The notes under the pieces were generated by a model that saw only the letters and a list, made by a program, of their open reading frames with translations, was not told where the DNA came from and made no database searches. The position numbers were made by a program, and so were the translations under genes. A stretch of 64,000 nucleotides of DNA from Diphasiastrum complanatum (taxonomy: Eukaryota > Streptophyta > Lycopodiopsida > Lycopodiales > Lycopodiaceae), in the NCBI GenBank assembly GCA_029204225.1, contig MU832134.1:21591-85590 (forward strand), given 5' to 3'. Below, piece by piece: positions 1 to 64,000 of the stretch; the first letter of the stretch is position 1, and each line of letters begins with the position of its first letter.

Positions 1-1960
1 GAGTTTGATTTTAATCAATGCAGAATTATTGATAGGAGTAATAAGATCCTTGCACTCGACAAGAGGAATGGATACTTATATAGATTGTCACATTGTTATT
101 CTGATTCTAGTCAAGTCTTGAAAACCTTTGTTCTTGTCAATAAAGCATTATTATGACATTATCGCTTAGGATACTTGAATTATTCATCTTTTTTGAACAT
201 GTCCAGACAATCCCTAGCACTTGATCTTGACTATCCTACTAGCAAAGTCGATCTCCCTGTCTGCCATAGCTGCATTCTTGGAAAACAGACTAGGATTTCT
301 TTTAGATCGAGTCATAGGCATGCAGCAAAAGGTCTGTTAGATGTTGTTCATTCAGATATATGTGGACCTATGCAAACTCCATCATTATTAGATGCAAAGT
401 ATTTCATTAAATTTATTGATGAACTCTCTCGAAGAATAGCTGTTTACTTCATTAAGCAAAAATCAGAAGCCTTCATCAAATTTAGACAATTCAAAGAACA
501 TGCTAAAAATCAGACTAGTAAATGAATCAAAGCACTGAGGTCTGACAATGGGAGAGAATACATCTCCACCAAATTCAAAGAGTATTGCCTTAGCACTGGC
601 ATTGAGCAACAATACATTACCTCTTATTTGCCTCAGTCAAATGGCCTTGTTGAGAGAAAGAACATAACCTTAGTCAAATAAGCAAAGTGCATGTTATCAC
701 ATGCGACACTTTTGAAGTCCTTCTGGACTAAAGCTATTTCAACAGCAACCTATATTCAGAATAGATGTCCTACTAAAGGTCTCTCAAACAAAACACCATT
801 CAAAGTTTGGACAAGTATCAAACTCATCTCTTATAAAAAACCAGACATGGATGATTGTTGAATTGCCTGCTAGCAGAAACATAGTTGATTGCAAATAAAT
901 TTTTAAAGTCAAGCACAAAGCAGACGGAAGCATCGACAGAAGAAAAGCCTGACTTGTCGCCAGAGGATTTTCTCAAGTATACAATGTTGATTGCATTGAG
1001 ACCTTCGGTCTAGTAGTCAAGTATTATTCTATTCAACTTTTATTATTATTTGTTGCTGCAGTAGATTTGGAAATACATCAAATGGATGTACAAACAACAT
1101 ATCTTAATGAAGTTATTGAAGAAGAGATTTACATGGTGCAACCCGAAGGTTATATTATTGAAGGTAAACACAATCATGTGTGTAAACTCCATAAAGCACT
1201 TTATGGCTTGAAGCAATATGCTCGAGCATGGTTTCAAAGGACAATACTTTTCTTATTGATCACGGCTACATACCAAGCTCTTCAGATTCGAATGTTTACT
1301 TCAAGACAGTGCAATAGTTTTTCATCATTATCACTTTATACGTAGATGACACATTGCTTTTTGGCAACAATATTGATCTGATAAAAGAAGTCAAGACTAT
1401 GCTATCTTCCGAATTCGACATGACTGATCTGCTAAAGCTCATTTCTGCCTTGGTATTCAATTCCACAGAGACAAAAATCGAAAGTTGATCTACATCACTC
1501 AGTTTAGGTACATCTACAATATGTTAGTCAGATATAATCTAGTTAATTGCAAGATAGCTCTCTCACCAATGGAACCAGGTCTCAAATTGTCAAAGGACCA
1601 TTGTCCCCAAACAATCGAAGAGAAGGAGCAAATGCATGAGTATCCTTATCATTCGATAATAAGATCTCTTATGTACGCAATGATCTAGACATAGCTTTTG
1701 CAGTCAGCTCCTTAAGTCAGTATATGACTAACCTTGGTATAACACATTGGAAGGCTCTTATCAGAGGTATGAGATATCTTCGAGCTACTATGGACTTTTG
1801 CATTTGTTATGCTGTCGAACGCAAGGTATGATAGCAGATATTTTTACTAAAGCATTAAGCTTGCATGGCTTGATAGGACAAATTCTAATTTCAATTTGTC
1901 ATCGGTACGCAACTTCAGCCCCAAACCAAATCTGATTTTTTTTCATTCTTTACATTACCA
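1..1960 (+). pseudogene. Degenerate Ty1/copia pol (integrase, RT, RNase H), 5' part outside the window
   Basis: A broken copia polyprotein read in several frames. Positions 130-525 carry the GAG-pre-integrase C-x2-C motif (CHSCILGK) and the start of the integrase core (HSDICGP). Positions 541-680 continue the core (SDNGREY, then LPQSNGLVERKN). The reverse transcriptase is at 1060-1440, with MDVQTTYLNE, the LYGLKQ motif and the catalytic YVDD at about 1339. The RNase H side follows at 1485-1800, and the C-terminal ADIFTKALS motif is at about 1829-1855. Stops and frameshifts separate the pieces, so it is dead. The RT/RNase H part resembles the minus-strand remnant at 46.6-47.9 kb. Confidence 0.9.
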
Positions 1961-2083
1961 ACCCTAACAATATTGGGTTTGTGACATTATGCATGCTCGG
2001 AGTACCCAAGTGAATCTATTTATGATTTTTGACAGGAGATGATCGACATATCTCAAAAAAATTCTAAGAACTTCACATATATT

Positions 2084-2086
<3 letters not shown>

Positions 2087-2156
<70 letters not shown>
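2087..2156. repeat. (GA)n microsatellite
   Basis: Uninterrupted GA dinucleotide tract just downstream of the copia remnant. Ser-Leu and Arg-Glu reading frames across it are artefacts. Confidence 0.98.
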
Positions 2157-2159
<3 letters not shown>

Positions 2160-5150
2160 CAACATATGAGCATTAGGAGAGAGAGTTTATGGTTTTTTTA
2201 GCATCAGGATTTTAAATGGGTAGAAATTTGCTAGAATATTATATTGATACGGAAAAAAGGATGTGATTTTGGTGTAAGATGTAGATACGAACATTTTAGT
2301 GCAATATGTAAATATGAACGTGTGCAGCAATAACATGAGTTATTGTATTGATGTCACCTTGAGAGGCAGTTCATGTGAAATGTTTTTTGCATTTATGGTT
2401 TCATGCGAAGTGTTTGTTTTGCTTTACTATTCATTTTTTTTAAAGAGCAAGATTATCTACAACTTGAACAAGAAATAGTCAACAAAGGTGAGTAAGACAA
2501 ATTTAGAGCTCAACTTTATATGACACATAACATTTAGTATAAGTTTGTTATTGATTTCACTTTGCATTCGCGTCGATGCTATATTTTGAGCAAAGGTGAA
2601 TGTAAACATATGTTATTTCCAATTACTAGCTTGTGAGAGGTGAGTGCCAACAATATGGCTCAGTTTTGAGAGAAAAAAAATGGCTTAGCTGTAATATAAG
2701 TAGTTATTACATGTTCATTTGAATATATTGATGGTTGTCGTCAGAATACATCAATTTTATATGTCAATAACCTTTTTTGATTATTTGCTTATTTATGCAA
2801 TGGATATGTATAAGGATGTTTTCTGCATGAGATGGTCCATTGTTTGCATGCAGGTATAGAGGTTGTCTGGTGGGCATCCCACATTTTGGTTTTGCTTGGA
2901 GTTCGATTCCCCATTAACCTTGCATGGTCCTTGGATACATACTTTAAAAATGCATTTCTAGTAAGTGAAGCCACGTATTGGTGCATGATACATACTTTGA
3001 AAATGCATTTCTAGTAAGTGAAGCCACATATTGGTGCATGTTGTTTTGAACCCTAAATCCAATAATACCATTGTTTGCCGCATGAATCAATTTGATGATG
3101 TTGGAACTAGTGATTGCTATTGAGAAACCATTTGGAAGTAGACCAAACGAAAACTTTATAATACTCATCGTCTATAATTTTATGACATGCATTGGTAATT
3201 TATTTTTTTTCGTATCATTTTTACCTTTTGCAGTGCACACTATACTTCGATTGTTTTTTGTAATCTTTTGCCAATCTGATGAAGCTACTACAAAGGTTAC
3301 AAAAATGTCAGTATTGTCACTTTCCACATATGGAAAGAGTGCTACTAAGCCTCGAGAATGTTGCACGCATGAGAATCGAAGTAGCCAAACTTGCCTCATA
3401 AAAATGAGATCATATTATATGGGGCATATACCTTTAAAAAGGCAGTTACAAAAAACACAATGGATAGTGAAGCATGCCCCATAATATGGTTAAGGCATGA
3501 GATTTATCCCAGCTTCTTTTACAAGGGTAATGTAAAGCTTTTGCAGAGCGAAATATATATTTTGCACGATAACCCTTGCAAAAATTATCAACAATGGTCA
3601 TACAAGTTGCTTCTACCATGTTTGTAGGATTTTATAGACAATTTATATTAATTGTAGAATTCACAAGGCCTTACCAAAATTCAGAATTCTCCCTATATAA
3701 ATTTCAAAATAACGATACATAAACTTGTGTATATGGATAATAAATTGATAACGCTAAAGAGTTTTTCCAAACACTGGCTCATACAAATTTTTTACTTTAA
3801 ATGTGTCGGGTTTACTGTAAAAAATTTTACTTACTGGTTCATAGATTTTATTTCATTGTAGATGTCAATTTTTATAAAACTTATGTTTTGTATATTGTAT
3901 GTGGTATGTATGTACAGTATTATGTTTGATTAATTTTAGACCCCATTTAAATAGACAATTAGTTAAAATCAAATTTGTGGAGTCTAACCCAATGCTTGCC
4001 AAAAACCTATAATCCATTGAAAAAAGACTTCCAGATTTTTAAATCACCTAGTAAGAAAATTTTTATAGGTTCTCATAACCTACATGTTTAAGCACTTATA
4101 GGTTATGAGCCTATCAAGAACTAAATTATAGGTTTTTATTTTCAAAGAAATTTTTTTTGGTTTAAGGTTTTAGAAATGATTAGTATGGCTCTAGGCTCTA
4201 ATACATTATTTGAGTGGCCCATAATAAAGTGTTAACAAATGCATTTCATTTTACTTCTTTTAAAATACAAAAATCATACGAGTATTTCTTTGTCATTATT
4301 AAAATCAAAATGTAAAAATTAAACATTTTGATATTGATTATTACATCACCCTAATTTCTTGTCGTTTTTTAGAAGCTGTCGATTTTTCAAAAATCTTCTC
4401 TTTTGAATCTTGCATCTCAATTTGCTTTCGGCAAAATATTACAAATTTACATTAATAACTGATTCTATTGATAAAGCTATGTAACATAAGGTTTATATGA
4501 ATCCACCGACTTTATTACACAAAAATTTCTTGCATTTGAAAACATTAAACAAAATTTTGCTTGCATCTAAAAAATGTTGTCTTTTTTATAAAAGTTAATT
4601 TCCTATACTTTTTTTACACAGTCGATTTTTGGAAAAAGATGTGAATTCCATTCTTATACTTGCTGACTTTACCGAACAATGAGCCAAACTTTTATCAAAG
4701 CCTTCTTGAAAGTTTTTTTTTTTTTAAGCCTTCTCCATATAAAATTGTAGGCTTTTGGCCCATGAGTTGTTAAAAAGCCTAAAAAAAAAAATTAATAGGT
4801 TTTGTGTTAGGTTAAAAAAAACGTTTTCCGCAAGCACTCATCTAACCTGCCATATTAATGTGTAATTAATTCATAATCAATTATATGCAATTCAATTTTT
4901 TAAATCACAACAATCTTCCAAAGTTTGTGCAAAAGTAACTTTAGTTAAAAGCTTGAAAGGCATTTATATTTTGTTTGAAAATCATATGAAAGATGCACGT
5001 GAGGTTGAGTGAAGGGCATTTTTGAAGAGTGGAAGAGGATGGCCAGGTGGGGGTGGTACAACAATAGCACCTACCATAATGTCATTAACACATGGCAGAT
5101 ACCTCCTGCAGTCATAATCCATATTGATCCAAGAAGGGTGATTTTTCATT
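2160..5150. other. AT-rich spacer, no gene recognised
   Basis: The stretch has no open frame with a recognisable domain. It contains a 53-bp tandem duplication (listed separately), a tRNA B-box-like match at about 2899-2915, and many A/T homopolymers. Conceptual translations at 3092-3627 look like non-coding sequence. Confidence 0.6.
2934..3039. repeat. Tandem duplication, 2 x 53 bp
   Basis: Positions 2934-2986 are repeated at 2987-3039 with about three base changes. The unit starts GATACATACTTT and ends GGTGCAT. Confidence 0.9.
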
Positions 5151-5152
5151 TG

Positions 5153-5480
5153 TAGGGTTTTTTAGGTTTAGGGTTTTTCTAGGGTTTAGTGGGGGGGGGG
5201 GGGGGGGGAGGCCTTGCCTGAGGGCCTTCTTTGCTGGGAGGGCCCTTGCCCGAGGGCGGGAGCCCGAGGGCAGGCCCCGACCAGCAAGGAAGGCCCGAGG
5301 GCTTCAGGACTTCCCCTACATAATGCCATTGTGCGAAGGTTTTTTTTTTTTTTTCGTTTTATGGTCGTACGGTACGACCGTATGGCCGTACGCGTGGACC
5401 AGTTTTTTTTTTTTTTCTCGGTTTTTTTTTCGTTTTTTTTCGCAAAGTTTTTTATGTTTGTGGTGGAATGTGGATGTGGA
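5153..5480. repeat. Poly-G / GC-rich hairpin / poly-T repeat unit with telomere-like start
   Basis: Degenerate TTTAGGG-like units (5153-5189) lead into an 18-nt poly-G run (5191-5208). A GC-rich foldback follows: GGCCTTCTTTGCTGG near 5219 pairs, with one mismatch, with CCAGCAAGGAAGGCC near 5281. Long poly-T runs lie at 5340-5354 and 5404-5448. The same layout, though not the same sequence throughout, is seen at 41300-41470. It may be a short non-autonomous repeat, but this is inference. Confidence 0.55.
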
Positions 5481-5511
5481 CAGCCAATGATGGGCTGCCA
5501 CATAGCACATG

Positions 5512-5643
5512 CACATTCCACCGGAGAGAGGAGAGAGAACGTGCATTCCACCAGAGAGAAAACGTGCATTCCATCGAAGAGAGGAGAGAGAGTGAATTCC
5601 ACCGGAGAGAGGAGAGAGAATGACAGATTCATAGGAGAGAGAA
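5512..5643. repeat. Purine-rich minisatellite, about 29-bp unit
   Basis: Four to five imperfect units, each with a core like ATTCCACCGGAGAGAGGAG followed by further GA-rich sequence. Unit spacing varies because some copies lack one GAGAGAG block. Confidence 0.8.
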
Positions 5644-5750
5644 AATTGGATGGACATTATGCTCCTCGAGGTGGTCCCAAAATACAAAGGACACCTGAGC
5701 ACAAGGCATTACGAGAAGATAAATAGCCATAAAATGAGGTGTTATAGACC

Positions 5751-5782
<32 letters not shown>
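5751..5782. repeat. (GA)n microsatellite
   Basis: Short, nearly pure GA tract with one GATA interruption. Confidence 0.9.
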
Positions 5783-6058
5783 ATAGCCACATCATCCTTT
5801 AGAAAATGTTGGCTTCTTTTAGTTGATGAAAAAACATGAAGCAAGCAGCTCATTTTGATTTATACAAAGTTTTAAGAATCACACATCCATTTATTACATC
5901 AACTCTTGCTGCCCCGCAACCGACGTGGGTACTGTAGCAGCTACAAGGGCGCATTTTGGATTTCTGGGATCTACTTTACAGCCTCAATATCCTTAGAAAC
6001 TGCAATCAATCTGCAGCAAGAGCAGGGGCCATGCCAGAGGCTTAACCTTTTTTTTTCT

Positions 6059-6059
<1 letters not shown>

Positions 6060-6134
<75 letters not shown>
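6060..6134. repeat. Compound (TG)n(AG)n microsatellite beyond the HHP stop codon
   Basis: About 22 nt of TG repeats run directly into about 52 nt of AG repeats. On the minus strand the tract begins about 25 bp after the HHP stop codon, so it probably lies in the 3' UTR as (CT)n(CA)n. Confidence 0.95.
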
Positions 6135-6136
<2 letters not shown>

Positions 6137-6157
6137 TTGAAATTCCTCCATTTGAGA

Positions 6158-7311
6158 TCAAGCATCACAACCCTTGAAATCCCTCCAATTGAGATATAGC
6201 AGCCCGGCTTGATAATGGGTGTAGGCGCCAGCAACAACAAGCACATGAAAAAGTTGGTGGCTATGCCCAGCAATATCAAACCATCCTGGCATCCATCGCT
6301 CTGGTATTCGGGTTGCATACACCAGAGCACCAATGCCATAGAACAAACCCATGGTAATCTCGTAGCCCGTTGTGGCCAGCACTGCTGGTTCATCATAATG
6401 AAGAAAACATTTGTGTAAGACAGGAGCAATTCCTGTTACTCCCATTCCAGCAAATAATGCTGCCCTGAAAGTGCGGTATTCAGGAGTCTGAAAGACAGGT
6501 AGTAAGGACACCAAGATAGTTGCGATTCCCATGCAAGTGATAGTGATAAGGTAAATGTTCCTCCACAGTGGATTGCACAAGAAAGCATAATAAACAAGAG
6601 GATAAAAAGACGCTGCTATTAGGGAGGCAATCCCTGCATAATCTACTCTCAGCATAATATAAGCCATGCGCTCGGAGACGCACGATAACAGGTGGCAGGT
6701 TGTGCTGGAAAGTAGACAGAACATTGCACCTCCCAAAAAAATGAAAAACGGCCAGCGTGATATCGGTTTCGAAAGAAAAGGTGCCATCAGCTTTGCCACA
6801 TCCTCTTTCATCGTTTGCTGCAAAAAGAAAGCTCTGTGTAAATGCTACACTGAAACTAACGAAGCTCATGCTAATGAAGGTTATGAATTTCCAACACATG
6901 ACAGCGCAATTTAAGATTAACGACATAAATCTCAGCTCCCAGCTAATAAAATGGAATTTTCACCATAAAAATTAAACAGCAAACATTACATTAGCAAACA
7001 TCAACACTACCATGCAAGGCATACCAGGACACATTGGTTTGTCTGATTTGACGTCGCAAGAGATTCAGGAAGGCAGTTGGAGAGTATCTCTGGCAAATGC
7101 CAGCTCGTCGGAAACGAGGATAGAGCAGGCAGTGATGGAAGGCTTGTCAGTAACTGTGTCTGCAACGTCTGAAAGTCAGATAAGTTCGGTAATGAAGGCA
7201 ATCGGGGTAGACTGGGCCGCTCCACTGCAGTGTAGATGGTCAAACAGACGAACAATAGGAATCCAACCAAATGCCTGAAAGGATAACACATAACACTCGT
7301 CGCAATTAGGT

Positions 7312-7359
<48 letters not shown>

Positions 7360-7691
7360 TCACATTATTATCGATATATTTTAGTTTACAATCCTAAATT
7401 AGTCCTAACCCTAACCATAAAATAAGCCCTAATCTTCCTTGGTCACAAAAACTAATAGAATTAAAACAGCAGCAACACAGAAACAAATTGTCCCGAATGG
7501 CGGAGTTCCTCAACAAAACAGCTATTCCATTGCAACAATCAAGCTCATTCAACTCCCTACAACCTAAAATGTTCTGCTACTAGCCTCGCACTTCTAGCTA
7601 TTCTCAGATTGCATCCATCCTAAAATTCTGCGCTGCTAATAATTGCAGGAATTCTGTCAGTCATCATGGCCTACATAATAACAAACAAAAG

Positions 7692-7737
<46 letters not shown>

Positions 7738-8674
7738 GCAGTTTTAGAGTAGTTTTACATTAAGCATACAATTCCAAGCCTTGCACATATTCAGTAGATC
7801 GCAGGCACCATTACAGAAAAAACTTAAAATACAATGCCGCTGCTACAACGGTCTGTTCAAGTTCATCGTTAGCAGCAACTGCCCCATTGGCAGCGAACAA
7901 GAAGAACATCGACTCTCTACTCACTCTCACTCTCTCACTCTCTCTCTCTCTCACTCAAGTGCATCCCAATTCACCGTTCATCCTCCGCTCTGAACATTGC
8001 TCACGCAACTTTTTTTTTTTTGCAAGTCTCTACGTCTCGTGTACTTTCTTAAATCAATTGATTTTTTTTTTTCCAACCTCCAAGTTCCTACAACTTTCAA
8101 GGCTGGCCGGTTTTGCATTCAAGTTCAGAATTGGAATGAAATTCTCTTAGGAAATTAATTTTGTGCAATTTAAAACTTGGTATAAAATCAAAATAGTATA
8201 CAACCCTCAATAACAAGCATAGATTGAAGTACTTTAACCTAAGTTTGCCAAAAGAAATCCAAAGAGTTAATGCTATTTATTGTTACATGTATATCTACTT
8301 TCTAAAAGTCAACACAAAATGTAATTGATGAAAAAAGTTCCTCTTACTTTTGCATCAAGGAGGTAAGTTTCTTGCTACTCATATTTTTAGCCGATTTTTA
8401 GACTTTTGGCTTCTTGCTTGTTTCAAGATTAATCGGTAAATTTTAAAACCAATCAGTTGGCTGTAGGACTTTGCCAGTTCTCTGTCAACACTAGCTCTGA
8501 AGATCCTCCAATCCCCGTCCATTGGCACCTTGGCAATCCGCTTCTGTTGAAACAACTTGATCAATGGAGCTGTGGCTTCAAAGACCATTTGTTCTTGCTC
8601 ATTCTTTTGATGTATCTAAGATGAAATCCTTGCAACAACTAGGTTGTGCTGACGTCGAGACCACTTCTCCCTCC

Positions 8675-8738
<64 letters not shown>

Positions 8739-10761
8739 TTATCTCTCTTGAACATTCCAAATATTTCTCTCTTAAACTCTGGAAAATTCTAGAAACAAAT
8801 TAGATACCAGAAATTTTAGGGTCTTTATAAAGCCCTAAAATCTGGCATGGCCCAATCAAAATGTTTCTAACACTGCACATTTTCTCTCTCACGTATGCAC
8901 CCACACTCCCACATCCAGAGACATGTATCATTGTCTTAGATAGTCCTTTCTATCCTAGTACCTACTATGAGCTTATGATGAACCTTGGTCTAAGTAATCA
9001 CTGGGAGAATTGTGTGAGACTAACCCCTTGGAGAGAGTTTTGGAACTTGCATATTCACTTGTCCTCACAAATGATCTTAAATGACACAAGAAATATGGCA
9101 AGTGAGCTTGACATACCCATTCTTATTGACCAAACCCTTCTCAAGGGCGAAGGGAGTACCTGTAGCCAAGGGTGTAGCCAGAGGCAAAAAGGGTCAGGAG
9201 GTAGATCTTCCTCCACTTGAAAATAATTTTTCGTTTTTTTTTTGCCATGTGCATAAACTTTTTTTACTTTCTTTTGAAGGCACCCTTTTTTGCCAAACCT
9301 TTCGCTTGAAAGGTACCGATGGCAAAAAGAAACTTAAAAATTATTTCACATGACGTAAGGTGCATGCAAAAAAATTACAAAAAAACAAGTGCAGCTCTCC
9401 GTTACCAAAAAGTGAAAATTGGTTTTAAACTGAGTTGCAGCGGATCGCGATCCGCTGGAAAAATGATCCGGATCGCCAGCGATCCGGGACCAAAAACTCT
9501 ATCCCGGATCGCAAAAAAATTTGCAAATTTTTTTTTTATTGTGGAGGGATCCCCACAGCTAGTTGCAATATATGACCAATGAATAGCAGCAGAAATACTG
9601 AAGCAGATACAAATGAAATGATTAGCCAATGTTATATCTACAAATCCGTATCTACAAAAACAATTTGCTTCAGTATCTGATTGAAGGGACTAGCTTGGGG
9701 ATTAACTATCTGAAATCAAGCAATAGAACTGCTCTTTTGAAATCCTTTCACATGATACCCATATTGGCAGGTTTGAAAAAACAAAACAAAAAAAATTTGC
9801 GTTCCGAAAAACCCTAATGGGAAATTCCGGATCACATTCCGAAACGCGTTCCAGATCGCGGCCAACATCTTTGGTTTTAAATGATAGAAACAACTTCAAG
9901 AAGAGGAGATCTTGCGAACTGTCAATTAATTTCGGCCAACGACATAAGGAAACAATCCAAAATCCGGACAAATTACTTGGATAAACAAATTCCAACTTGC
10001 AAAAAATCAGTTAACATGGAAGTGCCACCCAAAACTTTGCAAGCCAAATATGTTGTCGTTATACTGGTGTCAACGAAATGAAAGTTATTTAAACTTTTGA
10101 ATCACATGTGGTTAATGTGAATCATGGGTTATGAAATTTTTCTAGCCATAGGGCATTTGCAAAAAAAAATATTGGACAAACAAATACAAAGATGAGGTAG
10201 GTATGGTAAGGGCTTAAAATCACTAAATAACATTAAAAGAAGAATCATTTTTAGATTGAAATAAAAAATGATAATTGTTCTTTTGTAAGAAAATGCACTT
10301 TCCCACTAATGAATCATATTTCTTGAAGAAAATTTACCAAAACCTTTGCATGCAATGTTGAAAAAATGAGGATCATGCAGCGGAGTAGATAAGCACAAGT
10401 TGATGAAAGCAATTTATGACAAAGGAATATTGCTGCTAATGTGTGAACTTTTTGAATCACATCAATATTGCCGTAGATCTTCTCGATACAAACAATCAAT
10501 AACGGAATAAGTCAATTTTAAAAAGGCAAACAAGTTATAGAACATTAATGAAGGAGGACAATGTTCAAACTTTGCACATTTTAATGATTGAAAAACATAG
10601 GAAAAACAGTCTAATTAATTGATTAGAAAAAAAGTACATGAAGATCGATCTAATGATCTATATGAACTATTGAAGTATTAGTATGCACTATAGTTGCATT
10701 GTGTTTCTAGAAACGCGTTCAAAAATGCGTTTCTGAAATGGGGGAGCGTTTCTGAGAAACA

Positions 10762-10800
<39 letters not shown>

Positions 10801-13331
10801 AATATGGGTATCAAATTAAAGCATTTATTAAGGGCAATTCATTTATGTAAGTTACCAAATGTTTCGGGTACAATGTGGTCCAGTTTGAGGAAATGTGTTA
10901 AAAGTTTTCTATGAAAATGTGTTCCATTTCCTGTCAAATCACTACATCGATAATGAGCAGTTACTATGCCAAGAGAGTTTCTGCATATATCAAATCTTAG
11001 TTTTCCCTGAACTTTTTGATAGACCCAAAGGAGTTAACATAACAAATACCCGGAATTTGAATTGGAGAGTCTTTTGAACACAAACAATCTGCATAGTACC
11101 TATTCTACTTTTCTAAATATGAAATAGGAGATTCGAACTAAAGAAATGTTAAACTTCAAAGAACCTTTCATGTTGACATGTATCAGGCTGTTCTCTTTCT
11201 TTCCAATGCTTAGCTGGTGCTATTCTCAGTTGGTTTTGCCTCCACCCTTTAAGATAATGAAGAAGCGTCCCATCATCTTAGCATGTCAGTTCCAGAGTTT
11301 AAGTCAAGCTGCCCACCCTCCCCCCATCTATCCTCCTGCATAAGTTTTTAATTTTTAATTTTTAATTTTTTGCGATTCTGGTCCAGAATCGCGTTTTTCT
11401 AGGAACATTTTTTCCCATAAACACGTTTATTGCAGCTATGGTATATATCTAATAGTGGATGATCTCATGGGGTGGCTTTATCTGAGGACAAATTGTATCA
11501 GTGCACGAGACTCGATGTTCAAGTTTTGCAAGAAGGCTCATTGAGGTTAGGGGATGTTATTTTACAAGAGTGGATCTAAATTTTTGGATAATGATCAATT
11601 AACGATTTGTTATCCTTTCACTGATGTAGATAGTCGCTACTTAATTATCATTGTCTAAACATCTGATTCAATATATTGTATAGCCTTGAGTTGGTTGAGC
11701 TAAAATATTGAGTTCGTCACCACGGATGACACCACTACAACTCCACTCAAGGTGGATGAAGATTGGACATAATATATTGTATGCAATAGGCAAGATTCAA
11801 GAACTTCTATATGAAGTTGCATGTTCCCATTATTTTATGTAGGTCAACACTACTTGCAAAAAATAGTTGAAAAACACAACTCTCTTATTATGGCATAACT
11901 CGAATCTACGCATGATGGGTTTGAAATGAAAGTAAATTTCAACTCTCTCATAATTCAGTTCAGAGCACATTTTGCATATTTTTTATTTGAGATGCTAATC
12001 TCTTGAATGCTTCTTGGTTTCCAAGGGGAGGCTCGAACCTGGGACCAAAGAAACTTTTGAATGATGTCACTATTGGCCCAACATCCTTTATTTTGAGTTT
12101 GAGAAGATCAAGATTTTGTGCATAACAATGCATTTATTACAATTGTGGGCCCTCCAAGAAAAAAGGGCTAAAATCTTGTGAACTAAGTTGAATACTATTC
12201 TAAACTTCATAGCATTTAAGAGAATCCATTAAGAAACGAGGAAACTCACTAAAGAAAGTAGGCTGGGTTCCTTCCTCATTGAAGGGCATTGAAGAGCTCT
12301 GAGCTCCACCATGCCCCCTCATGATCATGATCTCTCACCACCCTTGGATGAGGGAGGCACCCTCTCATCTTGGAGGTAGCACCCTCTCATCTTGGAGGTA
12401 GGCAACCATTTGAGCCCAGACACATTTAAAATGTGTGGTCCACAATCTGTTTCATCCCCGGCCCAAAATCACATTTGTAAACTTTTCAAAACCTAATCCC
12501 ATGATCTAAGTCTGCTTGCTAATTCATAGGAGAAGTAAACTCTCAAAGATCTTGAATGAAGAACTCCCTCGTTTTTGGTCTGTACAACCCCATAAGCTTG
12601 TTCGTATTACCCCGGAATACTGGTGTATACAAAGCATTTAGAAATCTTCCACATAAACTGTAATGAAATAAAGCAAAAAAATTCAGAAGTTTCAACACGG
12701 TAAGATGAAATTGCTCACGGATTTACTTTCTGCAAAGAACTGCTCATTCATCCATCAATCCAAGCTCTGTGATAAGAAAAGCTTTCTAACTTATCAATCA
12801 AGAACAATTATACACCTCCAACCGACATATCGGTCGAACTACTGAGCTGTATTTTAATCATCAACATCTTGTCCGTGACCATCAAAACCAATTAAGATTA
12901 ATTGTAACAACTCATCAAACAGCACAAACAGAACAACTCAACACAAGTTCATAAACCGTGATATTTTGCTGATTTATCTTATTCGTAAGCGTGTCACCAA
13001 CAGCGAAAACATTACCAAACGTGAAGAGTACTTACGTCCAGATGTTGAGAGTTTCGTTATGAATCGTAAACATGCTGAGAAGAGTTTCCTTAAGCGGCCA
13101 GTCAGCCCTGTAATGTTTCAATATATACTCATTGTCTCTGAGGTAGTCAGGGAGTGCATGATACTCCACCAGGTGATATTTCTCTTTAACCTTCTGCCAC
13201 AGCCTGCCCGCCTTTGAGGTAGATGGACTCTCTGGGGGACTCCGTTCCTTACTCAATTCCCCCGCCGGACCATCGGTTGTCGCTCCATCGGCCATATTGA
13301 GTTCTGACCGATCGCCTGAACTGCAAACCAT
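6158..13331 (-). CDS. HHP: Heptahelical transmembrane protein (HHP / PAQR, adiponectin-receptor-like), 3 exons
   Basis: Multipass membrane protein of the PAQR family; plant HHPs are linked to ABA, sugar and cold signalling. Exons are 13331-13036, 7274-7025 and 6817-6158. Introns are 7275-13035 (GTAAGT donor, TTTCAG acceptor) and 6818-7024 (GTATGC, TTGCAG). Phases agree and give 401 aa, near the size of Arabidopsis HHP4. Residues 52-99 are the conserved soluble block (LVEYHALPDYLRDNEY, then FTIHNETLNIWT) before TM1. Residues 116-155 form a Ser/Leu/Pro-rich loop with repeated SLP motifs. The remaining six helices are in exon 3. The PAQR zinc-site residues are present: Ser220-x3-His224, Asp241 and His369-x3-His373 (HQLFH). 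The C-terminus is LNWRDFKGCDA. The first ATG is used; Met13 is an alternative start. No break is seen. Two G-boxes lie upstream. Confidence 0.94.
7315..7356. repeat. (CT)n microsatellite in HHP intron 1
   Basis: Pure CT tract about 40 bp inside the acceptor end of HHP intron 1, so it could affect the pyrimidine context of splicing. Confidence 0.97.
7693..7732. repeat. (CT)n microsatellite
   Basis: Pure CT tract within HHP intron 1. Confidence 0.97.
8679..8730. repeat. (CT)n microsatellite
   Basis: Pure CT tract within HHP intron 1. Confidence 0.97.
9438..9457. repeat. 20-bp perfect palindrome with a GATC-rich cluster
   Basis: CAGCGGATCG is followed directly by its exact reverse complement. 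Within the next 60 bp come GATCCGGATC and two more half-sites (GCGATCCGGG and CCCGGATCGC). Related GCGTTCC/GGAACGC-type words recur near 9800-9860 and 10710-10760. Confidence 0.85.
10764..10799. repeat. (TG)n microsatellite
   Basis: Pure TG tract in HHP intron 1. It is preceded by several CGTTTCT/AGAAACG inverted words at 10706-10760. Confidence 0.97.
11372..11392. repeat. Perfect 10-bp hairpin, 1-nt spacer
   Basis: GCGATTCTGG at 11372-11381 and CCAGAATCGC at 11383-11392 are exact reverse complements separated by one base. They are followed by GCGTTTTTCTAGGAAC-type sequence like that at 10.7 kb. Confidence 0.8.
12021..12083 (-). repeat. tRNA-derived SINE-like fragment (B box)
   Basis: On the minus strand there is a Pol III B-box-like word (GGTTCGAGCCT) and an A-box-like word (TTGGGCCAATAGTG) about 35 bp upstream of it. 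It shares the word CCAAAGAAACTTTT with a similar fragment at 14076-14142, suggesting one repeat family. Confidence 0.4.
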
Positions 13332-13470
13332 CTACGCTTTCAATCTCTTACGTCTCCGTCTGCAATCAACCCACAAACTCAAGCAATTCAGATGAATCTG
13401 CGTTGTTCTCACTCCACCAACTCCGAAAGCAGTTATTAATTCTTTCCTTCATAAAATTTGCTAAACAAAC

Positions 13471-13646
13471 ATGATCAGATCTCTTTTCTGAACTAGCTCA
13501 ATCCAAAAACGATGCTATTCACTAGATTACTCTGCTTCCAGAGAGAAACAAGGCTTGAACATGATCTGATCTCTTTTCTGAATTAGCTCAATCCAAAAAC
13601 GATGCTATTCACTAGATTACTCTGCTTCCAGAGAGAAACAAGGCTT
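13471..13646. repeat. Recent 90-bp tandem duplication upstream of HHP
   Basis: Positions 13471-13560 recur at 13561-13646 with two visible substitutions. On the minus strand this is about 140-315 bp upstream of the HHP ATG, so it is in the 5' UTR or proximal promoter. Confidence 0.93.
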
Positions 13647-13851
13647 AGCAAGCCATACTTAAATCGTTTTGCTCGCCCAATTCCTAAGGAATTCTATGGA
13701 GCAGAGAAAGAAAAGAGGGTTCGATCAGCGATCCAATCTGTCAGTCTATTGTCACATACGAAATATCGCCAGCTCTACCGAATATCTCAAATCTACCGAA
13801 TCTTAGATTCGCCTGCTAGACCTAGAATCCGACTAACCGATACCTACACGC

Positions 13852-13908
13852 CACGTGTCTAATCGTCCATAACCCTAGCAAGCACCAGCAATGGTTCTTT
13901 GACACGTG
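13852..13908 (-). promoter_or_regulatory. Two G-box / ABRE-core sites upstream of HHP
   Basis: CACGTG occurs at 13852-13857 and 13903-13908, both with ABRE-like contexts (CCACGTGTC and GACACGTGTG). They lie about 520-580 bp upstream of the HHP start codon. G-boxes bind bZIP and bHLH factors. ABA or light control is inference. Confidence 0.45.
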
Positions 13909-13909
13909 T

Positions 13910-16500
13910 GCACAGACCCTTTGCGTGACGGCTCTCGCTTTCTGTCCTGCCTTGTATCTTGTACATGAAAGCAGCAAGCACGCAATGCCAGAAGCCATAT
14001 AAAGTTTGGTATATTTTATGACACTCTAAAAGTAGACGTCAGCTCGTCAACGAGAATTGGCCAAAACAATGCCAAAGTGGGGCTTGGATTTGAACCCAAA
14101 GAAACTTTTTATGTGAAACTAAACAACTGAGCCAACCCAATTGGATACGATTGCATTGGTTCTAGCAATCAACTTGTCAAGCCCAGCGGAACATTCAAAG
14201 GAGTTCGACGATCAAGTTACAGTAGTTTTTTGGTATTGCCTTGGAAAAGGCATTTCTATGTGTTCAAGTTGGTCAATGGAGTTTTTGCACAAGTCGCCGT
14301 TAAAGTCAGGGTCTTAAATGATAAGGATATGTGCGCACAAAAAACTTTGTCACAGTGTTAAACGATTTTATTGCAAGAACTCGATCGCTTAGATGCGCCT
14401 CTATATGCAAGTCGTTGATAGCAAAAAATTCTTGCTTTTCTCTTTTTCTTACATTTATTCTTACAACTTAAATGCACCTTAATATGCAAGTCATAATTTT
14501 TTTATTTTTTGCATGCATCCCTAGGCTCTCAACATGCATGACAACAATAATCAGATAAACATTATCTATTTGCGTTCACAAAATCATTTCATATATGTTC
14601 TTATACAATTATTATATCTCCATTCATGTACACACTTTGAATCAAAATTCAATCTAAAAGGAAATACTAACCATTATGCCACAGTTCCAAGACATCCAGG
14701 ATTTTCAAATAGCTAATTACCTTACATCCAATCTTAGACAATTACATTTAAGAAATTTGTTGCAATGCCTATATGGTATACCACAACGTTCTTGCTTTAA
14801 AGTGCTTCTTGGCAAGTAAATAGATGGACTTACTCCCTCATTAATAGACAGCTTTGTTGGTTGTGCCGAAAAAAAAATTCAAATGATAAATAAATTAAGG
14901 TGCAAAGAACATTGATCTAAGGCAATTTAATAGAACAAAGTTTAAGTGATCTCAATTTGAATTCGGAGGATGAGAGAAAGATTTTTATTGGCAAGTTAGA
15001 GACTTGGCCTACCACTTACTTGAAGTGAGTAAGCATACTTGAGTACTTTCCAACAAGTGCACTTACCTTGCCCTACGTTGGCATTGTTTTTTGCTATGTA
15101 ATGTGTCACCTAAAGGTAAGTCCATTTTTTGTGAAAGGTAAGTCCCAACTCAACCAAATGGGAGAATGGGAGGAGGGTCTTTGGACACCCTCTCCCACTT
15201 AACCTTCCTATGTGAAAAACATCCTTAGTGTGAAGGTTGCCTTTTTGGATGTGAGTGTTCACCTAGTAGGCATGAGGTAAGCACAAAGAAGAAAGATGAT
15301 GTTGTAAGCACAACAAAGTCACATCATGTAATGTTTGTCATGGTGTATACACTAAGAATGTTGCATTGTCAGTCATAACTTTTATGTAACTTGAAAAAAA
15401 AATTAAGGTTAATAAGCAATCAAATTTCTTACTACACTATGGAATCAACTCTATTATACATAAGTGATTGGTATGACATTTTATTGTTTATTCTTGATGT
15501 GCATTAAACTGTGGAAAGTATATCATTCATCAAGAATTAAGAGTTGTGGTGAGGTTTGGTGGATTTCCTTAAATAGAAGCACATCACATTATGACCTTTA
15601 AAAGAGACACGCTTGTAGGTTATTAATCCTACAGTCCAAATATTTTATTGAAAGTAGACTTTGGCCCATAAAAGGTACATCAACTAGGAGGAGGATGTTA
15701 GAAGACCTACAAGTCAAAAAATGTGGGCCATAGAGGATCTTAAATATCATGGATTGAAATCGAATGAAAGGCTTTTAGCAGATAACTATTATATTGTGGT
15801 AACAAACTAGTACATATTATCATTGATTTTATACAAATGTACATTCTATATTTAGGAATAGTAGAAGCCTAAACATGGAGCACATGGCTCCTATATGATA
15901 AGACGCAATCGCCAAAGTTTGAGTTTGCATAGGTCGAACATTAGTGAGCAAATCTACTCAATTCACGTTTTGTTATTTTGTTTCACAATGATCAATTTAT
16001 ATTATTTTGTTTATGTGACTTCTCGACTCCCAAATCTCTTTAGTGTTTAGACTCCCTACCATTCGTGTTCAAGTCCCTATTTTTGGGGTCTCAACCTTTT
16101 CTATCACATTTCACACTTGTTATACTCCTCTGAGAGTCCTTACGATCATTGCCTAGCCTATAATGATCGCCACGTGAAGATTATGCAACCAAAAGGATAC
16201 ATGGAGGCCAAACCACCCAACCAATTGGAAACCGATAGTCAAATCCATAACCGCTTCACCCCAGAGCAATAACTTCTCTTCATGCTCGTTCCAAAATTCG
16301 GGACTAGAGCTTTAAGACTGAAAATCTTGGTGTGCTCAATGCAAAAACTGAAGCGGGAGTAGCAGAACTTTTGAAATCATTGTATGCTTATAGTGAAATA
16401 TGAGGTAGGACTATTTTTCGACACAACATAAACATTACAAAAGTAAGGTATGCTAGATCTATTCATGTTGATTTATTGTAGTTTGAAGCATTTACGGATT
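13910..16500. other. Spacer upstream of HHP and transposase copy 1; no gene recognised
   Basis: AT-rich sequence without a recognisable coding domain. It contains a tRNA-like SINE fragment (14076-14142) and near-palindromic GTAAG/CTTAC words around 15020-15140. I see nothing else I can support. Confidence 0.55.
14076..14142 (-). repeat. tRNA-derived SINE-like fragment (A and B boxes)
   Basis: The minus strand has an A-box-like word (GGGTTGGCTCAGTTG) and a B-box-like word (GGTTCAAATCC) spaced as in a tRNA. The core word CCAAAGAAACTTTT is shared with 12021-12083. Confidence 0.45.
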
Positions 16501-16513
16501 GTAGCTTTCAACA

Positions 16514-18640
16514 ATGGCAATATTCCATTTGCATGTTGCTCTTCCTATGGAATGCACTCCAATTATTAAGAAAAATTCGAAAGTTATAGAGAATGTTGCT
16601 GCAATAGTTAGAGAATTGAGAATGAATAATCATAGGAATATAGATTTGTGGCTGGATGGATCAATTTATCCTAATGATCCAACTACCAATTTGTGTCCAA
16701 ATTTTAAATCCGTAACTCATCTTCTCAGATTTGTATGTGAAGGAAATAGCGGAATACTTGAATATTGTCAAAGGTTACGTGATATTGGAATGCATAGCAT
16801 ATCTTGTCTTAATCAGCAATTATAGTTTGCTAATCAACAATTGCAACGTGCAAATTAGCAATTGCTTCATTATGTGCAATACACTAGTGCTGAAAACAAT
16901 GCACTCAAGAATGCTATGTCAGAGTTGAATGCTACAATCACTACTCTTCGGGGATCAAACCAAGAAATGTTAGAATCCATGGAAAAGTTGCGATTCGAGG
17001 GTTTAAAATCTGTTGTTGATATAAAAGTTATCAAAAAGGTAATGATGAAGAGAAAAAGAAAGAGAGTATCGATGAAGAATATTGATGACTTACCTACACA
17101 TAGAGGCAATCAGAAAAAAAGAATTCGAACATTCAAGTATGTTTTCATATAAACTATTTATTTGATTTGTATGTGTCAGACTGTTTTGATTAAGGTTCAA
17201 TCATACTTGGATGCAAATGTGATTGTGGGTGCATGTGATGTTTCTGGAATTAGCAGAAATGCTTATTCTACTTTTTTTAGAATAGTTAAAGAAGCTTTTC
17301 CTCAAGTGATGGTGAAGACAACTTATCTTCCGCATCCATATCGGATAAGATTAGCAAGAAATTATTATAATGATGGAATGTTCAAATTAGTTGGCCAACC
17401 ACTTCATATAACTGAATTATACAAATCAGAATATGGTGAGCTCAATTACAACGATTGTAATAATATTTTTCTTGATATTGAAAATGCTCTAAAATACATT
17501 TCGATTCTATAAACTAGACGAACATCAAGTAAATGGAAAGATCATTATTGTAATAAAATTAGATGAATCTGAAATCATCAATGGTCAAAAGTTGGAACGA
17601 GTGAGTGTCACTTTGATGAACAAAATTTCAGTATAGATGATCGATGTTTAGTGTTCAATCGGAAAATCACATATGGTGGTTGGCGGCATTCCAGGTATAC
17701 ATTTCAATTTTCATTTAAAGTATCATTATGAACATTTCATACATTGCCATTTTTTATTGACATGTCATGCATTATATGCTTCTCTACAGGTCTTGAAAGA
17801 TGACCATAAAATACTTTCATGGATATTTTCAAGAACAAATTATGGCGAGATTATAAAGAGACATTTGGAGGGTGACAAGTTTACAATCGAAAATCATGGA
17901 AGTTTTCAAATCCAATGGCACCTTGCAAGGGATTTGAAAACATTAAAATGTATGTATAATGTCTCTCATGGTACAACATCAAAGCATCCATGTCTTTATT
18001 GCATGAAGAATTGCTACAATATGAATTTGAGATGATCAAACATTGGCCCAACACAAGAAGCTGAAAATTCAAATATAAAAAGTGCTCTGCCAATTCCATT
18101 AAAAAATGTTCACATATGCACGTTGCATGCTGAGGTTCGTATTATTGAAAAACTTATTTACCTGCATATTCTCCTAGCATGGAATCATAAACCGGAGTCT
18201 GTGGCTAAAGCAACAATTAGGAGGTTGGAAATAGTTTTGTCAAATGTAGGACTACATTAAGAGAATCTCACGATTGAAAAAAGTGATAGACACTTCGGAA
18301 AAAAAAGAAAACGTTCCTAATAAGCCATCAATTGGAGGTTCTAAAGCAAGAAGATTCTTATCCAATCACACATGCAAAGAATCAAGTGTCACATACGAAA
18401 TTTGGAGAGAAATTGTTCAATCCACACGAACACTAGAAGGAAGTAATCGAGTGGAAAAGGGGAACCAACTTAGACAAACTCATAGGTGTAATCAGGAAAG
18501 AAAACCTATCATCAGAAGATATGAGGACTTTGCAAAATCATTGCACTATATTTGTAAAATCTATACATGATTGTTGGGGAAAAGACAACGTTACACATTA
18601 CATGGTGTTATTGTGTTCAACAACGTTTGCTCTGCTAATG
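16514..18640 (+). pseudogene. Transposase-like gene of an unnamed family, copy 1 (decayed)
   Basis: The frames at 16514-17152 encode an N-terminal region, then a coiled coil (about 16862-17010) and a basic KRKRKR nuclear-localisation-like stretch. From 17180 the sequence aligns piece by piece with the minus-strand gene at 51.7-53.6 kb. Shared words are NNIFLD; IKLD at about 17560 followed by KLERVSVTLMN; NHIWW; WHLARDLKTLKCM with a CLYCM zinc-like pair at about 17920-18005; VHICTLH; and THYMV at the end. A 95-bp GT-AG intron fits at 17695-17789. Several stops and frameshifts break it, and the C-terminal part is missing after 18640. DDE-type transposase activity is inferred from the spacing of conserved acidic residues. 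Confidence 0.65.
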
Positions 18641-19510
18641 TCATATCCTCCAATGGCCTCTACATTTCCGGAGGGGATATATCGAGTCCTTGGGGGATAT
18701 TTTTTTTGGAATTCCAAAAATTCCTCCTCTATAGGCAAAGTTTCTTCATAGGCTTTAGATTTTTCAATCATGGCCTCCAAGGCCTCATTGCCATATTTCC
18801 AATTGCCATCTTTATCATACTCTATCTCACTTTCAAAGTCATCATATGTGTAATCAACAATGTTAGAAAATTCTGATAAATTTTGTGCAAAACTTGAGAG
18901 AATTTCATCCTCTCTCAAATTCAAAACATCTTCTATATCATTAAATAAAATATAACTCTCATTATTTATAAAATATACGGAAATATCAAGTAGAGTTAAT
19001 TGATTGACAAGAGATGTAGATGGATGAGAATCAGAGATTATAGAACGAGGGAGAGTTTTGTGATAATATGAAGCCATAGATGCTTCAACTTCAATCCCTA
19101 TATCAATATCTACATCATCTACATCAATTGGAACAAATGCAGATGCTTCAATCATTGGAATAGTAGAAGATTCTACAGACTCATCATCTGAAAGTTTAGC
19201 AGATATGTAAAAGACAAAAGCCATTTGATTAGAAGGCGAGATATTCTCTTATGGATACCACAATATATATTTCTTTTGAAATGATCATGCAGGTTAGAGT
19301 ACTTTCTATTGTGTTTATGCTTAAAGGAGGGTTGGGATGCACAAGGTCCTAAAAATGAACGAAACAAAAACTATCTATATCTTGAACAGGAGTACTAATA
19401 ATCTGAGAAAAATTATCAAGAAGAGAAAGTAAATTATAACGATTCTCATAAACTAGCTTATCGATATCAAAGGGTGCAAAAAAAATACTGGAAAAATACT
19501 CTAATTATTT
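18598..19510 (-). pseudogene. Unidentified acidic ORF (208 aa) with upstream open sequence
   Basis: A 208-codon frame (18598-19224) rich in Asp, Glu and Ser, with clusters such as PIDVDDVDIDIGIE and YDDFESEIEYDKDG. The last 30 or so codons are antisense to the end of the transposase-like gene, so the true end is probably near 18690. The sequence upstream on the same strand (19240-19500) stays open in another frame (IDKLVYENRYNLLSLLDNF). I do not recognise a family. It may be an accessory ORF of the same mobile element. Confidence 0.4.
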
Positions 19511-19678
19511 AGATGGAATGTCACTGGCATTAAAAAGTCTAGAAGTTTGTCATCTGAGGACATGGAGGAACTAGCCATATTGAACCTGATATCAGTTCAA
19601 CGCAACTGAATGATTTTGGTCGAGGAATTCTGATCCTATGTTCTTCTTGTTCGCCCACTGATCCGTTGTTGGATAGTA

Positions 19679-20227
19679 ATGATGCGGACTAAGCAAACAG
19701 CACAAATCCACCCTGGTGGAATCCCAATCACAGGAGGAGGTCAGGGAAATCCTCCACCACCGCCTCATCCACCACCACCTCCTCCTAGGCCAAAAGGCAG
19801 ACGAACAGACCCTCCCTGGCTGAAGGATATTTGGAAGCTACAGAAGACCAATAATCTTCTGAATCCGAAAGCTCACATACAGAGATCCATTAGATAGGTT
19901 ACGAGAAGTCTATCTGCAGATGTGAGATGGACTATAACGGCAATTGAGACGTTGCACACTGCATATGAGGATTTCCAAGTGAAATTTTTTTTAGATAGTG
20001 TTGTTGCTGCTGTCCATGCCAAGAGGGTGACCATCATGCCCAAGGATTTCAACATTGTGTTCATGCTACATGACACATATGACAAATTTGCTGAGTACTT
20101 CAGACCGGCTCTCTCCTCTCCTCCAAAACAAAATGCAGAGAAAGAAAAAACGAAAGCAATCTCAACCATCCCGGTTTGTTTTTCGAGTACAGAGCGGGAG
20201 TGTTTCAAAGGAGAGGAAGTCTCATGA
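19679..20227 (+). pseudogene. Divergent histone H3-like domain with Pro-rich insertion, one internal stop
   Basis: The frame starts with RTKQTA (residues 3-8), the H3 tail signature. A proline run follows (about residues 28-38), and then a region that aligns without gaps to the H3 core. WLKDIWKLQKTNNLL matches the alpha-N region ALREIRKYQKSTELL. QRSIR matches QRLVR. ADVRW matches TDLRF. HAKRVTIMPKD at 20015-20047 is identical to the H3 alpha2/L2 segment. One TAG (19895-19897) falls exactly where H3 has a Glu codon. Many normally invariant H3 residues differ, so it is not a replication or CENH3 histone gene. The reading frame probably shifted near 20110-20140 into the linker frame described next. 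Confidence 0.75.
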
Positions 20228-21147
20228 ACCTCCTACTAAAGCGAGAGATTTTTCAAAGCCTTATCCTCTGCATGAGATTCTAATTGCTCGAGAATCTCCT
20301 CCTAAGTCTCCTTCTTCTCCTCCTAGATCTCAATCTCCATCTTCTCCTCCTAAATCTTTCTCTCCTAATAAATCTCCTCTTCCATCAAAATCTCAGTCTC
20401 CTCCCACCCTCACAGACATTAGTTTCCTCCCTCCAGTTTTAGAAAAAGATCTAGCTGATTTTGTAAATTTAAAGGTCGAATCCATTTTGAATGACAATTC
20501 TTTGAGTAGCTTGTCTGTATTACTTCCTTCACCCCCTACACTTGCTTTTGTAGATACTCCTAAATATGTACATTATGACCAATTGTTAAACACATATCTT
20601 AAAACTCTAGGTCCTCTATACAGTTTTAAGATGCCAAGGACCAATGCTGGTCTTCCCCTTTCTAGAATAGATACAGTTGAATCTGAAAATAGGGATAAAG
20701 CAGTAGGCGACAATGTAGGAGAGGGGGCAATTGAGTACTGAATGGAGTTTTTCCAGAGCCCACTGTTTATAGATGTAGCATTGTTTCTGCTTCAATTCAT
20801 GGAGGCTTTTGATTTCCCTGATTTCAAAAGTCTACACGATGATATGCTTCAATATGTGAGACTGGGGACTCCAATTCTCATGCTCCCATACATAACAAAG
20901 TAAGTGTATTTGTATCAGATTTTATTAAGTTAAATTTTTTATATGCATTTTGATTTCACATTTCATTCTCATAAATTTATTGTTTTGTTATTGTAGTGAT
21001 CATTGGAGCTTATACGTGTTGTCCTTATATGTCAATGATGAGGGTGTGTGTAATCCAGTTTGTTTAAAGATAAACTCTATTACACACACACAAAATTGCC
21101 AGGAGCCATATCTAGAAAATGTTGGAACTCTTTCTAATACCACATGA
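20055..21147 (+). pseudogene. Basic Ser/Pro linker plus Ulp1/C48-like protease start, probably fused to the H3-like domain
   Basis: After the H3-like part the +1 frame runs as a basic stretch (QRKKKRKQSQPSR), then a long Ser-Pro-rich linker (about 20270-20420), then a more globular region to a TGA at 20739. The same frame continues at 20742 (MEFFQSPLF) to a GTAAGT donor. A 97-bp intron (20900-20996) ends in TTGTAG. Splicing joins MLPYIT to NDHWSLYVLSLYV, the His-Trp motif of Ulp1/C48 cysteine proteases. The expected following Asp appears as Asn (INSITHT), and no catalytic Cys region is seen, so the protease is truncated and dead. The fusion to H3 is inferred from one needed frameshift. Confidence 0.55.
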
Positions 21148-21255
21148 AATAGCATATATGAAGCTGAAAATGGTTGATGCAGAGATAAAAATTTATCAAT
21201 ATTGGTTCGACGCGCTCTTGTATTTATTGCTTGGTTTCTTTTCACATCGTGGGCA

Positions 21256-21723
21256 CTAATCTGAGACTAAACCATTTTTATCAGGACAATAGGTGTGATC
21301 ATAATAGAAAACTCCTGACTCTAAAAGTGATTTTGGAGAACGACCTTTATATTGTAAAATAACGATATCTGAATGTATGACATCGATTATTCCTGCAATC
21401 GATTGAACTGTTTGCCATTCAACGAAATTTGATGGATACAAATCCAACAAAAGTATCACAAGAAAAATTTAATTTAAAGAAAATGCTAACTCTAAAGAAA
21501 TTAAATCTGAAAACTTACAATCGCATTTTCTTCTATGATTCGGATTCAAATCATGAATGTTGAGCTCATTGTGAAGATAAACATGCTGAACTAAAACTTC
21601 TGTGATAGATTGACCAGCAGGTGATACTTTGAAATCCATTATCCTGCCTTTCCAAGAGCTTCTATATATGTTATCCGATCTTTTTCTTTTCCGAAACAAG
21701 TCTTTTGCAGAGGGATGCATCAA
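21256..21723 (-). pseudogene. Possible BAH-domain remnant
   Basis: Two adjacent minus-strand frames (21723-21469 and 21459-21256) read as one diverged domain. The first has WKGRIMDF and then VLVQHVYLHNEL. The second has DLYPSNFVEWQTVQSIAG and ends VFYYDHTYCPDKNG. The order of a hydrophobic strand, a SD-like turn, a xxVxSIxG segment and a terminal FYY...Y.P matches BAH domains loosely. The call rests on pattern only. Confidence 0.3.
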
Positions 21724-21729
21724 GATTCA

Positions 21730-22177
21730 TTGATATTCTCAATATGTTCTTGGTATCCATTGATCTTCTGCATTTTTTTCATTCCAAATATTGATTGCAT
21801 CAATGGTTCCTCTTGGTCTCTGATTATGTGTAGCCATTACTCGAAAATACGTGTGCGCAAGCAAAGAACGGAGAGAATGAAGAAATTGAGAGGTAAATCT
21901 AAGAATGACAATCCAAAATAAGAGATAGAATGAAGAGAATGGGAGGTATTCCTGTGAATGGCAAGAAGTTCCTAATCTACAAGGATTAGTTAGCTAGAGT
22001 TTACGACTATTGACGTCAAATCAACCTCAGGTGTACAAAGACGGACAACATAAGAGTATTTGAGCAGTAACTGTGGTCCAATCACAATTGTTTGTTCTGT
22101 CGTACGAACAAAAATTTGACCGAGAAAGTTAAATACAATTTCCGTCCGTCAACCATTGTTACAGTTCGTCACAAAAT
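21730..22177. other. Spacer before the truncated LTR
   Basis: No domain recognised. The similarity to the 3' LTR at 27.1 kb begins abruptly at 22178, so the left part of the 5' LTR is missing or replaced here. Confidence 0.5.
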
Positions 22178-22501
22178 TAAGATCTGCTTCTTTGTGTTCT
22201 TGTTTGGAAATGTAAATATTGTAGATAAGCTTTGATCTGCTTTGTTTTCTTTCCTTTCTTGGCATTTCTTTGCTGTAAATAGCTCTTGAGTTCTTGATTT
22301 ATTGCATGTTTTTGGGTTCTTGTTTGGTTGGTTTCCTGCTGGATTCATGAAGAGTTGGTTTCTTGATTGGTTTCTGGGTTGAGGGTCTTTAATGCAAGAT
22401 TGAGATTTGAGCTCGGTGGGAAGGGAACTCTATTACAACAAGATGAGATGAGTGGTTGAGGGAGAGAAACAGATTCTGGTATGTGCTAGAATTGGTAAAC
22501 A
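22178..22501 (+). mobile_element. 5' LTR (left-truncated) of a pol-less LTR retrotransposon
   Basis: Positions 22178-22501 match 27097-27436 nearly throughout. The main difference is a short GGTGAAGGCGGAA-type insertion in the right copy. It ends in CA, directly followed by T and a tRNA-Asp primer site. The right LTR continues further left into sequence not present here, so this copy is truncated. Confidence 0.85.
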
Positions 22502-22502
22502 T

Positions 22503-22580
22503 TGGCGCCATTGCCGAGGATCGACGAACCTAGGTCGTTCGCGTGACAGGCGAAAATACTCACCACTATACTACAATGAC
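22503..22580 (-). tRNA. Nearly full-length tRNA-Asp(GTC)-like sequence serving as an extended primer-binding site
   Basis: Read on the minus strand, all arms of plant tRNA-Asp are present. The acceptor strands GTCATTG and CAATGGC pair. The D-arm GTATAGTGGTGAGTAT is intact. The anticodon stem is TTCGC/GCGAA around the loop CTGTCAC (anticodon GTC). The T-arm has a 3-nt insertion (TTCG TCG ATC), followed by discriminator G and CCA. Nuclear tRNA genes do not encode CCA, and the CCA end abuts the LTR, exactly where a primer-binding site belongs. It therefore looks like a captured primer tRNA and not a gene. The T-arm pairs poorly, so function as a tRNA is unlikely. Confidence 0.8.
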
Positions 22581-23142
22581 ATCTCAAAACAATAAAAAGA
22601 CAGAGCCATGCAAATTGATGAAATGTGAAGATAGGCCTATCACTCATCACAATACTCCATCTCATAATCAAGCTATTGATCGATTTACAAAACAAGTGAT
22701 CAATTCTCTACGTAGATTTGGAATCTCTCCATATATGCAACAACAATACTTGCAATGGATAAAAGGAGCTGAAGCAGCACACGATGAAGAATTATTTAAA
22801 ATATGGTATGATGTCATTGGAAATCAATCCACAATGGATCAGCAAGCAACGACCACGATACAAACAAAAGAATCTACTGAAGTTCTTGATCCAAGAGATC
22901 AAGGTCAAGATCAAGAAGAAGTAAGGAATGAAGATCATCGTGGTGAAGGGCTGGCTAGTCAACGCAAAGATGATAATTCCACATCAGATTGGAAGTTTAA
23001 CATATGTTGGCCATACTATTTATCACGTTTCAACTTGCAACCATCAGATTCGATGAAGGGGCACTACTTCAAATGGCTCAATGAGATGGACTATAAAGAT
23101 TCAAAATGTTGGAAATTAAGCCCACAATTGTCTCCTTGGTGA
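22576..23142 (+). pseudogene. Internal ORF A of the pol-less LTR element: aromatic modules 1 and 2
   Basis: The frame opens inside the tRNA-like segment; the ATG at 22576 (MTSQNNKK) is a likely start. It encodes a hydrophilic protein with two copies of an unrecognised module. Module 1 (about 22681-22815) has QQQYLQWIKG and ends LFKIWYD. Module 2 (about 22990-23112) has WPYYLSRF, then HYFKWLNEMDYKDSK. An acidic Gln/Glu-rich linker separates them. The frame is lost just after module 2, probably by a frameshift. No gag, protease or RT motif is present. Confidence 0.55.
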
Positions 23143-23149
23143 ATGACTA

Positions 23150-23900
23150 TTTTCTATTTCATGATTCTTCTTGCACGTTTATTGATCATTGATATAGGGT
23201 CAGGTGAAACCAACTTTGGTTCTAGGTCTTCTCATCTAATACCTGCAGGAATAACAAACTTAGACAACCAATTATTTTAAGAACGTCTACAACGGGCTTC
23301 CGGCTGATCTCCAGCAAAGGGTAACCAATCCTATCATAAATTCAAGTTCAAATGTTAAGTTTAATAACTTGAAGTCATTGAAGACTTGGCCATCTTCAAG
23401 GACTTCCACAAACTTGCATTTAGAACAAGTCTGCAAATTTACATTACTTTTTCAACAGTCTGTAGAAATACACTTTCTTTTTTGCTGTAATTGCTATTTG
23501 ATTGTGCTTCAGTGTAATATAGCAGCAACACGCTTTTCTATCTGTGTATAACGTAGATGAATGCTTGTTGTGATTGAATGCACTCTATCAGTATTTGATC
23601 ACACTTGTTTACTCACTCTAATCATAACTTGGACGTCTACGACTCCTCAATTTCTGATCAGACGATGGCTATCTTTGATGCCTGAGGAATTCGCGATATC
23701 ATACTGCTCTTCCATCTATTTCAGAACTAAACTTCACATTGAATCCATTTTTCAGTAATACCACACACAAACCATTTCTAATCTCTTCGGTGGACTATAC
23801 TCTCATTTTTCATGAGTATGAATTGATTTTTAAGATCTTGTTGGGCAATTAGGACACTTAAAGCTATGATTATATTCATCATAAGCTTTCTATTAGATTC
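23150..23900. other. Interior of the pol-less LTR element between ORFs A and B
   Basis: No long frame. Positions 23308-23400 contain gag-like wording (NGLPADLQQRVTN) and match, in inverted orientation, 61736-61830. Confidence 0.5.
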
Positions 23901-23903
23901 TTT

Positions 23904-24770
23904 TTGCATCTAATAGTTGATTGTAATGGGAGAGATGTTCCGCAATATTCTTGCTCTCTTCTCCGTTCGTGTTCTTCTATCTCCCGTAACCCATCACAAA
24001 GAAGATGTTTGGAACAAGAAAAGATGAGGAGTCAAGGGCAAGAGGCAAATCAGATGTTGTTAGATCCTAAGAAGGATGAATTACTGGAAAACCAGCAGCA
24101 AGATGATTTCTATGAAGATTCTAAATCAAGTCATAATGTCGCAATCTATTGGCCAGCATATTTGTCAACGTTCACACAATGCTCACCTGATGATTTTATA
24201 GAGCCATATTTTTCATGGTTGGAAGACACAGGCTACGCGGATTCAAAGAAAATCTTTAGAAGATGGCAGGGCAGAAAAGAAAAAGATATTGAGGAGTGGA
24301 AGGAAAAGCAAAAACTTGATGAATCTGAATGAAAAGAAAAACAAAGGGTAAGAGTGAAGGAGAAAGTACAACAATCTAGAAGTAATGATCGAGATGACAA
24401 TCTGACTGAAGTTTCATGTTCGAGCATAATGACAAGAACATTCCAGCTAGTGCACAGTGTACCGCAAGAATGCATGACTGAAACTTCACCTCAAGATCTA
24501 ATCACACGAGCTTCTAACGAAGTTCTAGATTGTTGGCCACTAGATCAATTCAGGAATTCCTACTTTAATTGGTTAAAGCTAACAAAACACGAGTATTCAA
24601 AAGCAACTTTTAACCATTGGTGGAGAACAAGAAGGAAAGTCAATGAAAAAAATGACGATGTGGTAAATAGATTGGCAAGACATCAGGGATTTCCACCGAG
24701 AACTCTTCATGCCTCCAATGGAACATCTATAAGAGTTTTTCAATTTCATGTCTATAAACAACCACATTGA
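23904..24770 (+). pseudogene. Internal ORF B: aromatic modules 3 and 4, one stop codon
   Basis: One frame runs through both parts, interrupted only by TGA at 24330-24332. Module 3 (about 24132-24273) has IYWPAYLSTF, EPYFSWLEDTGYADSK and IFRRW. Module 4 (about 24495-24632) has NSYFNWLKLTKHEYSK and FNHWW. A very basic/acidic helical stretch (RRWQGRKEKDIEEWKEK) joins them. Modules 1-5 share Y-F-x-W-L, then about 5 residues, then Y-x-x-S-K-x-x-F-x-x-W. I do not know this family. Confidence 0.55.
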
Positions 24771-25067
24771 GCTATCAAAGCAAAATGTTCTCCACTAAAT
24801 GATGCAAAAGGGGTACACAAGGAAGGATGAGCACTCAACGGCTAAGGAGGACAAAGCCAACAAATCTATATCTCCCAATAAACAAAGTGTAGAGGAACAA
24901 GTGTCAAAAAGGCCAGATCAGAATGAAGCTGAATCAAACGTGAATGGCTTTGGGGGTTGTTTCCAACAAATGTAACTTGTTTAAGAGAATATGAGCTTCA
25001 AATACAAATTCCACCAAGCAGTGTATATCTAAACCAAACTACTCCTGCTCTTCAAAATTGAACTACC

Positions 25068-25439
25068 ATGTCCAATGGAGCAGTTGCTACTCAAGCACAC
25101 CAACCTATGCATCAACATCCAGAGGCACATGCACCTACAATGCAAGAAATGTACTTGAACGCTGCTTCTCAAACAACAAGACCTCTTTATCCTGCAGAAA
25201 CAAATGAATATTTCCTTCATTCGACACTTCATGATGAATATCAATACCAAGATCACAACGATTCATCAATATCTCCAATCTATCTCGACTACATTTATGC
25301 ATACAACTCTTATGATGGATATGCAGAGAGTAACCATTCTATACCAAGGGGTCAAGCGCCACCTACATATTTCAAGTGGTTGTCTCGAATACACAATCAA
25401 GACACGCCATACAATTACGATTGGTGGTATACAACATGA
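25068..25439 (+). pseudogene. Internal ORF C: aromatic module 5
   Basis: The 123-aa frame is in the same phase as ORF B but separated by stops. It is His/Gln/Pro-rich at the N-terminus. It ends in a fifth, diverged module (about 25275-25430): PIYLDYIYAY, PTYFKWLSRIHNQDTPYNYDWW. It may be the C-terminus of the original protein. Confidence 0.5.
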
Positions 25440-26029
25440 CTTCAACCGAACTGCCATGTTTAACAGCTATTCATATGAAACACCCTCTTATAGACCTGCA
25501 ATACTTCCAATCAGAAGCGGACAACCATTCCAGCAAGGACTTTTTTCACTTTTTATATCTTTTTTCAGAAAAAAAAAAACCCTGCAAATTATTATCTCGC
25601 AGATTTTACGTATTCTTTAAAATATTCTTTTATGGGCCTCACCACTACATTATTTATTTCAATTTATTCTACCTTACATTTCTCATTGAAGCTTTCTTGA
25701 GTGGCCTTTTAAAAAAATGAGTGGAAAAATAAAGATGAGAAATATAGAGTGACATTTCTATTCCTTACTCTATTTTATTACTTTTACTTCTTCTTTAGTT
25801 TCTAGTGTTTTCTGGAATACAAGCCATTTAGGCCAGGTACATTCAAGAATTCTCTATGGATCAATGATCTTGTAAAGCTCATGAAGCATGGTAACGCATC
25901 CTTATCCGTGACTTTGTGTATGTTCTACAACGAAGTGGCTATTGGCCTAATCAACCTCAAGCTGCTAATTTTCCAACTGCAACACAACTTTCAAGCAGAT
26001 GACAAAGATGCTTCTATTTTCAATTAATA

Positions 26030-26217
26030 AGATTCAAATGGAAATGTGCAATTAAGTCAAAGATTTGAGGCCAAAAGAAAGTTGTTGCTCCTCAACAACA
26101 TATTCAATTGAATCCAAGGTTTTAGATTCAAATGGAAATGTGCAATTAAGTCAAAGATTTGAGGCCAAAAGAAAGTTGTTGCTCCTCAACAACATATTCA
26201 ATTGAATCCAAGGTTTT
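26030..26217. repeat. Tandem duplication, 2 x 94 bp
   Basis: Positions 26030-26123 and 26124-26217 appear identical. They begin AGATTCAAATGGAAATG and end AATCCAAGGTTTT. The identity suggests a very recent event within the decayed LTR element. Confidence 0.95.
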
Positions 26218-26493
26218 TTGAAACCCTTTCGTCACAACAAGAAAGAAAGACAATTTTCTAATAAGCTATTGGTTTTACGCAAGCGATAAAATATATATGC
26301 TTTTCCAACTGCAAAGTCTTCAAAAGTCACCAATAAAGTCATCTTCAATAAATCTCCTCATCCAATACTGCAGGGGGACCTGCAGTTGTTTGAGAAGGGG
26401 CAACGTTGGCAGATTCCTTTAGGCCAACATTAACAATAAGTTGCAAGAGTCGTGGCATCCTGCGTGCGCAAGACCATAGCCCAATGAGCACTT

Positions 26494-27436
<943 letters not shown>

Positions 27437-27486
27437 TGGAGAAACCTGAAAAACGCGAAGGTGCCTTTGAAAAGCAAAGGCAAAGA

Positions 27487-27630
27487 AAATGCGAAAAATC
27501 TGACAGTGCCCTTAAAATGAAGTTTGGTCACAGTGTCGCATTTTTTCCGAAGGTAGAGAAATGCGAAAAACCCGACAGTGCTCTTAAAATGAAGTTTGGT
27601 CACACTGTCGCATTTTTTCTGAAGGTGTCA
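27487..27630. repeat. Tandem duplication, 2 x 72 bp, with a third partial unit
   Basis: The unit with core GACAGTGCCCTTAAAATGA and CTGTCGCATTTTTT occurs at 27487-27558 and 27559-27630. A diverged partial core recurs near 27735-27765. It begins about 50 bp after the LTR end. Confidence 0.88.
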
Positions 27631-27639
27631 CTTTTTCCT

Positions 27640-28848
27640 GATAGAGTTATATTTTTTACAATAGTTCGAAAAAAGGCAAAGGTGTCTGAAAAAAAATTAA
27701 GGCACAAAAAATCCCTAAGGTGCAAAACAGCAAAAAAGACGACAGTGCCCTTAAAAAATGCTTTAGGGAAAAACTAAGTTTTGGAAAGATGCGAAGGTCC
27801 GTAATATGTTGTCAGCCTTCGGCTGTTTTTTTTTTTTTCAAGATGCTCCTTACTTGAATGATTTGTTAAGGTTGAGCATAAGAAATCTAACAGGATCCCC
27901 CAAGACCATCCAAAAACATTTGACCTCCTATTCTTGCACCAAAAGCTGCCAATCACCATGCACTAGCTCCATAGGTCCAATTACATCATTTGGGCCCTCA
28001 CAAGGTTATTAATTACATTTCTGACTTAGTTCATAATGAAGTGGTGTAACTAATAATCTTGTACACTAGAGTACCAGATACCCATGTTAGGGACTATTAC
28101 AAATCCTTCATGCAGGACATGGACATAACACCACCAGTTGTCATATTATGTCAAATTGGATACTTTGTCCTTGCATGACTAGGAGCTCCAAAATTGCTCC
28201 CTAGAGATCCAAAAAGCATTCGTTTAATGCCCATGTGAGCTCCATACTTATCTGCTTCAATTACACTTGTTGCATCCTCTTTGTATGTCACAAGTTGTCA
28301 AGTCATCCATCTTTAAATTGTCTTTTGTTTTGTTTGTCTACATTCCAATGATCTAGTTCTCTTACTAACCATTCCAACAACAACACCACCAAATCCAGCT
28401 CCCTATTCTTAAAAAAAGTGTGTTTTACCACTCAGGCATGGTCTTAGTGTGAGAACAAGGTAGTAGACCTATAGAGAGAGCAGCTCATGATATAGCCAAG
28501 ACACCATGTCATGATTTAACGTTTATGACTCACCTCCCTAGAGTAGGGCATTCTTAGCTCTATCGGTAGAAGTTATCTAGTGGCTGCTAAGTCACATCGA
28601 TTAAATGTTGTTCAACTCCAAAATTGGCCCACAATTATGTTATTGGTGTGGCACCAATCATGCTAATCTTTTCTATTGTAGTTACAAGTATTTAACTACG
28701 TCTAGTGAATTATTACTTTGGAATGTATATGCTTAATGAATGCAATTTAAATATTGAAGACTAAAATTATATCTTACATAAATGTGGATGCTATTGAAAT
28801 TTCACAATTCTAGCTTGTCTAGTTTGATGTAATTCTACTTGTAAGTGG
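27640..28848. other. Spacer, no gene recognised
   Basis: No coding domain seen. A tRNA-like fragment is at 28549-28621. Confidence 0.5.
28549..28621 (+). repeat. tRNA-derived SINE-like fragment
   Basis: An A-box-like word (TTAGCTCTATCGGTAGA) and a B-box-like word (GTTCAACTCC) occur at tRNA-like spacing. Confidence 0.4.
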
Positions 28849-28849
28849 T

Positions 28850-29485
28850 GATGTGGCACATGGCACATGTATAGATGCTTAGCCCTATGCCTAATCATGT
28901 TAATTCCTCACACAAGGTCAAGTGGCATCTTTACTAATGATGTACAAAATCTACATTAGCATTTTAGAGAGAATGTAGGACTATTTTCAGCAATTTTTGC
29001 CTTGTTGGTGGATCTCAAGATCATGTGGTCAACTCTAGGGTTGATGACTTATTTTAGGTTATTGACTTTAGGTTTAGGTCACATATGGATGAAGGGTAAA
29101 CCTAAACCCTAGATGTGAGAAGGATATCTATATATAGCAATGTAAATCTTGTTGATTAATATTGAAAAAATTGACATTTCCAACTTTCCTTCACATTATC
29201 TTTGTGTGGAGAGTTAGAACTATCATATGTCAGTGACCTTATGCCTTTATTGCATTGATTGGAAGGAAGGTACTCAAGTTGATTACAGATCTAGGAATCT
29301 TGTTGCACCTCTATTTGGAATGTTTGATTGTGGAGTTAAATGCCAAGATAAGCTAGTTTTGATAACTAATCTTGATTCTACCCCAGAGTTTGGATCTAGA
29401 TCAATCAAATGTGCATACTCCATCACTTTTATCTTTTATTGGGATTCATTTTGCTGCAAATTTTATGATGTATCAGAGCCTAATC
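28850..29485 (+). mobile_element. Probable copia-type LTR remnant with primer-binding site
   Basis: A TATA-like run (TCTATATATAGC, about 29130) lies in an LTR-like AT-rich stretch. It is followed at about 29467 by GATGTATCAGAGCC, a near match to the initiator-Met tRNA site TGGTATCAGAGCC seen at 31041 and 62451. No partner LTR or coding region is seen. Confidence 0.4.
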
Positions 29486-30193
29486 AAAAGTGAGCTTTAG
29501 GTTTGCATTACAAGCTTTAATCCTACATTTTGAGGAGTATTGGTTTTGCCTTTGCTACTAATTGATAATCTAGAGATAGTAACTCCAAATTTGGTTCCAT
29601 TTGGATGAAAATAAATTAAAGGGGATCTTATTTTCTAAGTTATAGCTTAAGTTCATCATGAAAATATCTCCACAAGAAACAATTCAATGCTCATCAAACA
29701 TATTATGTCGTGTATTCCATGCTTGTGGGGTGCAAGTTATACACACCATTCTGTTTGATGAACGGTAGTATTTTGCCAACTGTCAGGCCTAGGTATTTCA
29801 CTAGACATTTCCAACGGCAAGTGTGTGAGACTTGACCAAGGTGGCATATTTCGGCCACTTTTGGTGGACTACATGCTCTTGTATTTCAAAGAGATCGGGC
29901 CGAATCAATACATGCTCATACAATAGTCACAAGATGATATCAACTTTTAAACTTCAAATAACGAAGGAATGGCATACTAGCTCAGTTATGCTTCCCATCA
30001 TAATGGCTACCCATAATTGAATGGGAATTGAGTAGCACCGAATACTTGCTTTTCTATCGATTTCATGATGCAAGTTATAGCACATACAACGGCATGAGTG
30101 AGATAGCATTCATCATTTTGATAAGTACATATCTGGAAACCAAAAGAATACACCTTTTTTAAATATTCTAACAACCCTTGTGTTTGTTAGTTC

Positions 30194-31040
30194 TGTTAAA
30201 ATTGGCAAAAGCTAACTTGATCATATCTTGTGAATACCATTATGAGTAGTACATATCATCATAAGACATGTGTGGAGCCTGTTCCCACGTGTGAAATAAA
30301 TGCATTTCTCATTTAGATGAGTCATATAGGTTGTACATACCATTTCATTTGAGATCTAGTGGCTAAAATGGCCAAAATCTAGTTTTCTAGCTATATGCCA
30401 CTTGGCATCATTTTATTGGTAGGAAAAGCTATTTCACATGGATAGGAGTGATCTCACACGTGCTAAGGACTGATCACATGTGTGAAAACATCAGTAGTAG
30501 GTGAGATCCAACTTGTAGTAGATATTTGTGCAAGTCCCTATAATTAGGAAAATTGACTAAAATCAAGGGAGGTGGCTATAATTAGGAAACTTGGTCCTTG
30601 TGCCATATTGATGATTATTGGTGGATCCTTTGATGAGTAGGCACTCCCACACCTGCCAAATCAGCTGAGTAAGCATCACCTCTTGTGTATATATGGTGGC
30701 TCATTTGGCCATAATTGATAAGAAAGCTAAATCTTGGTTTTGGTGCATTTCTTGAGTAATCTCTCCATTTGTCTTGTGATTTTATGCTTCTAATGGTTTC
30801 TAAGCTTAGTGTACTTCATTATTTGCTGGTAGTCCGTACTCTGACAGGTATTCACACGTGTGAAACCAGCAAGTACAAGTTTTGATCATATTTGATTGTT
30901 CTTGTTAGATTTGTTGATGTAGATTTTATCTAGTGCTATATAATCTTGTGTAGATTGGTAGATCAATCTAATCTAACACCCAAACACACTTGTGGATCTG
31001 ATTTGGATCCATTCTTGGTCCTTTTTGCTGTACTTTGACA
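30194..31040 (+). repeat. 5' LTR
   Basis: TG...CA ends. Contains several CACGTG/CACATGTG words, including the 14-bp palindrome TTCACACGTGTGAA at 30851-30864, and a TATA-like TGTATATATGG at about 30685. Confidence 0.93.
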
Positions 31041-31058
31041 TGGTATCAGAGCCAAGTA
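31041..31058 (+). other. Primer-binding site (initiator-Met tRNA)
   Basis: TGGTATCAGAGCC immediately follows the 5' LTR, as in most copia elements. Confidence 0.9.
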
Positions 31059-31959
31059 CAAGTGCATTTAAGGAATTGATCTAAACTATACCCAAATTGG
31101 CAGGTTTTTGGAAACAAGCTAATATTGAGGTAGCGAGGTTGAATGGATAGCTAGAACCATCATATTTGTACCAAATCTTGCTGTGGGCTACAGGTGTACT
31201 TTCCACACGTTTGGGTCCGTACAGGACCTATTTTGGACAGTAAAATTCAGTTTGGTGCATTTTGAGCTTCATACACCCAATGTTGAGTCAATTTAGTGCA
31301 TTTTTCAAGCTTTCACTTGCATTGTTTCTATTCCATTGATTTGTTCTTGGTTTAGATCAATCATATAGATGGATTAAAGCTTGTTTACAGTACATTGAAG
31401 TTGATTCTCTGATTTTTTGAGTGTACATTGAAGTTGAGAGAGAAAGAGTGCTATAAACCAAAGATTAAGGAGTGATTTGCAAGGGGAGTGATTGAAATCC
31501 ATTATACCTTCATTCTAGATTTGTTCAAGAGTGAAAGGGCTGAGTGTAGAAGCATCTAAATGCTAGAAGACACTCTTGGATCAGTCCTCCAAGTGAAATC
31601 TTAGTGAATTTCTAAAGCACAAACACTCATAAAGGCAAAATCTACCTATACAAGGTGATAATAATTGTTGGCAAGTACTAGGAGAAAAATTTGAGATCCA
31701 AGTCACATTGTTTACCCCTACTCAAGTGTGTGAGTGTGTTTTTTTGGCTTGAATTAAAGTCATAAATGTGAGTGAGGCATATGTGTTGTGGTTGATCCAA
31801 AATTTTCAAGAGATCCTTCCTTTGTAGAGGGCAAGAACTAGTAACTCAATTCTTGACTTTGGTGGAAAAATTGTCTTCTTCATTGTGATCAAATCTTGCT
31901 AAGTGGCATTAGCTCTTTGTAAGCAAATATCTTAGTGAGAGAGAAGTATCACATTTCTG

Positions 31960-32700
31960 AAAATTTGAATTTCATTCCAACTCTAAAGAGGTAGAGTCAT
32001 TGGTACTTGGTGGAGTCCAATAGGGGTGAATGAATTCAATTTTTTGAGCAAAATTTTGACATTATATGTATGAAACTCAAATAAGTTCTATTCAACTTTC
32101 TTTGTGAGAGTGTGAGGGTCAAGTTGTGATCCCATTGGGATTCTAGAATAGGGAGGAGTCCATATTTGAGTGTTCATACATGGTTGGGATCTTTGTGAAT
32201 CTCTAGATGTCTAATTTTTAAGCTTGGTGAAAAACTATTGACATAGATTGTTATCAAACCATTTCATGTCCATTCCAAATCTCAAGAGTGAGATTTTTTG
32301 GGTCAAGAGGGATTCCAAAAGGGGTGATTGGATCTGATCTTTGTGTGTTTGAATCAAGTATACATGTCAAGTTTTTGTGATCTAGTGTAGATCCTTTTTT
32401 TTTGTGAAAATTAGTGGCTTAATTTGTTGTCAAATCAAATCAAATTCAAATCTCAAGAGTGAGATTATTTGGGTCAAGAGTGAGTCCAAAAGAAGTGACT
32501 AATTTGATTTTCAAGTATTTGAAACAAGACCCATACTTTGTTCAAGAATCTCAAAAGTTGAGTGAACTAGTCAAGAGAAAAGAAAAATCTAGGTGTCAAA
32601 CTTTTCAAATCCATTCCAACTCTCAAGAGGAAGAGTCATTGGTATTTGTTGAGACCAATAGGGGTGTTTGGATCTGATTTTTGTGATTTGATAGAGTACT
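31960..32700 (+). repeat. Degenerate tandem repeats in the leader of the pol-less copia element
   Basis: A module with words like CATTCCAACTCTCAAGAG, GTCCAAAAGGGGTGA and GGATCTGATTTTTGTG recurs near 31975, 32275, 32455 and 32615, with a weaker copy near 32090. Spacing is about 150-300 bp. Confidence 0.7.
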
Positions 32701-32789
32701 TTTTTCTTAGTGATCAAAGCAAAGATTAGTTTCCAATTGACTAGGTTGAGACCAATCCATCCAAGGAGAACTAAAGCAAGGGGGCCAAG

Positions 32790-34349
32790 GTGAAGGATGG
32801 AGCTTCAAGTTCAAAGTGCAAAGGCAAGAAGGACAAATCCAAGGAAAGGTGTTTCCTTTGTGGAAAGATGCATGAGGCTTGGAGCCTCACAAGGACTTAC
32901 AAGATTTGTCTTCCAAAGTCCATCATCACACATTTCAAACCTTTTGAAGTTTTGCATTTGGAAGTGAATTTTTTGGTTCAAGATGCAAAGATAATTGTCA
33001 CTTTCATTAATGTCACTTGGATTTATTTCATGTCCTTGGAAAGCATTTTGCTTAGGACTTTGGAAAAGTTCAAATTTATTGTTATGATCCAAGAGAAACC
33101 AAGAAAGATTGAGGAGCAATCACAAAATGAAAAAAGTTTCATTTATGCTCTCATGAAATCTTATGAAGAAATATTTTGCTTTGAAGAGATTTTTGTATCT
33201 CAAAGGTGGATTAAGGCAATACTAGTTGAGTGTGATGCCTTAATAGATAGCAAAGCATGTTTTCCTTGTAAACTTATATTGAATATGAAGTCAAGGAAAT
33301 GGAAATGTCTTCATAATGTATTTTTTGTTGGTTTCAATAAGGTCATGAATGATGTTTTCATTCATAATGTTGAAGATTATAAATTTTCAATTTTAAAGGC
33401 AAGTTGTAAACTTCTTATGAGAATAAGTGAAGCATCCAAAGTGGACACCTATATCCATAAGCAAGTAGTTAGCCTTATTGAGATGGAAATACTTCTTGAT
33501 TTCAATATTAGAAAAATCATGCCAAGTTGTGGTAATTTTTGGACTTATGTTTCTAGCATAAGTAATGTTGATGATCATATGAAGTGCACATTATATGATC
33601 ATGGTTGTTGTGATCATTTTGAAACATGGAGGTCTTGGATTTCCATCAAGGAGGAGCACCAATAAGTTGATCTTGAGGAGTCATCTCGAGGTTCAAGTGT
33701 GCCAAGGATTGAGGAGGAGAGTCCTTCTCAAGTTATGATTCCAAGAAGAATATCAAGAGACATGGTTGAGCTCATATGGCTCACATTTCAAGGGCAAGAG
33801 GAGCACATTTCAAGTAGTATACATCTCATGCTTGCTTCTCTTATGTCATTTGGTGAATCAATTTGCTTTAGTGAGACTTTTGCATCTCAAAGTTGGAGTA
33901 AAGCAATACTAGTTGAGTATGGTGTCTCTCTTGAGAACATGGTTGATGTTCTTAATGATATGAAATTGATTTTAGATCAATTAGAAAGCAAATAGTTATT
34001 TCATCAAATGTATGTTCTTGAGTCTTGCAAGAGCAAGAGTGAGTTGTCCACTCATAGTATGAAAAATTGTCTTTTTTCATGTATTGAGGCCAATTGTAAA
34101 CTCTTTATGAGAGAAAGTGAATCATCCTCTAAGGAAACTTATCTCCATAATGAAGTATCTAGCCTCATTAGATCTGAGATTAGCATGGCAACCAAGCATG
34201 AAGATATGATACAAACTCTTTGTTATTATAGCATGCATAGTCTTGCCAATGTTGATGAGCCTAATCCTCGAGATCTTGGTAACATGATGTTGGATCTTTG
34301 TGATCCTCATGAGTCAAGAAGAACTCTTTATTTTATCATGGAGTTGTAG
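32790..34349 (+). pseudogene. Internal protein of the pol-less copia element, duplicated module, two stops
   Basis: One frame of about 520 codons is broken by stops at 33663-33665 and 33993-33995. It starts with a basic KGKKDKSKER stretch and CFLCGKMHE, a gag zinc-knuckle remnant. It then has two copies of an unrecognised module. Copy A (about 33130-33490) has IFCFEEIFVSQRWIKAILVE, CKLLMRISEAS and YIHKQVVSLI. Copy B (about 33820-34190) has ICFSETFASQSWSKAILVE, CKLFMRESESS and YLHNEVSSLI. The protein is mostly helical and hydrophilic. Function is unknown. Confidence 0.6.
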
Positions 34350-34629
34350 CCATTTTCAAGGAGGAGGAGCTTTTGGATCAACCATATGCTTCAAGGATGG
34401 AACAAATCAATGAAAGAGGTGCTAGGATGGTGCAAAGCTCTCAAGTTCATCAAAAAAGTCAACATCAAAGAGGCACTATCATGGATATGGTGATTTCGGA
34501 TCGACATCAAGCTCATTGTCTAATCTTCACACCTTTGAACCAGCAAGGATCCATATTAGAAGACCAATTCATCACATGGAGTCAATCTCAATATCATCAT
34601 GTTTTTATCAAGTTAGTTTTGAGGAGGAG

Positions 34630-35478
34630 TGTTAAAATTGGCAAAAGCTAACTTGATCATATCTTGTGAATACCATTATGAGCAGTACATATCATCATAA
34701 GACATGTGTGGAGCCTGTTCCCACATGTGAAATAAATGCATTTATCATTTATATGAGTCATATAGGTTGTACATGCCATTTCATTTGAGATCTAGTGGCT
34801 AAAATGGCCAAAATCTAGTTTTCTAGCTATATGCCACTTGGCATCATTTTATTGGTAGGAAAAGCTATTTCACATGGATATGAGTGATCTCACACGTGCT
34901 AAGGACTCCTCACATGTGTGAAAACATCTGTAGTAGGTGAGATCCAACTTGTAGTAGATATTTGTGCAAGTCCCTATAAATTAGGAAAATTGCCTAAAAT
35001 CAAGGGAGGTGGCTATAAGTTAGAAAACTTGGTCCATGTGCCATATTGATGATTATTGGTGGATCCTTTGATGAGTAGGCAATCTCACACCTTCCAAATC
35101 AGCTGAGTAAGCATAAGATCTTGTGTATATATGGTGGCTCATTTGGCCATAATTGATAAGAAAGCTAAATCTTGGTTTTGGTGCATTTCTTGAGTAATCT
35201 CTCCATTTGTCTTGTGATTTTATGCTTCTAATGGTTTCTAAGCTTAGTGTACTTCATTATTTGCTGGTAGTCCGTACTCTGATAGGTCTTCACACGTGTG
35301 AAACCAGCAGGTACAAGTTTTGATCATATTTGATTGTTCTTGTTAGATTTGTTGATGTAGATTTTATCTAGTGCTATCTAATCTTGTGTAGATTGGTAGA
35401 TCAATCTAATCTAACACCCAATCACACTTGTGGATCTGATTTGGATCCATTCTTGGTCCTTTTTGCTGTACTTTGACA
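34630..35478 (+). repeat. 3' LTR
   Basis: Matches the 5' LTR end to end; carries the palindrome TTCACACGTGTGAA at 35289-35302. Confidence 0.93.
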
Positions 35479-35483
35479 AGTTC

Positions 35484-36222
<739 letters not shown>

Positions 36223-36694
36223 GAATTTTGCATTGATTTAGAAGGGTTTTGGATATTGTTCTTCTTGTAATAGATTGTTAATATTATTTAGGATAGTGTT
36301 TGGTAATAGAATCTAGGAACAACAACATTTTAGTACATAACACATGCTATGGAACTCATGGAGGAGGCCTCTATCTATACCCACGAGTTGGTGAACCCAA
36401 TTGTAACATAATTTGGATTCCACCTCTTACAACAGAGTGAACCCCAATCTATAAGGATTTGAGTTCCACCTCTTACTTGATAATAGGAGGCCTCTTTATT
36501 AAAAACATAACTCAAGTTGAGATAGTCTAAATTGCTAGCTCTCACATGGCTATCCATCTTTTGGGAATTACCATGGGGCTCACAACTGTACAGCTTAGCC
36601 TAGCACTAATAATTCTCGTGCTCTCCGACTCGGCACAGCAAATCGTAAGTAATATATTACGATCCACACAAAGAGAGAGTGCCTGCACAAGCTA

Positions 36695-36803
<109 letters not shown>

Positions 36804-36810
36804 TTAGCAA

Positions 36811-37005
36811 AGAATAATTTGAATTTTGGAGTGGGCCCATTAGATGCATGCATGGGGAGGAGGGCCATACATGATTTTCCCCATACATGCATCTTCCTCC
36901 CCAAGTTTTTTAGTTCAAAAAATGTGTATGCATGGGTGAGGGGAGGAGGATGCATGGTCCCTCACCCATGCATACAAGTGTATGTAAGTTTAAATATATA
37001 TATAC
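36811..37005 (+). repeat. Direct repeat, copy A (about 195 bp), foldback-rich
   Basis: Starts AGAATAATTTGAA and ends in a TATATATATAC run. It contains GCATGCATGGGGAGGAGGG pairing with CATGCATCTTCCTCCCC, plus a second TGCATGGGTGAGGGGAG / TCCCTCACCCATGCA foldback. It is repeated at 39547-39747, and the GGC-rich satellite lies between. Confidence 0.85.
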
Positions 37006-37084
37006 TAGTAAAGAGTGCCCGTCGTTGAGGGCAATGGAGGCCGATCTAGGTGGTGGCCGATGATTTGGATCATGGCCAATCTCG

Positions 37085-37440
37085 CACATCTTGCATCTCG
37101 AATATCTAACATTCGAGTCTTTGAAAAAATTCGAGTCTTTGGAAAAATGCGAGTCCTTGAAAATATTCGAGCCCTTTAAAAATATTCGAGTCTTGGAAAA
37201 AATTCTAGTCTTCTAAAAAGTTCTAGTCTTTGGGAAAAAAATCGAGTCTTTTGATAAAATTGAGTCTTTCAAAAAATTCTAGTCTTTTGAAAAATTTGAC
37301 TTGACAATACAAAGGGTCCTTCGATCCTTGGAAAAAATTCGAGTCTTTGGAAAAATTCAAGTCATTGGCCAATACTTCGAGTCTTGGAAAAATTTGTGTC
37401 TTTGGAAAATTTGAGTCTTAAGAAAATCCGAAGTTCTGAC
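37085..37440. repeat. Degenerate minisatellite, about 18-20 bp unit
   Basis: About 17 imperfect units of the form ATTCGAGTCTTTGGAAAAA. Confidence 0.85.
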
Positions 37441-37619
37441 CGTTTTTACTGAATCCGACTAATTTCGACGGGCCTAGAATCCCAGGAATGCGTATAGGGT
37501 TTCTGGTTCGGACGCACGTTTTTGTGTGAGTACTGAATCGTTTGGAGCCCGGTTTAGTCCTGCAGGTTTGTCTCGGCATGCAGCATAGGACGGAACAGAG
37601 GGTCCAAAAAAAACGGACT

Positions 37620-38951
37620 TCGTTCGTCACATGGCCTACCATAGGCTATGTTGTAGGCCACATAGGCCTACTATCTAGCAAGCCTATCATAGGTTGCCAC
37701 ATGGCAAGCCAAGTAGGCCTACCACATGGCAAATCATGCAAGCTTGGGGTTTGCCACATGGCAAGCCATGTTGGCCTACCATAGGCTTATGCGGCAAGCC
37801 AACAAAGCTCTACCATATAGGCCTGAGTGGACCCAGAGAGAGATATAGAGAGGTGGGCTTGAAAGCTGACACATGGCAAGTCATGTAGGCCTACCATAGG
37901 CTTGCATGGCAGACCACATAGGCATGGCATAGGCCTCATGTCTGCCATGCAAGCATGTTGTAGGTTGCCACATATGCTTGTCATAGGCTTGTGTGGCAAG
38001 CCAACCAGGCTCTGCCACGTAGGCTTGAGTGGACATAGAGAGAGAAAGAGGTGGGGCTCGCAAGCTACCACGTGGCAAGCCACGTAGACCTGCCACGTAG
38101 AAAACCATGGAGGGTAATACTTCCCCATGTCGTAAGCCATGTAGGACTACCATAGGCTTGTGTAGCAAGCCACATAGGCATGGCATAAATCTACTATCTG
38201 CCAATCTTGTCATAGGCTGCCACGTGGAAAGCCACGTAGGTCTACCATGTGGCAAGTCTTGCAAGCTAAGAGTTTGCCATGTGGCAAACCATGTAGGTTT
38301 AACATAGGCTTGTGTGGCAAGCCAACCAGGCTTTGCCACGTAGGCCTGAGTGGACCTAGAGAGAGAAAAAGGTGGGGCTCAAAAGCTGCCACGTGGCAAG
38401 CCACGTATGCCTTCCATAGGCTTGTGTGGCTTGCCATATGGCCTACCATAGGCTGGTGTAACAGGCCACATAAGCCTGCTATCTACCAAGCATGTCATGC
38501 ACTGCCAAGTGGCAATCACATATGGTTGCCATGTGGAAAATCATGCAGGCTTGGGGTTAGCCATGTGGCAAGCCACGTAGGCCCATCATAGGCTGGCAAG
38601 CCAACCAGACTCTGCCTACGTGGTCTGCTATCTGCTAAGCCTATCGCACACTACCACGGGGCAAGCCACGTAGGTCTGCCACATGGCAAATCATGCAAAC
38701 TTGAGGTTTGCCATGTGGCAAGCATGTAGGCCTACCATAGGCTTGTATGGCAAGCAAACCGGGCTCTGCCACGTAGGTTTGAGTGGACCTAGAGAGAGAG
38801 ATATAGGTGGGCTCGAAAGTTGCCATGTAGGCCTACCATAGGCTTGCGTGGCAGGCTACATAGGCATGGCATAGGTCTAATGTCTGTCACGCAAGCATGT
38901 TGCAAGCTACCACATAGGCTTGCCATAGGCTTGTGTGGCAAGCCATGGACC

Positions 38952-39000
<49 letters not shown>

Positions 39001-39238
39001 GGGGCTCACAAGTTGCCATGTGGCAAGCCACGTAGGCATGTCATGAGACAAACCACGCAGGCTTGGGACTTGCCATGTGGCAAGCCACGTAGGCCTATCA
39101 TAGGCTTGTGTGGCAGGTCATATAGGCATGACATAGGCTTGATGTCTGCCATGCAGGCATGTTGCAGTCTGTCACATAGGCTTGACATAGGCTTGTGTGG
39201 CAAGCAAATTAAGCTATGCACCACGTAGGTCTGCCATG

Positions 39239-39240
<2 letters not shown>
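37620..39240. repeat. Complex satellite rich in GCCACGTGGC, TAGGCCTA and GGCTTG words
   Basis: Short palindromic words are reused in changing order: CCACGTGGCAAGCCACGTAG, TAGGCCTACCATAGGCTTG, TTGTGTGGCAAGCC. A longer landmark (GAGTGGACCTAGAGAGAGA followed by GGTGGGGCTC) recurs near 37830, 38030, 38350, 38790 and 38945. Spacing is irregular (about 160-430 bp), so this is a scrambled higher-order array. Cys/Trp/His-rich open frames across it on both strands are artefacts. Confidence 0.88.
38953..38998. repeat. (GA)n microsatellite inside the satellite
   Basis: GA expansion at the landmark GGACCTAGAGAGAGA, which is short in the other copies. Confidence 0.95.

Positions 39241-39327
<87 letters not shown>
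39240..39327. repeat. (GA)n microsatellite at the satellite end
   Basis: Second expansion of the same GAGAGA landmark; the satellite stops here. Confidence 0.97.
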
Positions 39328-39330
<3 letters not shown>

Positions 39331-39546
39331 CCGCCAGGCTTGCGTTTTGAAGTCTTCCTAGCCCTTCATAGCCGATTTTTCTTCATAGAAATATATTTTT
39401 ATTTCAACCTTTCCCGTGGAAAGTCTGATAATTTAAAAAATCCTTAGAGCACCCTTCAAATTTTTGATAATGAAAGTCTCATTTGTTTAACACCTTTCAC
39501 CATGAAAGTATGTACATGCACTTCAAAATACTATGTGTGTTGGTAA

Positions 39547-39747
39547 AGGATAATTTGAATTTGGAGTGGGCCCCTTAGATGCATGCATGGGGAGGAGGGC
39601 CATGCATGCTTTTCCCCATACATGCATCCTCCTCCCCAAGTTTTTTAGTTAGAAAAAGCTCATGCATGGTGAGGGAAGGAGGATGCATGGGTGCACCCAT
39701 ACACATGCGCTCTTTTTAAGTGTACATAAGTTTAAATATATATATAG
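39547..39747 (+). repeat. Direct repeat, copy B (about 200 bp)
   Basis: Matches 36811-37005 with small indels and base changes, same orientation, and ends in the same ATATATATATAG run. Confidence 0.85.
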
Positions 39748-39749
39748 AT

Positions 39750-40140
39750 AGATATATATATGTAAGTAAATTCCATAAAAGAGCCATGTAAGAGAGTTTA
39801 AAAAAAAATTAAAAACATAGGAAATAGGTCAAATTAGACTAAGTCAAAAGTCACCATGAAAAATCAAGAATTTAATGTCATGAAATCAAATAAGATGTGT
39901 TAGATTTGAATAGTGAAAAATTAGATTACTTGAAGGGAAATGTGCACTTTCCCAAAATATACCGATAAGAAAAATACAATTAGCCACAACGTGGAGAAAA
40001 AAATCATTAAGAATTGCATGTGTGTTGAAGTGCAAAAAATCAATCATTAGTTAAGTTGTAAGAAATAAAGACTCATCAGATAATGATAGAATTCAGCATA
40101 CATTTATAAATGTTTCTAGTATTTTATATCTGGTCTATGT
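39750..40140. other. Spacer, no gene recognised
   Basis: AT-rich; nothing seen. Confidence 0.5.
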
Positions 40141-40159
40141 TTTGGTAACCCTTGTTTGT

Positions 40160-40660
40160 GTAATATGGTCCTTGTTTTTGTTTTATATTATTTTTTACTC
40201 TCACTTGCTTCTTAGTCCACACAAGGTCTACCACCAAATACTTTCAAACCTTGATCACAATCCCCTTCTTGCCTTCCAAAACAACTCTCCCCATTCCTAC
40301 TTCCTTGAGTTCACCCATTTTTTGTTCACCTTTTCCGTCTCTCTCCCTCCACTGTTCAAATCTATCTACAGAGTTTTCATTACTATGAGAAAGCTTATTT
40401 CTAGACTGGTGGTAATTCTATCTCTCCGTTGGAATATGTGGTTCTCTAAAATCATAACCATTAATTCAAAACCTCTGGCCTTGATTGAGAACAGACTTTG
40501 TATCATTGTTTCAAGGCTAAGAACATTTAAGTTTTTTTTGTTTGGATTTATAGTTTTTCTAAGCTCTACCTTATGACATGAGTGACTTCTCAAATTGGAA
40601 TGAATATAAATTTCCAATCTCTAGTCGTCAACACACATGACCCAACCTACCCCTATAACC
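40160..40660 (+). pseudogene. LINE fragment (same family as 44.8-46.3 kb)
   Basis: The translated segment from about 40365 has SIYRVFITM and KIITINSKPLALIENRLCI. It matches AIYRVILTM and KVNTINSQPLELIKKQLCL on the minus strand at about 45400-45570. It is a short, opposite-strand relative of the LINE remnant listed below. Confidence 0.5.
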
Positions 40661-41299
40661 AAATTTCAATCTCCTTCATTTTCATAAAGAGGAGTGGACT
40701 CATTGAATGTCTCTAGTTCTATGATGATTTATGAATGTTACTCTATTTTAAATGATTATTGTGTTGATGAATTTTAGCATAAGGTGATAAAATTCCTATT
40801 GCACTAATCTTTATTATTGTAACGATATTCTATTTGCAAACTTTGTATAAAGCATTGATCTCTTAGTCAATATAACGAATAACTTTCTCCAATACAAACT
40901 CATGTCACATATAATGGAAATTCGTTTTAATATCATACATTATAGTTAACAAACTTATATCACATATTCATGCAAAGAAGTGGGAAAAATGTTAAGTAAC
41001 AACATACTAACAACAAAGTCCCATTTCTAGTGGAGGTATGAAAAACTTGTCTAATGCTCTTGTAACAAGAGTAAATGTTTGTGGATATACTTTCTAATAA
41101 AATAATAGCATTAAACAAGAATGTTGTGGTATACGACAAAGGCATTGCCACAAATTTCTTGATTAAAATATGTTTTTAAGATTGGATACAAGGTAAATTA
41201 GCTATTTTCAAATATTATTTGTCTTGGAAATGTGTCTAATGATTAGCATTTCCTTTTCTTACCTCAAGGATCTAACTCTCATTCAAAGTGTGTGCATTT

Positions 41300-41470
41300 G
41301 GGGGGGGGGGGGGTTCACCATCCGGCTGGGGAAGGGCCTTCGACCAAGGGCAGAAGGCCTTTCCCACGACGGCATGAACACCTTTTTTACTTTTTCTTTT
41401 TTCTTTTTTTTTGTCATAATTTTTTTTACATGCACCTTGGAAGGTGCACATAAAAATTTTTGGAAATAAG
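41300..41470. repeat. Poly-G / GC-rich hairpin / poly-T repeat unit
   Basis: A 14-nt G run (41300-41313) is followed by GGGAAGGGCCTTC ... GAAGGCCTTTCCC (a 13-bp foldback, one mismatch) and then T-rich sequence. A small GCACCTTGGAAGGTGC hairpin lies at about 41432. Same layout as 5190-5480. Confidence 0.6.
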
Positions 41471-41964
41471 AAAGGTGCAAAAATTTTGTTTTGTGAGGCA
41501 CTCCTTTTTGTTCATGAAAAAGAAAAAATTGATTTTAAGGTTGACAACAATAGAAAACATAGATGAAATAATGTTGAAATGTAAATGGATGATTTGTATC
41601 TGCTGATGTTGGTGCAGGTTGAGAGCCTACTAGGGATGCATACAAACAAAACAAAAGGAAACCAAAAAGAAAAAGATGCAAAAACTTAATGTTGTTCTTG
41701 ACTGCAATCAAAAGACACATCAACAATTACAAAGTGGATGGAAATCTCCTTGCCAAACTGCATATAAGAATCATCCTCAAAAATTAGCACAAATCAATGT
41801 CCAGAAGCAAACAATTTATTTGCTGTGGAAGAATATGAACTACATTATCTTCCAGGCCAGTTAGAGCCTTCCATAAAGACCTAACTTATGAATATACTTG
41901 CAGACAATCTATTGCTGCAGAATATAATGATGAAACAATCAGATGAAAGATGATTTGTTTCAGA

Positions 41965-43536
41965 TTAGAGCGCTAGAAGCTCCTTGATGTTGATCGGGCT
42001 GATATCAGACGGAGGTCCATTCAGTAGTCTGTCTGTGAGGAGTCTGTTCACTGCCTCGGTGGGATGGAAAGGATCCCAGAATACATATTTGCTTCTGTCT
42101 GGACATATGTTGGAAAGTACAGTGCATACGAGAACTCCATTGTAAGATCCTTGGCCGCAACAAGCTGTAGTAGAAGCTTCAAATCCTGAATGGCAAAACA
42201 AATGGTTATACAATTCCGAACGTATTTTCAGACCTACCTGCCAATAGATCAAGATCGTTCGAACGTAAGGAAGTGCTTCCGGAAGAAATAATATACCATA
42301 ATTCCCTGGGTTGTTGATAATCCCAAATATCATGTCGTAGCCGTTACCATAGACAAACATTGCTCCCGGGAGTTCTCTGTTGAGCTCTTCAAGCATAGGC
42401 TTCAGAGCTGCATTGAAATTGGAGGCATATTCATTTAACTCAGGAATGCACTCTGTGCGGATAGACTTCATTGACAGCTGAGAAGGTATGCATCCGAGAG
42501 GTCCGATATTCGACACCGTCAATTTACGCGCACCCAAGTTGTAAATTTGCTTCAATTCCACATAAAACGAGAAGAGTCAAACAAGATAATGCTGGATTGG
42601 ATCAATACGTCTTACACTGCATAGCTTACCGTGAGCTCATCTGAAATGTCATACCGTGAGTTGATTTCGAAATGTGGCGATTAAAAGCTGGTTATACTGA
42701 GCTGGTGTATACTGCTGTGCTCTGACGGATAAAGGGAGAAGGTAGTTGTTGATATAATCGTTTCCGCCTATAGTTATAGAGAAAAGCGCTTGAGATATCA
42801 ATGTTGTAGTTGCTGCTGGCCCAATCAGATTTGCCACATCGTTTTGGTACTTTTGGAAGAGCTGAATCTGCTGCGGAATTGTCAATCTTTCAATCTGCAA
42901 TGGAAAAAATGCCAATGACCAGCTGAGCAAGATTCCGAACCCCAATAAACCGACGAAAATTTGACAAAAACAGTGTGGTAATACTACTGAACATGAGAGA
43001 GTCTGCTCACGAAGATCACTCCTGTGTCGTCCAGGATTCCGGCTCCAGCTGATGCAAAATTCGCTCCTCTCAGCAGATTCTGCCCTTTGGCATTGGGATC
43101 TAGAATAGGAAGGATAGGTTCTGTACCCATGTATTCACCTGCATTGCCGTGGTGTGGAGTCAAATCACTAAAAGTCTGAAATAATGAATGTTGTAGGGCT
43201 TCGTTTAAACGCATGCCTAAGCTTTCTCAGTGGTTAATGACTGAGCACTTTCGGAATAAAGCTGCATTATATGAAAACTCACGCACTTATTAAGTCAGAT
43301 ATGATTAAACCATTGCAGAATCGGCCAGTTGGGATACGGGTTGGGTAGTCGATTCCATTGGGAAGGAAGTTAGCTCTGGCGATAGAGGTAATGTAGTCGT
43401 TGTTGCCAGTATCAACGAGCGAATCTCCGAACACAAACATAGCAACAGCTGCATCAATTCTCGTCACGGATGACACAAGTGTCAATGCTGCCAATATGAT
43501 GCAGTACGAGCCGAGGTTCTCCATATCAACTTGCAA
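41965..43536 (-). CDS. GDSL-type esterase/lipase, secreted, 5 exons
   Basis: Serine hydrolase of the plant GDSL (SGNH) family; typical members hydrolyse acyl or cutin-type esters in the apoplast, but the substrate here cannot be told. Exons are 43536-43287, 43138-43011, 42894-42655, 42549-42297 and 42185-41965. All introns are GT-AG and phase-consistent, giving 363 aa, the usual length. The signal peptide is about residues 5-29. Block I is FVFGDSLVDTGNN with Ser39; block II is Gly108 in GANFASAG; block III is IGGNDYINN with Asn171; block V is WDPFHP with Asp328 and His331. Exon joins were chosen by family alignment (DLIS/EYMGTEP, VIF/IERLT, QLT/QIYNLGARK, NYG/FEA). Met5 is an alternative start. 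The exon 3 donor sits beside a near-duplicate CTCACGGTA 21 bp on. No disabling change is seen. Confidence 0.95.
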
Positions 43537-43721
43537 CTTTCGCCTCCGCTGTTATTGACTGATAACAAGAACTTGAATTATCACAACAAACACAGGAATA
43601 TCATAGAGTTTACGTCATTCGACCTCGACGAGAAAATGATGTTACAAGCAACCCAGTAGCCATTGCACTGTCGTTGCGTCAGTTAGCGAATAAATTCGAG
43701 AGACTATCATTCACACAATAT

Positions 43722-43745
43722 GCTGAAGTATATCTATAATGGAGA
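43722..43745 (-). promoter_or_regulatory. Possible TATA box of the GDSL gene
   Basis: The minus strand has CCATTATAGATATACTTC about 195 bp upstream of the first ATG. A TATA-like core at that distance is plausible, but it rests on pattern alone. Confidence 0.3.
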
Positions 43746-43751
43746 TTAGAG

Positions 43752-43925
43752 ATGGCAGATCAAGTTCTAAAAGAGTTGAATCCTGATTATCCGAGGTGCT
43801 TTACTGCCGTATCGGCAACCCAGCGCGCTATTGGCATTCATGAACAGAAGATTTGCAACATTATCGCTGCTGTAAGGAGCATGCAGAATCTGGAAGCCCA
43901 GCAAACGAAGGAAGACTGTTCATGA
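43752..43925 (+). CDS. Small ORF, 57 aa, divergent to the GDSL gene
   Basis: ATG to TGA, 57 codons, hydrophilic with balanced composition (ADQVLKELNPDYPRCF at the start). It lies head to head with the GDSL gene, about 215 bp away. I recognise no family. It could be an exon of a larger gene, a gene fragment, or chance. Confidence 0.25.
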   Translation: MADQVLKELNPDYPRCFTAVSATQRAIGIHEQKICNIIAAVRSMQNLEAQQTKEDCS

Positions 43926-43929
43926 GATT

Positions 43930-44800
43930 GAAAATGGCTGTATAGCCCACCGAAGCGTGCTGAAATAAACGACTGAGATATCAATTTGTTCAGAAAAAAC
44001 TCAGCTTTCTTGCATGTTCAATCTTTATTGTCTTATTAGCCGGTGAGCGACGTGGAGAGTGGCAGAAATAACTCCTCTTTACCAACCAGATCAGGTGACG
44101 AATCATGATTCAGACGCATCATGTTACATGTATTGTGGAGCTACAAAAGTATATGGGAATCTGTGAACAGATAATGTTCATTAGACATTGACTCATAGCC
44201 AATTGGTTCAATTTCCTTGAGCTTCTAACCAAGTTCTATTCTTGACATACTGTTCTGCAGTGCGACAGTGCGACAGGTGATGCTTGGCAGTGGTTCAGAT
44301 TCTAGACTGACAAATAGATCACTGTAAAAGCAGCCAAACTTACAGGGCCCAGGGCACTGGAAGTCAGTGACAGGGAGCTCAGATGAGAGTATTTTGCTTA
44401 TATTTTTGGCTCTCTGTTAAGGACTAGTGCATTGTGGGCCCTCCTTCAGCCTTGCTAACTGAGGAGGAGAGACAAACTTTGGAGCTGAGGAGTTTATATG
44501 GCACGAGATATCTTGAATTTTGGCCACGTGACACAAAGTTGCTACTATAATCAATTAAACTTTCTATGGCTGATTGAAAAAAATCTGGAAACTTATGCAC
44601 CTAAATGCTCATCCAAGTTTATTTGAAAGACAAGTGCATTCATGCAACCCTCCCTTCTGAGTGAAAGGGTGAGCAATGAGCATGTGATTTTGCATTGTTT
44701 CTCTCTAAAATTCACCATAGTCTATGGTGAATTTTCTACAAAAGAACAATAGAAGAAGAAACTTGTTTAAAGTGAGTAAAATGTGTTAGCCTCTCAAAAA
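43930..44800. other. Spacer, no gene recognised
   Basis: Somewhat less AT-rich than its surroundings, but no coding domain is seen. Confidence 0.5.
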
Positions 44801-46300
44801 GAAATCAAGAGGAAGATGATAAAATCACCGAACCCAAAGTCCCTATTATTTCTATCTAACCAAATATTCTAGAGTGTGACACCTTTGAGACAATACCAAT
44901 AGTTATTGTCAATAATCGTCAAAAACAATATCGTTAACCAAAATATCTAGGTAGGAAAAACTTTTGAACTTAACATGAAATCTATTAATGAAAAGATCAT
45001 AAATAAAGCTCCAAAGAGGCACATGATACGTGAGTTGCCCCTACATATGAATCTAACAAGGAGAGCTTGCTGGATAAATCTAAGGACACAAATATTCAAT
45101 TTTGCAAGCTTGACCTTGCCAAGAGTGTAAAATATAGCTTTCTAATGAGAGGGAGAGTGGTCTTTTTCTTTAGAAGCAAAGAAATAAGACTCAGTTGAAT
45201 AGGTGATTTTACTTTATTTTTCACTATCCTTAAGGAACCATATAGAATTACATATATCGAGGGTAGGTGTTAAATTTGCCTTAGTCACAATAGGAGAAGG
45301 CATAGGTAAGAAAATACCTTCAAGGACAGAAAACCTAAAGTCTTTCTTGAATTGGTCCAAGATTGTGAGAGTAGACAAACTCCATGATATGCACCCATGA
45401 AGAAACTCCTTCACGAGAGGGGCTAAGACATAGTTGTTTCTTTATGAGTTCAAGAGGTTGAGAATTGATGGTGTTAACTTTGGAAAATTGCATGAGTTCA
45501 AGAGGAGAGACAAACTTGCCCCCTAACCACTCAATAAGATCTCCCATGGTTAGAATAACTCTATAAATGGCATCAAAGAAAAGCAACAGAGCTTTCGACT
45601 AGAGGCAAGAGAAGTAGAAGTCAAGAAGGGTGAAGGGGCTAAAAAATCCAAGAAAAAAGGCTCAATTAATTCAAGCCACTAAGCTTAGATGTCTCAATTG
45701 AGAAAGTTCGGGCCATTATTCCAAAGGAGTATAAGAGGAGAAAATGTGTTTCAAAACAATGAGATGAGTAGAAAAAGAAAGGTCCACAAAGTTTCAATAA
45801 GGAATTTTGAAATCAACACACGCTAAGATCCAATTGAATCTATTATGATTAGAAAGAAAGGCAATAAGGAGAAATTGAGGTACCTGAAAACAATGTCGTG
45901 GGAGAGAATATTGGGCTTTAGGAAAAACACCAAGAAGGATAATCATCATGAGAAAGGACAAGGATATTTGATTTGTTTGAGATTAATTAAAGCCAAGACT
46001 TGATAAAAACAAGTTTATTCAATCAAAAGAGAGATCGAGGATTTGTAAAGTTTTGAGGTACACATAAGATCATCAACATAGAATTAAGGGCCCACATGGA
46101 TGTTATGGAAAATGAAGGGGTGGAAAGAGGGAAAGGACTGGAAAATAAGAGGTCCAATGGCAATGGCAAAGATGTAAGGAGATAGGGGGCAAGCTTGTCT
46201 AATGCTATAATAAATAAATAAAAAAGTAGAAGAAAACATGCCTTGATGTAGAAAAGACAAAGTGGTTATCAGAAACCAACGATGTTGGAACATTATTCTG
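44800..46300 (-). pseudogene. Non-LTR (LINE) reverse transcriptase remnant
   Basis: Read on the minus strand from 46300 downward. The RT motif RQACPLSPYIFAIAIGPL is at about 46140-46210. The catalytic YVDD box (YVDDLMCTSK) follows near 46080-46050 in another frame. Downstream parts stay LINE-like to about 45340 (AIYRVILTM, then TINSQPLELIKKQLCL). Many stops and shifts make it dead. Confidence 0.65.
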
Positions 46301-46332
46301 GAGTGAGTGTGTGCATGTGTTCCTTAGTTGGG

Positions 46333-46354
46333 GTGTGTGTGTGTGTGTGTGTGT
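46333..46354. repeat. (TG)n microsatellite
   Basis: Short TG tract between two TGTTCCTTAGTT words, which suggests a small local duplication. Confidence 0.9.
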
Positions 46355-46619
46355 TCCTTAGTTTCTCAATGAATGGACAAAGAGTTGAAATCAAACAAAA
46401 TGTACAATGACAATGCATAGCTTCAAATTGATTCATTAGAAAAAAATCTAAATTTTAAAGTATGGAACTCTTAGCCAACCAAAAACTTTGATTGAGTTGT
46501 AATACAATCAGAGTCATGTCATATGAGAAGAAATTAAATGTGAAAATGCTAGAGCAATTTACAAACATGACTCAATAGCATCAGCAAGTCATATATTGAG
46601 TTCTATAGAAAATCAAACA

Positions 46620-47850
46620 AACCTCGTTATTTGAGACTTTGTCTCTAATATAATTGTATTTTATCTCAATATGCTTTCTCTTAATATATGAGAATAGCAT
46701 TAAGTGACAATGTAATTTTACTTTGATTGTCACAAACTAAGTAGTAGGATTATTTTGAGCGAGTGTTATGTCAAATAATAAAAGTCTTAACCATATTGTG
46801 TCCTTATTAGCATGGCTAGTAACTATATATTCTAATTCAATGGGAGACAATGCTATCAAGGTTTAATTTCAACTATTCCATGAAATATGATCATGATTGA
46901 TCAAGAACACAAATTTTAAAGCCGACTTTCATGTGTCCACATCACCTACCCAGTCAACATCTATGTAACCATGCAAAACAAGGATAATCTCTATATTTGC
47001 TCCTCCATAGCATATACATTAGTCTTTGGTAGCTTATAGATACCTCATAACCCTCACAAAGGCTTTTCAATGGAGAATTCTAAGATTGGACATGAACTAA
47101 CTCAGAGTATTGACAATGAATACATTGTCATATATGGTGCAGATTATTACATACATAAGATACCAAATTATGGAATGATAAGAGTATCCTTTCATTTGCT
47201 CTTTTTCTTCTTTGGTTTGTGGAAAATGCTCCTTTGACAACTTCAATCGGATCCATAAGAGAGTTGGCAGCTTGCAATTTACAATATTATGTTTCAAAAA
47301 TAAATTTTGGATATACTTCTGCTAACTAATATAGATCGTCTTTTTTTCTTTGGCTCTATAAATTTGGATTTCAATATAGTATTGTGTCTTACCAAATCAA
47401 TCATATCAAATTCCTAGAGTAGCATTCTTTTGACATCCTTTCACTAAAATCGTTGTTATTACTAAAAATTAATGTATGATCAACATAATGTGCTTATTAT
47501 AAATGAATCATCAACTAAATTCTGATAGACATTTGAATCAACTGAACTTGGCACAAAATTATGTTTGATCAAGAATGAATAAAATATTGTAAAACCAAGC
47601 TAAGTGATTGTTTGAGTCCATACAATGCTTGAGTCTGCAAACAATATGCTCTTTACCTTTGAGTTCATAACCCTCCAGTTGAGACATGTAAATGTCCTCC
47701 TCAATAACTGCATTCAATAATATTATATGAACATGCATTTGGTGATTCATTTTAAAATTTGCCTGAGCGACTAGTCTTGTCTTTCTTCGATCAATAATAC
47801 CATCAACTTTGTATTTAGTCTATACTGTGAAAATATGTAAACTTTTAGCT
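46620..47850 (-). pseudogene. Degenerate Ty1/copia RT-RNase H remnant
   Basis: The minus strand reads, in order, an RT fragment at 47750-47559 (LNAVIEEDIYMSQLEGY), an RNase H-side fragment at 47297-47097 (PQTKEEKEQMKGYSYHSIIW), and the terminal block near 46730-46640 (KHIEIKYNYIRDKV). The pieces match the same positions of the copia remnant at 1-1960. Confidence 0.75.
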
Positions 47851-49200
47851 AGTAATTTATTGCCAAGTGGCACCATTTTGGATGGCCAAATGTCACACAC
47901 TATTGTACATAGTTAGATACTTATGTAAAAATGATCTAAATATGTTCACATGCTTAGGGGTGGCCGAATTGAGCCCCAAAATCAACGTCCTAAATTGTAG
48001 GCTAATTTAGAGGGATTTTGGTGACAATGCATGTGACACACCTAATACAACCACCAAGTGGGTGTGATTCCTAGATTAGGGGATTAGATGGTAGTTTTAG
48101 GTCTATACCCAACTAAGGATAATTCTAATGCTAAGATCTGAGCTCATTAGATATGGATTTGCAGCTCATTTGTACATATACTTTAAGGAGATCAAGATTC
48201 ATGTTGATTTTGGCAATTTCCTCTTGCAAGTGGAATACATGCTTGATTAGTGTGATGTTTTTTGGGACTATTGAGAAGAACTGAACCTGAAATAGTACTT
48301 TACTTTCCACATGTGTGAGAGGCATGAGGATCAGTTAATGCTAGTTTGATTGTCATGTTCAAAGGCAATTCCCAATCTAGATGCAAAATAGCTAGATTTT
48401 GTAGCAATTCAATCTAAGTGCAATGTTTGATGCCTGATTCATGATTAGAAATTCAAATAAGGTTCATGACCTCTTAATTTAACATTTACTATTAATTCTA
48501 ATTTTTATTAGTTGGCAACTCCACAACAGTCCAAATTTTGTTCTCCATAAGAATTTGCTACTCTCTATCCATTGTTTCTTTCTAGAGGTCTACATTCTCA
48601 ATCTTCAAGACTTACTTCGCAAGGGCTAGTTCTTCATTAAAATAATATGCAGATCCATCAATAAATCGAGTGGGTGAAATCCTAGTTCTTCTTGACCTTC
48701 TTAGATTAACAAGTCAATATTATGGGTTTTAGATAGTAAACCTTAGAGGCTTGCCATTTGAATGTTGCAATGAATGTTTGAAAAGTAAATCAAAATTAGA
48801 AACAACAAAATTATGCATGAAAGGGAAAAATATATCTTGGCACCCTTTTGGTTGTAGATGTAAATATGTAAGATAGAGTTCTTTGACAATTATAAAGGTA
48901 AGATGGTCCCTAGTGTCGGCCCTCCATGGTGCAACGCTTTCTATAGGTCTATCACCCGAGTTTGGTTATTCATCAATTATGGATATTCAAGTGAGCTTTG
49001 CAATGGGGAATCTTACATAGAAGATGGCTCAAGCCATTGACCTCGCAATCTTTATGACAAATGAGTGATGCTAACCAAATTGGCAAGTAAAACTCAATGT
49101 TTCTCTTGGTGGAAACCATTTACCATTACCCCTTTCCTCTCTCTAAAAGAGTGGGGACTACATATGAGTTGACCCTTTCTACTCAAGTGTGGGGATCACC
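47850..49200. other. Spacer, no gene recognised
   Basis: AT-rich, with scattered CACATGTG words. No domain is seen in the short frames here. Confidence 0.5.

Positions 49201-49205
<5 letters not shown>

Positions 49206-49286
<81 letters not shown>
49206..49286. repeat. (CT)n microsatellite
   Basis: Pure CT tract. Before and after it, words such as GTGGGGACCTACTC recur (49290, 49388, 49560), forming a loose local repeat. Confidence 0.97.
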
Positions 49287-49287
<1 letters not shown>

Positions 49288-49399
49288 AGTGGGGACCTAC
49301 TCCATTATTTCTCTCCTAAAAATTGCCACAACCACGTATGCTTTGTCTCTAACCAAGTGTGAGACCACCCATTCTCTCTCTTTTCAAGTGGGGACCTAC

Positions 49400-49560
49400 T
49401 CGGAGCAGCGTAATCCCCACCCTTACTGCCATGGCAGTGCAAGGGCCCTTCCATCCAACAACGGAAGGGCAAGGAGAGATGGGGGCAAGACTCCAGAGGG
49501 GGAGGTGGTAGTGCACCCACCACCACCTTTGGATCATCTATGCACCCTCATATGCTGATC
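49400..49560. repeat. GC-rich foldback patch in a local repeat
   Basis: GGGCCCTTCC and GGAAGGGC (49442-49470) form a short hairpin in otherwise AT-rich DNA. The patch interrupts the GTGGGGACCTACTC-type repeat, so it may be an insertion. Confidence 0.4.
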
Positions 49561-49569
49561 CGGACCTAC

Positions 49570-50730
49570 TCCAATATTTCTCTCCTAAAAAATGCGGGAA
49601 CCACATATGATTTGTCTCTCCCTTATGACTCCAAACCACCTTTTTTTGGTTATGGAATGTTCCAAGATTCATGAAACATTATGAACACTTTTAACAAATT
49701 AGTGCACTTCAAAAATACAAGGCCACAGCTCAAAGTAATCTCTTAAAGTTGATCATAACAAAATAACAAAAAACTGTGAAGTCAATTCAGAAACTTGTAC
49801 ATGTAACATAATATTAATATACTAACGCCAACTGGGTGGTGTGTTCATTTGTTATTTTTTATTGGAACTGGTAGCTTCTCAGTACCACCTTTTCTCAAAG
49901 TCCCTGAGCCCTCCCTCTGGACAATTATTTGTATTCAATTTCAGGCTTCTCCACTATCGTCCATGCGCATGTGCTCAGATGCTGGCTGCCACTGTTGGAA
50001 TCTGGAGGGAGGGTTGACTCCCGACTGGGCCTGAGATGGATCATGGAACGTTGTTTGAGCTTTCTAAGACACTTGGGCATTTTATACTGCCCAGCTTCAC
50101 GCACAATATTGCAAGCTTCAATGCATCATGTCAAAAGAGCTTTTCGTTTCACAGAAGGAATGAAAGTAAAAGTGTCAATTCAAAGACAAAATTCTAAACA
50201 TTACCTACAAAATTAAACAGTAACTTTCAATCTAAAATGTGAACTGAACACTCAAATTTCATCTAAACTCAAAATCTTCTGAAACAGCTTTTAGTTATAA
50301 TATAGAAATCTTATTAAAATCTTCCTGCATTTTGGGTTTGGAAGTTAGAAATGAAACTCAGGGCCTCTCTCAACCTGCCTATCCCATCCCCCATCAACAA
50401 ATCATTTTGAAAGACCAGCAAGGTAAACAAATAAATGGGCAAAAGGGGCTGGCCTTCTGGTTTTCGGGCCAGAATACGCTGGTGACCCACAGCCCACATT
50501 TGAACATTATTCCAAGGCTTTCATGGATGTCCTCTAGGAAATATTAGGATATGTATTATGGGATCATATGGCATGCATGGTGAGCAAAAATAATGAGGCA
50601 TGCAAAATTATCAGCATGCATGGGACCATGGGATGCTTCTCACACATCGTGATACCCTCTAGGTTTGGGGATTAACGAATTTTGGTTGTTTGGACCCAAC
50701 GGTTAAAGGAAGTACTAAAATCCTAAATGC
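49570..50730. other. Spacer, no gene recognised
   Basis: No coding domain or known repeat seen. Confidence 0.5.
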
Positions 50731-50734
50731 CAAG

Positions 50735-51195
50735 TTATTGATTTTGGAACATGTATTCATCGGGCGTTGGCTAGGTTTGGGGATGGGTATTATCGAATTT
50801 GACTAGGTAATATGCATCTAGTTATTGATTTTAAGACAAGTACTTGTTGGGCTTTAATGAGGTGTTGGAACAAACAATTCTTACTATGTTTCACTCATAC
50901 TCGTTGTGTACATCCTTAGAAGCTAATTTTCATGTGTGAGCTCAAAGTCACATCTTTGTGTTTGACTGCATAGTATGTAGGTGGTTATTGATTCTCAAGC
51001 AGGTATTTGTTGGGCTTTGGCCAAGTCTTGGAATAGTTTTTACCAAGTTTAATTTAGACTCATTGTGTACGTCAATAGAAGCTAGTTTTTATGTGTGAGC
51101 TTAAATTCACATATTGGTGTTTGACCAGGTAGTACGCATCTAGTTATTGATTTTAAGATAGGTATTTTGTTAGGCATTGGCCAGGTGTTGGAACA
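50735..51195. repeat. Tandem repeat, about 160-bp unit
   Basis: Units begin TTATTGATTTTAAGA and contain GTTGGGCTTTGGCCAGGTG. They start at about 50735 (short, 87 bp), 50822, 50985 and 51144 (partial). The two full units are about 160 bp and clearly homologous. Confidence 0.85.
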
Positions 51196-51198
51196 GTT

Positions 51199-51705
51199 TG
51201 TTGAAAATTGTCACTTATCACTTGACATTGGTTATTGTAAATATTGATCAAACATTAGAATAATGTTGATGATCTGATTTCACACGTGTGGAGCCTGTTC
51301 CCACGTGTGAAAGGATGTACTTTTCATACTTGTATATATCTGAATTGATTTTGTATCAATCTAGTTAGTGTGAACATGATATGACTAGTTTTTTAGTCAA
51401 GTTGACTAGTCACCTAGAAATTAGCCTTTCCTTGCATGTGCATGAGTAAATGCTCCCACATGGCAAGTGGATGTTCACACGTGTGTATAGAGTACTAGAA
51501 GATAAGAGTTGACCATTTTTCTTAGACCCTATTTTGTAGGGAATATTCCTATATTATAGGAGACTAGCTTTTTGGATTTTAGCCATATTCTAGAAGGTCA
51601 ACTTTTGGATAAGGATCAAGGATGGATCAAATGGATAGATCTGAGTGATGTGGCACTCTTCACACGTGTGAAGACCTGCTGGACTGTACCAGTATGCCTT
51701 GCATT
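51199..51705 (+). mobile_element. LTR-like fragment related to the 30.2-kb element
   Basis: Starts TGTTGAAAATTGTCAC. It shares GTGTGGAGCCTGTTCCCA and the flanking CACGTGTG words with the 30194 LTR. It contains TTCACACGTGTGAA at 51659-51672. It ends against the transposase-like gene. No partner LTR is seen. Confidence 0.45.
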
Positions 51706-53620
51706 AGCTATGGATGACTCTTCTGACTAAATTTGATGAAGAGATCATTGAAGTCAACCCTCGAGCCCGTGTTTCTTTGATGTTTTGTCTGCTCAAAACT
51801 CCTCTATAAAACCATTGAAATATCTCTACCAAGGCATTGCTAAGAACTTTACCTCCACTGTGTCTTGAATTTTTGAAATACGCAGCCTTGGCCCTGTAAT
51901 GACTCTTCTCCATCCCTTGGGTATTCCAAATAACCAATGATCCATATGTCTTTGAAAACCAAGGTCCATGAGCGTACAAAATGTGTTGTTTGCAAAAGAA
52001 TCTAATTAGTACATTTCACTTGGATAGAACTTACAAAGAAAAAAATAAAGACAAAACATTGACCATATAATGAGTGATGTGTGTTTCTCCCCATGCATCA
52101 ATCATCAATCGAGTGAATGCTTGTACTTCTGTCTGATATCTATCCTCCCTTAAATCTTTTTTATTGATAGTCATTGACAAAGCATCAAATGCTTGCCACA
52201 CCTTTGCACGTGTGGCAGCCATACGGGGATCCGAGCCAATATTTGTTGTTCATTCACACACTCCCTTCCAATACTCCCATTGAAGACTACTTTCTCGTCC
52301 AGTATGATTGACAAGAAATGCATTCCTTTTGCGTCCCCCATGGAAACTTTTGCCGGCAAGTCTTGAGTTTTTCCACTCAACTCAACGTCCTTGGAAAGAT
52401 TCACATGGCTTCCATGAAGTCCCATTTCTGATAACAGTACCTCTAGATTTCGAATGCTAACATCCGCGCGTGATTTGGGTTGCATATTCCATGCATAGCA
52501 ACAATGCAAATATAACAACTTGTCCAATATCCGCAATTCACCATGCATCGTGCAAAAATGGACTCTTTCGAGAGGAATCTCTAATACGGGACTCCATGCT
52601 TTGTCTAGATTGTGCCGGTTTGGTGAAACTTGTTGGTTGCAATGCAACACACCTTTACTTCGGCCACTTTCAGACATACAATATATGCAAAAATGTTTGG
52701 CATTTGCACTGATCCCGCAACCAAACATGCATTTTAGGGTCTTCAAATCGGCAGCTAAGTGCCATTCCACAGTAGAATTTTGGCCATCAACACTTAGCAA
52801 TTGTCCTCCATTTTGTGCTTGTATTACCTTGGATATATTGCATCGTTCAAATACCCACTTCAACACATCGTGGTCTCTTTATGAACTTTGAATGCAGGTA
52901 TCCACCATATATGATTTTTGGATTGCACACTAAATTTATTGGACTCACTTCCAGTTGACTCCTGCAATGCTTGGTTCATCAATGTGATTGTGACACGTTC
53001 TAGTTTGTGACCTTCTACGATCTCCGCTTAATCCAACTTAATGACAAATATAGCTTTGCCTCTAATATCTGCAATACCAAATTCTTGTAAATAACATACA
53101 ATTATTGTTGCTTATGAAAAATAGAAAAATAATAATTGATATTGTTGTGAAACGAACTCATTATCTCTTTTGACATTGTAATGTCGTATCATCATTGCTT
53201 GGACCTTTTCCAGATCCAAAAATATATTGTTGTATTGGTTATAATGAAAATGAACAATAGATCCCTTTTGCTTGCTGGATATCTTAAAAGTATCCTGAAT
53301 ATGGAAGACACCTAATTCATTTTCTATAAATGAATTGGATTCTCGCTTTGTAGTTTGAAGCAATTTGTAAGCAGGTAATATTTGATGTCGTTTCAATCCG
53401 TTTTGGTCAGATTTTTTCATAAATTTTTTCAATGCTCTATATCCTTTTCGACTCACACCTCCTTGATCTCATGCATAAACTATTTCTCTAACATTTGGAT
53501 TCGGTTGAAACCCGGTAGCAAGTCTTCTTGCAATCTTTAAACGAAATGAATCACTCGTTTCATTTTCCACAATCTACATCAAATCTTTACCCTTCATGAA
53601 TTGCTTCATATGTTTGGTGC
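51704..53620 (-). pseudogene. Transposase-like gene of an unnamed family, copy 2 (better preserved)
   Basis: Minus-strand pieces in order: RLKIARRLATGF and GGVSRKGYRALKKF (53560-53400, one TGA between); NNIFLDLEKVQ (about 53220); FVIKLD...KLERVTITLMN (about 53070-53000); NHIWWIPAFK; WHLAADLKTLKCM with CIYCM (52780-52680); VHFCTMHGELRILDKLLYLH (about 52550); ITHYMV (about 52060). After a probable intron comes HGPWFSKTYG, TQGMEKSHYRAK and IFQWFYR (51979-51740). Candidate acidic residues are Asp of IKLD, Asp of ADLK and Glu of QGMEK, with a C-x2-C pair between the second and third. This order fits a DDE/RNase H-like transposase, but the family is not one I can name. Frameshifts and stops make it inactive. 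Confidence 0.65.
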
Positions 53621-53639
53621 TTTGAAAATGATCTCAAGC

Positions 53640-53980
53640 AATGTTATTCAAAAATTCTTTCGTCAATCTCTTGTGTATGTATATATGAAGAACACACATG
53701 TGAAAGGATTTGATGTGATTCATCATAGTTTATGAGATATGATTTTTTGAATAAGTCTTTGAAATGCACACTTTTGTGTGCATTTTGAAATGACTCTAGT
53801 GTTAAGTCTTATTAGATGTATTTGGGCACTCATTGGCCTATTATCCTTATTAAGGTACTTCAAAGGGCCTAAAGAGGAAACTGCCTTATTCTTAAGGCTA
53901 ATAGCTCCTTTTGGGCCTATCAAAGTTTACACTGGATATTATAATGCATTTCTAACACAGATGTACTAAAAGAACATGAC
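53640..53980 (-). mobile_element. Partial 3' LTR of a chromovirus remnant
   Basis: On the minus strand a purine tract (TTTAGGAGGAG) is followed at about 53980 by TGTCATGTTC, a normal 3' LTR start. The LTR runs into the transposase-like gene and has no visible end. Confidence 0.5.
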
Positions 53981-53989
53981 ACTCCTCCT

Positions 53990-54740
53990 AAATTTTTGTC
54001 CTCGAGAATGAAGACATCTGCTTTGTAGACTCGAATGCTCCAATTAAGTAGTCTTGATTGAGAATATCATATCCAACAACTTCATGGTAGTAGTCATGGC
54101 CATTGTTGAATAAATGAGCTATTGACCCAAGAATTGTCTTCATCAGGGAGGTTTTTCCAATGAATTAGATATTCTTTGATATCTTGCCATTTCGCAATAC
54201 CTTGTCCGATATCCAACAACTTTGGCTAGTTCCAAAACCAAATTACTTTATGATCCAAAGGTGGTAGTGTAACAATTGTAGTTGAGTGTTCTCCCAGGCT
54301 TTTCTTCAAAAGAGAGACATGAAACACTCGATGCATACGGGTTGTTAGTGGTAATCCAATTCATAATTCAACTCCCCAATCTTCTTCAAAATCTTGAAAG
54401 TTCCATATAATGTTGGATTTCATTGACCAATGTTGACAAATCCACACTAACGGGTTGTAATGGTTCATGGCCATGTAATGAAAAGAAGGGTGTCATACCA
54501 GTTGACACGTGGAGTGTTGTTATAACAAAATTTAGCTAAGTACAACCACTCTATCCACCTTGTCTAATGATCTAAAACAAAATGTCATGGATAGAATTCC
54601 AACTATTGCTTAACCCTTTTTGTTTGTCCATCAGTTTCTGGATGAAATGATGTACTTAAGCACAATTTAGTGTCCAACTTGTACATTAAAACTTTTCAGA
54701 AAGTGAAAATAAATTTGACATCTTTGTCGCAATTCCATGT
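53990..54740 (-). pseudogene. Ty3/gypsy chromovirus integrase end plus chromodomain
   Basis: The minus-strand translation gives HPETDGQTKRVKQ (about 54650) and WLYLAKFCYNNTP (about 54545) from the integrase. Then comes a chromodomain core EYLIHWKNLPDEDNSWV (about 54165-54115). Stops and shifts intervene. The chromodomain marks the chromovirus branch. Confidence 0.7.
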
Positions 54741-54828
54741 AATTTGAAGATGTTATTGTAAAAACCTTGTAGATTAACTGAACTTCAAAGATCTTCAAAC
54801 TTCAAACTTCAAAGATCTGGATTCAGCA

Positions 54829-56095
54829 TCACATCTGAAAATTGTCAGACTTGGCCTCAATCGCCTTATTTGTCCACTTCAAAGAATCAGGTTCTTTTAT
54901 TAGAGTTTGAAGCTGTGTTTCGAGAGAACGATTTTGTTCAATCAGTTTCGAGTTGTTTGATTCGAGCGAATCAATATTCTCGTAGGACTCATTTAGAGAG
55001 TCTTGGCATCTCCTTTCTGAGTTAATAAACTCCATGGTGATTTTTTGGTAGTACTTGTCCAATTCATAGATTTCAGCCACTAAGTTCTTGGCTTTCTTTG
55101 TCATGGTTCGAAACCACTGGGGTTGGTTGTCTGGTTCATCTTCATCTTCCACAGGTGCCCCAGTGTCGCCTTCAGCAACTGCTCGAGCCTTTCCAGATGT
55201 GTCGGATTGAGTTGCATCATCATCCGAGGTAGATGCACTCGGTTGCTTCTGAGATGTGGAAGCAGATGCTGGCTTTGAAGAATCAGCAGCAGCAGCAGCA
55301 GCTCCATTTGTATCCATAGCATTAGTATCAACTGCAGCTTGTTGTGAAGGTGCAGTATCTATCTCCATAGTAGCTGCTACTTTGACCGATGGTGCAACAT
55401 CTGCTGCAATCGGAATAGGCATGGTCAGGAGGCTGGAAAGATCAATTGGCTTTGGAGCCAACATTCTTCCCGTCAGCATGGTTTTCTCTTGCTTAGTCAA
55501 AATTTCGAAATGAGTGCACAATCGAGAAACATGTGCTCTGACTCCAGAAAACTTTTGGTGTTTGATCCATCGCAAAAAAAGCCTTGTATGTAATAACTCC
55601 GAAGCAAACTAGATTACCCGCTAATGTGTCCAATATATAACCAAAATTTTGAACTAAAATTGTCGCATCCACATCCGTCAAAAATATTGCTTGATTGGCA
55701 TATTTACAGAACAGTTTGAATGTCATATCTTTGATCGTTGAGATTTTGTATCCCTTCGTGGGTATGAAACAATTGCTCAAAAAATGTGCTGCTTCATCTA
55801 CTGAGTCTTTGTTTGTCGCAACAATCTTCCCATCCAATGGTAATCCGAGGGCTGTGTAGAACATGTCTTCAGTAATGGTGAAAAATTTGCCTCTCACATG
55901 TACTTTGAAGTCTACCTCAAAGATGGAGTGGATGGAGTTCACAGATTCTATACTAACTTCAGATAGGATGATGGAAGGATCCACTTTCAGATCACCCAAC
56001 CTGCATCGATCCAAATAGGACTGGATGGATGTCAGGCGAATTCATGCGCGTGCTTTCCAGATGATAGTAGAGCTAGAGCTCGATCCAAAAGCCAT
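54829..56095 (-). pseudogene. Additional ORF of a gypsy element (plant-transposon-protein-like N-term, coiled-coil C-term)
   Basis: The likely start is the ATG at 56095 (MAFGSSSST). A TGA sits 17 codons in, and the frame then continues to about 55530, where a frameshift joins it to the frame ending at 54829. The N-terminal half has VHVRGKFFTITEDMFYTALG, typical of the plant mobile-domain-like proteins found in retroelements. The middle is Ala/Ser/Thr/Asp-rich and acidic. The last 100 residues form a long coiled coil. It lies 3' of the integrase in the same orientation, so it may be the extra ORF of the gypsy element. Confidence 0.55.
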
Positions 56096-56464
56096 TGCAT
56101 TGAGTGATTGATGACAGCTCCGCAGATCGCAATAGGGCGTACAACATCGCTTTGATCGTAGAGAGAGTGAGCGCAAGAAAGCATGTAATCGCAAGAAGAA
56201 AGTGTAAGGAAGAAAAATGAAAAATAATGATGATATGCAGTAGCGGTGTGGAAGGGATGATGATGTGGCATGGTGACATGACATCTGTCATCTCCATTTA
56301 TGGAGGACCTGCATGGCTCAGAGTTTCAAACTATGATTTGACAGATCAATCTTAATGACGGAAGATCGTTTGTGAAAAGAAAAGAAATAAATAAATAAGA
56401 AACAATATCCGTTTTGATATGTGATTGCACACACGTGTGAATAATGTTCACATGGCCATCATCT

Positions 56465-58365
56465 TTAATGGATGAATACAAAAAGTAGGTCGAGAGAATT
56501 TGCACGAGCTTCAACTAGTTCTTCAATATTGGTTAACCTTTCGTTAATACAGTCTTGATCTGTTCGTTGAGCTTGAATATGAAAAGTTTTCACCTCAAAT
56601 TCAATAGGCAAAATAGGATGCATACCATACGTAAGAAAATATGGTGTCTGTTTTGTTGTAATTTTTTCTATGTTATGATAAGCCCAGAGAACTGATGGTA
56701 GTTTCTGATCCCAATCCGTTGCATGTGCAATAGTAATTTTGTTCAGGATCTTACATAAAATTCCATTAGCTCTCTCTGTCAACCCGTTTGCTTTTTATTT
56801 ATACGGTGTAGTTTTTCTGTGTTTGATCAGAAAATATGTTGTCAGCAACCATATAGTGTCATTTAGAAAATGTGTACCTCAGTCACTTACTAGTTCAAGG
56901 GGACAACCATAACTTGTGATTATACTTTTGAATAAGAACGTCGTGACAGTTTCGCATCGTTTCGTTTCGTCACCTCTGCTTCAACGTTCTTTGTAGTATA
57001 ATTCATTGCAACTAGAATATAACGACATTTACTATGTCAAGTCACAGGTTTAATTGGACTGACAAAGTCAATCCCCCACTTCTCGAATGGTGCAAGAGAC
57101 AGGATTGGTGTCAACGACCAATTCATTACTTTGGTAGGCTTACCAAATCTCTGGCATGGATCGCACGAACGAATAAAATTTAATACATCCTTGAACATGG
57201 TTGGCCACCAGTATTTGGTGGTCAATATCTTATTAACAGTATTCTTCAATGCAAAGTGTCCTCCAGCATCTTTTGAATGTAAGGCTTGAACAAGACATCT
57301 TCGTAGCTGATGATCAGCACCAAGCTTGTACAGAACATTGTTAATAATCATATAAGTTGCTACCTTATATTGAAAAACTGTCTTTTTCTCCAAATCATAA
57401 CCATCCAGATATATCTGATCCTTGAGATAAGTAATGATATCAGAATATAACAAATTTGTGGAAGAAATTTCAAATAGATGTTCGTCTGGAAAATCATCAT
57501 TAATTGGTTCTTCAATTTTTCCAGTACTGAGATGCGAAAGATAATCAGCATTTGTATGATACTTTCCTTGACAAAGTTCTACTTGATAAGTGAATTCCTA
57601 CAGAAGTAGAACCCATCGAGCAATTCGTCCAGATAGATCTGGTTTATTTACAAGATACTTAAGAGCATAGTGATCAACGTGAAAAATAAATGCATATCCT
57701 AGCAAATAATGCCGAAATTTCTTAATAGTGAAAATCATGCTAAGTGCTTCCCTTTCTGTAGCCAAATAATTCTTCTCTGAGGCACTAAGTTGTTGACTCG
57801 CATAGTAAATGGGATGATCCTTCTTCTGGTCGTCCTTCTGGCTCAGACAGACGCCAATAGCAACTGCAGCAACATCAACATAACTATGAAATAAAATAGC
57901 CCAATTGGGTGGTCTAAGAATAGGAGCATTGATCAACTTGTGCTTAAGTTCTTCGAATGCTTTCTGTTGTTCATTTGTCCACAAGTATTCCACTTGTTTC
58001 TTCAGTAGATGTGTAAGAGAGGCAGTAATAGAAGCATGATTTTGAATAAATCTCCGATAATAGCCAACATGTCCTAAGAAAGCTCTTAGTTCACATAAAT
58101 TGGTTGGTATCTGGAGATTCTTTATAAGCTCGACTTTACCTTTGTCGACTTCTATTCCTCTGTTAGATATCCTGTGTCCAAGTAATATTCCTTCTTTCAT
58201 ACCAAAAAACCATTTCTCTAGATGAAGGGATAAACAAGTATCTCGACACCATTGCAATGTTAATTTCAGCTTCTGCAGGTGTGTCTTGATATCACTATAT
58301 ACACATAAATTATCAATGAATATTTCCAAAAAGGTTCTTAGGAAGGCAGCCTTGACTACCCTCAA
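56465..58365 (-). pseudogene. Ty3/gypsy pol: RT (3' half), RNase H, integrase
   Basis: The RT begins at RVVKAAFLRTFLEIFID, where the catalytic FVDD-type box reads FIDN, a lost Asp. It continues through FGMKEGILLGHRIS and RAFLGHVGYYRRFI. RNase H has FHSYVDVAAVAIG, ATEREALSMIF and FHVDHYALKYL. Integrase follows at 57453-57037 with an HHCC finger (GGHFALK, then CDPCQRFGK) and WGIDFVSPI, and ends at 56782-56500 (NGLTERANG, PYFLTYGMHP). The 5' half of RT and the protease are missing. Sequence type and the tRNA-Asp primer site fit the Tat/Athila side of Ty3/gypsy. Confidence 0.9.
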
Positions 58366-58389
58366 CCACGAAAGCCGATTGGTTATGTA

Positions 58390-58944
58390 TTGTTATTCTT
58401 GAATTGCAGAGAGCCTAGCCACAAGTATCCTGACTGCCCTCAGCCGCAGAAGCCGCGACCCAAATATCAGTATGTAGCAACACCAGCTGCTGCAGACACG
58501 AAAGCGAAAGCTTCGACTGATGCTGTTGTGCAGAGAATTGACATTATTGAAGGAAAATTGGTAAAGAGAGAAAACCAGTCCTGGCCAAATGACGTGGAGA
58601 AGATTTTCAAAGTCACAACGAGAAGCAAAGGCTCCTCGAAACCTGAACAGAAATCTTCGACGAAGCATAGAAAATCCTCAAAAAAGAAATCTTCTAGCAA
58701 GACGACGAACAAGTCTATGACTAAAGAAGATCTTAAAGGTGACCCCGACTATGACCGCGATGCTGCAAAGTTATTTGCAAAAGATATCTCAGCAGAAGCG
58801 AAGGAAATTATTGAAACTGAACTTCAGTCAGCTGCTGCAGAGAAGGTGGTCACTTTTGAGGAAGGGGACGAAGAAATTGTGAAGACTAAATTGTCTAGTA
58901 TTGAATCATCATCGCTATCATTGGAATCAGTTCTAGACTTTTGA
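58390..58944 (+). pseudogene. Gypsy nucleocapsid-to-protease linker, inverted relative to the rest of the element
   Basis: The plus-strand frame begins CREPSHKYPDCPQPQK, a CCHC zinc knuckle with its first Cys lost or out of frame. It runs through a Lys/Ser-rich basic stretch and then an acidic tail. This is the part expected between gag and protease. The gag domain (58950-59460) and RT (up to 58365) lie on the minus strand, so the segment is flipped. Confidence 0.65.
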
Positions 58945-59460
58945 GATCTTTTAGCTGATCGTCGCTTTCGTGCTAGTTTCAAGGTCTTGAGATTTTTGGC
59001 ACTAGCTATTACTGTTGCTAAGGAGGTCATGTCTCCTTGTCTACAATACCGATCAATTTTTGGTGGAGCCAAAAACCATTCGATCTGCATATCAACAGGA
59101 TATACACCGGTCAGTTTTCCTATAAGATTTTTAATCTTTCGTGTATATTTGCGAAGAGATTCTTTACTCTTCTTCTGAACATTGTCCAGACGTCCGAGAA
59201 TTCTAGATTTGTAACCAATTTCTCTGAACTGGTTCAGAAATGCATCTTTCAGCAGGTACCAGGTTCCTACACAGCCTGGTTCAGTCTGACTTTACCATAT
59301 GCGCGCCTACTTTCTTAGCAGACCAGGGAAGATTCATAGTTTATCTACGTCAGTTCCTTCGTTATTTGCATTAGCGATTGACTCGAATTGTGAGACATAG
59401 CTATCTGCATCATCAAAAGAAGTCCCTTTATAATAATCGTGCTTTTTGAGATAGAAGTGA
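58945..59460 (-). pseudogene. Gypsy gag (capsid) remnant
   Basis: Minus-strand pieces in order: HDYYKGTSFDDADSYVSQF, DVDKL-IFPGLLRK, LLKDAFLNQFREIGYK, LRKYTRKIKNLIGKLTG, QIEWFLA. This is the order of the retrotransposon gag domain. Several stops and a shift are present. Confidence 0.75.
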
Positions 59461-59670
59461 AACGTGCAGTAGGACCCTCCATACCAAAGCTAATTAGGAG
59501 TTCAAGTAACTAAGCAGTGATTTTGTCTGATTTCTTCGACTAGTACTTTCACTCTGTCTTCGTAAAAATTCCTCTCTAAGCTTACGATATCGTTCTAATC
59601 TGGATTCTCTATCTGACAGACACTAGAGATGGAGATGGATGTGTCAGATTTCTTATAACTTTCCTAGACT

Positions 59671-59688
59671 ATCCCCGGCAAAGGCACC
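59671..59688 (-). other. Primer-binding site (tRNA-Asp) of the gypsy element
   Basis: The minus strand reads TGGTGCCTTTGCCGGGGA, two or so mismatches from the tRNA-Asp 3' end, next to an LTR end. Compare the extended tRNA-Asp site at 22503-22580. Confidence 0.8.
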
Positions 59689-59693
59689 AAAAA

Positions 59694-61100
59694 TTGGTAT
59701 ATATTGTACTATAATATAGATTTTGTAGTAAATAGTATCGTTCCCACAGAGGACAGCATTAGAAAGTTATGTTTTTGGTACAATTCATGATAAGTGGTTT
59801 CAGGTGTTATTTTGGTTGTCGACAAACATTAAAAAGTAACCAGTATTACTTGTGTTTGGGGAATGTAATGTTAATAATTTCAGAAAACAATATGGCCTCT
59901 ATCAAATCGAATGAAACTAGTTCTACAGATGAGATGTTATCAGAGTAGTACAGTAGTGCTACACTCTGGTTGATTAAGATGTTAATAGAGAGTCGAGAAG
60001 TGTTTGATGTATTTGCGACTGTGCAGACAATTAATCAATCATGTTTGTGAACTGTTCGTTTCTAGACAGAAGTCCTCAACAACTTAAGTCCAATTTAATG
60101 GTTAAAGGACACAAATAGTTTTAGAGCACGTTAGAAACTTATTTCAATTACAATCAGGAACACAGATCAAAGACTCAATTCTTCAGACAGGGACTGTCAT
60201 CTCATATGTATACATACAGCTTTATTCAATGAACGTGCTAGACTACACCAAAGATAGTCGTTATTTGAGTGCCGGATAGAAAGTATTCGTGACAGACGAA
60301 TAAGATGGTTTTAAAGACAGATCTTTAGAGCATGTTTTACGGATACATAGCAAATGACTGTAATGCGCTAGAGAGTTTGTCTGATCATAGAGTAATTCAT
60401 GTAATGCATTAGAGATTGCTAGTAGACTAAAGATCACTCACACTCAACAGTGCGGAGAATAGAGATAAGGGAGAATAACTCTCAACACTCTATTCACTTC
60501 TTCAACCTCTTACATATGCATAAACTCTTCTCTCTCGATGCTCGAGACTGAAGTGTGAGATCGATATATGTTCTACGGGGCGAACAAACACACCTCTAAA
60601 ACAACAGGTGCAGTCGCTCCCGCGAAAAGGTCTAGTTAACAATTAGACTAAATATACGTTCAATTATACCATAAGAGGTATATTTAACTAAGAGTTAAGA
60701 TTACTCTAGTTTAACATGTCTTTTCATATCTAGTCGTTTCGTGTAGATGACCTAGTAAAGCTTATCCAAGGCAATGTCTTTCTTTTTAAAGGTCTTGTCC
60801 TTAACTACAAGGCAAGTACTTAGGAGATATATTCCGAGAAATATATCTCCTAAGTACTTCATGATTTATACTTATCCAGCTCATATCTTCATTTTCGAGT
60901 ATATCATGTCATATTTATGTTGATATTCAATATTTAACAAATTCATGGCATCACAGTTTTTTATTTACTTCAATTTTCTCTTGTATGTTTTCACATATTA
61001 TTCTATAGTGATTGAGAGAATAAAATGATGCGAAATAACCACGTCACTATAATATACATATCAACAATTTAAATATGGTTGAGATGTCAACTCGATCCAA
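59694..61100 (-). mobile_element. 5' LTR of the gypsy element (far border uncertain)
   Basis: Starts (plus orientation) TGGTATATATTGTAC next to the primer site and includes GTATCGTTCCCACAGAGGA, wording common in gypsy LTRs. The outer border is not resolved; no second copy was found in the window. It carries a 19-bp perfect hairpin. Confidence 0.55.
60814..60859. repeat. Perfect 19-bp inverted repeat, 8-nt loop
   Basis: AAGTACTTAGGAGATATAT (60814-60832) and its exact reverse complement (60841-60859) flank TCCGAGAA. Confidence 0.92.
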
Positions 61101-61249
61101 TGTTATTGCAATACAGGTATATAAAGTAATTAACTTTTACAAGAACTTTTTTCAATAGTTGATATATCAAGAGTTGTTGCAAAAAAAATTTCAGAAGTAA
61201 CACATCAATATCACTTGTAGCAGTTATAAGTAAGGTAGAATTATTGTGT

Positions 61250-61636
61250 TATTGTACTGTGGGTCCTATCAGTCGATAAGGATCAGTTGGCCTCATCACG
61301 AGGCGAGTCGACGGGACAAGCGTCCCATCAACGGCAATCTGGGTCATGCATGGGTTGCTTGAGTGAAGAACTATATGTACTGTGTAATTTCATTTTGAGA
61401 AATACAGTTGCTATGTGAGCTTGGAGTGGAGAGTGTTTTCTGTGTGTGTTAATGTGTAGCATGATCTGTGTTCTTGTTCGAAGCAAATTCTAAGTTGGTA
61501 TCAGAGTCATACAGGGAGTGTACACAGTACAATGTCGTCGTTGAAGAGAGCTTCTGGAGAAGAGTCTTCTGAGAGTTTGGGATTTACGACGGGGAGAAAG
61601 CAGAAAAGTCACTGCTTGGAAAGACGTTTAGAGTAA
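61250..61636 (+). mobile_element. Copia-type LTR end, primer site and gag-start fragment
   Basis: An initiator-Met primer-like site (TGGTATCAGAGTCAT) begins at 61496. An LTR-like stretch precedes it. A short ATG frame (61532-61636, 34 aa, MSSLKRASGEE) follows and then stops. No further coding is seen. Confidence 0.5.
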
Positions 61637-61735
61637 CGGGGTTTGTAGAGGAGCTGCACAGAGAAGTGATAGTGACCATAGCAATCTACAAGGCAAAATT
61701 TGGTAGAGAACTGAGAAAAACTAAATGTTGATTCG

Positions 61736-61830
61736 TGGCCTTGAAGATGGCCAAGTCTTCAATGACTTCAAATTGTTGAACTTAATATTTGAACTTGAAA
61801 TTATGATAGAATTGGTTACCCTTTGCTGGA
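61736..61830 (-). repeat. Inverted copy of 23308-23400
   Basis: On the minus strand it carries TCTCCAGCAAAGGGTAACCA, TTCAAGTTCAAAT and TTGAAGTCATTGAAGACTTG, matching the 23.3-kb plus-strand segment with few changes. It is probably a fragment of a gag gene. Confidence 0.85.
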
Positions 61831-61839
61831 GATTGTCAA

Positions 61840-62464
61840 AATATTGAAAAATCTATCTAATGCTATGAGTATTGGGTACTAAGAATGCCAAAGATGAATT
61901 GAGCTCTTTTGGCTTAGTAAAGACCCATCTTAGAATAAAATATTCAAGGTAGGTAGAAGCAGAAACTCGAGCTACCATAGGAATTGCCATTTGTACTTTA
62001 CAATGCCACATTTAATGCATGAAAAGACTATGTGGCATAATTAAACATAGTGAGGTGGCTTGGATAAGTCTAGATAGCTTGAGAGGTGGATCCACAACTC
62101 CAATTCAACTCAAAGTAGGAGGAGAGTCCATGGATCTATATATATGTGATGTACTCTCATTGAGAAAATGATGAAATTTGTGTGTAATGCAAATTTGGAG
62201 ACAAGCTCTTTGTGCCCTCTCTCTCTCCCACGAGTTTTGTACTTGCTTCTTTCTCTCTCTAGCCGAGTAGAGACATTTATGATGCTTAGTCTTATGTTTT
62301 GTTGACAGATCTTGCTTGTAACACAATAATATTGATTGTATGATCAGCTTTCCTTTTGACAACCAATGCTAGTCTGATCTTTATGGTGTTATTGGGCTTA
62401 GGAGATCAAAAATACATGTGTAGGGCATCCCACATGTGTGAATTCATCATGGTATCAGAGCCTG
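61840..62464 (+). mobile_element. 5' LTR (border uncertain) and primer site of a copia element
   Basis: TGGTATCAGAGCCTGC at 62451 follows CATGTGTGAATTCATCA, a normal LTR end. The left border is unresolved. A TATA-like CTATATATATGTG lies at about 62135. Confidence 0.65.
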
Positions 62465-63206
62465 CCTAAGTTTTACAAGCAAATCTAATCAAAAGTTTGC
62501 AGATCGGATCAGATTTCAAGCTAGGAATTGTCTAGATTCTACTTTCTAGCTAGTTTGCAGTTTTCTGGTGATTTAGAGTTTCAAACCACATTGAATGGGC
62601 CAGATCAGGTACTGTACGGAATTTCAGGAGCTGGCACATGTAAAATCCGCCCATTTTCAGATTGGTGGTTTTCTCTCACCTTAAATCCAAATTTCCTGCA
62701 AATTAGCCCACTAGAAAGCTAGAAATGGTAGAATCTGATGCAATTTGAATCATGACAGTTGGATAAGCCAATCAAAAGTTATAAGCTTTTGAAGAGTCGT
62801 AGGTAGGGGCACCTAGACTTGTGGCAAATGGTGTGTACATGTCATTTATTGCTTGAATGATCACAAAAAATCATCCAGAGGCTGCACAAATCTCATCTAT
62901 ATGTGATTTAGTACAAAATTTATAGGTTCTAGGCAAATTGTTTCCTACAAATAGATTGTATTTGAGTCAATTTGACATTTTTGGAATATTCACATGTGTG
63001 AAATTCAGAGAACCATAACTTTGGCTATACTTCATCTTTTTGATGATTCAAATCTTGTTTTAGAGAGATTGTCAAGCTAGTGAGATCTATCTCACAATTT
63101 TTTTGCTTAGTCTTACATAGGATTTGGTTTTGTACCCTTGATTGGTCCCTATAGTGAGAAGATAAGCAATTCTTTCATCCATCTTTTTTGATCTCCATCA
63201 TTCTTT

Positions 63207-64000
63207 ATGACTTCAATGGGTGTCTTTCTATTAGAAGCAAGTGAAAGATTGTCAACCTCCAATTACTCAATTTGGAAGGTTAGAATGGAATTTGTCTTAA
63301 TACTACAAGATGTGATGGATATTGTACTTGACATTGAAGAAGAACCACAAATTCCTCAAGAAATTCCAAAGTACAAAAAGAGAGCCAGATGGCTCTACAT
63401 TATATTAAGATGAACGTCTCAAATGACATCTTAAGAGAAATTGGTGCTTGTACTAATGCCAAAGATGCTTTGGGATACTCTCAAGTCTATCTATGAGGCA
63501 AAGAATACTTCTAGACTTCTAACACTAAGAAACCAAATTTTTCAAAGTGTACAGAGAAGTGATGAATGTGCTTCAGCTTATGTAATGAGAGTTAAAGACC
63601 TCCATAGATAATTGTCATGCATAGGAGACACCTACAACCAAAATGAACTTTTTCAAGTCATACTTAATGGGTTAAAGGAGGAATATGACAACCTTGTTCA
63701 GAGTTATGCCATTAAGGAGGAGCTACCAAGTTTGGAAGCACTCTAAGTGTGCTCATTTCTGAAGAATCAAGACAAGAGTATAAACTCTTGAAAATGGAGA
63801 GACTGTCTCTCAACATTGATGGTATAGCTCTCTTTACCAAAGGACAAGCACAAGACAAGAAGTAAGAATCAACACCAAGTCCTCTTAAAAAAAAACAAGA
63901 ACAATCTTATTTCCAAGGAGAAAGGAGATGAGGATGAGTCCTCTCGAGCTTCCACATCCAAGAAGAAGAAGAAAAACATCAAGTGTTTCTTTTGTGGCAA
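63207..64000 (+). pseudogene. Copia gag, decayed and cut by the window edge
   Basis: The N-terminal copia gag block (RLSTSNYSIWKVRMEF) is at about 63250. It is followed by the UBN2-type capsid wording (SIYEAKNTSRLLTLRNQIF, YVMRVKDLHR, ILNGLKEEYDNLV). A basic stretch and the first half of the zinc knuckle (IKCFFCGK) are at the window end. The frame is broken by stops at about 63411, 63609 and 63744. The knuckle wording resembles that of the pol-less element at 32.8 kb. Confidence 0.82.

What the first reader, a model, noticed from the sequence alone, without database searches (positions are those of the whole stretch)
19679..21147. Histone H3-like domain probably fused to a basic linker and an Ulp1-like protease
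The H3-like frame keeps the RTKQTA tail, a gapless match through alpha-N, alpha-1 and alpha-2, and the 11 residues HAKRVTIMPKD. The rest is very diverged and carries a proline run. A single TAG replaces a conserved Glu codon. After one frameshift the sequence continues into a basic Ser/Pro linker and, across a 97-bp intron, a His-Trp motif of C48 proteases. I know of no standard plant gene with this layout. It may be a chromatin-targeting protein of a mobile element.
Basis: partly seen in the sequence, partly recalled or inferred. Interest (0 to 1): 0.9.

Follow-up and report, generated by a model that had tools for sequence, protein, structure and literature searches.

The report
Decayed histone-H3-like gene with long extension
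A broken gene, probably from a large plant genome, starts with a heavily changed but clearly recognisable histone H3 and seems to run on into a long basic tail; the suspected SUMO-protease domain at its end could not be shown.

Summary
The H3-like part is real. Read with its stop as X, 19679-20152 (+) hits Pfam Histone at 2e-16 and solved H3 chains at 7.8e-15; 2000 shuffles come nowhere near. It is gapless with canonical H3 over 81 core positions, 32 identical. A simulated neutral H3 copy at that divergence never kept an 11-residue run (0 of 1000), so it probably evolved as a constrained protein before breaking. Open frames and codon statistics suggest one coding tract: H3-like part, frame change near 20.15 kb, basic Ser/Pro linker, exon, 97-bp intron, exon. 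The Ulp1/C48 claim is not supported: no Pfam or PDB match, although two real C48 fragments of similar length are found easily; scores near chance; no Gln/Cys half in the window. An upstream gene without a Pfam family recurs in the window, hinting at a mobile element. No plant genome could be searched, so intact relatives are untested. Best label: degraded divergent H3 gene with C-terminal extension.

The parts
19679..19702 (+). H3 tail remnant MMRTKQTA (H3 residues 2-7 kept, K4 included; K9 lost just after)
   Evidence: translation; alignment
19703..19813 (+). rest of the N-terminal tail, Gly/Pro-rich with a proline run
19814..20056 (+). H3-like histone fold, gapless with H3 residues 46-126 (32 of 81 identical)
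19895..19897 (+). in-frame TAG at the place of H3 Glu73
20015..20047 (+). HAKRVTIMPKD, 11 residues identical to H3 113-123; 8 of 10 informative codons end in G/C against 25 of 66 in the rest of the core
20153..20738 (+). basic Ser/Pro-rich linker and following stretch, in another frame; start approximate (frame change near 20.15 kb)
20739..20741 (+). in-frame TGA at the end of the linker frame, followed by ATG
20742..20899 (+). open stretch (probable exon) in the linker's frame, ending ...GTPILMLPYIT plus two bases
20900..20996 (+). predicted 97-bp GT-AG intron, 80% A+T
20997..21144 (+). probable second exon, N|DHWSLYVLSLY...INSITHTQ; C48-like only by a short motif, not significant; stop at 21145-21147
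16505..18748 (+). neighbouring broken gene A, no Pfam family; 17153-18748 is related to 53483-52034 (-), the part before it is joined by position and coding score only; possible mobile-element gene

Best explanation
This is a decayed copy of a gene whose product began with a divergent histone H3 (the K4 segment of the tail plus a full histone fold) and continued in one reading frame into a long basic Ser/Pro linker and a C-terminal part of unknown identity. Shown: homology to H3, and a pattern of change that neutral decay does not give. Supported but not proven: that linker and last exons belong to the same gene. Inferred: the histone fold paired with H4 (the H3-H3' and DNA-contact residues around H113-D123, R69, R72 and R83 are kept) or with histone chaperones, and so tethered the C-terminal part to chromatin, as a fused histone variant would. 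Later a TAG, a frame change and a TGA broke it. A mobile-element origin is possible but unproven.
For: Pfam Histone 2e-16, and 2.1e-9 for the piece after the TAG alone; PDB H3 chains 7.8e-15, with 179 distinct sequences matched and 60 shown, all named as H3 forms and none as CENP-A. Core 32 of 81 identical without a gap. Neutral simulation to the same identity, 1000 runs: mean 4.5 stops over 128 codons, at most 1 stop in 4.3%, a conserved run of 11 or more in none, at least 6 of H3 residues 1-7 kept in 2.8% (6 of 7 kept here); 9 to 28 indels expected over the 384 nt, none seen in the core. Kept residues include 9 of 15 DNA-contact and 6 of 9 H3-H3' positions, lists recalled from memory. A best frame with at most 1 stop over the H3 ORF: 3 of 1000 dinucleotide shuffles; the linker's 213 open codons: 0 of 1000. 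The codon-usage profile favours frame 2, then frame 0, then frame 1 past the intron; linker and next exon share a frame.
Against: The coding score of the linker frame is clearly negative over the low-complexity Ser/Pro stretch (down to -10.4 between 20.22 and 20.46 kb), though it stays the best of the three frames on that strand, and the H3 frame dips to -1.0 around the TAG. Two stops and a frame change break the frame, and the last part has its own ATG straight after the TGA, so two genes are not excluded. In the tail the alignment register is uncertain (one gap, two long gaps). No relative was found in any reachable collection; the protein collection seems to lack eukaryotic histones, so that says little. 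The fold was not predicted with confidence from one sequence (pLDDT 45). The high G/C at third positions of the 11-residue run (p 0.017) would also fit a recent copy from an ordinary H3 gene, which would weaken the constraint argument.
Confidence: 0.6

Rival explanations
1. The first reader's full reading, a special case of the best explanation: a mobile-element protein made of an H3-like module, a linker and a Ulp1/C48 SUMO protease, which targets de-SUMOylation to chromatin and lets the element escape silencing.
For: The spliced fragment aligns ILMLPYITNDHWSLYVLSL to the His strand of a C48 profile. Plant MULEs carry captured Ulp1 domains, and VANC proteins undo silencing (passages of PMC13317346; passages of PMC6117577; abstract of PMC10398659). 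Gene A upstream recurs in the window.
Against: No Pfam or PDB C48 match, while two genuine fragments of similar size score far above Pfam's cut-off and 19.7 bits even under the profile that lacks their own type, against 2.5 to 4.0 here. Near-chance scores. Under the Ulp2-type model the best stretch is not the His-Trp motif but IDVALFLLQFMEAFD (20769-20813) against the Cys region, in the wrong order. No Q..DCG motif in six frames of the window; Asn where the catalytic Asp would lie (recalled). No transposase domain in genes A or B; no convincing inverted repeats.
Confidence: 0.12
2. A divergent H3-like variant gene or retrocopy of the host that became a pseudogene, with the linker and last exons belonging to an unrelated neighbouring gene or element.
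For: Plant genomes hold H3-like genes with absent or degenerate N-terminal parts (passages of PMC4357034). No unbroken frame joins the parts, and the last ORF has its own ATG.
Against: The H3 frame stays open 56 codons past the aligned core, the linker frame opens within it, and the coding profile passes from one to the other.
Confidence: 0.22
3. An ordinary histone H3 gene copied by a DNA transposon and drifting neutrally, as in fungal hAT elements.
For: Such capture is in print for fungi (abstract and passages of PMC6710886); gene A may mark an element.
Against: Neutral drift to 32 of 81 identities should leave several stops and many indels, and left an 11-residue run in 0 of 1000 simulations. 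No hAT domain in the neighbouring pieces scanned.
Confidence: 0.1
4. Chance resemblance to H3.
For: None found.
Against: Shuffle maxima of 52 against 163 and 7.0 against 54.7 bits; Pfam 2e-16.
Confidence: 0.01

Closest known systems
Plant H3-like (HTR) variants (PMC4357034, passages seen)
   Same: Histone H3 fold with degenerate tail and substituted tail lysines
   Different: Only about 40% core identity to canonical H3, proline-rich tail, and a probable long C-terminal extension
H3 genes captured by hAT transposons in Dothideomycete fungi (PMC6710886, abstract and passages seen)
   Same: H3-derived sequence in a repeat-rich setting, broken copy
   Different: No hAT domain or terminal repeats seen here; pattern of protein-level constraint; linker
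Kaonashi (KIU) / VANC Ulp1-carrying MULEs (PMC13317346 and PMC6117577, passages seen)
   Same: If the C48 resemblance held, an element-borne Ulp1-like domain in a plant
   Different: C48 not demonstrated here; no MULE transposase found; the review has 0 occurrences of 'histone'
Histones fused to other sequence in giant-virus genomes, and macroH2A (PMC9145170, passages seen)
   Same: A histone fold carried inside a longer protein
   Different: The viral cases in the passages are fusions of histones with each other or with sequence of unknown function; no relative of the H3 part or linker found in viral contigs

Membership tests
Histone H3 | Pfam Histone domain above its curated cut-off | tested here: met
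   60.8 bits against cut-off 26.4 with the stop as X; 38.1 bits for the piece after the TAG alone
Histone H3 | gapless alpha-N, alpha-1, alpha-2 and L2 register with canonical H3 | tested here: met
   81 columns without gap, 32 identical
Histone H3 | modifiable tail lysines K4, K9, K27, K36 | tested here: not met
   RTKQTA with K4 kept; the following residues QIHP lack K9, and the rest of the tail is Gly/Pro-rich
Histone H3 | intact open reading frame | tested here: not met
   TAG at 19895-19897
Centromeric H3 (CENH3) | longer loop 1 and closer match to CENP-A than to H3 (feature recalled) | tested here: not met
   gapless through loop 1; none of the 60 shown PDB matches of 179 is named CENP-A; plant CENH3 was not compared directly
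Peptidase C48 (Ulp1) | profile match | tested here: not met
   no PF02902, no PDB C48 chain; genuine C48 fragments of 69 and 58 residues do match PF02902 (38.6 and 58.1 bits)
Peptidase C48 (Ulp1) | His-Trp strand | tested here: inconclusive
   best stretch lies at the right place in two of three models; 2.5 bits with 19 of 2000 shuffles as good; 16 and 13 of 2000 with the other two models
Peptidase C48 (Ulp1) | catalytic Asp, Gln and Cys | tested here: not met
   INSI where DSL/DSI is usual (recalled); no Q..DCG pattern in six frames; the copy may simply be truncated
Ulp1-carrying MULE (KIU) | MURA-type transposase and element ends | tested here: not met
   no transposase family in the scanned pieces of genes A and B; no convincing long inverted repeats
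Multi-copy mobile element | other copies of the H3-like unit in the genome | not testable with these tools
   one copy in the window; the genome search did not answer in 10 tries

The most novel reading that the evidence does not exclude
A plant mobile element encodes a histone-H3 mimic fused to a Ulp-type protease: the H3 module enters or docks on nucleosomes and the protease strips SUMO from silencing factors at the element's own chromatin.
Probability: 0.09. Interest if true: 0.85.

Novelty: new variant of a known kind. Interest (0 to 1): 0.5.

Why it matters
H3 is among the most conserved proteins. A lineage that kept the K4 tail segment and the H113-D123 core while changing 60% of the fold, and that carries a long extension, would be a natural test of which H3 surfaces are needed for what. 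If it proves to be element-borne, it would be a histone-based way for a parasite to act on host chromatin.

Tried and rejected
Protein search for relatives: three searches, of the H3 part within a 458-residue read-through (232 candidates, none at E<=1), P0001 alone (11 candidates, none at E<=0.001), and residues 255-458 of the read-through (563 candidates, none at E<=10). Since even ordinary H3 did not turn up, I take that collection to lack eukaryotic histones; these misses are not evidence of absence.

Scans of viral contigs (H3 part, gene B, linker) and of prokaryote contigs (H3 part) found no relative. Structure prediction from one sequence gave pLDDT 45.1 and pTM 0.26, too poor for a fold search, so none was run. 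Element ends: repeats over 13-27 kb, 14.4-19.7 kb and 19.2-22.2 kb gave only short or imperfect pairs. NCBIfam and PHROGs gave nothing above noise (NCBIfam archaeal histone E 0.1, below cut-off; best PHROG for the spliced fragment E 0.02, function unknown). Pfam's weak zf-Paramyx-P hit to the last exon (E 0.03-0.05, below cut-off) was taken as chance. Rfam found nothing at gathering scores.

It speaks against the protease, so I lowered that rival from 0.18 to 0.12 and the novel case from 0.13 to 0.09, and raised the two-genes rival from 0.20 to 0.22.

Literature: ten searches, seen as listings. None of the listed titles or abstract starts describes an H3-Ulp1 fusion or a plant element encoding an H3 fold. 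Of six papers I saw more: passages only of PMC13317346, PMC4357034, PMC9145170 and PMC6117577, abstract and outline of PMC10398659, abstract, outline and passages of PMC6710886.

Full report
What is there. From 19679 on the + strand a frame begins MMRTKQTA and, apart from one TAG at 19895-19897, is open to 20224. Its product with the stop as X matches Pfam Histone at 2e-16, 60.8 bits against a cut-off of 26.4. The piece after the TAG alone gives 2.1e-9, while the piece before it gives no histone hit. Solved structures: 179 distinct sequences at E up to 10, the best an H3 variant at 7.8e-15; the 60 shown are all named as H3 forms, none as CENP-A. In the fold the register with canonical H3 is gapless, with 32 of 81 positions identical, including HAKRVTIMPKD.

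Chance. 2000 shuffles of the protein reach at most 52 against an alignment score of 163, and at most 7.0 bits against 54.7 in HMMER. Among 1175 sequences scored beside it (1174 six-frame window ORFs of 30 aa or more, and the spliced fragment), two pieces of the same gene come first (32.8 and 7.4 bits) and the next has 5.7 bits.

Constraint before decay. Drifting an H3 coding sequence neutrally until 32 of 81 core positions remain takes about 185 substitutions. It leaves 4.5 stops on average over 128 codons, at most one stop in 4.3% of 1000 runs, and a conserved run of 11 in none. At indel:substitution ratios of 0.05 to 0.15 it would bring 9 to 28 indels over the 384 nt. The observed stretch has one stop, and the core has no indel; in the tail the register is uncertain. 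So most of the divergence probably came while the protein was under selection. A caution: the 11-residue run has 8 of 10 informative codons ending in G or C against 25 of 66 elsewhere in the core (p 0.017). A recent exchange with an ordinary H3 gene could have refreshed it.

Kept residues. Using contact lists from memory, 9 of 15 DNA-contact positions, 13 of 28 buried ones and 6 of 9 H3-H3' positions are identical, and 26 of 29 buried positions hold a hydrophobic or small residue. K4 and its neighbours are kept, K9 is not, and the tail is replaced by a Gly/Pro-rich stretch. Since the N-terminus would be Met-Met-Arg or Met-Arg, the free Ala1 of H3 that many K4 readers need (recalled) is not restored.

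The extension. A codon-usage profile trained on 1447 codons of eight window ORFs, two of them pieces of gene A, favours the H3 frame from 19.68 to about 20.2 kb (dipping to -1.0 at the TAG), then the linker frame to 20.88 kb, then the frame of the second exon beyond a 97-bp intron. Over the Ser/Pro-rich part the linker frame scores down to -10.4, though still above the other two frames of that strand. The linker frame is open for 213 codons where 1000 dinucleotide shuffles reach at most 171. Near 21.13 kb another frame scores as coding to 21256, so there may be a further frame change.

The protease claim. The spliced last part (102 aa) has no Pfam or PDB C48 match. Against a profile of four recalled C48 sequences the window's fragment scores 2.5 bits, at the His-Trp strand; 19 of 2000 shuffles and 20 of 1174 ORFs do as well. 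With two Ulp2-type sequences it gets 4.0 bits, its best stretch being a different one in the wrong order; 16 of 2000 shuffles and 4 of 1174 ORFs do as well. With all six sequences it gets 3.3 bits; 13 of 2000 shuffles and 12 of 1174 ORFs do as well. The control fragments get 19.7 bits under the profile that lacks their own type. No Q..DCG motif of the second catalytic half occurs in six frames of the window. So C48 is a weak lead; a very diverged or truncated domain is not excluded.

Surroundings. About 0.9 kb upstream lies gene A (16505-18748, +), with no Pfam family above cut-off in the five pieces scanned. Its second half matches gene B (53483-52034, -), 40% identical over 158 columns in the best part; the B piece scanned has no Pfam family either. 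The only significant H3-like match in the window is the locus itself, so B has no H3-like neighbour. Recurrence suggests a mobile-element gene. Whether A and the H3 gene form one element is open, since no ends were found. A candidate LTR-flanked element (22174-27437) lies downstream.

Mechanism. Most likely the histone fold docked the protein on chromatin through H4, DNA or a chaperone, and the C-terminal part acted there. Only the homology to H3 and the pattern of constraint are shown. The C-terminal activity is unknown; a SUMO protease is one possibility, made less likely.

Known relatives. Plant H3-like genes, H3 capture by fungal hAT elements, Ulp1-carrying MULEs and histone fusions in giant viruses each share one feature. 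None of the passages seen shows an H3 fold with this extension. No plant genome could be searched, so novelty rests on the absence of a description in the listings of ten literature searches, not on a survey of genomes.

Noticed in passing
window 17153-18748 (+) and 53483-52034 (-): Two diverged copies of a protein gene with no Pfam family (WHLAxDLKTLKCM, then paired Cys), 40% identical over 158 columns in the best part; probably a mobile-element gene.
   Followed up: partly
window 22174-27437: Ends 89.5% identical over 343 columns (candidate LTR pair). Four internal ORFs share a YFxWL motif; the three of them scanned have no Pfam family above cut-off.
   Followed up: partly
window 54829-56041 (-): Two long ORFs on the same strand as, and downstream of, an ORF with an integrase zinc-binding domain (57040-57597); no family above cut-off; possibly an extra element gene.
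   Followed up: no
window 18601-19248 (-): Acidic 216-codon ORF with good coding score, antisense to the end of gene A; no family above noise.
   Followed up: no
window 30194-31040 and 34630-35478: Direct repeat of about 849 bp at 97% identity, likely a young LTR pair.
   Followed up: no
window 37628-39284: Irregular array of diverged direct repeats, about 65-85% alike.
   Followed up: no
window 20769-20813 (+): IDVALFLLQFMEAFD resembles the Cys-region helix of Ulp2-type proteases (2.6 bits) but lies before the His-Trp motif and lacks the Cys; probably chance.
   Followed up: partly
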